Part shown: positions 1 through 64,000 of the stretch, piece by piece
Layout: every line of letters begins with the position of its first letter
Numbering within the stretch: position 1 is the stretch's first letter
NCBI GenBank assembly: GCA_016617785.1
Contig: JADILM010000005.1
Coordinates: forward strand, 1,302,001-1,366,000
DNA from: Sporobolomyces roseus
Lineage: Eukaryota > Basidiomycota > Microbotryomycetes > Sporidiobolales > Sporidiobolaceae
Direction of reading: 5' to 3'
Length of the DNA: 64,000 nucleotides
Translations under genes and position numbers: made by a program
The notes under the pieces: model-generated
What the model saw: the letters and a program-made list of their open reading frames with translations, nothing else
What the model was told of the DNA's origin: nothing
Databases searched by the model: none

Positions 1-1903
1 GCACATCGCTCAGAGCGCGTAAGCTCAGAATCGGCCTCTCCTCGCTCGTGCGGTTTCTCCCAGCTGACGAACCTTCCCTTCGATAGTGCCAAATCGCTTG
101 GTGCGAAATCAGCCGACGATTGGACGACAGCGACTCGTTCAGCAGTCGGAGGAGGATGTACTACTGTTATCGCTTTCGCCGTGCAGCAACGTGGATCTTC
201 GATGCAACAAGCTGTCGACGCATACCACGAATTGGCCAACGATAACACGATTTGCGACTATTCGTTCCATATCATCGTGACGGATCCATCGGAAGAGCAA
301 ATGCACGTTGAGCTACCAAAGTTGATTGAACAAGGAATAACGAGTGTAAAGGTGAGTTCCTTCGCTTCGTCTCATTTGCACGAGACAAGACAATTAACGA
401 GAATCCTGTCTAGATTTATTCGACGTATCCCGCTCTCAAGTTGGACGACACACAGATTCTCGACTGTTTCTATGCCGCCCGAAAGTACGGAGTCACTGTC
501 AGTGAGTCAACTTTTCGCATCGTCGATGTTTCACAATCTCTCGAATTGACGAAATGCGCTTCTCCAGTGGTGCACGCCGAAAACTCTGACATGATCAGCT
601 GGATGACCGCTGATCTCGCCAAACGGGGAATGGTCTCTCCCTGGAACCACGGGACTTCTCGCCCACCTATCGTCGAATCCGAAGCGACGAACCGAGTTCT
701 TGCGTTGGCAGAACTGCTCGATACTCCTGTTCTCTTCGTTCACGTCTCGGCACCGGATGCTTTCAAGGTTATCAGAGAAGCTCAAGGACGGAGGATGTCG
801 GTTTATGCCGAGACTTGCCCTCACTACCTACTCTTGACGGGTGAAGCGATGAGAGCTCCTGGTTTCGAGGGTACGTTGATCAGCTTCTCCTCTACATTTA
901 CCCTGTTCTCACACTTGCTCGTGTCTCATAGGTGCGAAAGCGTGTTGCGCTCCACCTTTGCGGGAGAATCCAGCTGATCGCGAACAAGTTTGGAATTCGA
1001 CTTTGAACGGAACCGTAACTGTGCTGTCCTCGGACCACGCCCCGACCAATTACTACGATGAGAGTGGCAAGCAACTCGGGCTTGCGAAGAATCCTACGAA
1101 GAACGAGAGAGGAGATTTCCGATACATGTTCGTCCGATTCGCTACCTTTCCCTGAGCGCAGTTTAAGCTGACTTTCCTCACTCGTCTATAGTCCGAACGG
1201 TCTCCCAGGCGAGTCCCGATATATCCTTTACCTCTGCTCTTCTATCGCTTACCGATTCGCAAATGTCCAGGTGTCGAAACTCGAGGACCACTAATGTGGA
1301 GCGAAGGAGTTTGCAAAGGTGAGCTTGTTCCCGCTACTTCCTTAACGCAATGCTGACCTCACGCAACCATGTAGATCGCATGTCGCCATCCCAGTTCGTC
1401 GAGCTCAACTGCACGAACGCTGCTAAACTTTACGGAATGTACCCTCAAAGTCAGTTCAATCTCGTTTCTCTCACTTCACCACCTTCACTGACGAATAGCT
1501 TCCTCCCTTTCTTAGAGGGAACTATTCAACCTGGTAGTGACGCCGACTTTGTCATCTGGCGAAAATCCGCTGATCGCAGACCCTCGGAAATTACCGTCAA
1601 GAATGTCAGTCAAGCTTTCTCTCCACTTCAACTCGCTTCGACCTGCTGACGCTCCCATGGCTCTCATAGCTTCACTCGGCTTGCGACTATACGCCGTTCG
1701 AGGGTCACTCTATCGAAGACTGGCCACTTCTCACGATTCTCCGGGGCAAGGTCGTTTACGATGGTCAATCGAACGAAGTGACCGGCGTGAAGGGATATGG
1801 ACGGTTCCTCAAGCGAGGGAGAAGCGGCTTGAGAGGACCGACGGGCAAATGGCTGAACGAGTGGAGACCAGATTATGTAGAGGAGCAGGAGCGAAATCGC
1901 TAG
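1..1903 (+). CDS. D-hydantoinase / dihydropyrimidinase, 5' partial
   Basis: Cyclic amidohydrolase that opens the ring of 5-substituted hydantoins or dihydropyrimidines to N-carbamoyl amino acids. The gene begins left of the window; the first readable exon starts near 85 and the stop is TAG at 1901-1903. Spliced exons give the family hallmarks in order: VKIYSTY (the Lys that is carbamylated, plus the Tyr five residues later that gates substrate; the motif spans the 352-413 intron), VHAEN and VHVSAP (metal-binding His), TCPHY, SSDHAP (metal Asp, 1027-1044), then NGLPGVETR. One intron (1209-1270) is GC-AG. The C-terminus ends in ...EEQERNR with no peroxisomal signal. It converges on the D-amino acid oxidase with 174 bp between stops. 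Pyrimidine catabolism (Pyd2-like) is the alternative role; the neighbours favour hydantoins. Family call strong, substrate inferred. Confidence 0.88.
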
Positions 1904-2077
1904 ATAGAATCGATTTGTAGCTTGTTTTGTACTCACATAGCAATTACTCCTCAGCCGAGAGACTGAATTCCATTCGCAATCGTGTTGCGAAACCAACGCT
2001 TGATCAGCGCTTCAAACTGCGACACGGAATATCGACGAACGATAGTGAAAAATCTTTGCGACAATGCAGAAAGAACG

Positions 2078-3566
2078 CTACAATTTGGCCCGACTCGGAA
2101 GACTCGTCACTTCTCGTACGATCTTTGCAGCTTCCTCAGCGCACGCCCACGCGCATTGCCAGCCGTATCCTCCATGCCCATAATTATGAACGACCTGAAT
2201 CCGTTCACCCAAGTCAGACGATGTCAAGGTTTCCGCTTCGAGGCGAATGCCATCGTCCCTCGTCGGTCGATATCCAACAACAACAGACTTGATGAGGGAT
2301 TCGAGGGGTACAGGTGATGTTGAATGAGGAGGACGAGCGAGAGAAGGGCAAATCTCTAATGCTCTTCGAAGGATGTTGGCGGTCGTTTCAGGTCGAGGTG
2401 ATATTTCCCTATAGAGTAGAGCAAGGAAAGTCAGTCCGGCTCGAATCAGGGGGAGAGAGTGGTATCGAGGTAAGAGCGGAAACAAAAGGAAGAGCAATAA
2501 ATGTCTGATGGAGCTTACCAGTCGTCAAGTTCGCGAGTCCCCCCTACAATGACCTCTCCCGATGCACGAGGAATGATGTACGTTCGCTCACCTCCTTCCC
2601 CTCCCGCGAGTGAGCCAACTTGACGAGTCCAGCCAGTCTTGATCCAAGGTGCATCGAGAACGACGACTTGTCCTCGCACTGGATGCACAGTGCCGTCTCG
2701 AACGTCCGAGAGCTTTGTAGCGCCTATACCAGTACAGTTGACAACGACTAGCGGACGTTGAGCGTACGATGAAGCTTGAGCGAGTGATTCGAGTCGAGGA
2801 ATTCGGCAAGCGACTCCTCCGAGTGAGCTGAACAGACTCATCAGATAAGGCTGTAGATCGTCGATAATCAGCTGATCGTAAAACATAGAGGCAGGGAAGG
2901 AGGAACGAACGAGGTATCGAGCCGGTTCAATCGTTATTGATTCGAATGAAACCGAATGGTCAATCCTGCAGAAGCCAATGCTCGGTCAAAGAGCTCTCTT
3001 TCGTCGAGGTATCGGAGACTCACCCATCAGGAAGAGAGTCCGGGCTATTGATGCGGAACTAGGACGAAGAAGAGAAACGCATTGTCAGTTGGAAACTCGC
3101 AAGGTTTTTGCGAAATCGATCTTTCCGAACGATTCAGCGACTCACGTTCGGCAGTTGTTCGAGTAACCGCAAATGTGTATCTCCCTTGTAATATTCCGTT
3201 TGCGTCAATCTCATGAGGCCTCTCTTCTCTCCTTCCTCCTTGTCCTCACTTTCCTTGCACAACCTCTCGAACGTTCTGAGGTCGAAATAACGCTGTCTCC
3301 AATCCGAGTTGGCAGCGAAGGATAAATGATGTGCCCCTGCCGCTTGACTGGCGTAGAGAGGATCTTGAGGGTCTCCAGGGAGATGTTGAGCGATGAGTAG
3401 GACAGGGAAGCCAAGCTTGAGGATCTCAATACCAGTCGTGAGTCCAACAACTCCAGCCCCTATCAACGAGGTCCGGCTTCAGCTTAGCTGGACGAGAAGA
3501 GAAGAGGAGAAACTCACCAACAACGATGACGGGAGAAGGTGATGAATGAGGATACTGATGCTTCAT
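2078..3566 (-). CDS. D-amino acid oxidase, peroxisomal
   Basis: FAD enzyme that oxidises D-amino acids to 2-keto acids, ammonia and H2O2. Five exons (3566-3518, 3459-3146, 3058-3024, 2965-2519, 2408-2078) join in phase to about 391 residues. Visible signs: N-terminal dinucleotide-binding VVGAGVVGL, interrupted by the first intron; VVNCTGIGA and HPVRGQVV in the middle; VGYRPTRDDG with the substrate-carboxylate Arg; and the C-terminal FAD motif NYGHGGYGWQ. The last residues are SRAKL, a peroxisomal PTS1 tripeptide (AKL), as expected for yeast oxidases that end in SKL-type signals. It is divergent from the D-carbamoylase over a 189 bp shared promoter and convergent with the hydantoinase. It would consume the D-amino acid that the carbamoylase releases. 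The ATG at 3566 is chosen because it directly precedes the Rossmann strand. Confidence 0.93.
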
Positions 3567-3755
3567 GCTTGTTTGTCAGTCGATGGTGGTCTCCTCGGAT
3601 TGCAATAGTGCATTTCTCAAGTAGTTGATGCAAGAGTCAAACTTTCGCCGACGCCTTCGAAACTTTCGCCGACTCGGCCGTCGCCTATCAATCTCCTTCC
3701 CTCAACAACCCTTTCTCTCTCTCCTTTCAAACATCTAACGTCAGCGAACGTCGAT
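3567..3755. promoter_or_regulatory. Shared divergent promoter of D-amino acid oxidase and D-carbamoylase
   Basis: Only 189 bp separate the two start codons. The stretch holds a 14-bp direct repeat, AAACTTTCGCCGAC, at 3639-3652 and 3660-3673, spaced by exactly 21 bp (two helical turns). Overlapping its second copy is CCG-ACT-CGG at 3669-3677, an inverted CGG pair of the kind bound by Zn2Cys6 dimers. A Zn2Cys6 factor is encoded at 8452-11015. The sites are seen; their use is inferred. Confidence 0.5.
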
Positions 3756-5110
3756 ATGACTCGTCTCCTCAAGGTAGCAGCAGCTCAAGTTGGTCGAATC
3801 GATCGCAACACGCCTCGAACCGAAATCATCTCTCGTCTCATCTCTCTTCTCGAACAAGCTGCGTCTCAACATGTCAAGCTCGTCGTCTTCCCTGAAACAA
3901 CATTCTCCACCTTCTTCCCCCGATACCTCCTCGAAGATCAAGAGCTCGAAACGTTTTTCGAGAAGGAGCCGTCGGAGGGTATCGCAGCTTGCGAAACGGT
4001 CTCGTCCTTCTTCGACAAGGCTCGTGAGCTAGGCGTCGATGTCGTGATTGGGTACGGAGAAGCTACGCCTGAAGGGGAAAGATACAACACAGCTTCTTAC
4101 GTTTCGCAAGGGGAAACTGTTGGAAAATATAGGTAAGCTCTCTATCTTCTCTGTTCCTGAGCGAGTTTGGAGCCCGAGCTGAAAGTCTTACGTTTTGTCA
4201 CTACATAGGAAGATCCACTTGCCAGGTAAGCTATCTCAGTCGCTTTCGTCGCTATCGCTCTGATTCGGCTCGTGTACTGATCGAGCTATTATCCACTAGG
4301 CACAATCGAACCTTTCTCCACCGACCCCACAGTCACGAACCAACTCGAGAAGCGATATTTCAAGCCCGGCAATCTTGGTTTCCCTGCCTTTCGAGCACCT
4401 TCGCTAAAATCGACAGTTGGAGGAAACGAATCGCCTATCGTCGGGATGTTGATCTGTAACGACAGGAGATGGGCCGAGGGATGGAGAGTATTGGGTATGC
4501 AGGGTGTCGAGATCGTTTGCATCGGTTATGTGAGTCGTACTTTCGCATCTCATCCAACTTGTCCTGGTCAACCTCGAATATTTCTGTCATAACCCATCGT
4601 CACCTTATCTTCTTCTGCGTGCTGATCTATCGTTCATATCTCTCTCGACAGAACACTACCGCCTGGGCTCCGCAGCTATGGGGTATCGATCCGAATTCAA
4701 TGACCCGCAAAGAAGCTTATGAAGATGCGATGTTTCATCATAAGCTCGTGTGCCAGGCTCACGCTTACACGAACGCTAGTGAGCTCGTCTCTCTCGTCTC
4801 ACACTCGTCTTGCAAAGCCTGACCTTCGCGAACCCGCCGTTTCGATTCTGTAGCTTTCCTGATCACAGCCGCTCGATGTGGAAACGACGACGGCATTCAC
4901 CCCCTCATCACGGGATCCATGATCGTAGATCCTGAGGGTCACATCGTCGCGGAGAATAAGACGGACGGAGATGAGCTAGTCGTCGCTGAGATCGATTTAG
5001 GTGCTTGTTCGCAAGGGAAGACGAAGACGTTTGCTTTCGAGAAACATCGAAGAGTGGAGCACTACGGGAAATTGCTGGAGACGGAGGTGGTGAGGCCGAA
5101 GGAACCTTGA
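3756..5110 (+). CDS. N-carbamoyl-D-amino acid amidohydrolase (D-carbamoylase), copy 1
   Basis: Nitrilase-superfamily enzyme that cleaves N-carbamoyl-D-amino acids to D-amino acid, CO2 and ammonia. Exons 3756-4132, 4209-4225 (17 nt), 4300-4529, 4652-4778 and 4854-5110 give 335 residues, close to the roughly 300 of bacterial enzymes. The catalytic triad is present: Glu47 in FPETT, Lys127 in KYRKIHLPG, Cys184 in LICNDRRW. The Arg pair after the Cys and the downstream FHH (residues that hold the substrate carboxylate in the Agrobacterium enzyme) are also there, which points to the D-carbamoylase subgroup rather than beta-ureidopropionase. It is divergent from the D-amino acid oxidase and convergent with the racemase (180 bp between stops). 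No organelle signal was seen, so it is probably cytosolic. A second copy lies at 22429-23800. Confidence 0.92.
4209..4225 (+). other. 17-nt microexon of D-carbamoylase copy 1
   Basis: Flanked by ...ACATAG and GTAAGC. It encodes the end of the split Arg codon plus KIHLP, which contains the catalytic Lys. The same 17-nt exon exists in the paralogue at 23324-23340. Confidence 0.85.
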
Positions 5111-5290
5111 TCGTCGATAGGCTCATGTAATACCCTCTTTTCTTAATTTTGCTTTCGATTCCTCTCGTCTCGTGAGGGGCTTCATCGCCTGGAAATAAGC
5201 TCCAGTAGACCTGCATCGATCCGACGACTTTTATCGCACGTCGATACATCGGAGGAGATTTGTTCAAGTTGCAAATCTAGGAAAGGAAAT

Positions 5291-6145
5291 CTACTGCTTT
5301 GGAGAATCTGTCGCAATCATGCCAGCAAGGAAGACCAATCCAGCTAATGCCGCGTCGACGACCTTGACGTCGGCTAATCCCGCTTCTCGAACACCCTGTA
5401 AGACTAGCGATTCCATCCCCGCCATCCCACCACATCCCATGATAATGAGATCCGCTCCCATCACTGCCACTTTCGCCGAGGCTTCCTTGATCCTCTTCTC
5501 GACATCGGCTTTCTTCCCAGGGTCTCGTAGCTCCTCGACTTGAATCCCGCTCCTACGCGAGCGAAGAAATGGTATCAGAGAACGAGTTTCGAACAGAAAA
5601 TAATGATGAGGCAGTTTCGACTTACATCGCACTGCCGACAAATCGATCACTTCCTGAAGCCCCGAGGAAGGTTGTGACTCCCTTCTTCAGCAGAGGCTTG
5701 AATCCTTCCCCAGTCGAGACGATACCGAACTGTCTAGAAACCATCAGAGCTTTCGCAATTCCTGATTCGAACATTCCGACGCAAGGTTTGGAGGAGGTCG
5801 GCCCGAGGTGTTCACGGATCATGTGTTGTAGAGGGTGATCAGAGACTACATCGACAAACATCGTCCGTTAGTCTAGAATTCTGCAGAGGAGCGAAGGAAA
5901 GGCTACTCACAGCAGCAAACGAGGAAACCGTCGAATTCTTCGAACGCTCCTGTCTTGACCATTTCATCGAAACATGCTGCCGCCGTCTGGATGCCAGTGA
6001 CGTAGTCTCGAATCGCCGTAGGAGCGTGGGAAGGGGCAGTGAAGTAGTGAAGTTCGCAGTTTGGGGGGCAGTGAGGATCAAGCGATTCAGCGATTCCATC
6101 AGTGATGTCTTTTGTCGAATTGGGGTTGATGATGAGGAGTTTCAT
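5291..6145 (-). CDS. Hydantoin racemase (Asp/Glu/hydantoin racemase family)
   Basis: Interconverts L- and D-5-monosubstituted hydantoins, so that a D-specific hydantoinase can use both. Three exons (6145-5911, 5845-5626, 5552-5291) join to 238 residues, the usual length of HyuE-type racemases. It opens with MKLLIINPNST, the standard family start. The two catalytic cysteines of the two-base mechanism are visible: one in GFLVCC (Cys77/78, just before the first intron) and one in MGCGGM in the last exon. Yeast Dcg1 and bacterial allantoin racemases belong to the same family, so allantoin is an alternative substrate; the adjacent D-carbamoylase and hydantoinase favour hydantoins. It is convergent with the carbamoylase. 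Confidence 0.88.
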
Positions 6146-6263
6146 TGTGAGTAAGAGTGGGGTTTGAAGAGAGATTGCGAGTTGCGAAATGCGAAGGATT
6201 CGTCTGCGAAAAGTCAATCTCTTTCTTTCGTCAGTGGCTACTCCAGCAATTGCAGAAGGGCAC

Positions 6264-6743
6264 CTATATCACACGGAGCTTCTTTCGATCCTCGCCCTCG
6301 CCCTTAAAGTCCATTCTCCACCATTTCCATTCTTCATCTCCCAACTCTTGGTCCACCTCATTCGCCTCTAGCTGTCTCTCCAGCACCCACTCTACAGTAC
6401 GACTAGCCAACGATAAAGCTCTGCCACCATTCAGTACCTCCCTCGACTTCACTCGCCTCGGGATTCCCATCTCCGCTTCCTCCGCTTTTCCGAGGTTCAG
6501 TTCAGTTGGAATGTGGACACTCACGATTGTTATGGAGCTATTGTATGCTGAGACTGGATGTACTGAAGTGAAGGACGGCTCTGGAGCAGGTCGCTTGCTT
6601 GAGAAGAGGTTGAATCGTATCGTGGAAAATGCCGAGCGGATAAGAAAACGATTTCGAATTCGGGTGAGATTCTAGCTGAAGGGTTCAGAGAATGTGGAGC
6701 TCACTCACGGCGCCGAAGCGAGGGAATCAACCGCCGTCGGCAT
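6264..6743 (-). CDS. Possible small hypothetical protein between racemase and aldolase
   Basis: An open frame of about 120 residues. The best model starts at the ATG at 6743, uses a GTGAGT donor about 35 nt in and an acceptor in front of KRPAPEPSFT, then runs to a stop at 6264. The C-terminal half is charged and helical-looking (RTVEWVLERQ, ELGDEEWKWW). Without the intron the upstream frame is Arg/Phe-rich and mitochondrial-presequence-like, so the N-terminus is uncertain. No family was recognised. It could instead be untranslated leader between the racemase and aldolase starts. Included because an open, charged frame of this length in a 690 bp divergent gap is unusual. Confidence 0.3.
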
Positions 6744-6835
6744 TCTCTTCACAAGGGTCGCAATCTTCCTCCACTCCTCAGCCTCTCCTCTACATCGCAC
6801 CTCACATTACCGCTCTCGAACAGCTCAGCAACACC

Positions 6836-8130
6836 ATGGCTCCTATCGCAATCGATTCACAAACTTCGAGCTCTCCTTCGCAAGCTCTCAAATCGACTCA
6901 CACCGCAACGAAGCAATCTCTCGATAATCTCGTCGATGACCCATTGGCGCGTACGTATCGTTCAAATCGAGAAGGGACGATCAAGCTCAGTACGAGGTAT
7001 CCTGACTTTGAAGACGATAAGTATGCGAAGAGACAATGGATCAAAGTGAGTTTTGCTTTCCCTGTTCTCTCCCCTTCTTTCGAACGCTGACGATTCAGCT
7101 CGACTCAGGAACATCTCGCTGGAGCATTCAGATGGTAAGCACAATAATGCGCCCATACCGCTGAGAACCGAGTTCTGATCATTTTCGCTCGATTCCCAAA
7201 CCCTTCGCAAACTCGATGCTTTCTTTCCCTTTACAGGTGGGGAAAACAAGGATTCGGAGAAGGAGTATCAGGACATATCACTGTCGTCGATCCTGTACTT
7301 GAAGGTCACTATTGGATGAATCCCTTCGGACGACACTTCTCGCAAATCAGCGTTTCCGACCTCGTTCTCGTATCTCCCGATGGCAATCCAACTGAACACG
7401 GAGCTCAGCTTCCTATCAACACCGCTGGCTTCCACATTCGTGAGCTCTCTCTTTCTCCTGAGCCACAACTAATCTCAAGCTGATTCTCCTCGTTCACAGA
7501 TTCTGCGATTCACAAAGCACGACCCGATGTAGCCGCTGCAGCTCACTGTCACTCGATTAATGGAAAGGCCTGGTCGGTGTTCGGGAAACCTATTGAGCTG
7601 TTGACACAGGACTCGTGCATTTTCTACGATAATCTAGTAAGTCTTCGTTTTTCCTCCTCATCTTGTCAACGTTCGTCATTGACGTCCATGCTCGTCATAT
7701 AAAGGCCGTATACGCAAACTTTGGAGGTATCGTTCTGGCTCAAGAGGAGGGTGAGAACATTGCAAAGGCGTTAGGACCAAAACATCGAGCAGCGATTCTC
7801 CAAAATCATGGATTGCTTACCCTCGGGGACACTGTCGACGAAGCGATGGCGCTGTTCACAAACCTCGATCGGTTATGTGGCGTTCAGCTGAGAGTCGACG
7901 CTGCTGCTGCTGGGAGTGGATTGGTGAAATCGATCATTGACGACGAGGTGAGCTTGTATCGATCCTCCCCTCGACCTATGCAGTCGCTGAAGTCTATGGG
8001 TGGGCTATAGGACGCCAAATTCACTGCCGATACTCTCCAGAATCCGGAAAATCTATACGTGAATCAACAAACGGAGTACAACCTGCTCGTCGCAGAACTT
8101 GAGGGAACGAGGTTGGATTTCTTGAAGTAA
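6836..8130 (+). CDS. Class II aldolase/adducin-domain protein
   Basis: Zn-dependent aldolase-like fold seen in fuculose/ribulose-phosphate aldolases and many fungal proteins of unknown substrate. After a variable N-terminus come WIKEHLAGAFR, GFGEGVSGHITV, WMNPFGRHF, the metal-binding HCHSINGKAWS, and ILQNHGLLT with a further metal-ligand His. The reading frame crosses introns near 7049, 7135, 7440, 7636 and 7948 and ends in ...RLDFLK with TAA at 8128-8130. ATG 6836 has an ACACC context. It lies between the racemase and the Zn2Cys6 regulator inside the hydantoin gene set, but no known hydantoin step needs an aldolase. It may act on a side-chain product or be a passenger. Family call firm, reaction unknown. 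Confidence 0.82.
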
Positions 8131-8451
8131 TCTCGGAAGGGTTGGTTTCATGTAGTGGCTAAATCTGTACATGTTTGAACTCTGCAAGCGGTCCTTTTCG
8201 CCTGAGTATCACGTTTCGTCGCGAGATGCGATTTCAAGTCTAGTTGCGAAAACTTTCTGCTCTTCTTCACACCTCTCTCTCGACTTCCGGCTTTCTATCG
8301 CTAGGATGCAGAAGCGATACAATCTAGACGCAGACAAGCTCCTTATCGCTCGGCCGACTAATCTCACTATTCTATTCATCGTTTGAACGAATTAAACCGA
8401 TTCCTCGCTCCTTCCAACTCGACACGAGCTCCTCAGCGAATAGCTGCATCG
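8131..8451. promoter_or_regulatory. Upstream region of the cluster transcription factor
   Basis: This stretch of 321 bp holds no clear gene. It contains a GATAAG-type site on the minus strand near 8343 and the octamer CGGCCGAC at 8351-8358. The same octamer lies upstream of the second D-carbamoylase (23915-23922). A shared regulator is inferred only. Confidence 0.3.
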
Positions 8452-11015
8452 ATGCAGCGCACTTATCAAAGTCCTACAAGCGATCGACCGCCTCCAGCTC
8501 AACGTGCAGACGATTCAATCCCAGTTCAAGCGATCAACTCGTCAACCGTTTCAAACACCTCAACGGGAGCTGCAGACCACAGTGCAGGCTCAAGTCTGGT
8601 GGTAGGTACGATATCGGATCAAAGTGGAACCGCAGAAGGGGCTAGACCTCTGAGAGTGAGTCGTTCTTCACCTCATCTAAAAGGGGACGAAACCAACCCT
8701 CGTCCTCCCTTCTTAGTCAAAGAAACAACGTCCATGTGACAGATGTAGACACAGGAAGAGTCGCTGTGCGATCTCGAGGCCTGGAGAAGCTTGTACCGAA
8801 TGCTCGTGAGCACCTCACTCTCAATTCTCGATTTATTGTGCCCGATTGACCTTCTATTCGCCATCTTCCTAGCCAGACCAACAACGAATGTACCTTCATA
8901 CTTCCTCCGCCCGCTCGTGCCAAGAAAGAACCACTTCCCGATGTCCTCGACCGTCCTCCTGCTCCTTCGACATCTTCTCACGATCCAGCTCTACCTCTCT
9001 CGACCTCCATGAGTCCTGAACACAGACCCTCGAAACGTCTTCGGCAGGCGTCGCCTTCACGACAAGATTTCCTTCGACCTAGCGGTACAGGAAGTGAAAC
9101 GTTCTCGCTCGATCAAGATCTTCCTGCCGACGTCGAGCCGTCTACAGTGACAGCGACACTCACGGACGACCTACTCACCTCGACTTCGAACACGGTCGGT
9201 CCGCCAAGCAAGATGGTTTCTTCAGCTAGTCAGACGACTTTCATCACTTTCGGACGACGACCCTCTTGTAAGATCCCTTTCCTTTCTACTCTACAGTAAC
9301 GAGTGATCCTCACGCCTTGCTTCATGCAGATCGAGTGTCCAGTCAAGAAGAAGAAGTCAAGCTGCTTCGTCAGATCCGCTCCTTTCTCGCATTCGCAACT
9401 TCGAATCGTAACGAAGGCGACTTTCTCGATCGCTACTTCGAACACAACCAACCCTTCTTCCCTGTCCTTCCAACTTCGCCCTCGCAAACCTTCGATACGC
9501 TCCCGCCTGGACTTCAAGCCCTCATCTTGGCCGAAGCACTAGCGAACTTTCCAGGATTCCGAGCAGCAGGACGAGAAGCACAGCGGATTGCGAGGGAATC
9601 ACGGATCGCCGAGAAGATGCTGGATGCTCAGCCAAAGCTGTCAAGTATCGCTGCATCGTTAGTCGAGCTCAATATGGGAATGGATCCGAGAGGCGATTTC
9701 CTGCTGCTTTCGAAGGTGCGCCAGGTCGCTCTCTCCTGCCTCGAAGCACAGTCGCTGACAACAATGTTGCAATCCGCAGACTATCGCACACGCTCAGCTG
9801 CTCGGTCTTCACATCGATTGTCAAGGTTGGAAAGCGCTACCAGTATGGGAGAAGTCGCTTCGAACACGCTTATGGTGGATGTTGCGAACTCAGGATGCTT
9901 GGTGAGCCGTCATTCTCTCTTTTGCACTCTTGCCCAAGAGTGCGTGTCGACTGAATCATTTTCGCAGGTCATCGTTCCTCAACTCTCGTCCATCTCACTT
10001 ACAAGCCGGCAACACGACGGTTGGGCTCCCTCGTTTCCCGTCAAGCAGCGACACCATCGACGACAGCTATCTCGGAGGTATCGCATTCGGCTGCGCGTGT
10101 CGGCTTGGAATCGTCGTCGCTCGATTGCAGGTCGAGGTTTCGACACTCGACCGTTACGGCAATTCCTCTAGAGCTGAGTCTTGCGACTCAATCGAAACGG
10201 ATCTCAACACGATGAAAGAAGGACTCAAAGATTACTATGAAATGGCTTCGTCTCGCCCTCCCGGAATGGACTCCGTTCTCTTCCTGCTCCTCGCTTTGCG
10301 ATGTATGGTTCGACGCATCGGTATCGAAATCCGAATTGGTATCGGAGCTTCCTTCGCCCCGGACCATCCTACTCTCTCGGTTTTCGCTGAACTCGTCGAA
10401 TTTGTCGAGAGTTTGAGCGGTCCCTCGTTTGATGCGAACCAGGTCTATCCCAGTTGTGAGTTCCACCATTCTCCTCTCTGCTCTTAAGAGTCGATACTGA
10501 TGACGACGAGGTCTATAGACGCATCTCACGTCTTCTCTTCTGTCCTTTCCTCGCTCGTTCGCCTCTCTCTCGCTTACGCCGCCTCAAATCCGACAACTTC
10601 GTCGACACTTCCCGTTTCTTCCGTTCTCTCCTCTTCGCCAATCAACCTACTCTCGAGACTCGTCCGCTCGATGGTTCACCTTCGCACCGTCCACCAATGG
10701 GACCTCGTCGACTCTGCCCTCGACCGAGCGGCAAGCGTGACCGCTCGACTGGAGGAAGCCGGAGCAGCAGATTATCAACCGGTTATCTCTGCGCTGCAAG
10801 GAACCGATCCTGTCGCTCACAACAGTACTGTCGATACCGGTTTCCTCGACACTCTCGCCGCTCTCGCTGCCCAACCTTCTCGCTCCCTCACATCTGTCGA
10901 CACCGCTCCGCTCAACGTAGAGGATCTCGGCGATATCAGTCAGTGGTTGAGTGTGCTCGATGAGGGACCTTCATGGGAAGACGGGATCGATTGGAGACTG
11001 TTTTCGTCAGGTTGA
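8452..11015 (+). CDS. Zn2Cys6 fungal transcription factor, candidate regulator of the hydantoin genes
   Basis: Nuclear DNA-binding regulator. Exon 1 (8452-8655) is a Ser/Pro-rich leader. Exons from 8717-8805 and 8873 encode the binuclear cluster CDRCRHRKSRC...CTEC...C with spacing C-X2-C-X6-C-X8-C-X2-C-X6-C. A short Arg/Lys-rich linker follows, and then a fungal-specific transcription factor domain with AHAQLLGLH, CQGW and LRTRLWWMLRTQD. The Trp of DAW is split by an intron. The C-terminal part is Ser/Leu-rich and ends in an acidic, aromatic tail (SWEDGIDWRLF), a plausible activation segment. It sits between the aldolase and the permease, all on the plus strand, so pathway-specific regulation is the simple inference. 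Confidence 0.87.
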
Positions 11016-11529
11016 GCTGGATCTTTGTATCGTTAAGCACAACTTCTTTTGCAATTTTTGCATACTTTTTTACTGCTCTCTGAGCCCTTATCTCTGAGTA
11101 CTGCTTTACACAGCGAGCGCCCCGTGAGAGAGGAGAAATCTGTTATCAGCGAACGAGGTAACTTGCATTCTCGCTCCTTCGAAAGCTTTCTCAGCTTACG
11201 CTCTTCTCCCTTGATTCCAGGCAACAGATGACCGTCGAGATCACGCCGCCGCTGTCTAGGCGCTGGAATGGTCAACTTGCGGCAAACTTGCGGCAAACTT
11301 GCGGTTGAGCTGACTCGACCGAAAATCCGGTTGAATAGTTTTTTTTATTCTTCAGGAACAATCAATTTCTTGGGATCCCTTCGAGGCTGACCGGATCGAG
11401 TGTACCGGTTTATCTTCGCCCTAGGCGAACGCGTGCTGCTGTATCGGGGGACTGCAATCCTTGAATGCGATAAGAAGATTGACATGTCTCTTTCTTCCTC
11501 TTACCTTCGCTTCTCCTCAAACGCCAACA
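11016..11529. promoter_or_regulatory. Permease upstream region with CGG-rich repeats and GATA sites
   Basis: No gene seen. It contains TTATCAG (minus-strand GATAA) near 11137, the 11-bp tandem repeat described separately, an everted CCG...CGG in CCGAAAATCCGG near 11319-11330, ACCGG elements near 11390-11410, and GATAAG at 11469-11474, about 55 bp before the start codon. GATAAG sites are what fungal nitrogen regulators bind, which would fit a nitrogen-source permease. Confidence 0.4.
11275..11307. repeat. Three tandem 11-bp units containing palindromic TTGCGGCAA
   Basis: Units start at 11275, 11286 and 11297, each reading ACTTGCGGCAA (the third diverges at the end). TTGC-G-GCAA is a near-perfect palindrome with a CGG core. 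An 11-bp period puts all three on one face of the helix. They lie about 225-255 bp upstream of the permease start. Confidence 0.8.
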
Positions 11530-13997
11530 ATGCGACAATCAGTCACTCACCTCGTCGACAAACTACGGATCCCTCTAGAGATTACCAGTGTGGTCGTCAC
11601 GAAGGATGGATCAATCCGCACCGCCAACGATGGAGACAAAGCAGATGATTGTCTCGAAATCACGGCCACTCGCGATATGCTGCCGATCCCTCGAGACTCT
11701 CCCATGAGGACGTGGGGCGTATTCTCGATCCTCGGATTTTTCGTCGCAGAAGGTGAGCTTTCCTTCTTCCTTCGATGCTTTCGCCTCTCTTGCTGTTCTA
11801 TCGCGGGCTGACATTCGACGTGTTGGTCTACAGCTTTCAGTATTAGTCAAGTGAGCTTGCCCTGCTCTTTCATCTCGAATCTAGCTTGTCGTACTGACTT
11901 CTCTCCTCGTTTCAATAGTACCAAGTTGCTTCGAGCAGCGTTGCAGCTGGTCTCTCGCCGGGAGCAACAATCGGTGCTGTCTTGCTGGGTCACTTCATTG
12001 TTGCCTGCGCCGCTTCAGCCAGTGCGTGGGTCGGAGCGCGATGGGGGATCAACTTCCCTTCGTACGGAAGAACAGCTTTCGGCATCCGAGGAACGTATCT
12101 CGTTGTCTGTGTTAGAGCCGTAGCTGCTATCATCTGGTTCGGAACTGTGAGCTCTAAGTGCTCTCCCATCTTCGTATCATGGCGCTGATACTGTCTCCTC
12201 TTGACGCCTCGCCGATATTTAGCAAACTTGTTCGTCGAAACTTTCTCCGCTACTCCTCACACGTAACATACTCATCGGTTCTTTCTCTCGTACTACATAG
12301 ATCAAGGAGGGCAATGTGTGCAAGTCATGCTTGGTGCAATCTGGCCGAGCTTCAGAACATTTCCAAATCACCTTCCCGAAAGCGCCCATGTCACCTCGTC
12401 TCAGCTTCTCTGCTACTTCATCTTCTTCATCATTCAGCTCGGTTTCCTCTGGATCCATATCTCAAAACTCCACTACCTCTTCATGGTCAAGTAAGCCCTC
12501 GACTTTTTCTCGTGCTGTCTATATCCGATCGACCGATTTCTCTCCCTTTTCTCGAATCACCGTCTTCTCGCTTTTCCTGAATCGAACTGACCCGTTCATC
12601 CCTCCTCCTAGAATCGTCCTTATGCCTATCTTCGGAGTCGTTCTATTTGGTTGGGCTGTCGGATCTGCTGGCGGTTTCGGATCGGTCTTCAACAAACCGA
12701 CGAACATCGTCGATGGACGTCCCGTCGCCGTCGTATTCTTTTCTGCGATGTCTGCTGCGATCTCACCAAAGGCGAGTCTTTTCCTTCGCTCAAGATGAAT
12801 TCCACTAACGAGAAGATACCATTTGCAGGCAACTTTAGCATTGAATATGCCAGACTTCACGCGTACGTACTGTCCATCTCTACAAGTATCCGTAAATCAC
12901 GCTTCGAGTACTTGCGAAAACGTCGAATCTCGAAGATTTCCAAGTTTTGCAACTCATACCATTCCACCGACACTCTTCAAAGTGTCCGCTTGACTGACTC
13001 TGCTCGACTCGTGTGCAGGTTATGCGAAGTCTCCACGCCATGTCGTTTGGGCGAACATGTTTTCCCTCACTATTCTCGTCACTCTCGCTGCTCTCCTTGG
13101 TGTCGTCGTCACGTCAGCCGCACAAACGATCTACGGAGTCAGTACCTGGAATCCTCTTCAAGTGAGAACCTTTCCCCTACGTTGTTTGTTGCTCGAGGGA
13201 CTTATCGCCGTCATTTTTCTCTCAGGTTTCCGCACTCATGGGTAATCGAGCTGCTCAATTCTTTTCGGCTCTAATGTGGGCCTTCGCCGCTCTCGTCACG
13301 AATATCTCAGCGTGAGTTGCAAGTCTCCTAAAGTAATTGTAAGGAGCTGACGTTTAATTCTTCGCAGAAACTCGACCGCTGTCGGAAACGACTTGATGGT
13401 CATCTTCCCCAAGTGGATCTCGGTTCGACGTGGTCAGTACTTGACGGCCCTCATCGCCACCGCGTGCTGTCCTTGGATCATTCAGTCAACGGCGAAAACT
13501 TTCACAGCGTTCCTCAGGTGAGTTTTCCTTTTCTCGTCGTCATCGCAATCTCTTACTGACAACCAGACGCTCTCAGCGGGTACACGGTCTTCCTGGCACC
13601 GCTAGGCGGCACCTTGATGGCAGAGGTCTTCCTCGTTCGCAAGATCAACATCGCTCTCCCCGACCTCTACATGCGAAATAACTCGGTGTACTGGTACTGG
13701 AAAGGTGTCAACCCTCGAGCCGTCGCTGCACTCATCCTTGGAGTCGTCCCTACCCTTCCGGGCTTTATCCGCAACATCAATCCCAAGCTCGGAATTCCCG
13801 TCGGTTCAACTTACGTTACTGCTGTCGTTTATCCCGTTGGAGCTCTCACCGCAGGACTCTCATTCTGGATCCTCTCGACCATCTTTCCTCCCGTTCCTCT
13901 CCCCACCTCTTACTCAACCGTCTCCTACACTGGTTCGATCGACGAGGAGGATACGAAGGAGAAAGATTTGGCGACGTCGAGCATCGTTGCTGTATAA
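11530..13997 (+). CDS. NCS1-family nucleobase/hydantoin permease
   Basis: Plasma-membrane cation symporter of the family that holds fungal uracil, allantoin and uridine permeases and bacterial Mhp1 for benzyl-hydantoin. It has a hydrophilic N-terminus, then MRTWGVFSILGFF, the helix 3 region RWGINFPSYGRTAFG, IIWFGTQTYQGGQ, the helix 6-7 region SAAISPKATLALNMPDFTRYAKSPRH (canonical NCS1 ADFTRYA-like motif), and STAVGNDLMVIFPKWISVRRGQ. About 12 membrane helices can be counted. The gene has two microexons (17 nt at 11834-11850; 7 nt at 12223-12229) and a GC-AG intron (12772-12828). The stop is TAA at 13995-13997. Its place at the end of the hydantoin genes suggests hydantoin or a related ureide as substrate; allantoin or pyrimidines remain possible. 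Confidence 0.9.
12223..12229 (+). other. 7-nt microexon of the permease
   Basis: CAAACTT lies between ...TATTTAG and GTTCGT. It supplies Gln, Thr and the first base of Tyr in WFGTQTYQGGQ, a conserved NCS1 motif that cannot be rebuilt without it. Confidence 0.75.
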
Positions 13998-14287
13998 GAT
14001 ATCTAGAACTCGTTCCGTCTGTCGTGTTTCCGTATCTAGGTGTAACGTCTTCATACTCTGTTTAGAATTTTGTGCTATGTGGAAACATCTGTTTATGCCC
14101 TTGAGCCCGTTCGCAACCCGTTCGTGCGAAAAGAGAGTTGACGATCACTATCCTAGCATGCTCCTCCACTTTGATTCCCTCGAACAGCAAGTCACACACT
14201 TGTTCGAGGCGCTCTTTCGTCTCAGAAGCAACAGTCTCGAATAACTCGTCACAGAATGAGAAGGATTTCAAAGTAAATCCTCGACTA

Positions 14288-16454
14288 TCAATATCCACTC
14301 CCTCCTCCCCCACCACCTCCTGCACTGACCATCCCGCTCCCGACCTGAAGATCTCCTCGTTCCCCGCCCGCCAGCCTCGTCCTCTCCCTCGCGACCTCGG
14401 CTTCTGCCCTCGCAGATTGGAGATTGTAATCGGCTTTCCTCATCATCAACAACTTCGATGCGTGATCTTCGAGAGAGTTGAGCCTTGCTGTTCGATACCT
14501 CGCAATCTGCACACCTCAAACAGATCAGCCGATTCTCCTCAAAAGAGAAGAGAAGAAACATACCTCTGATTCGATCTCGACTCCTGGACTCTGCATCATC
14601 GCCTGAGTGATCCCTTGTACGTTGACCAACAATCCACCGACACTCCTCGGCAAGAATCGAGCCAATACTGCAGTCCTCCTTTTGAGTTCGAGTTGAGCTT
14701 GTCGCAATTCTCGTTCTTTGATCAAATGAGCGGGGAGAACCGAGGGAGCTGTTGGAATCGTGGCTGGAATTGAAGTCGATGGAGGAGGCGGAGGGAGAGT
14801 AGCAGGGAGAGGTGGAGGTGCGGGAGAAGGTGGTCGAGGCGATTCCGATTTCACCAAGATGGGAGTTTCTGATTGAGAGGGAGGAGCGGGAGAAGCTGAA
14901 GTAGAGATTGTTGGAGCCACAAAGGCAGAGGGTGCTTGAATCGAACGCCATGCTTTGGGTCCCGTAGGAACCGAGGCTGCTGCTGGACCAGTCGGAAGAG
15001 GTCGAATTGGGAGCGCCGAAGAAGAAGTCGAGACGGGTCCTACTTTCTGGAATGCTCCTCGAGCTGGTACGATACCTCGAGACGCTGCTGGTCGAGTCGG
15101 AAGTGCAGAGGGAGGCCCGAATCGATTTCGAGGTCCGGTAGGAATCGAGGGATCCAAAGTAGCTGGAGGAATTCGAGAGGCAGCTGGACCATCAGGAATG
15201 TAAGGAGAGAAACCGGGAGAGTGACCGCGAGAGTGTCGAACGGAAGGTGGAGGGGATCGACTCCATGATCTTTGTCGAGGCGAGATAGATCGACGGAATG
15301 GTGGAGTTGAGGAACGGCGTCGATAGGAACGAGGTGGCGGACTGTAGCTGCCTCTGCGAGACCTGGGAGAAAGCGATGGTGATCTTCGCCTGCCTGCAGG
15401 TGAAGGAGATCGTCTTCGAGCTGGTGGTCGATGTGAACCGGATGAAACGATCGAATTGGATCTTGAATATCTTCGAGACTTGCGGAAGATCATATCATCT
15501 TCCTCCTCAGGCTGCGGTGGAGGTAGATTTCGCTTTGCACGAGCAGTGAAGGGAGCGTGTGAAGGTGGTGGAGGAGGAGGAGAACGGGTTCGAGATCGCC
15601 CTCGTCTGCCGCCTCGATTCGAAGGTGGAGGTGATATCGAGCTGTAGCGACGAGGAGGAGGAGAGCGAGAGAAGGATCTTGGTCGAGGTCTACCGTAACC
15701 ACGCGGAGGAGGAGAGCGAGACCGGCGTCGGAATTCAGGTGAAAGAGGTGGACGGGAATCGTAACGACGGCGAGGTGGTGGAGACCGGGAGCGCGAGATT
15801 GGTCGTCGGTCAAAAGCTAAAGTGAGAGTATCAGAGTACGAGTCAGCGAGAAAGCTATATGAGGGATAGACGGACACGAGACTCACGAGGAGGAGATCTC
15901 GAGATAGGTCTTCTTCCTCCATAACCTTTGAAGCTGTTCGGTCCGCCTCTCCTTGGTGGACCAGGACTTCTGCTCCTACTCCTACTCCAGCTCCTTCCAC
16001 TTCTATAGCTCCTTGCTGGACTCAACGGACTTCTCGAAACCATTCTCCCTCTGCCTTGTCCTCCTCTCCTATCATCGTAATCGAATCTTCCACCTCCTCC
16101 TCCACCTGGACCTCCTCTCGAGAATGATCTGTCGTCTCTGTCGAAACTTGGGCTCCTTCCTCTTCGTCCTGGAGGAGGTAGAGGATTGCTTGGTACAACT
16201 CTGATCGGGTTTCTCTTTGGGGGAGCCACTGGTTCCTCCTCCTCTCCTTCTTCACGATCTGTATCACTTTTGGGTCCCGTGCGGTTTCCGAGAGGAGCTG
16301 TAGGTCTTTGAGGGAGTCCTAGAGGTTTTGAAGGAAGAACTGGAGAGCTCCGAGCGGGAGGAAGCGATACAGCAGGCGTTGTAGCTGTAGAGGGAGCCGC
16401 TGAAGTAGATGCTGATGCTATAGTAGCAGTGGAAGGCTTTGGAGGGAGTGCCAT
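14288..16454 (-). CDS. SR/RS- and Pro-rich disordered protein (putative RNA or chromatin factor)
   Basis: Three exons (16454-15887, 15816-14564, 14506-14288) join in phase to 679 residues. Order: Pro/Ser/Ala-rich start, an acidic patch, Gly-rich GGPGGGGGG, long runs of RSRSRSRSP and RSPPPRR type, a Pro-rich part, then a helical C-terminus (ELRQAQLELKRRTAVLARFLP; SKLLMMRKADYNLQSARAEAE) and a final Gly tract. RS domains are typical of splicing factors and of targets of Mtr10-type importins, one of which is encoded at 35288-38674. No RRM was seen. The disordered Arg-rich front plus coiled-coil tail resembles the layout of Lge1-type proteins, but that is only a guess. Nuclear location likely. Confidence 0.7.
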
Positions 16455-16886
16455 CCTTCCAAGGAGAGTTGAAAGTTGAAGAGAGTTAATCAGTCACGCC
16501 TCAAACTCGTCTCTTTACGCGTAGATCTTGCTCAGAAGAGTATGTAGGGCTCTTGAATGCTTCTGGTGGTCTTGTACTATTGATCTGAGTGAGTTGAAGT
16601 GAAGTTGATGATGAAGTTTTGAGACAAGTTTGCAATTTTCGCTTCTTACTTCTCTACCATTCACTTCTATACTTCGTTCCTGCTTCTGAGACTCTACCAA
16701 TGCTCTGTTGCTACCTCTACCTTAGGGCGCTACTTCTCCTCAGAGTTCCGCGGACTAACACGATCTTGTTGTGTTCTCTTTCTTTCTTCTGTTCTTGCCT
16801 CTGCTAAACCGCTTCGACCTTTCAGTGGCTTCTGTCTGTAACATCCAATCTACGACAAGCAAGGAACCGACCCGCTCTCGAACTGA
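16455..16886. other. Gene-free spacer between divergent genes
   Basis: 432 bp with long pyrimidine runs on the plus strand and no supported gene. It probably contains the start sites and leaders of the SR-rich gene and the gene at 16887. Confidence 0.5.
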
Positions 16887-18254
16887 ATGCCGATGATTCG
16901 CTCGATTCTTCCTCCTTCTCCCGCCAAATCTCCCCTCCTACGCGGCTCTTCCCCATTGACGACAGACTGCGCCGTCAGTATCTCAACGGAGGTAAGCTGA
17001 GCCTCTTTCGCTCCGCTACCGAGGTGATCGTGCTGACTTACATGTCGAATTCTAGACGAGCGATGGTTTCGAATCCTCTGCCTGTTCACGCAGAACCCAG
17101 TCGATACGATGCCCCTCTCGCCTTATGTCTCCAGTATGCACTTTTACTCTATGCGTGAGACACCAAGGCTGATGACTCGAAGTGAGCATAGTATTCTATG
17201 GCAAATCGACTTCGTCCTCCTCTTCACAAAGCTAACGAGTCCAGTCGCAAAGAGGTGAGTTTCTCTGTTCACCTTCCACGTACGGAGATTTCTCATACTG
17301 ATGTTCATCACACTGCAGCTCGAGAAGATCGATCCTACGCAACTACAAGACCTTTTAGCCTCACTCCTCAGTCATTTTCAAGCACTCATCAAAGTCCTAC
17401 TCAAAATCGAAGCGCGAATATCGACCCATTGGAGTGTACCGGCAAAGGTGACGAGGATCGCAGTGAAAGGAATCGTGCAGGATTTGAGGAGGAACTCTGA
17501 GTGCCTCGCGAAATTATTGGACTGTGTCGCGAGAGGAGCGAGAAAGATCCTAAATTTCGTTGGAACTTGCGTGAGTCTCCCTTGAGTATTATCTCTCGAT
17601 GTGGAACTGACTGATGGAATGAAGGAGTAGATCAAGGAAAGTCATGGTTTGACAGAATTCAACGATTCTCAAGATCTCAAACCTGTTCTCTCGGAACTCT
17701 CCCTTCTACACTCGCGCTTCCAAGAGCAGAGGACCGGGATCGAGACGTTCGGAATGCTTCTCTCTGACGCTACTCCAATGTTGGAACATGCGATGGATCC
17801 CGACAACTATCGTGAGCTCCGTTCTCTCCTCTTCCCTCTCGTCTTCTCAACCTCGCTATGCCTCGCAGAACCTGGATCGCCTCCCTCTCCACTGATCTTA
17901 CAGCTCTCATCCGCTCATTCTTCCCTGTCATCCTCCCTCTCCTCCCTCTCAACATTCTTCGCAGACCTTTCAGTCTCAACCTGTACGTCGCTCTCTCCTA
18001 TACTCTCTGCCTCCCCGCTCACACATCTGAGCAATATAGGGAACCCACCGTTACTCTCACCAGAGGATGTCAAGTCCGCAGCGGCTTCGTGGAGGATAAT
18101 CGATACGAATTCACAATCAGCTGCTCAATCCGTCGATGAATGGAGCGAGCGATTGATTCAACATAGCGTCAAGTGCAAGTTCTTTACGAGGAAGGAAGCG
18201 GGGGAAATACTTGGGATTGATGAGGAGGAAGAGGTGGGAATGGAGCTGGATTGA
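16887..18254 (+). CDS. Hypothetical protein, helical core
   Basis: Not recognised. The best spliced model starts at ATG 16887 (MPMIRSILPPSPAKSP) and uses introns beginning near 16992, 17132, 17253 and 17572, joining in phase to LEKIDPTQLQDLLASLLSHF. The N-terminal 75 residues are Ser/Pro/Arg-rich and look disordered. Next come about 160 residues of amphipathic helices (FQALIKVLLKIEARIS, LKPVLSELSLLHSRF), a Ser-rich link, and a helical end with SWRIIDTNSQSAAQSVDEWSERLIQ. The last residues are acidic (GIDEEEEVGMELD). The last two introns are inferred from phase. It may be a subunit of a structural or nuclear complex; no function is claimed. Confidence 0.6.
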
Positions 18255-18730
18255 GGAATTGTGAAGCGAAGAGTTGAACTCTTTCGTGACCGATTGACTT
18301 GGGATTGGCTCGATCGTGAAACGCTGGTATAAGAGCTCTCTGTGAGTGCGCCGAGCTATTGGCCTCTCGATCGCAATGGGAGAGAAGAGTTAAGTGAGGG
18401 TCAGAGCGAGATTCAATATCGAGGAAAGTAAACGGCGAAGAGAATACTCATTGAGCAAAGAGAGAAGACTATACGAAAAAGAGACTGAATTTACTACTAC
18501 GAAACGAAAAGCGAGAGAGGGAACCAAAACGAGACAGTATACTGAAGAGAAAAAAAGGTGAATCGAAACTAGCGACGAGAGGGCAAAACAGGGGAGAGGT
18601 ATAGTTGGCGAGTAAAGAGAGGGGTAAACGAGGACCAGATAGGATAGAGCTTGAGGAGAGTGGGGGACGTGAAAGGTAACAGATTTGTCGTGAGAGGCGA
18701 GAGAGAAGCGGAAAAGAGGATAGGAGGAGA
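18255..18730. other. Convergent 3' spacer
   Basis: 476 bp of purine-rich plus-strand sequence between the stop of the hypothetical gene and the stop of the septin gene. No coding signal followed. Probably two 3' UTRs. Confidence 0.5.
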
Positions 18731-20711
18731 TTAGGTTCGGAGGAATCCCTTCTTCTTCGTCTGCTGTAAGTCAAACAGGCCCATACTCAGTGACTGCAAT
18801 CAAGCGGGAGAGGGAGAGTGAGAGAAATGTAAGGGCTTACCTTCTCAGGAGTCAATGGTCTACCTGATTCCAACCTCCTCTTCTTCTCCTCCAATTCGAT
18901 CCTCTGCTTCTCCAAAGCCTCCTTCATCTCCCTATGTCTCGCATACAATTCCTCTTCCGATTGTTTCAGTTTCGCTTCCTTCTCGTTTACTTTTTGTTGG
19001 AACACCATTTTCATCTCGGATTCCATTTTTTGTAGTTTCGATTCGTGTAAAGCTCGTTCTTCCAACATTTTCGCTGCGGGACTATTGTTCACTCACACAA
19101 AACTTCATCAGCACGCAATCTCAAGAGAATCGGAGTGAGTTTGAGTGCTTACTTGACTTCCTTGAAAACGGAATGATCTTGAGCGACTCCCATTCCCAAC
19201 AATTTCTCACTCCTATAGTTCTCGTACAATTGCTTGTTCGTGTGTTCCTTCAACTCTTCCATATGAGTTCTGATCAACATTTGTCGCAACTTGACGAAAT
19301 CGCAATGTTCTTCGTTGTCGACTTCGATCGTTCCCCAAGGGTAAGAACGTCCTCGTACTTGTCTGCCATCGGGAGTTGAGACAACTGAATCTGATCCTAC
19401 TACTGCGAAAGGAATTTTGCGCTAAATCGAGCAAAAACGAATCAACTTGGTCAGTTTCTCGTTCCCTTGAGGAGATTTGAGAGACTAACAATGATCTCTT
19501 CATTCTCAGCCAAAGTTTCCTCATCCTCTTGTTCGTATTGAGGTGCTTGGTAAATATCGATGTGGTGATGAGCGATATCACTCAAGATTCTCGCCTTGAA
19601 CTGTAACACTTCGTCGTCCGTCATGGTATCCGATTTCGCAATGATCGGAATCAGGTTGACTTTCGTGTGTAATCGCCTCATGAATTCAATGTCGACCGGT
19701 TTCAACCTAAACTCCTCGTTTACGCTCACTGTGAGTGTTCGGGACGACAGTGAGAGAGAAGAGAGAGAGCTTACGAATGACCAGTAGGTTCGATAAAGTA
19801 TAGACAAGCGTGAATTCGGTTATCCACCATCTTTTGTCGGTTCACTCTGTTCTCCTGTTCGAGGTAGGCGTCGAATCTAGCTTCGATATTGTCGAGAATA
19901 GGCTTCCATCTGCGAGTTCGGAAACTTAACTCTATCAGCTACCGACAAAGGGCATGATAAGGAGTGTGACCGGCTCACCCATCTTCGTTGTTAATGAAAT
20001 CTCCATAACCAGGCGTATCAACGACAGTCAATCTCAATCTCACACCACTCTCCTCAATATCTGTCAGATCTTCACTTTGTCAGCTCACCCTTCCCCGCAA
20101 GAGAAAGCTGAAACAGAGAATGGAGAGACTGACCAGCAGTAATACTTTCAATCGCGACAGTTTTCGACCTCTCGTGATGAGGAGCTGGTACGTTCTTTTT
20201 CGCATACAAACTCGTGTTGAAAAGTGTGTTGATCAATGTTGATTTACCCAAACCAGATTCACCTAAAATCGTTCAGAAGAAAAAGAGGAGAAGGGGGTCA
20301 GTGCGATGTACAGAGAGAAGGGGAAGGGAAAGGGGGAGCGCACCGACTACCATGGCGGTGAAATGGAAACCTATCTCATGAAGGAGGGTTGGTAAAGGGT
20401 TCGGAATTGAGGGCAAGGAGAGGGAGACTGACCTTTCCTGACACTTCGTCGATGGAATTGATTCGGTAAATTCGCGACTAAGTACAACAAGAAGCTTGTA
20501 TCAGCAGGGGAGTCGGATACGATGTTTGTGTTGTACTTACATCCTACGTATCCTCCCAACTTCTTTCTTACTACACTCGCATCTTGAGGATCAACTAAAA
20601 TAGAAAGGGGGGTTCGGAAGAGGGATTGACAGAGAAAGAGGTTAGCGCGTCTCTCGATTCAGTAGAAAGTTATAGAGACTCACTTGGAGATAGGGGAGCT
20701 TCAGCAGCCAT
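18731..20711 (-). CDS. CDC3: Septin, Cdc3 type
   Basis: GTP-binding filament protein of the bud neck and septum. The spliced product begins [10 protein letters not shown] and reads [24 protein letters not shown], the phosphoinositide-binding stretch in front of the G domain; FANLPNQ..RRSV is characteristic of the Cdc3 subgroup. G1 is GESGLGKST (followed by LINTLF), G3 is DTPGYGD, G4 is AKSD; the septin unique element follows ([17 protein letters not shown]). The C-terminus is a long coiled coil ([23 protein letters not shown]). Eight or so short introns are visible. The last exon encodes [10 protein letters not shown] with stop at 18731-18733. It is divergent from the U2A' gene with 272 bp between starts. 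Paralogue assignment is by motif only. Confidence 0.92.
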
Positions 20712-20983
20712 TGTTGGGTGAGAGGGAGAGAGGGAGAGTGACACGAGTTTCCGAGAGATGAAAGCGGACGAGTTGAGGAAGGACTGGGGCTGAAAGAGCT
20801 GACGAGCGGTTCTATGAGATCGCTCAGAGTGGTTCAAGCAGCAGCCTGATTGCGAATGAGGAGGTTGAGGAGCAAGTGGAGGAATCGACGTCTGCAATTG
20901 CGAGTTGTATCAATTTCTCATTACTTTTAATCACTCTGCGTTACGTTTCCCATCTCACTTCACTTCTGCTTCTCTATCTTAGA

Positions 20984-22140
20984 ATGGTCCGGTAAGCAAT
21001 ATAAACTACTCAGATTACACTATCAATTGCTCACACGCTCGAATGAACCAGCCTCGACGCCGACTTGATCGCGAGAACTTCAACTTATTTGAACCCTTTA
21101 CATGATCGAGAACTAGACCTTAGAGGTACGCTCTTACCTCCTATTGTACTCACTAGATCCTACTGATCACGCCCACTCATTACAGGTCACAAAATTCCAG
21201 CGATAGAGAACTTGGGAGTAACCAAAGATCAACTTGAATCACTCGACCTAACCGACAACGCCATCACTTCCGTGTCCAATTTCCCACTCCTTCGACGACT
21301 CCACCAACTCCTCCTCTCCAACAACCCAGTCCGAACCATTTCCTCTTCAATCGCAACTTCACTCCCAAACCTAAATTCCCTCATCCTCACCAATTCATCC
21401 GTACCGAAAGAATCATTAGCGTTGGTAGGAGATACTCTGGGGAAATGTAGGAAATTGGAACATGTCAGTTTCAAGGGGAGTCCGGTAGCTCAAGCAGAAC
21501 ATTACAAAGAATGGATCGTTTACAATTGTACGAAACTGAGAAGTTTGGATTTCGATCGCATCAAACAAAAGGTACATCCATTCTCTACCCTTCATGTTGT
21601 AGCAAGACACTAATCTTGCGTTGAGGAGTGTATAGGATCGAGATTACGCACAATCATTATTCCAAACTTCCGCTTCCGAACCCACTCCCTTACACACCCA
21701 ATTCCTCAACGCAATCTCCTCTGGATCAGTCGCACCATCACTCGCATCAAAGACGTTCGAACCAGGAGTCGAACAGGCTGAAGTAGCGGGAAGTGGGAAA
21801 GCAGGGAGATTGTTGAGTAAAGAAGAGAAGGAACGAGTTAGGAGTGCGATCGAGGCAGCGGAGAGCGTGGAAGAGGTACGTCATCGCTCTTTTGTCGAGC
21901 TGAGAGGAAACAGGAGACTGATGAGTTTGATGCGCGAGAATGTAGATCCGAAGATTACAGAGAATGTTGGCTCAAGGGTTCATGTAAGCTCCTCCCTCTC
22001 TACTCCTGCATGTCTCGTTTTCTGACTGACTCGAGATTGTGTGCTTTCTTTTGTACAGTCCAACAGAGAAAGATTTGAAAGATCTGGAGAAACAGAAGAA
22101 TGGGCGACCGACGAATGGTGGAGACACGACGATGGCATAA
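20984..22140 (+). CDS. LEA1: U2 snRNP protein A' (Lea1)
   Basis: Leucine-rich-repeat spliceosome protein that pairs with U2B'' on U2 snRNA stem-loop IV. The first exon is only ATG GTC CG, followed by GTAAGC. Spliced start: MVRLDADLIARTSTYLNPLHDRELDLRGHKIPAIENLG, which matches the family opening. LRRs follow (LESLDLTDNAI, LLLSNNPV, LNSLILTNS), then KLEHVSFKGSPV and the LRR-cap YNCTKLRSLDF. The tail holds LLSKEEKERVRSAIEAA. The stop is TAA at 22138-22140 in ...GDTTMA. About 260 residues, as usual for the family. It lies back to back with the septin gene, probably sharing a promoter. Confidence 0.93.
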
Positions 22141-22428
22141 TCACTACAACACGTCGGGACTCGATGAGGAAGAGATTCAAGCAAGAAGTCAGTATGAGAG
22201 GGAGGGAGAAGATGGAGAAGGTGTTTCGTCAGTACCCCCCAAAATGCAGGTTTACTTCGATTCCTCGCCGGAGGAGAGCGGGCCGAGGATCATGAGACTC
22301 GTAATGTACTTTGTATCAATACTCTTTCATGATCGAGTCTCGTCGGTGCAGCTTAGGCGAGGGATCACTTGCACGACAACCTCTCGAATCCGTGCGAAAC
22401 GACGACATTTGGGCAACATCACACAGAG

Positions 22429-23800
22429 TTACTCAGGTTCCTTTGGCCTCACCACCTCAGTCTCGAGCAATCTTCCATAATGTTCCACCCTCCGATGCTT
22501 CTCAAAAGCGAAAGTCTTCGTCTTCCCAATCTTGCAAGCGTCCAAATCTATCGTCGCGACTACCAGTTCGTCCCCGTCAGTCTTACTCTCCGCTATTATG
22601 TGGCCCTCTGGATCGACGATCATTGAGCCTGTGATTAGAGGGTGAATGCCGTCGTCGAGACCACATCGAGCGGCAGTGATGAGGAAAGCTGTCACGTTTT
22701 GAGAGTAGATTGAGGTCAGCGTCGACTCAGCGGTACTTCGAGAGTAAAAGAGTCGGAGAAGGGAGCTTACTAGCGTTCGTGTAAGCGTGAGCCTGACAGA
22801 CGAGCTTGTGATGGAACATTGAATCATCGTAGGCTTCTTTGCGGCTCATAGAATTCGGGTCGATCCCCCATAGCTGCGGCGACCATGCGCTCGTCACCTA
22901 CAGAGCGAGTACGAGGTAAATATAGCGAGGTGAGTGAGTGTTAGCGGCTCGTCAGGGTCGCTCACGGTCGTCGAGGAGCAGTGACGCTCGGTGGAGGTTG
23001 CGAGAAGGAGTATCTGAGCTCACGTATCCTATGCAGACAATCTCGACACCTTGCATTCCTAGTACCCTCCACCCCTCAGCCCATCGTCGATCATTACAGA
23101 TCAACATTCCGACGATTGGTGATTCCTCGCCGCCTACTGATGCTTTGAGCGCAGGAGCTCGGAACGCTGTGAAGCCGAGATTGCCCGGGGTGAAATAGCG
23201 TTTCTCGAGTTGATTCGTCACTGTCGGGTCGAGAGAGAAGGGCTCGACGGTGCCTAGTGGAAGACCAGGAGGTCAAAAAGTCAGCGCGAAGCGACGGTCA
23301 AAGGTGCATCTGTCGATTCTCACCCGCTAAATGAACTTTTCTACGCAAAACGCCGATGAAAGATCACGTCAGAGGTAATCCGACAGAGCGCAACAGAAGG
23401 ACGAGTCAAGAACTCACCTGTATTTCCCAATCGTTTTCCCTTTCGAAACATATGAAGCAGTATTGAACCTCTTCCCCTCGGGCGTGGCCTCTCCATATCC
23501 AATTACTACATCAATCTCCAGCTCCTTTGCTTTCTCAAAGAACTCCTTGACTGATTCACAACTTGCGATTCCGTCCTCTGGCGATTCTTTCTCGAAATAC
23601 TCGTCGAGTTCTGCATCATCTTCGATAAAGTATCGAGGGAAGAACGAAGTCAAAGTCGTTTCGGGAAAGACTATAAGCGTGACTTGCTGTGAAGAAGCTT
23701 GCTCGAGAAGGGCGATAAGACGAGAGAGGATCTCGGGTCGGGGCGTGTTGCGATCGATTCGACCGACTTGAGCTGCTGCTACTTTGAGGATACGGGTCAT
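22429..23800 (-). CDS. N-carbamoyl-D-amino acid amidohydrolase, copy 2
   Basis: Paralogue of the gene at 3756-5110, about three-quarters identical by eye. Exons 23800-23418, 23340-23324 (17 nt), 23253-23024, 22897-22771 and 22688-22429 give 338 residues. Exons 3 and 4 have exactly the same lengths as in copy 1 (230 and 127 nt) and all intron phases match. Catalytic Glu (FPETT), Lys (KYRKVHLAG) and Cys (LICNDRRW) are all present, as is FHH. Small differences, for instance VTSAWSP for NTTAWAP after the third exon and one extra C-terminal Glu, could shift substrate range. It is separated from the rest of the hydantoin genes by four housekeeping-type genes, and lies divergent from the parvulin gene (291 bp between starts). 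Confidence 0.92.
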
Positions 23801-24091
23801 GCCGACGAGTTGTGCAGGTGGAGTAAGGCAAGAGTGACAAGGAAGAAGCAGGAGATGACTCCAAGGGAATCCTTCGAAATTCGATCATTCTTCGCCGGAT
23901 GAGTCACCCTCAAACGGCCGACAGCATTTTTGTGTACAACTGCGCCCTTTGGCCTGCGCTACGAATGGATAGGTTGGCAATAGTGATTCGAGCTGTTGCG
24001 AAGTCCGCGAGGAAGGCATTTTTGAGCGAAACGAACATTTTCAACTTCTACATTCACTTCCACCACGACTATCACCTAACGCATACGTACA
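23801..24091. promoter_or_regulatory. Divergent promoter of D-carbamoylase copy 2 and parvulin
   Basis: 291 bp. Contains CGCCGG near 23893 and the octamer CGGCCGAC at 23915-23922, identical to the one upstream of the cluster transcription factor (8351-8358). No direct repeat like that at 3639-3673 was found here. Confidence 0.35.
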
Positions 24092-24894
24092 ATGGCACCA
24101 GCAAAAGGAGGAAAAGGCAAAGGGAAAGGTACGCTCTCGTCCAGCTGCTTTCTACTAGGTGAGACTGATGAAGATTCTCGGGGAATGGAACTTGGGTTGA
24201 ACAGCTGGTGATTCGGGAGACAAGAAAGCTGAGCTCAAGGTCGCTAATGCTCTCAAGGTAAGTCCCGCTACGCCTTGATACTTTCTCGCTCTTTCCACAC
24301 TTCCATCTTCCGCTCCATCTCTCATCTTCTCTCCCGCTCTCCCATCCCCTCTCTGTGTCCTGAAAGGGCGCTTCTAGGCTGTCATACCATCTGTACCAAA
24401 CGCTGATCCCAGTCATACGCTCACTAGCTCCGACACATCCTTTGCGAGAAGCAGACGAAATCTCTCGAAGCCCTCGAAAGGCTGAAGAATGGGGAGAACT
24501 TCGATCGAGTCGCAACTGACATGAGTGAGGATAAAGCTAGATCGGGAGGATCATTAGGGTAAGTCCAGATTTCGCGAATCAAGAGGGAAAGAGGCGAAAG
24601 AGGCGAAGACTTTCGTTTCGCGCTCCCTTCCCTCGTTCTGCTCGATACTGTTCTGCTCGATACTGACTCCACACTGTGCACATAGATGGGTAATTCGAAC
24701 GGCTATGATCGGAGCGTTCCAAGAAGTCTGTTTCGACATTCCACCCTCGACATGTGCTGCACCAGATTATCGACAGATCAAGTCAAAATTCGGATATCAG
24801 TACGCTGCTCTTCTCGTTCTGCGTCGTCAAGGATGGAGTATTGATCGGAGAATCGTGTGGATACAGCATCGTCATGGTAGAAGATCGAAAGTGA
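24092..24894 (+). CDS. Parvulin-type peptidyl-prolyl isomerase (Pin4/Par14-like)
   Basis: Small prolyl isomerase of the Par14 group, which acts in ribosome biogenesis and chromatin in other eukaryotes. The spliced product is about 130 residues: Lys/Gly-rich [13 protein letters not shown], then [58 protein letters not shown], and at the end [15 protein letters not shown]. The final His is split by an intron (24799 to about 24866). It lacks a WW domain, as expected for Par14 rather than Pin1. The basic N-terminal tail matches the DNA-binding tail of human Par14. Confidence 0.92.
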
Positions 24895-25983
24895 AGAGAA
24901 TTGCATGAAATCCTTCGAAGCGCTGGTCGCTCATCATCCCAGACTTTGGTTCTCGGGAGTCAGTCACAGTGCGAGGAAGATTGAAAGATGCGATGTCAAT
25001 ACGTGAGCCACAACACCCTCGCTCCGTCAATAGTCCGCTCGGAGTTTCGTTGCGCTAGTCCACTCTTCGCCCTTCGACCCTTCGAGAGCACTTCCAACGT
25101 TCACTTCGCCATTCAGTATGCATCAATTGCAGAAGCTCTATGTAGTACTGAAGGGCTGATACTGAGATGGGGAGCACAATACTGGGCGGTTCACCCTTCG
25201 CTCGGTTCCGAATGGCCATTTTTCGGAGGTAACGGTCGCTTCACGCGGACAACTCTCGACTTGGTCAGCGCTCTCGAGCTCGGATATTACCACCAAAAGA
25301 CATGCGAAACCTTTCATCGACGGCTTGTGGTTCTCTGGCTTCGAAGTTGTCCTTCTTGCTGACTCGTTCGCATGAGGCAGCTTCGTGCGCTGCCCTGATT
25401 GGACGTAGGGACGCCTTTTTTCGCAAAGTAGCTGCCACTGACTGTAGGGAACGTCGGGAACAAGCACGAGGCTCGATTCACTCCACAGCGCAATTTAACT
25501 TTCTCGGACTTTTTCTTCGTTTTCCTTCGTCTCGACTTTCTCGCGTAAGTCATACTCATCCTCCTGCTTGTGCGTCGACGCTTGACTCACAATATGTACT
25601 CCTTCGTCGTCGGTCGAGCAGGAAATCAGAGACCCTTCGATCAATCGCTGATAGGAGAACTTCTACTTCGGAGATCGTCACGCCCGAACAAAAGAAGCTT
25701 TTCTGCAATCGCCTGTCCTTCCTTCGCAAACTCACTTATACTCGCTTCGAGTTGTTGAACGCTGGAGAGAGACGTCAATATGAGCCAAAGTCGGCTTAGA
25801 TCGGCGAGGCAGAAACTGGCGAAGAAGCAAAAACAGAGAACCGTTGCATTGACAAGGAGAAACTCTTCTCTCCGTTTGACCCCTATTCGCGCGAGCAACA
25901 GCGAGAGTCTTTAACCTTGAGGAAATTAGCTGACCTCTCAGTTCTTTCCACAGTGGTATGCGACACTCTACTAACTATACAAG
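24895..25983. other. Long spacer or leader upstream of the second Zn2Cys6 gene
   Basis: 1089 bp with several open frames of 60-165 codons but none with a recognisable domain or consistent splice structure. CTCGCGTAAGT near 25540 could be a donor, so a spliced 5' leader of the gene at 25984 is possible. No tRNA or other RNA gene recognised. Confidence 0.4.
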
Positions 25984-28900
25984 ATGAGTTACGAGCAACC
26001 GGTAGGCGAGCAAGGACAATATCAAGGAAGAAGAGAATCCAATTCGGCCGCAAAATTTCAACCTCCTCATCATCCGAATCATCACCCACAAAATCCTACA
26101 CTCTCACCAGTAGCTCCAGTACTATCGGCTTACGATCCAGCCCAAACTTTCCTCTCCTACCCGCATCCCTTCAATCCCTCAGCTCTCCCGACTCCCCCTC
26201 ACACTTCTTCCTCTCTCCCTTTAGCAGTCTTTCCGAACACTTCTTTCTCGCCTAGTCAAGCGGGAGGATCGCATGAGCTCTCACCCTTGATGACGAACAT
26301 GTTTGGCGCAGCTCTCACCAGTCCCGGTTTGAGTTCGGCTTCGTTTGGACAAGTTGACGGAATGTTGGAATCTCCTAATGGAACCAACAAAGTCATTCAA
26401 AAGGCTGACAGGAGCTGCAAAAAGTGAGTATTCGACGTCTGTTATCGCTGGAGACTATCATCTGACTCGGAATTGTGATAGATGTCGAGAAAGAAGAGTT
26501 CGTTGCGATCGACAAGTTTGTCTCTTTTCCTCTCGTTTTCTCAATAAAAGTCGGGCTGCGGTTGACGATATCTTCTTACAGTATCCTGAATGTGCGAGAT
26601 GCAAGAAGCGACGCGAGGAGTGTACTTATGGTCAAGGCGTTTTCGTGTAAGTTCTGCTTTCTCAAAAAGCTCGAGACGTCAAAAGCTCATCTCGCTCCGT
26701 TCCGCTTGACAGGGAGACGATCGAGGAAGGATCTGATGCAGCGAAGATTGCGGATCTCGAAGCGAAAGTCGGTAAGTCAACATGAATGCGGAGAGGAGAG
26801 CGAGAGAGGGAAAAGAAGAATCTTGCCCTTCCTTCGACCCCATGCCCCTGACTAGGTCTCGAGCTCTCGCTGACTCTCGCTCTCTTCCCACTCTATAGCA
26901 TCGCTCGAGATGCAATTGAAGGGCACCTCGTCGAAGAACGCACCTCAGCAAACACAAACTTTTTCGCCAGCACCGTCTCGTTCCTCTTCACTCAGCAGCT
27001 CTCTCGCTCAAGAGGAACTTTCTACCATCGTCGCTCGAGCAGTAACTGCCGATTTCACAATAGAAGAGAGGAACGTACTCGAGACTCTAGTCAACGAACA
27101 AGATCAGGTCGCTCTGTATGGCGTCGTTGATCGAAGAGGTCTCGTTGGAGCGAAAAAAGATGTCGGGATCACCTGCTATCTCCTCGATTGTACGTGAATG
27201 TTAGCTCATCTGCTCCCTACCGCATACTGACGTGAGTGGACTGCTTCATAGCTTCGATAAAAGCGTGTTGCACGAAACTTCCCGGACTTCACCTCCTTCG
27301 CGATCGACTTCCTTACTTCAAAGCAAACCTACACTCCCTCGAACCTCCCCATCAACTTGCCGTCGTCTGCCTTTGCTCAATCGGAGTCCGTGTGCATCCC
27401 AATTCTGTGAGTCAAATTCACGGCTCTCAGCCCATTCGAATGTCGCTCATTTCCCTTTCCATTAGGCTCTCTTCGGAATCGCAAGCGTGAATCAAGCAGA
27501 TGGTACACCTATACCTCAACTCTTTCACAAGGTTGGCTTTCGTCGTGAGAAGATTTGCGACGCCTTGTCAAAAGTTGCGATGGAGGCCTGCTGGGATCTC
27601 GGAATCGTTCGATCGAGGAGTTACGACAATTTGGATGCTCTAGTCGGACTTGTTCAGTATCTCATTCGTACGTAATCCTCCTCTCCTAGCTCAACCTAGA
27701 GTTTCGATTGATCATCATGCTCGAACAGACGAAGAGGGTAGACCCGAAGAAGCGAGATTCTTCGTCCGAGAAATGGTCGGTATGTTCCTCGACCTTCGTC
27801 ATGAAGAGATGTCAGCCGGCATCTCCACGAGATTGAACGAATCGAACACGACTGCTGTCTTTGTGAGTTCTCTCTATCAGACTTTTCCATCATTTCAGGA
27901 GACTGACAACTCTCGATGTATAGCTCGCCGATGCTTTCGTCTCCTCAACTTGTCACAAACCCAGTTTCATCACTCCAATCGACTTACAAGACTATTTCAC
28001 ATCGAGCGGATTGAGGGTCCCCGATTTAGTCAACATGCAACTCGGCGACATGATCGAAGAGACTCTCGGATCACCTCTCGACAGACCAGCTATCCTCCAC
28101 ATGCTCACTTCACTCTGTCTCTACGTCTTCTCCTGCCATCGAGTATTCGCGCAGGTAGCGAATCGTAAGTCTTCGAGTCTTTCACTACCTCGTCGTTTCC
28201 CCTTGAGGCTTACTCTTTCGACACTCTCGCAGCTCGACGCGCGAATGGTGCTTCGATCCTTCCTTTCCTCCGCAATCTCTGGTCGGTTCTCGATCAGATT
28301 CACAACGCCGTTCAACGCCTTCAGCAACATCTCGTCAACCTCACTTCTGCTCCCGCTGGTTACGCCGACGATCCTCAAGCTATCGACCATGCCATTCTCC
28401 TCGCTGTTCGAGCCGACAACAGTCTCGTCGACCTCATCATGCTCATTCATGTCCACTTGAGGGAGAAGTACACTCACAGCACGTTTTGGCCGGAAAAGGA
28501 TGGAGACGAGGAACTGGAAAGAATGAGGGCTGAATCGAGTATGCGAGTCTATAAGTGCTTGAAGCTTCTCGCGTAAGTCGAAACCGTTCGTTCTCTTTCG
28601 TCGCTTCCCCACCTGACCTGACGACTGCTTCGCCTCGAACAGCTTCTATTGTCAAGTGCGTCTGTTCTCTGAGGTCGTCGTCGTCGGTCGTAGCTAATCG
28701 CCATCCTCTATTGTAACAGCTCTACCTCGCATCTCAAGACAAGCATAACGTTTTCCATCTCCTTCTTCGACTCGAGGTTCTTCCCGACTGGACGGAAGTC
28801 ATTGCGAAGCGTATCGGCGCCCCAGGTGGACCCATTTCGGACGAGTTCGAGGCGACACAAGAGGAGCTCGATTGGTGAGTCTTTCATCTCTCTCGGATCG

Positions 28901-29678
28901 TCTCGCCTTCGCAGTTCTCTGATGCTGGACCGATTCTTTTAGGTTTCGTTGCGCTCTCGAACTCGCTTGCTATTATAGCTCTCAAGGGATGACTCGCCTC
29001 GCCTCACTCGAACAAGCACGACAAGCCAACGCACAATCGTCGTACCTAGCTGCTGCTTCCCGTTCGTCTCTAGGCTTTAATTCTTCTCTTCGATAAAAAT
29101 CGCCAACCCTTCTTCTTCAATTTCTACTCCTCGCAACAGCCTCTACTACTCTGCCATCATCGACGCAGGTCACAGCTACGAAACTATCCGCATCTCCAAT
29201 TGGACAAGGTCAGAGCACCTCGCCAACTATCAATCTCCTTCGTTCCCGTTCCCCATCGCATCAGCATCAATCGTTCGATACCCCTCCTTCAACTGGCTCG
29301 GCCATCTACACCTCCTCTTCTTCCACTTCTACCTACATGTCCTCTATCGAGTCTCAGCTCTCTTCGTCAACAGTCACGCTCGATGCCAATTCAACTCAGC
29401 TCGATAACAACGAAACACCTTCCGATCTCCTCGACCCTCTTCAATCCTCAGTCGCAGCGACTCCTGGACCAGATTTCGAGATGCAAGCTTCGTCTTTGGC
29501 AGGTTTTGCCGATGCAGCAGGTCAAGATGTAACTTCAGAAACTCACGGAGGCGTTCAGAACGCGTTCCGTTCGTTCGATTGGGGAGATCTGTCGTTGACG
29601 CCAGCGTTGGGATCATGCTCGGATGGCAGTAGTGTAGAAGGGGAACCGTGGAAGAAGAACCGGAAACATCAGTCTTAA
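25984..29678 (+). CDS. Zn2Cys6 fungal transcription factor 2
   Basis: Nuclear regulator of unknown targets. The N-terminus is His/Pro/Ser-rich and disordered (about 140 residues). The zinc cluster is CKKCRERRVRCDRQYPECARCKKRREECTYG, split by two introns, followed by a short coiled coil (KIADLEAKVASLEMQL). The middle is a helical fungal-type regulatory domain (LLRDRLPYFKANLHSLEPPHQLAVVCLCSIGVRVHP; GISTRLNESNTTAVFLADAF; KCLKLLAFYCQLYLASQ). The C-terminus is Ser/Thr-rich with an acidic-aromatic patch (FRSFDWGDLSLTP). More than ten short introns. ATG 25984 opens MSYEQPVGEQG. Nothing links it to the hydantoin genes apart from distance. Confidence 0.85.
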
Positions 29679-30039
29679 AAATGTCGTTTAGTTTTCCGTC
29701 TCATAGCAGTTTTCCCTTAGATCTGAAGCAGTCAATCAGTTTCTTCTGTCTCTCGCAACAAACTCGCAGTGAACAGAGAACTAAACTTTGCTGTTTTTAT
29801 ATTCATTCATTCGGGATTCAGGAGAGAGTAACAAACAAGGGAGAACTAAACAGGGTTTTCAGCTAAATTTGAGGTTCGAGGTGACGCACAAAACAGAATT
29901 GACCAGGGTACGAGGTTGCAAACAAGCACGACGAAAGAAAGGAAGTAGAAGTGGATACAAGGGATTTCAGTTGAGAGGAAGAGGGGAATTTCGGCGGATT
30001 AAGGAGGGATTATTTGGGTGAAGGTTTCGTTTGAGGAGT
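29679..30039. other. Convergent 3' spacer
   Basis: 361 bp, A-rich on the plus strand, between the stop of the regulator and the stop of the rhodopsin gene. No gene seen. Confidence 0.5.
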
Positions 30040-31478
30040 TTACGATCGGGAAGCACCGTCGGTGGATCCGTAGTTGGCATCTCGGTTGCCTCCGAGGAGG
30101 CTGGCACCGGAACCGTCAGATCGCTTGTTGGAGGTCTGCGAAACATGAAGATTAAAAGTCAGATCGATTGTTTCGCTCGACAAGCTTCGGAGGTGAACGT
30201 ACCCATCCAAGACGAGAGTAGTCGAGCTTCTCGATGGCGAGAACGTGGATGAAGCAGTAGACGGGCTTGGCGAGAACGTCAAGGACACCGTAGAAGACCA
30301 TCTCGGACTGCGATGAAAAGAAAATCGTCAGTTTCGGGCTTTTTCGTGGAAGGAGAGCAGACTGTACTCACGTTAGGAGTAATTGCGTTAGCACCATCGG
30401 ACAGACCCCAACTACACAGACAGACGAGAGAGGTCAGTACGAGTCTTGCGGTAGAGGAGAAGCAAGAGAAGACGGAAAATGAGGAAAACGAGAAAAGTCG
30501 GAAAGACAACTCACGCGATGGGGTAGAGGAGCCAGAGAACGGAGAGGATGAGAGTCGAGGTCATGTAGGCCTTGGAGTAGTCGGAGCCGAGCTTGGTGAC
30601 CGAAGCACGTCCGTCGACGAGGAGGATCTTCCAGATACCGACGAGGGCGAAGCATCCGAAACCGAAGAATGCCCACTTGTAACCGTCAGGCATGAGGGCA
30701 CCGACGAGACCGGTGATGATCTATAAGGTCACGAAATAGAAACGAGGAGGATCAGCGAATTGTTCGGGAGAGAAACCTTCTTCTTTCCCGAAATTTGGCG
30801 ACTCACCATGAGGACGTCGAGGAAGAGGAGGTTGAAGGTCTTGGCGAGGGGAAGGCCAGTCGCGAGGGAAAGTTCGAGGAGAAGGAGAGGAGTGGTGAAA
30901 GTCCAGTCGATGTATCGTGCGTACCAGACGGAGCGAGTAGGGTGGAGGACACCAGCTTTGATCCACTTCTTTCCGAGGACACCGCCTCGGATGTACTGAA
31001 CGGGAACAGGAGCACTTCCGTAGTCGGCGGCCATGGCATAGTCTGAAGAGAAAGAACGATGTCAAGTCAGCGTCGTAATTCGACGAGGTTTTTCGCAATC
31101 AAACTCGAGCTTACAAGAGATGCAAGCGGTGAGGCAGACGGCGGCAGCCAACTCGTGGAAGGCCCTTTCACCAGCTGGTCGACGGGTTCCCATGAGGTAA
31201 AGACCGATGCAAGAGAGACCCATGATGGCGGAAACGACCCATTGGAACTTGTGAGCGTTGTGGGTGATGTCGATGTTGGCACCGAGCTGTTTATTTACAA
31301 GGAAAGAGTGGGCAGGTATCAGTAAAAGAGAAGTCTGAGAGGAGAAACGTTTTTGATTGCGGAGCCGTCATTTGATCGAGAGACGTCTCCTTGCGATCGA
31401 AGTGAACGAGAGACTTACACCGTAGTATGAGGCAGTCTCCATACCGTTTGAGATGAGGGTGTTGACTTGTTCAAGCAT
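30040..31478 (-). CDS. Microbial (type I) rhodopsin, putative light-driven proton pump
   Basis: Seven-helix retinal protein of the fungal opsin family. Exons join to about 300 residues: MLEQVNTLISNGMETASYYG, then the helices. Helix C reads ARYIDWTFTTPLLLLEL: the counter-ion Asp and Thr of bacteriorhodopsin (D85, T89) are kept and the proton donor (D96) is Glu. Helix G reads LDVLAKPVY, with the second counter-ion Asp and the Schiff-base Lys. This DTE set with an intact Lys argues for an active pump, not an opsin-related chaperone-like protein such as Hsp30/Yro2, which lack the Lys. The tail is short and Ser/Gly-rich with a basic patch. Plasma-membrane location likely. Start chosen at ATG 31478, first in frame; stop TAA at 30042-30040. 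Confidence 0.93.
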
Positions 31479-32100
31479 GTTTGATAGCTAGAAGAGGGGT
31501 GGAGGAAGAGTGAGACCAGAAGTCAAGTGAAAGGGAAAAAAGAGGGGGTGGGGAAACTCGTCAGCTCGAACTAGAGAGATAGGAGTGACAAGACTAGTAT
31601 AGGTACTCACTGTAAGGTTCAATCGAGTCGGAGCAAGCTTCGAAAGGAGAGAAAAGAGATGTGAAGAGAGAGAGAAAGAGAGAAAGAGAGGAGAGAAACT
31701 TCAAAACCTGTCTCTTTCCCTCGATGCGTCAGTTGCAACGCCTTGAATCTCGATCTAAATTTCCGCAGGATTTGCTCTTTCTCTCGGCTTCGTCTCAAAT
31801 CTAGTACTCATACAAAAGCAGACGTCGAAACAAGTAGCAATCGAAATAGGGAAATAGAGCGATACCTCGAGAATTGGAGCATTTCTCGTAAGCGTGCGAA
31901 GCCGAAGCTCAATCGCGTAACTCTTCGCAAACTACAGTGCAGTGCTCACGTGACATCATATACGACGCAGCTAGACAGCACTGTTGAGCATACAGTCAAA
32001 CAAAGAAGTAACGAGATGGGAAGATCAAGTTTTCCTTTACGTTCGATTCTTTCCGGTTCTCACTGTTCAAATCTCTCGGCGACGATCACGTTCAGCCGGG
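31479..32100. other. Spacer upstream of the rhodopsin gene
   Basis: 622 bp. It holds a purine repeat (AGAGAAAGAG type) at about 31660-31700 and a CACGTGAC E-box-like site near 31948. Plus-strand open frames here are not supported by domain content. Probably the rhodopsin promoter and the 3' end of the hydrolase gene. Confidence 0.45.
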
Positions 32101-33604
32101 CTAGGAACGCTTCGCATTGTCGTCTACAGCCATCCAATCGTCCAGCGAAGCAACCCTTCCCAAGAATCCTCGAATCTCCTCCCGCCAACCTCTTTCCAAA
32201 TAAGCCGTATCGTGCAGTGCACCATCTATGTCCACCCACTTCGCTCCCGTTCCCTCTCTATCTCCACCGCGTCCCGAGTCATTTTCGACTGCCTTCCAGC
32301 TCTCATACATTGCTCGAACGTCGTCCTTTCCTCCCGTCGGAATGATCTCGTCTTTGCCTGACCTGATCCAAAGACTCGGTATCGGTCGTCGAGCTCCTCC
32401 ATCGTGCTGAACGAGGTTCTGTAGTCGACCGATTGCGTCCCATCGATCGAAAGCAGCGAATCCGAGGTAGTGGTAAGGGAGCCATTTTTGTGGATACAGC
32501 GATCGGACCATTCGCGGAATCGAGGGTAAAGGGTTTTCGAGGATGATGCCGGAGATAATAGGAAAAGTTGGGCTCAGTGGATGGGACGAGTGAGAGGAAT
32601 TCGGCGGGTCGGGACGAGAGAAAGGGGGAACGGAAAATCGGTCGAGAAGGAGGACGCCTGCTGCCCCTCCGAGCGAGTGACCGTATAGGACGTATTTTGC
32701 AGAGGGACCATGTTGACGATATGCGTACTCGAGGGCTGAGGAATAGTCGGCGAGAACGCTGGATTCGGTCGGCGTCGATCTCGTCGAAAGCCAGAATGAG
32801 CGAGGAGCGACACAGAGTATCGAGAGGTCGTGTGGACGAGGTGCTGTAGTAGAATCTCTATGTTGACGACCTCCAGCGAGAGAAGAGGACCTTGACGGAG
32901 ACGTGCGATCGACGTCCGGACGAAGGAGTTGTCGAAAGAGGGGGATTCGCATCAAAGGGGTTCCAGCGTTGCCTGTTTTCGCTCCAAAACTTTCAGTACG
33001 ATGGGAACCAACCTAGGGAGAAATTGAGACGCACCTTGCAAGTAAACGAGGACAGTTCTCTCCATCTCTTTGCCGTGCGAATGATTCTTCTCGCTTCCCT
33101 CCTTTTCTTTCCAGCTCAACTCGATCCCTTTCAGCTTGACCTTTCGTCTAAGGAGTCTCGTCGGCGCCGAAGACTCAATATCCACTTCTTTCCAATTCAA
33201 GCCGCTCAACGAGGAATCTCTGTCCCTCGTTCTTTCGCCCTCTTGTAGCGACTCCTGGCGGGTGCCGGGCGGTACACTCGGTAGATATATAATACGCCGC
33301 TGAAAGGCGACCAGTAGTAGGCACTGTCGACAGAGGATTAGCTGATGAAGAGTAGAGGAGAAGGAGGAAACGGACAAACCTTGTAAAACCACAACACGGT
33401 TGGAAGACCGACTAGAACCTGCAATACGAAGAACATCGGTGGTCCTCCTGAACCATCCGTGCCGGCGAGAGGTTCATTTGAAGCCTGTGGAATTCGAAGT
33501 CCAAAAAGCCGTCTACTCGGCGAAGAGGAGAACGGGCGAGATGTCGAGTGAGGTCGTGACAGTCGAATTGATGGTACGAGTCGCCTTAGCGGGCGAAAGA
33601 GCAT
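32101..33604 (-). CDS. BEM46/ABHD13-like alpha/beta hydrolase
   Basis: Serine hydrolase-fold protein anchored to membranes. Exon 1 (from ATG 33604) has an Arg/Ser-rich start and a hydrophobic segment MFFVLQVLVGLPTVLWF. Then come LLVAFQRRIIYLPSVPPG, typical of the BEM46 group, and VLVYLQGNAGTPLMRI (oxyanion-hole region). The nucleophile elbow is LYGHSLGG, the acid is in SGKDEIIP and the His in DGALHDTAYL, so the triad is complete. A low-complexity Ser/Arg stretch interrupts the middle. The N-terminus could be mitochondrial, or the hydrophobic stretch could anchor it in the ER or plasma membrane. Substrate unknown, as for the whole family. Confidence 0.85.
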
Positions 33605-33980
33605 TGTTTGCCGAGATCATCGAGTTGGAACAAGGAAGAAAGGGGACTTTGGATTTCGCAGGTCGCTTTCGATAACAGCTGTGAGGTAGGGCTACGGCGA
33701 CCGAATGTGAAGCGATCTGAAAGACTAATCTGAAGCGAAAGAGGAAAGTCGAGGAAGCGTCGCCAGGTTTCGCAGAGAACGAGATGTATCGCACGGACTT
33801 CGATTTCGTAAAGTATCTACAACATCCAGCGCACAGAACCTCATCCGTTCCTTGCTCTCCGCTAGTGGAAGGGGAATCTTCTAGTTCGATTGGCGGTAGC
33901 CCTGATAGTATCGCTTCGAAGCGAGAGTGCCGATTTTGAAGATTCGAGGTTTTGCGAGTGAACCTGTGCAAGATAGCGCA
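33605..33980. other. Spacer between the hydrolase start and the next stop
   Basis: 376 bp. A minus-strand open frame extends through it but shows no domain and overlaps the hydrolase start in another frame, so it was not called. Confidence 0.4.
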
Positions 33981-34900
33981 TCAGAGCAAGTCAGCGGAAG
34001 CACAAAGCTGCAGAGAGCTGGAGCTGGACTTGCGATTACGCTTCTTCGGAGTTTCGGGAGTTTCGGGAAGAGTTCGAACTGCAGTTCCGTCTGAAAGCGT
34101 GATGACCTTTCGAATCGATGGACCCGAAGACGCTCCTCCCTGAGCTGGCCGCCACCCCCTGGGCGTCGATCCGCTTTCAGGGATTGGTGGAAGAGGACGG
34201 CGTGGTGTATCTACGCGAAATCGGATCAGTCCAGGCCGCGAATTTGACGAGCTGAACAAATCTTACGCTCTGAGCCACCGTTCCGAGGGATTGTCGCTCT
34301 CGATTCGTAGTACATTGCGGTAGAGCGCTCACTTGATGAGGTAGTAGGATGATGAACGCTTTGAGCGGGAGCCGATGCGGTGTCGGCAGTAGGCTGATAG
34401 GTGGTATCGCGAAAAGAGCTCAAATCGGGGCCTCGCTGTAAGGAAGTCGGTGGAAGGCTCCTTGTGTAGTGTTGTGACGAAGGAATCTGATTCACGTAGG
34501 AAGCTGTCGCTGCCAGAATTTGGTGAGCGTTGACGAACGAGCGGCAGAAGTCTTGCGATTGTCGCTCACTGATGTCCGTGCTAACATAGCCTCTTCCTGA
34601 CGACTTCATCGGTTGAGCAGAAGAAGATTCAGCTACAAGGGATATTCGAGGGGCCACGAGGTCAGCATAACGTAAAGAGGAGGAACGAGAGAACTTCGCG
34701 CACTTTTCCTCGATTTCGAAAGGGCAGGCGAATGCGAATCGGTTCCTCTCGTACCTGGTAGAGCGACGGAAACAACACTGACTGAATCAGTTAAAGCCCC
34801 GAGTAAGAGGGGATAGACTCGAGAGCTCACCTTCATCTAAGAGCGTTTTTTGCATCCAGTCCGGATAGAACTTGTGCGCGTTAGAATCACGATCTGACAT
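33981..34900 (-). CDS. Hypothetical Ser/Pro-rich protein
   Basis: Not recognised. The model starts at ATG 34900 with MSDRDSNAHKFYPDWMQKTL, a short charged-aromatic segment that looks structured, then splices (donor GTGAGC near 34832) to GTRGTDSHSP and on through Ser/Thr/Gln-rich exons. The last exon reads TPRRPLPPIPESGSTP, then a proline-directed segment SIRKVITLSDGTAVRTLPETPETP and a basic KKRNRKSSSSS patch. TPETP-type sites and the basic patch suggest a phosphoregulated nuclear protein, but that is inference. Intron choices in the middle are uncertain. Confidence 0.45.
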
Positions 34901-35287
34901 ATCGCTTGACAGTCACTCGAGATGAGTTCAAATCCGTGAGAAGGAGTGAAGAAAAGGGGAGAAGAAGGGGAACTTGGAGGAGCAGCCTTCGACAAACCTC
35001 CTTTCTTTCGCTCGATCTCCGCGGACGGCGACGGCGACGACAGACTACGCCTTGAGCGAGCATCGACGGGAGTGCCGATCGAGTAGAGAACGATTGTGTT
35101 GACGCTACGCAATGGATCTGAGCATATTTCAAGAGACGGGCCGAACTTTAGGAGCCTCGAGATCACGGAACGAACTGAGTCTCGAGCAAAAAGGGGTCAA
35201 CGATCTGCAAGATTGATATTGCGAGAGGAGGAGAAGAAAGAATAGCCAGCTCTTGGCGGTTCTACAAAGGAAATGAATGAAATCTTG
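34901..35287. other. Spacer downstream of the importin gene
   Basis: 387 bp between the start of the hypothetical gene and the stop of the importin gene. Open frames here have no supporting features. Confidence 0.4.
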
Positions 35288-38200
35288 CTATCGACGGTCT
35301 TCGAGATCTCTTGCTCGTTCCCGACTCTTTCTCGACGTTCGGAAGAGCCATGTGAACGCATCCTTGCTCTTTGCGGGATCTTGGGAAGTGATCGCTCTGC
35401 AGGGAAAGAGGAGCAGATCAGTTGATGCGAGCGAAGATGAAAAGAGATAAAGGAAGCTCACGCATTGAATTTCGAGAGGAATTCTGCTTTCTCTGCGGGT
35501 GCGGCAGCTTTTGTAGGAAGTTGTTCGACCGAGACGGGGACGTTTGCGGCGAGAACAGTAGGGAATTGAATCGAGAGCATTCGAAGGATGGTGATGACGG
35601 TGTAAGGCTCGTCCTCTCCTCCTCCGACGAGGACGTCCAGCAGCAGTTGTACGAGCTGTACCGCTGACGCTTCGACCACTGATCGGATAGCGGCGTGGAA
35701 TTGAGGATAGTTTCGATATTTGTGTTGTTCGTGTGGAGAGAGTTGTGGAGGATTGCTTGAATCCCAATTCAGGGCTTCGTGACCGATAACATCTCGGAGA
35801 GCGTCGAGAGCGGTGAGGACGATCTGAGGAGTGAGGAGAGTAAGGGCTGTGAGAACTGATTGGAAAGCGGCGGGGAAGGCGGAGGAGAGGAAGATTTCGT
35901 CGGGAGAATCGTAGACCATCGCTCGAACGAGATGCGTGTAATCCTCGATGGCTGTACAGCTTGAATGTCAGTCTACTGTCATCATAGGAAATAGGAAGAA
36001 GATGTGAGAGATTGGCTCACTATCGGAGATTTGAACAGGTTGAGTCGATTGGAGGATCTCGAACAGCTTGTTGCTCTGTCGTTCGAAGGTATGCTGAACA
36101 AGCTGCTTGTAAGCTGGATCCTCCTGTCGGGCAAAGTTCGCGACGACCTTGCTCGTAATCCAAAGGTAGCTCGAGGCCGGCGCTTGCTCGAAAGAGGAGG
36201 CCATCCGTTCGAGCAGACTCGGCGCAACTTGGAAAGCACCTTCCTCGAAGAACGTGAGTCCGCGACGAATCGCGACACAAGTCTTCTCGGCGACCATCGA
36301 ATTCGAGCCATATTTGGCGAGGAAAGTATCGAGTATCGACCAAGCTTGCGAGCAAGTCGAGGCACACTCTGGTGGAACGCCATTCGGTAACCGTTCGACG
36401 ATGTTGAGGTAGAGATCGATACGTTCGAGAGCGTCGCAAGCTTTTCGAAGATCGTCTCGAGAAGCGGCAGTTGGTTGCTGAGAGACGGAGTGGACGAGTT
36501 CGAGGTTAGGCATGGCGAAGGTGGATAGGGTCTGAGGGATATCGTTGGGAGGCATGGCGATGATGATGTGTGCGATAGCGGCGGTGAGGTCGAGGAGATC
36601 TTCAGCACCGAGTTTCGTCGAGACTGAGTGGATGAAGGTGTGAAGTTGGGGAAGGAACGGGATGAGGTGAGAGGAGCAGTCTTTGCAGAGGAACTTCATC
36701 GTTTGAGAAGCGGCAGCGAGGACTTCTGGATCGGAATCGTCGAAACCTGAGGAGATGTAAGGGAGTTGGAATTGGATATGTTCAGGGTGTCGTTCGGTCC
36801 AGTGAGTGTATCGACCGATGACGAGGATGGCGGCATAACGAATCCGAGGGTGTTGAGGGAGCTTCGGTAAGACCTCCATGATCTTTGGAACGATTTCGTT
36901 ATCGTTGATATCGATCGCTGCTCCCATCGACCTCATCGAGAAGAGAGGAGCTTCGACATCCTGCCATCGGACAGCGTCTCCAGCTGCGACGGCTCGAGCG
37001 ATACAATCGAAGGCCTGCTGCAGACACGGTCCAGCTCCTAGAACCGCACAGCAGTCCTTGAGAGTGTCTCCGATCTTGTGCCGGAAATCTCGGAAGGTGT
37101 CTCGTTCTTCTCCTTCGAGAGGTGTCGAGTCGTCCGGGTAGTGAAGGTGATTGATGACGACTCGGACGAGATCGACGAAGACCTCGAGGAGAGGAGTGAT
37201 CGACGGATTTCCTTGCATCTTGCTGAGTCCTCTTGAAAGTCGGTACCAGAAGTTGAGAGTGATGCCGACGACTTCAAGTTCTTCGTAATCGGCGCAGCTT
37301 TTGATGAGTTGAACGAGAGGGAGGAAAGTTTCGGGATGTTGAGGGATGAGCGGTTCGTACCATTCTCCCGCTTCGACCAGGATTCGACAGAAGCCTCGCA
37401 TTTTGTCCTCCTGTTCTCGGGTCTCGGAATCGGCGAGTATCGGTTGAAGAGCGTTCAATCGAGGAACGATTTCCTGGATCACGTCGACGTTCTCCTGGAG
37501 CTCCTGAGTCTCGTGGATGACGTCCACTAGAACATCAACGGCGTTATCGAAGAGGTCGTCGGTCGAAAGTGCGGCGAAGGCAGCAGCGAGGACGGGAGTT
37601 CCAGCTAACCAGCTCGATCGAAGTTGTCCTGTCCGTAGCCAAGCACCGAGAGTTGCGAAACACTGGTTGTGGAGTTGCGCCGTGATGCCTACATTTCGAA
37701 GAGCATCAGTGATCCGAGATCTAGGGTGAAACAGAGTAGCGAAAGCTTACCTGGTGCTTGAACATACATCGAAAGAAGTCCAATCACTTGCTGCCCTCTC
37801 TTCTCAGTCTTGGGTCCTTCCCTCCCGAAATCGTTGTGGACCTGAATCTTGAAGTTGCTCGAGAACTCCTCCGCCTCTACTTGCAAGAACTCGAGTAATG
37901 CCGCTGCCATTTCCGGTTCTTTGCCAAACATTTCGATCATTGACGCTGTCGGATCGTCCCATTGCTCGGCGGTGAGCTGTAAAGCGAGGTCGGCGAGGGC
38001 GATACAGAGTTGAGTGAGGATGACTCGAGGGCCGGAAGCGAAGTTGCGAAGAGCGGTGAGAAGGGAATCGCGAAGGGGAAGAAGTTGTGCTGGAGGTAAC
38101 TGTTCGAGGTCGTAGGTGATCTAATCGGGTTCGGGATGTTTAAGTCAGTCAACCTGCAGCTAGTCAGAGTGAACGAGAGCAACGCACCTTCATGCGAAAT

Positions 38201-38674
38201 GTTTGGGCAGCGAAGAGTTTCGGTTCAATCGGCGCATCTGCCGCGAAGAGGATAAGCTGCGAGGTCGCCCATGCCTCGTTCTACGAAGAGATAGATCAGT
38301 GTCAGCCTAATAGCACTCTAGCCTTGAAATTGTGCGACTGCTTAATCCACCATAATCGAGTCCCATCAAACCTCCTTACCGCGACACTGTGTAGCTCTCA
38401 GATCCCGCTTGATCCTTACACCACTTAGTAGCCCGTCCCTCGCCGTCTCATGAAACAGTTGTGATCCCTCAACTTCTTGATCATCTCGCATGAATTCGTT
38501 CCTCTTCCCTTCCACCTATGCTTCAGTTGATGGACTCACGCTCTTCTGGAACTCTCCTAACCATGCATTCGCTTTCTCCTTCGCAGTCGGATCTGGATCT
38601 TGATAGAGTACGTTGAGTGCTTGAACAACTTGTTGAATCGCTGAATCGCCATTTGGCTGAGCCTGAGTGGCCAT
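35288..38674 (-). CDS. MTR10: Importin-beta family nuclear import receptor Mtr10 (transportin-3 type)
   Basis: Karyopherin that carries SR and SR-like mRNA-binding proteins into the nucleus and takes part in tRNA traffic. Start ATG at 38674 (MATQAQPNGDSAIQQVVQAL). An importin N-terminal domain follows (DPDPTAKEKANAWLGEFQKS, split there by a long intron; ILFAADAPIEPKLFAAQTFRMKI), and then HEAT repeats throughout (QENVDVIQEIVPRLNALQPI, DSDPEVLAAASQTMKFLCKD). The large exon at 37527-35968 covers most of the repeats. The C-terminal exon ends KSRERARDLEDRR. About 960 residues, matching yeast Mtr10 (about 970). The first intron, 38539-38281, is 259 nt, four times the local norm. Confidence 0.93.
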
Positions 38675-39126
38675 GTTTGCTCGTATAGAGTAGATCAGAG
38701 ATCACTGAGGGTATCAGAGGCTATTAAGAGCCGGTTTTGTAGAGTCGATGAAAATGAAGAAGAGAGAGATGCGACAGGCGAGAATGAGTGAGCAACTTCT
38801 TGCAGCGATATCTTCAGATTTTGGGCGCATATCATCGATATCAACTACTTGGACCTCTCGTAGCGAGAAAGAAGGCAGATTAGCATTTGATTCGAGCGAG
38901 AGAGACCAAAGTCGACTTTCGCAATCCCGAATTCCGCTCTTTCCTTTTCAGAGCCGTGACGATGGCGAAGAGACAGCTCTCGCTGAGCTCTCTATGTAAC
39001 GCTATGACTCTAGAAGTACTTGTGAAAGCACAAACTAGATATTGCAAGCGAGGAGAGTAGTAAAGTTCTGTCAACGAATCTTTCGAGTTCAAGCGGTCGT
39101 CTTTCAGCCTCGGATCGAGTAGTCTA
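38675..39126. other. Spacer upstream of the importin gene
   Basis: 452 bp between the importin start and the stop of the first RING gene. No gene or strong motif seen. Confidence 0.45.
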
Positions 39127-40478
39127 TCAAGCGATCACTCCATCTTTGACTTTCCCCTTTCCCTTCTTTCCTCTCTTTCGCTTCTTCTTCGCGGGACTCT
39201 GATCGGCGTCGCTCTCCATTTTGATTTTGACGATTTCTTTCTCCTTCGATGATCCTTGCTTGTCGACTCTAGCTTGATCCTTCGAAGAAGCGGCAGAAGT
39301 GGTCGGATTGTTCTCTTTCGAAGCAGGTCCAGCATCGATCGACTTCTCCTGGCCAGCGGTCAAGGGTTGGGTAGGAATGAGTTCGGGCGTAGACTTGCGG
39401 ATTTCTTGTTGCTTCTGCTCGTTTCTCTTCGCTTCCGTCTACAGTACGATCGTAATAAGTCAGTTACTCATACATTTCGTCGCGTCGAATACAGCAATTC
39501 GACTGAGGCTCACCTTTCTCTTCCTCCTCAACTCCGACTTTACATTCTTCAATTTCGTTTTCGTCTTCTTCAACTGAGCAGCTTGAACCTTGCATCCGTT
39601 CTCGTGTTGCTTGAGAAGATTCTTCGTGCACTTCGTTCTGCACCCTTCAGTAACGGTGCACCTGTAACAACGCAAACGTAGGTGAGCATTTCGTTCGCAG
39701 CAGGAGTCAGAAATCTTAGAAGCTCACGGCCATGCGTGACAGATCTCCTCATGTTTCTTCTCTTGTGATCGCTTGTAGGTCGTACCGCAAGCTCGAGGGC
39801 AGTTCAAGTCGACGAATTGACAATCTTTCTCGAAATGATCGACGAGCTCTGTCGCAATACCACGGAATTGACAGCCTTGATCCGACTTGTTGCATGCTTG
39901 CGGACGATATTGACACTGTTCCGTACGTCGAGAGGTGATCAGTGGTCGTGCAGGCAGAATAAGAAGGAGAGGAAACATGAGATACATTTTTCGAATGATC
40001 CTTTAAGTTCGAGAATGAGCCTTGCCAAGGGCACTTGCTCGCATGAAGGTCGCACTTGACGCTACAGTGGAGGAAAACGGATCTCGTTAGACTCAGAAGC
40101 CGAAGATAAGAGAGAGAGCGACTAACGTCAGAGATTCGATGTAACGACCAAAATGTTTCGATTCACGTCTAGCTTCCGATGGACTTGCTCCTCGACAGGT
40201 AGGGCATCCGTTGTACCAAGGATGTTGAGAGATACAGGCAGCGCAGAAGAGATGTTCGTTCGTACATCCGCTGGTCGTCGGTTTATCCAAAACGTCTTGA
40301 CAGATCGCACATTGGATGTGATCAGAGACGGATACGAAGAGAGACGAGTCCAATCCCACTGAAATGGTGAATGTGTAGTGTCGAGTCGGAGGAAGGGACG
40401 TTGAGGGGGCAAACAAAGTCAGCTTGCGAAACCAAGTCACTCGACGGGATGGTTTCGAAGGTCTTGCCGGCTCATCAT
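39127..40478 (-). CDS. RING and TRAF-type zinc-finger protein, copy 1
   Basis: Likely E3 ubiquitin ligase. The C3HC4 RING reads CAICQDVLDKPTTSGC, HLFC, AAC, CPTC; two TRAF-type fingers follow (CDLHASKCPWQG..HSKNCQYRPQACNKSDQGCQFRG; DCQFVDLNCPRACGTTYKR..HEEICHAWPC). A coiled coil comes next (QLKKTKTKLKNVKSELRRKRK), and a Lys-rich tail PAKKKRKRGKKGKGK that could be a nuclear signal. The stop is at 39127-39129. The start is uncertain: the ATG pair at 40475-40478 would need splicing whose phase I could not reconcile with the RING exon, so the first exon may lie elsewhere. Tandem paralogue of the gene at 41134-42577. Confidence 0.75.
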
Positions 40479-41133
40479 GGCTACGCTCGACCAGTAGCAC
40501 CTCTGATAGTCTCTAATCGTGCTCTCTCGCCACCCTCCAGCTATCCTTGTCCTCTTTTCACCCTCTCCATCACTCAACTTGAGAAGAACAGGATTGGCAC
40601 GTGAGAACTCACTGTTGGCTATAGGATTATCTTGACACCTTCAGTATACTCCAGATAGCTTCAGAATTCGTCGCGAGGGCTGTACAAGCGATTGAAATCG
40701 GAAAAGTGAGGGGGAGAGAGAAGAAAGGGGTTTTGGAGGGTTCGAGCACTCACTCAAAATTCGCAAATTTTTACAAACACTTTCTGCGTTTCCTTAGGCG
40801 TGTCGATGAGCATGTCGAGGAGCAGTGCGCACAGAGTGAAGAACAACGAAACGAATCGAGAAAGTCTCGGAAAGGTAAAGAACTTTCGCAAGAAAGGTCG
40901 ACTGAGCTAAGGCTGAAGAGGCCAGGTATCTCTCACTCAAGCAAGTTCTCGCTCTCGATATACCATGAGCATGCGAGAGGAGAGCAAACTTCGATTCTGC
41001 AGAAGCGAGTAAAACGAAAAAAGAGGGAAAACTATCTGAGAGAAAGACGAAAAGGTTCGGGGGTATTCAAGCTGATTGATTGATCTGTATACAAAGCGTA
41101 GGAGAAGCACTATGTCGCTGCGTCCGGGGAGAG
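40479..41133. other. Spacer between the two RING-TRAF genes
   Basis: About 655 bp with purine-rich blocks and several short open frames, none convincing. It may contain the missing first exon of the RING gene at 39127-40478. Confidence 0.4.
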
Positions 41134-42577
41134 TTAGGCTTCAAGTTTGGCAGCTTTCACGGGAGAATCCCTAACTGCTTCCTCGTTTTCCTTCGATTCG
41201 CTTCTTCCCCTCTTACTTCCGACAGCGCCATCAAGAGGCAAAGCTTCTACTTGAGGTTTCGGTGTCTCGAGTCCTCCAGCTTCCCTGGCTTTGAGCGATG
41301 GTCGAGTCGAGCGGCGAGGGCGAGGTCCGTCCATCTCGTTGACGGCATTGACGCCAGCGCCAGCAGATTCAGCAGGTTCGACCTTGTCGTTGTCGACTCG
41401 CTGTGCGGCGGCTTCCGCAGCAGCTTCTGCCGCTAGACGTTTCTTCTCGGCCTGCGAAACGAGATTCTCGTCAGTTCGCGTTGCGAGAAGGTTCAAGCAG
41501 TCTTTGACTAGCACGAGCACCTGCAACGTGAAGAGCGTAGGGAGGGAAACTCACAGCTTTGAGAGCTCGCAACTCGGATTGAGCTTTCTTGAGGTCATCT
41601 TGCGCTTTTGAGAGATCTTTCTGAGACTTGTCGAGCTTGTTGTTGCGAGTTTTGCATTGTTTCTCGTGAGCGACTAGGTTCCTACGAGTCGTCCATGTCG
41701 AGCAAGTATTCGAAACAGTGCATCTATTGAAAGGGAAGAGTCAGCCTTTCGATGATCTCGGAAGAATCGAGACGACTCCGTTCTTCGGAGTGGAAAGAGA
41801 ATAGCAACGACAGTACAGAGGAATGAGAGCTCACTCGAATTGATCACAGAGGTTGTCATGAGCTTCCTCATCCGCTCTCTTAAAAGAAAGCCCACATTCA
41901 CGCTTGCAAGGAATTCTGACGAGTAAACATTCGACGTTGAGATGGGCAGTGATCTGTTGAGTAGTTCCGGTGAAAGCGCAACCTCGATTCATATTCGGGC
42001 AGTCTTGAGGTCGGTACTCGCAGTTCTGAGCGGTTTTTCGAGCATTCAGTTGCAAGCATCTTTCTGTGCAGAGACAGCATGCGCTACTCACCTTCGTTCT
42101 ATGCGCACGTCGATCACTGAACGCGCCTACCCAATTGCATCCAGATCGCTTGTATCGACAACTCGAGCTATTTCATGAGGAGCGAGATCAGTCAAACTGG
42201 TTTCGTAGCGGCGGGCATGGAGACGAGTTGAGGCAAAACTTACGGCAGTGCGTTGATGATGCGTTGCATAGTCTTTGCTGGTCTGACGTTCTTGCTAACG
42301 ACGCGAGCGCGACAGCTTGGGCAGTTTTTGACCTTGCTGCTGCAGCCAAGGCATAGTGTATGGGCTTCATCGCAGATCTGGATCGACGATTCGACAAGTC
42401 AGTCGGAGAACGCATTGCTGTGGTCGAAGAATGAACCCAGAGGAGGAGACGGGTCCTCGAGGCAGCGAGAAGGAATTGGAAGCTCACCTCTGTTGCTTCT
42501 TGCAGAACATCAAGGCAGATCACGCAGATCGCAAAATCTGGGGGAGCCGAAACAAAGCAAGCGGTGCTGTATCCCAT
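41134..42577 (-). CDS. RING and TRAF-type zinc-finger protein, copy 2
   Basis: Paralogue of the upstream neighbour, in the same direction. Start ATG 42577 (MGYSTACFVSAPPDF). The RING is CVICLDVLQEATE, then after an intron ICDEAHTLCLGC and CPSC. The TRAF-type fingers are SSCRYKRSGCNWVGAFSD, NCEYRPQDCPNMNRGCAF, and CLLVRIPCKRECGLSFKR. A coiled coil follows (KLDKSQKDLSKAQDDLKKAQ; KKRLAAEAAAEAAAQ), and a Pro/Lys-rich tail with RPRRSTRPSLK and VGSKRGRSES. The stop is at 41134. The loop between the first RING cysteines and the His is shorter than in copy 1. Role as an E3 ligase or scaffold is inferred from the family. Confidence 0.82.
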
Positions 42578-42772
42578 CTCGCGCAATCTGGGTGGGAAGA
42601 AGGAGATGGAGTGAAGAATGGTCAGTCACTTCGTTGCGAGAGAGGACATTATTGAACCCTTGAGAGCTTGCCAGCCACTCGACTTGCTACTCTCAGTTCC
42701 CTTCATTCACTTCCCACAGTTCCACCTCGCCAGCTCGTCGAGGGAACGCGATCGCGAAGGAAGAGGTTGAAT

Positions 42773-43096
42773 GAAATGGTAGCTCATCTTCAGGCGACGG
42801 TGAGAGCTGTTGCTTGGGTTCAGAGTGCTTCGAGATTGAGCTTGATGTTCAAGCACGCGTGGCCGAGTCAAGAGCGAGTAGCGAGTGAGATGAGGAAGGA
42901 AGAGAAGCGATCGCGAGAAGAAGTCGACCTCAACCTTTCACATTGTCCTTCTGTGAGTGACGGGAGCGTAACGGGCTCAGTAGTAGTTCATCCCCGATAT
43001 CGCTCCATGCTCGTCGAATCGTGGACCCTGCATCGAAGACTTCTTTCGCTCTTTCCTTCCCACACTTCACTTTTTAACTTCGACCTCCTCCAGTGA
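42773..43096 (+). CDS. Possible small hypothetical protein
   Basis: A frame of about 107 codons from ATG 42773 (MVAHLQATVRAVAWVQ) to TGA at 43096, extended upstream without an ATG. Helical and basic at first (HAWPSQERVASEMRKEEKRSREE). No family recognised. It may be the last exon of a gene whose start was not found, or a chance frame. Confidence 0.25.
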   Translation, partial: EMVAHLQATVRAVAWVQSASRLSLMFKHAWPSQERVASEMRKEEKRSREEVDLNLSHCPSVSDGSVTGSVVVHPRYRSMLVESWTLHRRLLSLFPSHTSLFNFDLLQ

Positions 43097-43923
43097 CCGT
43101 CGAATTGATACAGATAGATACACAAGACCTCGTATAGCACAACACGATCATTCTCAGCTCCCCTCGACCAAGACTGATGGAACTCGAACATTTCTTCAAC
43201 TTTTCATCTCTCGCTTGTATCTCCCTCACTCCATCACTAGCCGGCTTAGGGAAGCCAGTGTAATGTCACGAGCGCTCAATTTATCTGGTACGTCCCTTTT
43301 CCGCCGACAAGAAGCGAGTGCCAGCTAATCTGAACATTTCCTCACAGCTGCTTCGTCGAACCCCATCCCAATCTCATTCGGAACCACTCAGTAACAACAC
43401 ACCACGGCTGGTCTTAAGGCTCTCACGCAGGGGTCCCCTCCCATTTCCACTTTAATCTTTTCACCAAAGAAAGAGGTCGAGAAATGGTGCAAGGCCTCAG
43501 TTCCCTTCGGAACGGATTGCTGAGTTCTGAGTCATTACCAGCCAATAACGAACCACACAACGTCCATCCCAACCTTATTCGCCTCCTTTGTCGGTTCTAT
43601 CTCAGATAGGAAATCCTCTACTTTTGCTTTTCTCTTTCGTCAACTAGCCCATCTACTGGAAGGACACTAGGGCGGAAGAGACTGAGGTGGAGTGATGTAG
43701 TCAAGGAGGTTTAGGGTTAGACGTACAACCTTGATTGAGGAATGCAAAGTATAGATTCATCGGATTCATGTTCGTTTGTGACTTTCGAGAGAAGTCCAAT
43801 AGCGAATCCTCTCCGAGAAGCGATAGGAAGTCGAACGAGATATTCCGAGAACGAACGAACGATACACTCAGATTCGACCAGCGAGTCTCGCTACGAAATA
43901 ATGAAAGAACCAGATAAAATGAA
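43097..43923. other. Gene-poor spacer with one spliced-looking short frame
   Basis: 827 bp. At 43263 an ATG opens MSRALNLS, followed by a GTACGT donor and a ...TCACAG acceptor that restore a frame of only about 23 codons. This could be a non-coding spliced transcript or chance. No snRNA or tRNA signature was found. Confidence 0.3.
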
Positions 43924-46358
43924 TCAAACCTTCCAAGTACCCTTCTCCTTCGCTCTCAAGAACCTTCCGACGGTCGTCACGATCCCACCTAAGAGTGCCA
44001 TAGTCGCGGCGAACATGATTGGAGCGAGGAAAGGATCGGTTCGAGGTCCGAGTTCTGCGAGCTTTCCACAAATTGGGTTACCTCCGACTGCTCCTCCTGC
44101 GACGATAATGAAAGCGACTCCTTGACGTAGACCGATTTCACTGATATCGTCGGAAATCGAGATGACTGTACAAACGAGCGATTAGTCGAGTGAAGATAGA
44201 AAGATAGATGAAAAGAGAGCGTACTCGCGGGAGACACGAGACTGATGAATCCACCACTCAGAGCGCCGTATACCGCAGCGAACTACTCACAAAGTGTCAG
44301 TACGATGAGAGGAAGGGATAGCGAGCGAAGGCGTCGAGAACTGACAGTAACGATGCTGGCGGCAGATTCGCAGATATACTGAATCGAGTCGCAATGTCAG
44401 CGATAATTCGAAGAACAGTGGGAGAGAGAAGACAAACCATGCAGTACAGAGCGATCCCAGCAGAGACACAGCAGAACGATTGAATATTTTGAGGTCCCCT
44501 ATTTTTCGCAAATCATCGTCAGCGATGCCTTGACTCGCGATTGACTCCGCACTTACAGGTAGTCGGCAGCGAGATTAGGTATAGCTGTTGACGGGAACGC
44601 AGGTCAGTCGTTTGAAGGTCAAACGAAGGTTGAGAACTCACTTCGCCCGATAAACGATCCTGCGTTGTAAATCGCAAGGGTATAGAAGGATAAGTTCTGG
44701 GAGACCCCCTGGTACGTGGAGAATTGCTGAACGAAAAATAGGGGTAACCACAGGCCGAAGTTGAGCAGTAGGGCACCGAAAGTCATGCAGCAAAACGTCG
44801 GAGTCATGATCTTGCGAAGGGAAGGAAGGGGAGGCTTGTGAGCGACGAGTCGAGCGGGATGGGGTGCCATGATGAGGTTTGCAATGACTAAACAGGCGGC
44901 GATCACATAGCCTGAAGCTCGAACTCCGTCGGTGTAGCCAAAAGAGGGGTTGACGAAAAGTTTGTTGAGCATGATCGGGAAGGCGATTCCTCCGAGCGAA
45001 GAACCTGATGTGACGATCCCGATGGCGAAAGCTCGACGACGGAGGAACCAGTGAGATTGGACAGAGAGCTGTAGGGAACGTCGAAATCAGCGATTTTCGA
45101 GAAATGAGAGCGGAATGAGAGCAGTAAGATCGGAGGGGTGCTAGGAGTAGAGGGCTTACGGCGGGGAGGAAACATAGACCGATTCCAATCCCGCTCAACA
45201 AGCCTTGAACCAGCATCACTTGCCAGAACTCCGTACATTGAGGAATAAGGAGAACCGAGGCGATCTGAGAGGCGCTTCCGACGGCGATGAGGATCCGGAA
45301 GTGTCCCTCTACTCGGTGATGTTGAGTCAGCGAAGGACGTCAAGCGAAGAGCGTCAAGAACGTCTGAGGTGATCCGGGAACGTCCCAGGTCCCCTCAGGA
45401 GAATCGCAAAAGTCAGAGAGGGAACTCACTGTCGAAAAGAGGTCCAGCGACGAGAGCGAGAAGGAAGAACAGGCAGAGTTGAACACTTCCGATCCAGGAA
45501 ATTGACGAATTCGAGTATTGGCGAAAGATCGTCTGCTTGTAATAAGCTTGGTACACTCCGAACGCGTTCGTGTAGCCAAACGTTGCAAACAAGACGAGGA
45601 ATCCTCCTACGACGTTGAGCCAGGCTCGTAGACCTCCGTCGGGAGGTGCGAGTCCGTCGACTTTGCGATCGTTTGGTTGAGGAGGATAATTGTCGAGAAT
45701 AGGAAGGACGTTCGTCTTGCTTGATCTGCTCTTCAGCGATATCGCATCTTCTTCGTCGCGATAAGATTGGCCAGTCGAATCAGTCGGTTGACCTGTATCG
45801 AATCTCTAGGTCAGCGATCATTTCCGAATTCGTTCGAAAGATGTACTGACTTGAATCCTTGCGCATGCTCTGAATACCGCTCGTACGACTCGACATCGTC
45901 GTCAACCTCTTCTCGTCATCATCTTGATGTCCTGCTCCCGCGAAAGATGCCGCTTTTCGAAGAACTGGTTCGTCCGAGTTTGAAGGAGAATTTGGCTCGA
46001 TTGGAATCACATGCTCGAGCTGACTTGCGTTGTCGTCGTCTATCGGCGTACGGGGTCGAGAGTGGATAGAAGAGTGATGTGAAGAGCGTCTTGAGGAGCG
46101 CGTAGATTGATGGGTCGAATGGAGCGAGCGTGAATCTCCTGAGTTCTCTGCCTCCTCATGCGGTTCCATCGATGAAGCGGTTCTGCTGGACTCCACCGAA
46201 CGCCTTTCAGATGATACTGCAGAACGTTGTGACTCGCGAGAAGGACGAGACTCGATGTTGGCGATATGATTGAGAGTTGAACATGATGCAAATGTTGTGA
46301 TACTTGCTGAGGGTGAAGTCGGTTCTTTCTGATCTTCCTGAATTGAGGGGGCCGCCAT
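43924..46358 (-). CDS. MCT/Mch-type major facilitator transporter
   Basis: Monocarboxylate-porter family membrane protein (SLC16/Mch group; fungal members include riboflavin carriers). The first 190 or so residues are Ser/Arg-rich, hydrophilic and probably cytosolic (MAAPSIQEDQKEPTSP; RSSRRSSHHSSIHSRPRTP). The family TM1 signature follows: PPDGGLRAWLNVVGGFLVLFATFGYTNAFGVYQAYY. Twelve helices are spread over about ten exons; segments include QLCLFFLLALVAGPLFD, GYVIAACLVIANLIM, and MFAATMALLGGIVTTVG near the end. The stop is TGA at 43926-43924 after GTWKV. Substrate not predictable. The long N-terminus with many possible phospho-sites suggests regulation of trafficking. Confidence 0.85.
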
Positions 46359-47083
46359 CGTGCAGGTGGAGATAGAGGAAGAGAAGAGGGGAGGAATCGG
46401 CTAGAAGGAGGACGACCGGAGTACCGCGGTGATCTGATGCGAGGGAGAAAAGGGGGTTGCGGAAAGGCGAAGGTTGGGGAGAAGTCGACCCAGGTCGGAG
46501 AAGAGAAAGAAGGATGGAAGAAAGGGGAGGAGAGAAGGAAGCAGAGAAGAGGAGCAAAGAGCTGAACGTCGCTGAGCACGAGGATCGAAGAGATAGGGGG
46601 GAACCTGGCGGAGTTTCGGGAAAAGTGGGTCCAGTGCGCAGACGAACGGTCTCAAGTCCGTTAGTTTGCAAGTGCCGAACCGATCTTCTTTGCAGCTACC
46701 GCCCAGTCTGTGCGAAAGAAGAAAGTGAACCGTTTCGAAGCGAATCCTCGATTCCCACTACAGTTCCGTCGTTCAGGTATACTTCCCTCAGTAAAGCGCC
46801 CGGAGAATCGAGGTGCGAGGGAGATGCGAGGCGGTGTGAGAGGAAGGATAGGCGAAGAGTTGTGGGAGTTCGAGGGGAAGAATTGGGCATCGATAGAAAG
46901 TCGATAGCATGCCACCCGAAAATTCCCTTCCTAGTCCTGAGAGCGTTGCTCTTTAGTATCGGGGAATGAGACCGCTCTATCGTTCTGTCGAGAGCTTCGA
47001 GAGTTCAGCTGTTGCGAAGGAAACAAGACGAAATCAGCTCATTTTGACGACCCTGCCGCATTCACGTTTCGACGTACCTCGAA
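46359..47083. other. Spacer or transporter leader
   Basis: 725 bp, strongly purine-skewed on the plus strand between 46450 and 46620. Large overlapping open frames on both strands come from this skew. Probably the transporter's 5' UTR and promoter. Confidence 0.45.
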
Positions 47084-47412
47084 TTAATCATCGCTCATAG
47101 CTGCCATCTCGTATCCTTCTGCTCCTCCTCTCCCATCCAAGAAAGTTCGCCTCGCTGATTGATCGCGATATCTGATTCCTCCCTCATCCCATGTACTGCT
47201 TTGTCGAGCATTCCAGTGTCCACCTAGCATAGTCCTGAGCGCTCCTAGTAGTTGATCACCCATACAAGTCGAGAGAGCTAGACAGGGACCACGATATGAG
47301 ATGAAACTTCGAAATTGACGAGATGAGTAAACGTACCGAGGAAACAGATCCAAGAGCCAAAGAGTAAGCATCCCCAAAAAATTAACCACCGGATCGTTGT
47401 CGAATCATCCAT
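47084..47412 (-). CDS. Small single-pass membrane protein
   Basis: Two exons: ATG 47412 opens MDDSTTIRWLIFWGCLLFGSW, then ICFL, and a GTACGT donor after that joins across an intron of about 60 nt to ALSTCMGDQLLGALRTML. The remaining part is soluble and polar (STWDEGGIRYRD, GGAEGYEMAAMSDD), stop at 47084-47086. About 84 residues with one clear membrane helix at residues 8-27. No family recognised. It is divergent from the zinc-finger gene at 47512 with 99 bp between starts. Short genes of this kind are easily missed by gene callers. Confidence 0.5.
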
Positions 47413-47511
47413 GTCTGTCTTGACGAAGTTGTTGGCTTGATGTCGAGAGACAGAACTCTCCCTTTGTTTCCTACTTCTCACTTCGACTTCCGACAATATT
47501 CTAGCATCAAG

Positions 47512-48597
47512 ATGAGCGCAAAGACTTGGTACTTTGACGACCGCTGGAACGACTGGAACTGCATCGCGTGCCAAAGAGACTTCAAGGACTGGAATGCGCT
47601 TCGAAGGCATCTCCTAGCTTCAGCTCAACACGATTGGTGTGAACGTACGTACGAATCTCTGTTATCTATATAGAGAACGAGCGAGAACTGAAAATAGTTC
47701 AACAGCATGTGATCGAGACTTCAATTCTCCGAATGCCCTTCAAACGCATCGAGTAAATTCAGCCAATCACGGCTGGTGCTTGCTCTGTGAAAGCGAGCAT
47801 GGAAACAAGATCAACCTAAAAACCCACTACGAGAACGATCACTTCCTCTGTGAAGGCTGTCGAACAGTTTTCGCAAGCGAAGTTGGGAGGCACGAACACG
47901 GTCGACAAGCTCATCCTTACTGCATGACGCATCGGAGAGCGTTCCTATCGATAGCGAACTACAACGCAGTATATTTCTTGTGCCTCTTCGTTACGTCTAC
48001 AACCTGAACTAACGCTCTTTCCTTTGCTCGAAATCGCAGCACATGAACTCGTCAGCTCACAAGTCATCCGATATCGCCTGTCCAACAGGCTGCGGACGTA
48101 GCTTCATCAGCTATACCGCATTGGTATTGCACCTTGAGTCTGGCACCTGTAGTAGCGGATTAACAAGAGAGCGAGTCGACTACTACATTCGTCAATGGGA
48201 CAGACAAGGTCTAATCTCAACTGGACGACTCGCCCTTACCGCTCCTCCGTCAAACAATTCTTCTCCTCGACCACAAACTCATCTCGCAACCGAAGCGTCG
48301 TATTCCCGTTCCGATCAAGCGTACAAATGCTTTTTCTGCATCCGACTATTCTCGAGCCTTCGAGCACTCAATCAACATCTCGGCTCCCCTCGACATGCTT
48401 ACTCGACTATCGACTCACCGCTGGGGGAGAAGCTTTATCATTGTGCGAATCGACGAGGAGGGTGTACGAAGGAGTTTCTCAGTCTTTCAGGACTAATGGG
48501 ACACGTTGAGGCTGGACACTGCGGGGTCAGAGAAATGCGAGGCGTAATGAATACGTTGGACCAAGTGCTAGGTGGAATGAATAGGCTGACGATGTAG
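47512..48597 (+). CDS. Multi C2H2-type zinc-finger protein A
   Basis: Start ATG 47512 (MSAKTWYFDDRWNDWNC). Finger-like units follow one another: CIACQRDFKDWNALRRHLLASAQH; after a splice CDRDFNSPNALQTH; CLLCESEH..LKTHYENDH; CEGCRTVFASEVGRHEHGRQAH; CMTHRRAFLSIANYNA, joining by an intron to HMNSSAH; CPTGCGRSFISYTALVLHLESGTC; CFFCIRLFSSLRALNQHLGSPRH; and a final Cys/His unit (CANRRGGCTKEFLSLSGLMGHVEAGHC). Seven or more fingers, several with degenerate spacing. Between them is a helix, RERVDYYIRQWDRQGLI. About 320 residues. Tandem paralogue of the next gene. Nucleic-acid binding is inferred. Confidence 0.8.
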
Positions 48598-49019
48598 ATA
48601 GTTGTGAGTGAGCGAAAGTCGTTCTCTGAATTACGTCGTTTGCACTACTGATGAATGTTCTCTTGCTGCTAGCAAGCCTCGTTCAATTACATCCGATCTC
48701 TCTCCTCTCAACGGACGAGATTGGCTCACGAACAGGCGGAAGTAGCATTCAAAACTCGTCAATGTTTCAGAATCTCGACCTCTCGGACTCTCGGATTCTC
48801 GGACTCTCGAACTCTCGTCTACTCTCATTTTACCTCAGTTCGCTTCGCTCTCGTGTCTTGTTCGTTGCTCAGGAGGACAGCTGTCGATCCTTACGATTCG
48901 CGGTAAATGACTCTCGTCGGAGATAGACGGTAAAAGACCCTGCTCAAACCTCCATCTTTCCCCTATGCTCTCTTCCCTTCTTTCCCATAACTCCCTTCCT
49001 AGCAGGATAGCTCAGAAGG
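48598..49019. other. Spacer between the zinc-finger paralogues
   Basis: 422 bp, probably the promoter of gene B. It contains the 8-bp repeat at 48780-48819. Nothing else seen. Confidence 0.45.
48780..48819. repeat. Five imperfect 8-bp tandem units (CTCTCGGA)
   Basis: Units at 48780, 48788, 48796, 48804 and 48812; the first two are exact, the third begins TT, and the last two diverge at the end. About 200 bp upstream of the second zinc-finger gene. Confidence 0.8.
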
Positions 49020-50022
49020 ATGGTACTCTCTTCAAATTGGTGGTACGATGATCGCTCAGGGCTTCACGTTTGCGGGGACTGCCACGGGAGAACCTTTGTT
49101 TCTCAGGCAGCTCTTTTTCAGCATCTCAGCATGGCACCTTACCACATCCGCTTAGGTACGTCACATTCTTCCCCATGGCTGATGCTATCCCAGCTATCAG
49201 TTTGACTCTCACAAACCCTCGCTAACATTACGCTCATATTCGAATCGACAGCGGCGGCTCAGCAATACGACTACCACTCGGAGTGCAGCGGTTGCAGAAC
49301 AGTCTTCGTCACCGAAAATGACTGCGATGCTCACGCTGACGAGGTCCTCTGGTACTGCACGACCCATCAACGATGCTTCAAGACTGCTGACAACTTGAAA
49401 ATCGTTCGTCATCTCACGACACTTCTAGCTTGTAACAGAGCTGAAAGTGTGCCGTACAATATAGCACCTGATGTCGTCCAGTCACGTTGAGGCCAACATT
49501 CCCTGTCCAACGGGATGCGGAAAGGCCTTCATCTCCTACTATGCGGCGATGTTCCACCTGGAGAGCGGCGGATGCGCAAGCGGAATTACCCGGCAAAGGA
49601 TCAATTACTACATTCGTAAATGGGACAACGCTGGACTGATCACGACTGGTCGTCCCGCCCTTCCTGCGCCTCCTTCGTGCTCGTCAAGAAGTCGTCGTCC
49701 TCAGCGCCATGTCGCAACCGAAGCCTCCTGGAGTCCAACAGATCAAGCTTACAAATGCTACTTCGACAGTCGACTCTTCAGTACCCTCACTTCCCTCAAT
49801 CAACACCTTTCCTCGGCCGTTCACACCTACACTACTAGTACGAATCTAGCTGGAGACAAGCTCTACCACTGCCCAAACAAGTTCAGATGTGGGAAGGAGA
49901 TTCTCACTCTCAGCGGGTTGATGCAGCACATTGAGATGGGAAACTGTGGCGTTAGAACGATGGGAGGAGTGGAGGAAACGATTGATGCGGTTATGGGGAG
50001 AATGAATCGAATGACATTGTGA
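49020..50022 (+). CDS. Multi C2H2-type zinc-finger protein B
   Basis: Paralogue of protein A. Start ATG 49020 (MVLSSNWWYDDRSGLHVC). Units: CGDCHGRTFVSQAALFQHL; after an intron CSGCRTVFVTENDCDAHADE; CTTHQRCFKTADNLKIHLMSSSH, the Ile/His junction restored across a GTTCGT...ATATAG intron; CPTGCGKAFISYYAAMFHLESGGC; CYFDSRLFSTLTSLNQHLSSAVH, where the second Cys of the pair is replaced by Asp so the finger is probably non-metal-binding; and CPNKFRCGKEILTLSGLMQHIEMGNC. The helix RQRINYYIRKWDNAGLI is conserved with A. It is shorter than A because one finger region near the N-terminus is missing. Stop TGA at 50020-50022. Confidence 0.8.
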
Positions 50023-50282
50023 TTTCCCGGAGTGGGCTGAGATGGATCTACGAGTGGAGTGAACTATCTATCAAGGTTATTATTGAGTCAGGTCGGGAGC
50101 GGGACGTTGCGGAAAACTTTGCGAAATGAATTTTGTTTTTTTTGTCTACGTTCCCTTTCTTGCGCTTCCTTCTGCCTGACGTACGAAGAGTCGATAAGGC
50201 ATTCTCTCAGCTACGTTAGGAGCGAAAAGTGACGGTCTTGCGAAGTAACTTGAGAATCCTGCTTCATCTCTCGACCTGACCC

Positions 50283-51320
50283 ATGTTTCGGTCTCGATCT
50301 CTGCGACCCCTAGCGCACTTCGCTAATATCAAGATAGCTCGTATCTACCGCCCAAAGACAACTCAAGCTTCTCCAACGCCTCGTGTCGCTCATCCAACGC
50401 CTCGAAAGATCCCTCAACTTTCCGATCTCACTCCATCCCCATATCGTCTAGCAGTACGTAGACCATTCTCACACTATGCAAAAGCTGTGCTGACACCCTG
50501 AGAACGCGCAGTTCCGCTCTCTTCCCTACGCCTCGCCAACTCAAGTTCTCTTCCCCTCAACTTCCCTCCAATTCACCCATAACAACCCTCTGTTCTCCCT
50601 ACGCTGTTTCCCTTCACCTTCTTCTCGACCCTCCAACCTTCCCCCTCGTCCACCACGTCCGAAAACCCTCTTACCTTTCCCACCTCCCTCTCTAAACGCA
50701 ACCACTTCTCCCTCTTCTCAACCATTCCTAACTTCCTCTGAGCTAAGGGGAAGGATGATCAAACTGAAAGATGGAAAGAAACCTTACACTATGGATCTGA
50801 CGATTTTCTGCTCCAAGAAGAAAGTTCACAAGAGTGCGGTGGTCAGGGAGAGGTGTAAGAGACGATTGAGAGAGGCTGTTAGGTTGGTCGTTACGAGAGG
50901 AGCGGGGAGTGAGAAGGGAGAGGTAGGATTGAAGGAGGAGGACGTGAGAAAGTTGGGTCCGAGGAAATGGTTAGTACCTGGTGAGTCGGAGCTGCTTCAA
51001 GATGTCTCTCGCAAGCTGTGACTAATCTCTGTAGTTCATTTAACCACAGGCTTCCATTATATCGCGAATGTCACTCTCGAGATTTATCGAGTACCGCTGG
51101 AAACGCTTGTCGAGGAAATGAGGAAAACTTTGTTGAGACTACGGGTGCGTTTCGGACCTTGCTTCTCACTCTGCTCATCATACAGAGCTGAAGTGAGCTG
51201 CAGTATTGGTCTTCACACAGAGAAAAGCCGAGGAAGGAATCCTTGCGAAAGAATTGGACAAGATTCCAATTCCACCGCCCGATCCAATCCGCTCGGACCA
51301 GGATGAAGAGCTGTCGTGAC
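50283..51320 (+). CDS. Mitochondrial protein with a bacterial RNase P protein (RnpA)-like domain
   Basis: Start ATG 50283 gives MFRSRSLRPLAHFANIKIARIYR, basic and free of acids, a typical mitochondrial presequence. A Ser/Pro-rich linker follows. The core reads MDLTIFCSKKKVHKSAVVRERCKRRLREAVRLVV, the RnpA pattern (VSKKVGKAVVRNRIKRLLRE) with the RNR Asn changed to Glu. After an insertion (KGEVGLKEEDVRKLG) comes GFHYIANVTLEIYRVPLETLVEEMRKTLLRL, matching the last strand and helix of RnpA (DYVVIARP...ELEEELRKLL). Four exons; introns start near 50454, 50982 and 51145; stop at 51318-51320. In bacteria this protein binds RNase P RNA for tRNA 5' processing. Role here inferred; Ser-rich linker unexplained. 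Confidence 0.65.
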
Positions 51321-51509
51321 GACGCCGAGGGTTTGATACGATGGGGTACGATAAGAAGACATGAAACGATCACTGTAGATAGTTAGAAGTCGGAAACGAT
51401 GTTGTTGTAACAATTAGTCTCCCTTCGAAATCCCTTTCTCCCCGAAATTCCCGGATCTTTCGAAGGTAGAAAGCTTCAAAGTGTCTATTCTCTATACATA
51501 AGTCTACCT

Positions 51510-52444
51510 CTACGTCTGCACTGCTTGCTTCTCCTCCTTCTCCAATCGATTCTCCAACGGAAACAACTTTTCCAGATATTCCGCCTCCTCCCTCATTTCC
51601 TCTTCACTCCTAATCCTTCTCTCCTTGTCTTCAATACCAGAAAAAGGTACCTCTACGTTCCCTTTCCGTTTCGCTTCTGACTCAATCTCGAATTGTGTTC
51701 TTTCTCGTTCGAGTTCCGCTTCGAGAGCTTTTCTGTCGGTTCGTGAGGGGCGTGAGGCGTAGGCGGAACGGAATTCAGAGTCGAGGTCTTTCGAATCTAG
51801 CGCGGTGTACACTACGATACGTTTGGGATTGTTAGCGGTCGTGAAAGAGGGGAGAAAACGAGGGAGAATGAGGGCGTACTTTCGTCGAGTGGCTCGAAAT
51901 CTTTTGCTTTCCGTGGTATGATGTGTACGTGAACATCTGGCAGTAGCGATTGGTATCAGCGAGACTGTGATACAAATAGCTCGACCTTGAGGGGAAGAAT
52001 GAGAAAGATGCGAGGGACAGGTCGGACTCACGAGGTACAGATTGACCTGCTAGAGGTCCATCTTGCAACGCTACATTCAATGCTCTGCACGTCGAGACAG
52101 TTATCCCGTACTCAGTGACTGAAGGCAATGGCTCGAGTAAGAGGATAGCTTGGAACGTACTGTGCTTTGAATTCCTTCTCGATGACTTTACTAATCGCAT
52201 GAACACTCTTAAACAGATCCGTCACTTCTTCTCCCGTCAGATCCCTAAATCTCGGTACGACTCTCTTCGGAATGATCAGCACGTCTGTATCTCATTCAGG
52301 ATCAGTGCGAGGAAACACGAAGAGAAAGAGCGAGGACTCACGACCTGGTACGAGCGGTTTCAGGTTGACTATTCCGAGTGATAGCGGAGATTGATAGAAT
52401 ATTTGGTGGGGGATCTTGAAGGTTGCGAATCGGAACGAAGCCAT
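51510..52444 (-). CDS. HNT2: HIT-family dinucleoside polyphosphate hydrolase (Fhit/Hnt2-like)
   Basis: Cleaves Ap3A/Ap4A-type nucleotides. Start ATG 52444: MASFRFATFKIPHQIFYQSPLSLGIVNLKPLVPG, then VLIIPKRVVPRFRDLTGEEVTDLF (the Fhit substrate-binding strand), LNVALQDGPLAGQSVPHVHVHIIPR with the histidine triad HVHVH, and KDFEPLDE. Several short introns; the triad is split by one. The C-terminus extends past the core with a charged, helical stretch (RKALEAELERERTQFEIESEAKR; MREEAEYLEKLFPLENR), as in other fungal Hnt2 proteins. Stop at 51510-51512. About 200 residues. Confidence 0.9.
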
Positions 52445-52647
52445 CTCGGAAGCAAGGGAAGGAAGCGGGGAGAAGGAGGAGAGAGAGGGAAGGGAGGAGG
52501 CCTAGCTAGCTTCTGTTTCGGTACTGCAGTCGAGTATATAGTATGGTGAGTGTCTTCGAGGCCTTAAAGAGAGTGTTTAATCCAGGTGCTGAATGGTATT
52601 ATGGTAGGAAGCAGAAAGAGTGGGGGGGATCAAGTTGAATTGCTAAA

Positions 52648-52665
52648 GTTAGAGTTAGAGTTAAT
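52648..52665 (-). repeat. Hexamer repeat, possible retrotransposon 3' tail
   Basis: GTTAGA twice plus a partial third unit on the plus strand. It follows the last element-related frame on the minus strand. Not the canonical TTAGGG telomere unit. Confidence 0.5.
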
Positions 52666-52759
52666 TCGATTCCAGCTGCGCTAACAAAAGCTAAGCAAAA
52701 GCTTCGCTGGAAAAGCTAATAGAGCAATACAACAACAATTCCCTCATCCAACCATCCTC

Positions 52760-53055
52760 CTAGCGAACCCGCACATTATTCGCTTCCCTCTCTAACTCTC
52801 TCACCCTTCGCATCGTTCCCTTCATCCTCTCGCCATAAATTCTTCCCGCTAAATTCCGCAAGACCGACGCAAAGCGTCGCACGATTTTCCTTCCCTCAAT
52901 CTTTTGTGCGAAACCCATTACTACCTGTTCAAAGCTTGGCAAGAATCCGACAAAGTACATACTATGTCGATCAGGCCATATTGCCGAGTCATGAAGCAAT
53001 CCTTCTGCGAAAGTCCGCAGTTTTCGAAAAGTTTCGACCTACTCCAAAATACACG
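52760..53055 (-). pseudogene. Element-associated open frame downstream of ORF2
   Basis: A frame of about 90 codons, VETFRKLRTFAEGLLHDSA, then IWPDRHSMYFVGFLPSFEQV and a basic tail RRVRELEREANNVRVR, begins after a stop or possible splice acceptor (GGAGTAG) just beyond the ORF2 stop. It has no good start codon. It could be a displaced piece of an ORF2 C-terminus, a second exon, or a remnant of another element. Confidence 0.35.
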
Positions 53056-53084
53056 ACTAAGAAATAAAAATTGAATCGACTAAA

Positions 53085-56000
53085 CTATCGTTTGTTCAAG
53101 TATCGTAAATCCTCTCGCACCGTCCTCATCCTTCGCTCCCATGCTTGAAGCGTCGCTGTCCCTATATCTCTGTACTCCTTCCGTCCGTGTCCCACGAGGT
53201 AGTCCATCACCAGAATCTGACCCGGATCCCGCATCGTCTGATTTCTCGCATTCCTTTCCCTGTCCACCTCCTGCATAATGCTAGCCTCCAGCTCGTCGCT
53301 AATTGGTTGTCCGTCGCTATGTTGTAGATTCTCGAACTCCAGGGTGTGTTTGAAGCATCTTCGAGTGAATTTGCAACCGCAGACAAAGCAAGTGAAGGTT
53401 GTGCCGAAGAGATTGGCACGCCAGAGGATAGCAGCTCGTCGATGAGGAGGTGAGGAGATGGATAAGGCGCCGTCAAGGAGACCGGTAGGACGATTGTTTG
53501 GAAGAATGTAGGATGAGAGCGTAGAGAGGGTTGCAAAGCGACGAAGGAGGTCCTGGCGGAGGAAGGTAGAGCGAGTGAAGGGGGGTTGTTGTTGCTGGAG
53601 CTGGTAGTAGTTTGCTTCTCTGAAGCGTTCGAACAGTGGTAGACGAGCGAGAGTGTGAAGGTTTCGTGAGAGGAGAGGGATGGGATAGGAAGATTCTTGA
53701 AGGAAGATTTGACGAGTCGGGTTTTCCGAGGGAGCCGAGTTGAGGAAGAGGGAGAGACCAAATGCGAGGTGTTCGAGTCGGACTGCTGGAGGAGAGAGGC
53801 CGGTTGAAGAGGATGCGACTTCACCGTGACCGACGGAAGGTTTGACTGAGAGGACCCAGCAGACCGCGTTGTTGTGATGGAGGTTGAGAGCTGAGAGGGC
53901 GGCAGTACGTTTCTTCTGTGTGAGAGGGGTGAGGAAGAGGTGTAGAAGAGGTCCTCCAAATTCGATAAGCGAGCGACAGAATGTTCGGTAGATGGTGAGT
54001 CTGACGAGGGGTGACCATTTCTCTCCTGCAACTTGAAGTCCGCCTAATAGCCTATCCATCGACGACACCTTCTGCTCCATATACTCCTCCCATAATATTC
54101 CCTTTCCGTCTCTGCTCGTTCCCAAATATCTGACTTTCTTGACTATCCTCAATTCCGCTCCTCCTAGCCATATTCCCTTCAGCTCCTGCTCCCACACTTC
54201 GCTTCTCCCCACAAGTACACACTTCTTACTGTTGAACACCATCCCCCACTCAATTGCCCATAATTCCGCTGCTCTCAGCACCAACCTCAATATTCTCCCA
54301 TTCTTCGCACCTACTCCTAAATCATCCGCATATCCCCAACCTGCTGCTATCCTTCGATTTCTCCTATCCATCTCCTCACGTGTCATCACCGGATCTCCTG
54401 CCCCCCTACTTCCCGCACTCCTATCTTTTCCGTACCTACCGTCTTCTTTCGTTTTCGTTTTCGCTTTTTCTTCTTCTTTTCTTTTCTTTGTTTGTTCTTG
54501 TTCTTGTACTAGTATCTGTTCGTTTGTGCTTTCTATTCTGCTTGAGGAGGTGGGAGGGGAATCGGGAGAGGAATCGGGTAGAGAGTCGGAGGGAGAGTCG
54601 GTAAAAGAGTTGATGATTTCGAGAAGGGGATTGAGGTAGAGATTGAAGAGGAGAGGAGAGAGAGGAGCTCCCTGTGGGAAGCCCCGGTGTTGAGGGAAAG
54701 AGGGAGATTGTTGACCGTTGACAATGAGAGAGATTTGCGAGCCGGAGGTGAGGAGAGACCAGATAATCTTGCGAGTGAGGAGGGGAATCCCAAGTAGCTT
54801 GAAGCGACGAAGGATAAGACGAGGAGGAGGGAGGTCATAGGCATGGCTGAAGTCGAGGAAGGCGGAACAAGGGAAGTCTTGAGAGAGATGATGGTCAACT
54901 AGGAGGATGGAGCTTGAGCAGGACCATCCCGAGCGAAATCCAGCTTGATTTGGGTGGATGTGAGCCCATTTGTGGCCGAGGGGATCAAAGTGGGGAAGGA
55001 GGAGAATCTCGAAGAGACGTCGAAACATCGGAAGTAGGGCGATAGGGCGAGTTTCGGAGGGAAGAGGTGATTCTTGCGACTTGAGCTTTGAGATGAGGGT
55101 GAGTGAAGTGTTACCCCATCGTGTAGGAGTGTGACCGGAAGCAGCAGCGAGGCGAAAGAGGGACGAGAGGATGCGAGGGAAGGGGAAGTCCGCGGGACCT
55201 TCCGGAGAAGAGTCGCGGGGAATGAACGACGGAGCTAAGGGATTGAGAGTAGCTGGTTGCGTCGGAATGAGGAAGGGAGTTGGGGAAAGACGAGACGAGT
55301 TTGAGTGATCTTGAGATTTTGAGTTTTCCTCCTCCTCCTTTTCGGAAGTAGGGCAGAGCGACGAGAGTAGAGAGATGTGAATTGAGTCGATACCTGGGCT
55401 TTTGTGTTGACCGTACCTCCGAATAATCTTGATGACCTTTTCCACCTTGAATAACCCTTCCAACTCTTGACCTTGCTCGTTCCAGCCCATCTCTTCTTCT
55501 CCTTCTTCCTCCCCATCTTCATCCATCTCAGGAACACTATCATCCGAACCAAATAAAGATTTGTAGAGATCAACACATTCAAACATAGCATTTTCATTAT
55601 GCGAAGAGGGAATAATGAGAGGTTGGCGACCTCTTTGACTGCGACGGAAAAGACGAATCGCATCCGAGGGAGAGCGTGAGTCTGCGAGAGCATGAGCCGC
55701 TTCATCCGGCCGATTCCGAATCTCCGAAGCAAAGTACGTTCCGAGAACTTTCCTCGCCGTCTCCTCTATAACCTGGTTGAGTTTGGCATCCAATAGCTCA
55801 ACATTTGCCTCCCTCTGTATTTCTGTAGCCTGCGCTGACTCGTCCCAGAGAAAGGAAGCGAGAGCTTCCAACTCAACCGCCCTCCTTCGGAATTCCTCGT
55901 TGTACTTTTCCCTCACCTCCTTGATTTTCAACCTTGTGATCCTAAACCTTTCCATTCCCTTCACTCCTTCCGTATCCTGATGCCCTGAAGCGATAGGATG

Positions 56001-56699
56001 AGTCACTGATAGTCGAGGATGATCGGTAATGAACGCTAAATCCTTCATTTCTGTTACCGTGAGAAAAGTGAACTGAGTCGCTCCCCTCATCCTGCACATC
56101 ACGTTGTCCAACTTCGCCGCTTTCCCTGTCTCTGGTAAGAGAAGACCCATTTCCATCCTCTCCATCCAGTCTACGAGAACCTCTGCCCGTGCAGCAGGTT
56201 TCGCGTCTCCTGATCTTCCCACGCTCCGACCAAAATCCACATTGAAATCTCCGTAAAGATAATCCACCATCTTCCCTCCCGCAATCTCCTCCAGCCTTAA
56301 CCCAACAGTCTCGATCGAAGCAGTAGGCGAGAGATAGCAGCCAGCAAGCATGAGATCAGCGACCGAGAAAGAAATCCATTCGAAACCCGAGCGAACTTCA
56401 GTCACCCGCGCCTTCAGAGCATTCCGAGCCAATAGCACCAACCCTCCTCGATGTCCCTTCCCCTCCCCCTTCTCAAACAAAGACTCCCCAACATAGTAAG
56501 TTGATCCCCTCAGCTTTTCCCTCTGCCAATGCCATGTCTCCGACAGAAAGACATAGTCGTACCCTCCCTCCTTTTCCTCCAACCATTTCCACACCTCCAC
56601 CAGTTTCTCGCACTCCCCCTCCCTTGCCAATCCTTTCACGTTCAAGTAAGCTCCCCTCAACACCGGTCTTTCCATAAATTCCTGATTGAGGGCCGACAT
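53085..56699 (-). CDS. Retrotransposon ORF2: endonuclease-reverse transcriptase
   Basis: About 1204 residues from the ATG that follows the ORF1 stop by one base. N-terminal APE-type endonuclease: NVKGLA, FLSETW, RGGLVLLARN, YGDFNVDFG and, near its end, TDHPRLS (the metal/catalytic His-Asp pair). The reverse transcriptase shows ETRPIALLP, HPNQAGFRSGWSC, motif A AFLDFSHAYD, motif B RGFPQGAPLSPLLFNLYLN, motif C GWGYADDLGV, and NSKKCVLVG. Between B and C is a low-complexity insert of some 60-70 extra residues (SPSDSLPDSSPDSPP; KKRKEEEKAKTKTK). The C-terminus has CFVCGCKFTRRCFKH. All catalytic Asp residues are present, so activity is possible. An alternative in-frame ATG at 56741 would overlap ORF1 by 41 nt. 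Confidence 0.93.
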   Translation of the reverse strand: MSALNQEFMERPVLRGAYLNVKGLAREGECEKLVEVWKWLEEKEGGYDYVFLSETWHWQREKLRGSTYYVGESLFEKGEGKGHRGGLVLLARNALKARVTEVRSGFEWISFSVADLMLAGCYLSPTASIETVGLRLEEIAGGKMVDYLYGDFNVDFGRSVGRSGDAKPAARAEVLVDWMERMEMGLLLPETGKAAKLDNVMCRMRGATQFTFLTVTEMKDLAFITDHPRLSVTHPIASGHQDTEGVKGMERFRITRLKIKEVREKYNEEFRRRAVELEALASFLWDESAQATEIQREANVELLDAKLNQVIEETARKVLGTYFASEIRNRPDEAAHALADSRSPSDAIRLFRRSQRGRQPLIIPSSHNENAMFECVDLYKSLFGSDDSVPEMDEDGEEEGEEEMGWNEQGQELEGLFKVEKVIKIIRRYGQHKSPGIDSIHISLLSSLCPTSEKEEEENSKSQDHSNSSRLSPTPFLIPTQPATLNPLAPSFIPRDSSPEGPADFPFPRILSSLFRLAAASGHTPTRWGNTSLTLISKLKSQESPLPSETRPIALLPMFRRLFEILLLPHFDPLGHKWAHIHPNQAGFRSGWSCSSSILLVDHHLSQDFPCSAFLDFSHAYDLPPPRLILRRFKLLGIPLLTRKIIWSLLTSGSQISLIVNGQQSPSFPQHRGFPQGAPLSPLLFNLYLNPLLEIINSFTDSPSDSLPDSSPDSPPTSSSRIESTNEQILVQEQEQTKKRKEEEKAKTKTKEDGRYGKDRSAGSRGAGDPVMTREEMDRRNRRIAAGWGYADDLGVGAKNGRILRLVLRAAELWAIEWGMVFNSKKCVLVGRSEVWEQELKGIWLGGAELRIVKKVRYLGTSRDGKGILWEEYMEQKVSSMDRLLGGLQVAGEKWSPLVRLTIYRTFCRSLIEFGGPLLHLFLTPLTQKKRTAALSALNLHHNNAVCWVLSVKPSVGHGEVASSSTGLSPPAVRLEHLAFGLSLFLNSAPSENPTRQIFLQESSYPIPLLSRNLHTLARLPLFERFREANYYQLQQQQPPFTRSTFLRQDLLRRFATLSTLSSYILPNNRPTGLLDGALSISSPPHRRAAILWRANLFGTTFTCFVCGCKFTRRCFKHTLEFENLQHSDGQPISDELEASIMQEVDRERNARNQTMRDPGQILVMDYLVGHGRKEYRDIGTATLQAWERRMRTVREDLRYLNKR

Positions 56700-56700
56700 C

Positions 56701-58035
56701 TTATTTGGTAATAAGAGCAGCCGCAACCTCCCCATTTTCATCCTCCTCCATCATGACTGAGTCTCTCTCCCTCTCCTCACCTCTGGTTGAAGCACCTTCG
56801 TCAATTTCAGTAACCTCCTTTCCGACGCTACCTCCCCCTTCCTTCTGAATCACTTCCTCTACTAGCTCTTTCAACTCTGACTTCTTTCCTCCAGCTTTGA
56901 GGTAGTACTCACCGAAAACACGACGTCGGAAATGATTGAGGTCGGCTTCACGGTTGGCAAGTCGGAGCATTCTATCGAGGTAGCGGTTCTTGACCATTGA
57001 TTTGATTTCTACATTCGCATTCCTCGAGAACGGTTCCATAGGAGAGAAATCAGGACGGAACTTGACGCTCCAACGATTGATGAAAGCTCTTTTGAGTACC
57101 TCCTCCGATGATTTGTAACACGTAACTTCCATAATACACTTCTGTTCACCAAAGCCTGAAGGAGTACGAATGAGGTCGAGATTGATAATGTGGGAAACTG
57201 GGATGCGGCGCTGGTAAAGGATATTCTTGTAGTAGGTGATGGAGTTGGGGCTGACGTTGTCGATGTAGAAGCGGGAGACAGTGGAGAGAGGGTCTTCGTG
57301 AGAGGGGTTGACTACAGGAGCAGGGACGAGGTGAGGGGGGCGACGGTGGAAGTCGTAGTATTGATCTTTTGGGAGAGGGTTGAATGAGGGAGCACGAGTA
57401 GCGGTTTCAGCGTATGAGGAGAGGGAGTTTTGGATAGGGCGAGCTTGGGGAGTGGGTCGAGCAGGGAGGGAAGCGGCTTCTTTGGGAGTAGGGAAACTGT
57501 TGATACTGGTTTGAGGGGAAGAGAGGGAAGAAAGAGTTGACGTCGGAAGCGGAGCGGCGTTCGTCTTCTCGATGGCAGTGAGACGAGTGATGATTGCTTG
57601 AGTGACCTCTTGTTGTTCGGCTTTGTCCTGCTTTCTACCATCTTCTACTTGATTGAGTTTGTCAGCGAGATTAGCGAGAGTTCTGTGGAGCTTCGCATTC
57701 TCCTCCGCCAACGCCTCTTTCTCCTTCGCAAGCTTCTTGATCTGCCTATGAGCTGCTGCTAGTTCACCGCTAAGATCTCCCGCCAACTGTACACCTTGCT
57801 TGAGTTTGAGAGAAGCCGTTGATTTTGCTTTCCTCCCGCCAGCTGCAACTCTCGAAGTCTGAGCGTCTTGAGACTCGTTCATAGCTTCATCATCATCTTC
57901 GATTACACCTGGTTGGTCTACGGGAGCTACGGAGTTGAGAGCGGCGAGAGATTGCGGAGGTGAATGAGAAGTGGCTGGATAAGCGGAGGAAGGAGGAGGG
58001 TGGAGAGGAGGAGGATCAGGTGTGTTAGAGGACAT
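56701..58035 (-). CDS. Retrotransposon ORF1, coiled-coil gag-like protein
   Basis: 444 residues, single exon, ATG 58035 (MSSNTPDPPPLHPPPSS), stop TAA at 56703-56701. N-terminal Pro/Ser-rich part, basic KSTASLKLKQG, then a clear coiled coil (AHRQIKKLAKEKEALAEENAKLHRTLANLADKLNQVEDGRKQ). A Ser/Pro linker leads to a C-terminal domain with VSRFYIDNVSPNSITYYKNILYQRRIPVSHIINLDLIR and CIMEVTCYKSSEEVLKRAFI, which has the look of a small alpha/beta RNA-binding fold like those in LINE ORF1 proteins. The tail is acidic. No CCHC knuckle seen. It would coat element RNA. Confidence 0.85.
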   Translation of the reverse strand: MSSNTPDPPPLHPPPSSAYPATSHSPPQSLAALNSVAPVDQPGVIEDDDEAMNESQDAQTSRVAAGGRKAKSTASLKLKQGVQLAGDLSGELAAAHRQIKKLAKEKEALAEENAKLHRTLANLADKLNQVEDGRKQDKAEQQEVTQAIITRLTAIEKTNAAPLPTSTLSSLSSPQTSINSFPTPKEAASLPARPTPQARPIQNSLSSYAETATRAPSFNPLPKDQYYDFHRRPPHLVPAPVVNPSHEDPLSTVSRFYIDNVSPNSITYYKNILYQRRIPVSHIINLDLIRTPSGFGEQKCIMEVTCYKSSEEVLKRAFINRWSVKFRPDFSPMEPFSRNANVEIKSMVKNRYLDRMLRLANREADLNHFRRRVFGEYYLKAGGKKSELKELVEEVIQKEGGGSVGKEVTEIDEGASTRGEERERDSVMMEEDENGEVAAALITK

Positions 58036-58448
58036 TGTGGATGTATCTTGTTGAGTGAAAGGGGAAGAGCAAGATTTTCGGCGAGTCGAACCGATTTCAT
58101 CATTCCTTTCCCTCCGCTACACCTCACAAAACGACTTCAAGTGCCATCAGTACGCTCACAGCTAACCCTCGAGTGGATGAGAACCAGATAGAACTGCCTA
58201 AGACTCCGTCGTGAAGCTGGCGACTTCGAAACTTCTCCTCATCTCGTATTCAGCCGGCAACTCTTCCAGCACACTCATATGGAATGGGATAAGGCTAGGG
58301 AGGTGGAGTGGAAGCTGCACAAGAGGCTGATACACCTGGCAGCAAGGCCGAGGCCTCCGTGAAATCGCTCGCACCTCGGTTCCCTTCCCTCTTATCCGCC
58401 AACATCCTCCTCTTTTCCCCTTCTTCCACTCAGACGTGTCTGCATCGG
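58036..58448. other. Spacer between retrotransposon ORF1 and the next gene
   Basis: 413 bp that should contain the 5' UTR/internal promoter of the element and the promoter of the plus-strand gene. The junction between element and host DNA could not be placed. Confidence 0.4.
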
Positions 58449-61400
58449 ATGGCACCAGAGCGTAGCAAGTCTGCGAAACCCGGTGGATTACGCTTGCCAG
58501 GAACTTTCAATTCACCTCCTACCGCTTCCCCCTCCCCTCGTCGACCAGCTTCTTCAAACTCTTCCCCTTCTCTCAAACCCAACAGAACCGTCTCTTCAGT
58601 ACCTGCATCTCGACTCACTTCGACCAAGCCAATCTTACCTGGTACAAGTAGTAGTGGATTATTAAGTAGTTTCGGGAGTGGGGAGAGAACGGGAGGAGGG
58701 AACTCAAAGCAAAGGGAACCTACGAAATTGGAACGGCTTGAGAGGGCCAGGTCGAGTCCGAATGTAGCGAAGGATGACGGGGTTAGTCGATTGAGAAGTT
58801 TGGGATTGAACAGAGCGCTGCCGAGACAGAGGAGTCCGAGTCCGGAGGTAGAGAGTCCTGAGGAAGGATCAGATGTGGAGGACTATGGGAGGAGGAGTCA
58901 GACACCCAGGCCTAGTTGGGGTAGGAGTAGTAGCGGAGAAGAAGAGGAACCAAGACCGCAAGAATCGACGAGGAGGAGGAGGAGATCGTTCTCACCAACT
59001 CGTACTTCTTCACCTTCAGCAACATCTCGTCGCTCTTCACCTCCTATCGTCATACCTTCAGTGAATCACGAGCACGATGCGACAGAAGAAGGAAAAGGCA
59101 CTCTGTTTGGATCGTTGTGGAATAGGGCGAGTCAAGCTTGGAATGGAGGAGCGACAGAACCGCACGTTGTTAAAGAGGGCGAAGGGAACCGGAGAGACTC
59201 TTCAACAGAGAATCTCGAGCCACCAGACTCAAGAGTCACTCCGTTTCGAATCTCGAAGTCTGGAGATCACGAAGACGAAGCCTCATCGATCCCCTCCCAT
59301 TCACCTCCGAAAGAACCCTCGAACTTTCTCAACACTCGTCCAATCCCTCTCTCGCAACATCGAAAGTCCCAGTCACTCTCGGAACCTTCACACGAACCAG
59401 TCGAACCGATCACTTATCATCGACCTCCCGACTTGCATCCTCGAAACATCCTCCTCAACTCGGTCTCTAGGGGGAGAAGGAATCGGGATCAGTACGATTG
59501 GTTGGAGTCGCTTGATGAGAGTCCTCTCGATCCATTCTTGTTCCATCGGAGTGCGACGAGAATGGCGACGAAGAAAGTCAGAGTCAAGAGACCTCCTCCG
59601 GTTGGAATGGCGACTGCTCCTGCTATACTCGCTGGTGTAGCTCATACCGGTGTAGGTGCGATGGCAAGGAACGGGACCTTTGCTCACCAAGGTGCACCTT
59701 CGTTAGTCTTTTTCGCTTTTATTCGATTCAAAGGAGAGATTGTGCTGACTCAGTCCTCTCGCTCGACAGTGCTCAACCTCACTCGACGTCGAGTCTCAGT
59801 CCAGGAGTATTCGTTTCGCAAGCTTCGTCAGGACCTGTCCAAGCTTTCTCTCAACCTCCTCATCAACCGTCTGCCTACGCTCCTTTCATCTCTCATCCTG
59901 GTCCACCTCCTGTTCCTCGTCCCATTCCTCCCGGTTATCACTCTCAATCTCACTCGAGCTCTTCGTCCGGTACCGCGGTTGCTGCCACAGCGGGATTGGC
60001 TGGAACTATCGCAACGAGTCAACCTCTCAGTTCCGCTCCTCATCCATCGAACCCGAATGCTCTACCTTCTTTCCCCGCTCCTTCTTCCCAGCCTCCCTCT
60101 CAATCTTCATCGCAAATCGGCTCAGCTCAGCCCGTCCAATCTCGACCTCTAATTCCGCCAATGCCCGTCGCTCCCCCGCTTCCCCCTTCCTTCTCTTCGG
60201 CACCTGTTCAACTTCCTTACTCTTACATCCCGACTGCGGCGCCTCTCGGCTATCCAGCTCCAGTCTTTACCGCTCCCGCTGTCGGCGTTCCCTCGACTAT
60301 CAATACCGCAGCTCCACTGGGAGACGAGTACAAGACCGCTATCGCAAAGAAATTATTTGGTTCTCGAATCTCGGATGCGCCAGGAACAGTTGGTGCGGCG
60401 AGTGCTCAAGGAATGGTACCGAGTTTGCCGGTCTCGCAAACTCAATCTCAGAACCAAAGTCAAGGGAATCATCGTCTCCCAACTCCAGCTGCACCGACAA
60501 CGTCCGATTCCATTTCCCAAAGTACACCTTCTTCGACCGAGATCTCTCACGCTCCACTAAACCACGGTATTCTCCCGCCGATGCCGATTCCCCAATCGAT
60601 CACTCCCAAACCGACTTCCTCGAATCCCTCTGCTTTCTACGCACCTCATCTCGCAGCGAGTCTTCCGCCTATCTCGTATGCTCCTCCTCGACCGATGACG
60701 GGATTAGGAGGTTGGATCTTGCCTCCTTCGGTTTCTCCTCTCTTGACACCCGAACCTGTCTTATCGTCGAGTCCCGTGCCCAGCGATGGAAATGGTCGAG
60801 CCGATACTCCTGCGCTTCCACCCTCACCTGTACCGACTGAGAAACTAGCTCATGGAGCGGGATCGGACAAAGGCGATTTGGAAGATCAAGCGGACAAAAC
60901 AGAGGATCCGAATTTGCCGAGTTATGATTCTTCGACTCCTCGACCTCCATCTACTGTTCGATCTCCCTCGCCCTCTCCGACAACCGTTTCTTCCGACAAG
61001 GCGAGCGAATCGACCTCAGCATTCCTTTCTTTACCTTCGCTCGCAGCTCTCGCAACCCCTCTCCCGCCAAGTCCAGCTCCCTCTTCATTCCTTTCTTCAT
61101 CTAGACTGAACCTTCCAGATCCGATCCCTTCGCCCGTTCTCTCACTTCCCGATATTTCCACTCCGACCGAGACAGACGAATTCCTTCCTTCTTACTCGAC
61201 TTCGAAAGCTCTCCCTCCTTCTCCCTCGCCTTCTCCCTCGCCTTCCCCTTCCTTACCTCCGTTACCAACCTCAACCTCAAGTGAGTTCTCCTCGAACTTC
61301 TCAGTGCCTTCGCCGATCTCTTCCCCCGCGATTCCTCCACTCCCTTCGCCTTCGCCAGCTTTACCTCTTCTCCCACAAATCGACCAGTTCTTTTCGACCA

Positions 61401-62579
61401 CGATCACTCTCCCTTCTAGCCCACCCCCACCCTCTTCCTTCAGCGTCGAGAGAACCCAGTCTCTTGCGATTTCGACCAATTCGATCCCCTCTCCTCCTCC
61501 TTCCGACAATCTTGAAATCGCTCAAATCCTACTCCAACCTCCGACACCTATCGAACCAATCTCGTCCTCTACATCTCCGATTTTAGGACCTCTCGAGTCA
61601 GGCGAAGAAGTCACAGTCGCCGCATCAGCGCCGAGTCTTCCGCTGGAACCCCTCTCGTTGAATCTCGACCTAGGATTCGATTTCGATTTCTCGACTCCTT
61701 CTCTCCTCCCCGAATCCCTGCAAGATACGAAATCTTATTTCTCATCAGTTGGGTTGGAGTTTGATGAGCAGAACGAGGCAGTCGAGAGAGATGGGGAAGG
61801 AAGATTGGAATTGCCTGTTTTGAGGGAAGAGAATCTCATTGATGAGGAAGAAGAAGTCGAGGATCAAGAAGGTGAGTCTTTCGTGTACCTGCGCATACCC
61901 CGAAGGAGAACGCTGACGACTTAGAGTCTGTGCATCGCAGATGGAGACGATATGTCTGATCAATTCGACGCTGCTACTTCGTTCGTTTCTGGATTCAGAG
62001 AGACGGATCTTGCGAGAGCGAAAGTTGATCCTGGGCATACTGGGAGGACGGAGAGATGGCTAGCTGGACAAGGAGTGAGACGAGAGGAAGGTATCGAAGG
62101 CTTGACGAAGCAAGTTGAGGTGGTTCCGAAGGGTCAGACGGAGGAGGTTAGTTTCTTTTGCTATTATGAAGATTGACCATCCGCTGAGATCGTCTTCTTT
62201 CACTCTACAGCCGAACTCAACGATCTACCGACCTCGCACCGCTCCTCCTTCATCGATCCCTCCCTCTTCGATTCCTCCAGCTCAATCGACTATTATGTCT
62301 CGGCCACCTCCCCCATCGATTCCGACAAACTACCTCGCTTTACGATCTTCGAATCTGGCAACACTGAACGAAGACGAAGACAACACTGCGACTTCTCCCG
62401 TTCAAACGATGATCAATTTCGATAGGTCTGCCTCGGCGCTGAATCGAGGAAGGGAGATCAGTTCGAGCTATGGGAGTAAAGGTGGTAACCTGATGAGTGG
62501 GAAGGACAAGGAGGAAGCAGAGAAGAGACAGGCTGCGTTCCTCGGTGCACTGTCGAATCAAGCTTTCACAGGATTGTAG
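58449..62579 (+). CDS. Large Pro/Ser-rich low-complexity protein
   Basis: About 1300 residues, mostly disordered. Start ATG 58449 (MAPERSKSAKPGGLRLPG). Ser/Arg-rich front (RRRRRSFSPTRTSSPS), then a more conserved-looking patch, LFGSLWNRASQAWNGG, and later PRNILLNSVSRGRRNRDQYDWLESLDESPLDPF, followed by KVRVKRPPPVGMATAPAILAGVAHTGVGAMARN. After an intron at about 59699-59768 comes a very long Pro/Ser/Ala/Gln stretch with PSPSPSPSPSLPPLP. Two more introns (about 61871, 62147) lead to GFRETDLARAKVDPGHTGRTERWLAGQGVRR and a C-terminus with SSYGSKGGNLMSGKDKEEAEKRQAAFLGALSN. No family recognised. Possible scaffold at the cell cortex or cytoskeleton. Confidence 0.65.
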
Positions 62580-62716
62580 AAACCGTTTCTTCGTAATCAT
62601 TCAGATCGAGCTTACCCACTTTGAACCCAGGAACCGGAGCTCTTGACGGACTTGCACGGTTCCATTGTGTCGTTCCCCTTTCTCCCTCTTCTCTTTCCGT
62701 TCATTCACTTCTCAAC

Positions 62717-64000
62717 ATGTCACAACCCGAACCTCTCTACTTACAAGCTTACCGACAGCTGTACAAGAAATGCTTGGAACTGCATGGCAACATTCCTGAC
62801 GCTTTAGACCCTCAGAAGCTGGAATTCGTTGAAGACAAGGCGATCGCTCGTCGTGAGTCCCTCCCAGTATTGTGATCGAGCTGAGCTGACGCATCAATGA
62901 CTAGCATAGACTTCAAGGTCAAAAAAGCTTTTCGCGCAACCGGACTCCCCGTTCGAGCGTTGTACCTTGACGAGAATCGCTCGAGGTCGTTCCTGAACGA
63001 CTGTTACCATCCCTATAACCTCCTGGCTAGGCGCTACTGCGACGACGGCGAGCGTCAAACGCTCGACAGTGCATGGACCAGAGCGTACGCAAAGCAAAGC
63101 CCGCCCTTTGACGCTGAAACCAAGATGGAGCTGCCTATGATGTTCAGCTTCCTCCGACCTATGTCTACCTACAAGCACGTCGGTAGGAGAGGAGCGACTG
63201 AGGTACCTTTTGACATGCGTGAATGGCTGCTCACCTCGAAACTTCGCTGTCCCCTCGTCGGTGAGCGCTTCCTCTGCATTTCGTCTCTCGTGCTCAGAAA
63301 GTGATGATTTCTTCCGCTGTAGTCCAAGGTCGACGTGTCGAGGTCAATTGGACTCAGCTTGCTCCCCTACCGACCAACGGCGCCAAGAACACTTTGCTCG
63401 ACGACTTGCCTTGGAGGTACTCTCGAGAGTCTTTTTTGCGGCTCGATCTAAATGTCAATTCCGACTCGGAGGGAGCAGAGGATCTCGTCGACACTTACGT
63501 CTTCTGCAGTCAGATTGCACGACTGCCTACCGGTGCTTATGTCCCGTGGTCTTTGGTAAGCTCCGTCGACCTCTTTCTGAGCTGTTTGCCTGAGCATGAA
63601 TACTGACTCAAGCTGATTCGAGACACAGGCGGAAGAGCAGAGACTTGCAAGAGAGGGCTACCTAGACTACAATTACGAAGGACCTTACATTCCGATGAGT
63701 CTGAATCTTCGCAACGTGCCTCGAACTTCGCCGCCTCGCCTCCATTACGACTTCATTCCTCCACCTCCCGTCTTCACTCCCAAAGACAAACTCCTAGTAC
63801 TACCACCTTTACCACCTCGAGTCCGTGAGCATGCGGAAACGGCACTTTCGCAGCGCGACGTTCTCGCTCCTCCGTTCTCGTTTGCGTATGGAAGCAACTC
63901 TATTCCTCCCCCTCCTCACTTCAACTCGAGTCCTTGTGACGGCTATACCCTCGGACAACCGCATTCTGCCTTAGGAAACATCCCGACTACACTTCTTCAC
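62717..64000 (+). CDS. Hypothetical protein, 3' partial
   Basis: Start ATG 62717 (MSQPEPLYLQAYRQLYKKCLELHG). Spliced continuation: RRHFKVKKAFRATGLPVRALYLDENRSRSFLNDCYHPYN, ETKMELPMMFSFLRPMSTYKHVGRRGATEVPFDMREWL, VQGRRVEVNWTQLAPLPTNG, DTYVFCSQIARLPTGAYVPWSL, then a Pro-rich part (DFIPPPPVFTPKD; LPPLPPRVREH) running off the window. Introns begin near 62854, 63260 and 63556. The first half looks globular and somewhat basic. Not recognised; the missing 3' end may hold the identifying domain. Confidence 0.6.

Follow-up and report, generated by a model that had tools for sequence, protein, structure and literature searches.

A candidate hyu-type gene cluster for hydantoin catabolism in the basidiomycete yeast Sporobolomyces roseus

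At one end of the stretch of Sporobolomyces roseus DNA analysed here (64,000 nucleotides, called the window below), seven neighbouring, intron-containing genes, G1 to G7, lie between position −253, in the flanking contig, and position 13997; in order, they code for a dihydropyrimidinase/D-hydantoinase, a D-amino-acid-oxidase family flavoenzyme, an N-carbamoyl-D-amino-acid hydrolase, an Asp/Glu/hydantoin-type racemase, a class II aldolase, a Zn2Cys6 factor and an NCS1 permease. Our main reading, to which we give a probability of about 0.6, is that the seven genes act as a set and form a catabolic cluster of the hyu kind in this basidiomycete yeast, a eukaryotic form of the hyu pathway of bacteria, perhaps for acidic hydantoins. 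The preliminary description of this DNA had listed seven such adjacent genes, and spliced models, Pfam searches and a residue check found all of them present, with intact reading frames after splicing and each with its expected Pfam family; the extent given there, 1..13997, agrees with the stop codon of the permease, at 13997, but leaves out the ATG of G1, which lies outside the window at −253. The features are as follows.

1..1903, + strand, with its start at −253 (C5:1301747, to within a base): G1, dihydropyrimidinase/D-hydantoinase family, 509 aa, 11 exons (gene model, Pfam Amidohydro_1)
2078..3566, − strand: G2, putative D-aspartate-oxidase-type flavoenzyme, 391 aa, 5 exons, C-terminus -SRAKL (gene model, Pfam DAO)
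3567..3755, no strand: region between the divergent G2 and G3, 189 bp, with ACTTTCGCCGAC twice, at 3641 and 3662
3756..5110, + strand: G3, N-carbamoyl-D-amino-acid hydrolase (D-carbamoylase) family, 335 aa, 5 exons (gene model, CN_hydrolase)
5291..6145, − strand: G4, Asp/Glu/hydantoin racemase family, 238 aa, 3 exons (gene model, PF01177 130.7 bits)
6836..8130, + strand: G5, class II aldolase/adducin family protein, 312 aa, 6 exons (gene model, PF00596 152.8 bits)
8452..11015, + strand: G6, Zn(2)Cys(6) transcription factor, 726 aa, 7 exons (gene model, Zn_clus 23.6 bits, cut-off 21)
11274..11304, + strand: perfect 2.8-copy 11-bp tandem repeat AACTTGCGGCA, each repeat holding one CGG (three in all), 225 bp upstream of the ATG of G7
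11530..13997, + strand: G7, NCS1-family permease, 552 aa, 11 exons (gene model, PF02133 319.2 bits)
22429..23800, − strand: G3b, second D-carbamoylase gene, 338 aa, 83% identical to G3 (gene model)

The racemase (G4), hydantoinase (G1) and carbamoylase (G3) genes lie together, with a single gene, G2, between G1 and G3. Searches of the yeast's own genome returned one hydantoinase-type gene and one distant relative (35% identity, allantoinase-like, on C7; no second gene of the kind of G1 was found), one racemase (G4 was the sole match), two carbamoylases, three oxidase loci and at least four NCS1 loci, as well as one weaker relative of G5, on C1. Because the copy numbers of the hydantoinase, racemase, carbamoylase, oxidase and NCS1 genes are low, a chance gathering is unlikely; its rough odds come to 3e-10, an order of magnitude only, for a set chosen post hoc and about 7,500 assumed genes.

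The route that we infer, as to substrates, step order, compartment, regulation and any part played by G5, would run as follows. G7 would import a hydantoin-type ureide, whose enantiomers G4 would interconvert; G1 would open the ring to give an N-carbamoyl amino acid, whose D form G3, perhaps together with G3b, would decarbamoylate; oxidation of the resulting D-amino acid to a keto acid and ammonia would fall to G2, probably in peroxisomes, and G6 would probably regulate the set. G5 is without a place in this scheme. A clustered set for uptake, racemisation, ring opening, decarbamoylation and oxidation, with a candidate regulator, is also what the preliminary description had proposed; we keep that outline and consider acidic hydantoins the more probable substrates.

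The catalytic residues named below have the roles known for these enzyme families. In G1, whose gene contains a GC-AG intron (1209-1270), H65, H67, K160, H192, H248 and D325 occupy the metal/catalytic positions, in columns shared with nine bacterial relatives and two of solved structure. The protein scores 459.8 bits against TIGR02033 (cut-off 393.25), an NCBIfam model described as dihydropyrimidinase, and 565.8 against the subfamily model PRK13404, short of 647. Its best solved relative is the dihydropyrimidinase 2fty, which we take to be Lachancea kluyveri PYD2 (433.7 bits, versus 340.4 for D-hydantoinase 1nfg); the two share the residues at the catalytic positions and align through the C-terminal extension, but they differ in the loop that follows HxH, both in its length and in its sequence (the G1 model has an intron there), and G1 neighbours carbamoylase and racemase genes. 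The tree groups 1nfg with seven bacterial sequences and leaves G1 and 2fty apart from them, without a resolved placement. The name D-hydantoinase, used at first for G1, thus stands for the family, through TIGR02033 and the residues, and not for the specificity, the closest relative being a yeast dihydropyrimidinase.

The assignment of G3 to the D-carbamoylase family comes from its Glu-Lys-Cys triad and CNDRRW motif (E47, K127, C184, R187 and R188, in columns invariant in 10 aligned fungal relatives), its activity and D-selectivity being predicted; each of its 11 top-scoring relatives of solved structure is an N-carbamoyl-D-amino-acid hydrolase (at most 232 bits), and D-alpha-carbamoylases outscore other nitrilase-family enzymes by far. 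Among the best 120 of 3,098 listed relatives, the closest are from Sporobolomyces and the named ones come from many fungi; in the portions of a limited literature that we consulted, we met no physiological role for such fungal D-carbamoylases. We built a tree of 56 sequences (G3, G3b, 40 of the 120 listed relatives and 14 bacterial ones; midpoint root for drawing only), in which the first 42 form one group apart from the 14 bacterial sequences. We reject a horizontal transfer that would have brought G3 to this yeast only, since G3 sits with Sporobolomyces inside the group of 42. Outside the cluster, 17 kb from G3, lies G3b, which the preliminary description had not mentioned; it has the triad and CNDRRW motifs and four introns with phases identical to those of G3, groups with G3 in the tree and is under purifying selection (G3/G3b dN/dS about 0.07).

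G4 has C78 and C192 at the two catalytic cysteine positions of the racemase family, and no NCBIfam model was hit. Among solved structures, allantoin racemase 5lfd matches it best (46.7 bits, versus 34.8 for hydantoin racemase, both weak); because the allantoin racemase score is the higher one, we assign G4 only to the wider racemase family. Three of the best 120 (of 3,098) G3 relatives, P0067 and P0103 from Friedmanniomyces and the metagenomic P0096, carry carbamoylase and racemase Pfam domains, and thus unite the G3 and G4 families in one chain. G4 groups with the C-terminal halves of these fusions with moderate support (84/85); unlike them, G3 and G4 are separate, convergent genes, and the racemase parts are only 26-32% identical to G4. 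P0096 is without the second cysteine region in its racemase half, and all three could be merged neighbouring genes, since they come from gene predictions.

The nature of G2 bears on the substrate. Its best solved relative is the D-aspartate oxidase 9vpf (288.6 bits, versus 151.6 for the D-amino acid oxidase (DAAO) 7ct4), with which it has in common the loop TRQVGSL(G/A)GGEGG, and its R247, R277 and R329 align with R216, R237 and R278 of human D-aspartate oxidase (DDO, 6rkf), so that all three active-site arginines are kept; in 9vpf, the second of these positions is occupied by Met. In human DDO, Arg216, Arg237 and Arg278 are described as surrounding the acidic substrate (PMC8260693). At the Arg216 position, where G2 has R247, DAAO 7ct4 has Cys, so G2 does not read as a general D-amino acid oxidase; RgDAAO has Cys there in one alignment and a gap in another, the alignment being loose. 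The name D-amino acid oxidase first given to G2 is therefore right for the DAO family and not for the general type: judged by alignment, G2 is of the D-aspartate oxidase type. In contrast to 9vpf and human DDO, it is clustered with hydantoin-type genes; the words hydantoin and carbamoyl are absent from the main text of two papers (PMC8260693, PMC7831105).

An oxidase of this type would prefer an acidic D-amino acid, so the end product of the cluster is probably D-aspartate or D-glutamate, and the entry compound would therefore be a hydantoin with a 5-carboxymethyl or 5-carboxyethyl group, or the corresponding N-carbamoyl acid, rather than the benzylhydantoin-type substrate suggested before. 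The -AKL end of G2 is PTS1-like, which agrees with the peroxisomal oxidation proposed earlier. As a tentative extension, which we rate as possible, a eukaryotic acidic-hydantoin pathway might lead from 5-carboxymethylhydantoin (or N-carbamoyl-aspartate from pyrimidine precursors), by way of racemisation, ring opening and decarbamoylation, to D-aspartate and then to peroxisomal oxaloacetate and ammonia.

G7, whose model includes a micro-exon of 7 nt (12223-12229) as well as one GC-AG intron (12772-12828), has the hydantoin permease Mhp1 (69 bits) as its only solved relative. The Mhp1 ring-contact residues are presumably W117, Q121, N318 and W220; by alignment, the first three are kept in G7 as W153, Q157 and N364, and W220 is replaced by P259. 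G6, with a Fungal_trans score (22.4 bits) slightly under the cut-off of 23, is probably the pathway regulator, and the AACTTGCGGCA repeat before G7 is a possible site for it. By k-mer counts, nothing convincing emerged as a shared promoter motif in four intergenic regions (before G1, G2/G3, G4/G5 and before G7), and GATA and CGG counts in six regions were not clearly over background, apart from the repeat before G7. G5 scores 275.4 against NF004855 (cut-off 255), with a possible upstream in-frame ATG; no hydantoin genes adjoined its bacterial relatives in the two neighbourhoods viewed out of 30 listed (131 records matched).

To our knowledge, hydantoin pathways are bacterial. Their D-system consists of hydantoin racemase, D-hydantoinase and D-carbamoylase (described in PMC7431475). 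The same three enzyme families stand side by side, with a transporter, in the yeast cluster and on bacterial plasmids, for example in Salipiger, Ketogulonicigenium and Sulfitobacter; the yeast cluster, in contrast, is eukaryotic and intron-rich, with separate genes on both strands, and adds a Zn2Cys6 regulator, an NCS1 permease, a flavoenzyme of putative D-aspartate oxidase type and a class II aldolase. Among eight neighbourhoods of bacterial plasmid relatives of G3, hydA and an Asp/Glu racemase accompany the carbamoylase in three, the racemase adjoins it in one further case and lies about 5 kb off in another, and three show no hydA and no such racemase. None of the eight has an annotated class II aldolase, D-amino-acid oxidase or D-aspartate oxidase, and one holds an unspecified FAD-dependent oxidoreductase. 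A literature search of limited extent brought up no earlier description of such a eukaryotic cluster.

Other readings have to be weighed against this one. The cluster might serve ureide salvage, with G4 as an allantoin racemase, G1 opening the ring of allantoin or of some related ureide from purines, G7 as an allantoin-type permease and G3 and G2 disposing of a ureido amino acid. The likeness of G4 to 5lfd points that way, as do the 184.7 bits of G7 against allantoin permease PRK11375 (below the cut-off of 620) and the allantoinase PuuE and ureidoglycolate lyase genes adjoining bacterial plasmid relatives of G1 in two of four neighbourhoods viewed. G1, however, reaches only 243 bits against the allantoinase model, far under its cut-off of 357.85, and the usual route is already present elsewhere, in the allantoinase-like gene on C7 (best model allantoinase AllB, 327.3 bits against 357.85, with an incomplete gene model) and an allantoicase gene on C9, away from the cluster; we know of no place in that route for a D-carbamoylase or a D-aspartate oxidase. 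We regard ureide salvage as unlikely. Even less probable is that G1 is an ordinary dihydropyrimidinase acting on dihydrouracil in reductive pyrimidine catabolism, the others being unrelated neighbours or accepting beta-ureido acids. Its closeness to 2fty and the description of its NCBIfam model would fit, but racemase and D-amino acid oxidase would be superfluous, and G3 resembles D-alpha-carbamoylases far above other nitrilase-family enzymes. Moreover, since the genome search returned one DHO_dh locus only, no dihydropyrimidine dehydrogenase was found, although a search made exon by exon may overlook such a gene, and direct uptake of dihydrouracil is possible. Taken together, the single hydantoinase and racemase, the dehydrogenase result and the allantoinase-like and allantoicase genes elsewhere make uracil or allantoin breakdown the poorer account.

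One has to consider as well that the cluster could be used for D-hydantoins in general, with neutral or aromatic side chains and a broad G2, as the preliminary description had it. The family memberships and the position of Mhp1 as sole solved relative of G7 are consistent with this; the acid-site arginines of G2, the Pro259 at the Mhp1 W220 position and a separate oxidase locus, C5:582269, which reads by eye as a classical DAAO, argue against it, and we hold it to be decidedly unlikely. We thus keep to a hyu-kind cluster, perhaps for acidic hydantoins.

Hydantoin pathway enzymes serve to make D-amino acids (PMC7431475), and a complete eukaryotic set, if real, would be a new source of such enzymes; it would also allow a direct test of what fungal D-carbamoylases and D-aspartate oxidases do in nature. 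Should the pathway indeed act on acidic hydantoins, D-aspartate oxidase would gain a dedicated partner upstream of it, and D-aspartate a physiological source.

Spliced gene models were built on the window (G000:C5:1302001-1366000, in a host genome of 22.4 Mb and 15 contigs) together with 20 kb of upstream sequence. They bear out the gene cluster that the preliminary description had placed at 1..13997, as seven adjacent models, all uninterrupted from ATG to stop, carry the expected Pfam families (negative positions lie upstream of the window):

G1, -253..1903, + strand, dihydropyrimidinase/D-hydantoinase family, starting 254 bases upstream of the window
G2, 2078..3566, - strand, D-aspartate-oxidase-type flavoenzyme
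G3, 3756..5110, + strand, D-carbamoylase family
G4, 5291..6145, - strand, Asp/Glu/hydantoin racemase family
G5, 6836..8130, + strand, class II aldolase/adducin family
G6, 8452..11015, + strand, Zn(2)Cys(6) transcription factor
G7, 11530..13997, + strand, NCS1-family permease

The divergent G2 and G3 arise from a common 189-bp region. Two introns, 1209-1270 and 12772-12828, in two cluster genes, are of the GC-AG type (donor GCGAGT in both), and the G7 model requires a 7-nt micro-exon (12223-12229) that restores the WFGTQT motif and keeps the permease frame; these are homology-guided exon choices, without transcript proof. Ahead of the permease gene, at 11274-11304, lies a perfect 11-bp tandem repeat, AACTTGCGGCA, in 2.8 copies, each containing CGG and spanning about one helical turn.

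Matches above the Pfam cut-off are, from G1 to G7, Amidohydro_1, DAO, CN_hydrolase, Asp_Glu_race, Aldolase_II, Zn_clus and Transp_cyt_pur, with Fungal_trans in G6 slightly under it. G1 passes the D-hydantoinase/dihydropyrimidinase equivalog model; its top solved relative is the dihydropyrimidinase 2fty, with the D-hydantoinase 1nfg behind. All 11 best solved relatives of G3 are N-carbamoyl-D-amino-acid hydrolases, and the sole one of G7 is the hydantoin permease Mhp1; among solved relatives, the likeness of G4 to allantoin and hydantoin racemases is weak. The closest G3 relatives among the matches listed are from Sporobolomyces pararoseus (83%) and S. salmoneus (82%), followed by Rhodosporidiobolus, another Sporobolomyces and Rhodotorula; the host is therefore probably a member of the Microbotryomycetes.

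It is at the last step that the pathway first proposed, running from hydantoin import to D-amino acid oxidation, has to be amended: the D-hydantoin-type gene set stands, but the oxidase appears to be of the acid type. G2 scores 288.6 bits with the D-aspartate oxidase 9vpf, against 151.6 with the D-amino acid oxidase 7ct4 and 104.7 with RgDAAO. In human DDO, as described in PMC8260693, Arg216 binds the D-Asp side-chain carboxylate, Arg237 stands at the gate and Arg278 is on the alpha-carboxylate; their aligned counterparts in G2 are R247, R277 and R329. At the Arg216 and Arg237 positions 7ct4 has Cys and Tyr; RgDAAO has Tyr at the latter, while the former aligns loosely (Cys or gap by alignment), and 9vpf itself has Met at the Arg237 position. 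Two oxidase loci elsewhere in the genome match G2: one outside the cluster (G000:C6:671157-671783) keeps the first acid-site arginine in alignment, and the other (C5:582269) resembles RgDAAO by eye. Taken with these loci, the G2 arginines suggest that it is an acid-type oxidase that the cluster encodes, though the genome seems to have the general type too. Since the specificities measured for recombinant Dao proteins of Cryptococcus gattii match growth phenotypes imperfectly (PMC4489021), a specificity read from sequence needs an assay.

A diverged second D-carbamoylase gene, G3b (22429-23800, - strand), is separated from G3 by 17.3 kb and sits 8.4 kb beyond the cluster end, among apparently unrelated genes (septin-like, LRR protein and parvulin-like, by eye). 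All four of its introns match those of G3 in position and phase, and the two are 83.3% identical (279/335), with dN about 0.10, dS about 1.43, which is near saturation, and dN/dS about 0.07. In the carbamoylase tree the two are joined (100/98) and adjoined by the two nearest Sporobolomyces sequences (92/51); the G3b branch is four-fold longer, and Val replaces the Asn of the G3 GYNT motif. G3b is likely to be functional, and its specificity may have shifted.

As to rival pathways, the genome search gave one distant G1 relative, on C7 (35% identity across residues 219-420), whose incomplete model has allantoinase AllB as its top-scoring match (327.3 bits vs a cut-off of 357.85); an allantoicase gene is located on C9. 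PF01180 matches a single place in an exon-by-exon search, which could miss a gene, and this locus is taken as dihydroorotate dehydrogenase. The genome search found no second G4 match, G3 and G3b as the only G3 matches, one weaker G5 relative, and at least three NCS1 loci other than G7.

Among representative prokaryote contigs, 1 of 53 candidate stretches encodes a G3 relative. At E<=1e-40, such a relative occurs in 6 of the 369 genomes belonging to that class, the starting genome among them. Plasmid records matching G3 number 49; in three of the eight neighbourhoods examined, from 30 among the matches listed, carbamoylase, annotated dihydropyrimidinase and Asp/Glu racemase occur together, and in three others the stretch examined contains no hydA and no racemase from this family. 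On a Terrarubrum plasmid an Asp/Glu racemase and two amidohydrolases lie about 5 kb from the carbamoylase; on a Roseomonas plasmid such a racemase adjoins it. For G1 (202 plasmid records; 4 neighbourhoods examined of 15 among the matches listed), allantoinase PuuE and ureidoglycolate lyase are nearby in two, from Klebsiella (L055) and Variovorax (L057), whose dihydropyrimidinases are 47-48% identical to G1; the other two have an adjoining Asp/Glu-racemase-family gene, very distant from G4. The one G4 relative examined (113 records, 30 among the matches listed) is surrounded by amidohydrolase, dihydroorotase and hydantoinase/carbamoylase-family genes. Carbamoylase and racemase form a single chain in 3 of 120 G3 relatives among the matches listed; in their racemase halves, identity to G4 is 26-32%, and the second cysteine region is missing from one of these halves.

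The genes flanking the cluster have no visible link to it: upstream a low-complexity protein without Pfam match and an HbpS-like gene, downstream an RS-rich protein. The HbpS-like gene (PF03928; about 6600-7300 of the upstream flank L006, - strand) is two genes upstream of the cluster. By eye, L006 1-6240 and the flank L007 (+ strand) hold at least two similar MATH/BTB-like gene copies, and L007 a large predicted Dicer-like RNase III protein (window -19670 to -15512, + strand). A bacteriorhodopsin-like protein (PF01036) is encoded at 30040-31478 (- strand).

A limited literature search found no earlier description of such a cluster. The most plausible reading of the cluster is as a fungal counterpart of the D-hydantoin pathway known from bacteria, and an acid-type G2 implies that its substrates would be acidic hydantoins or N-carbamoyl acids.
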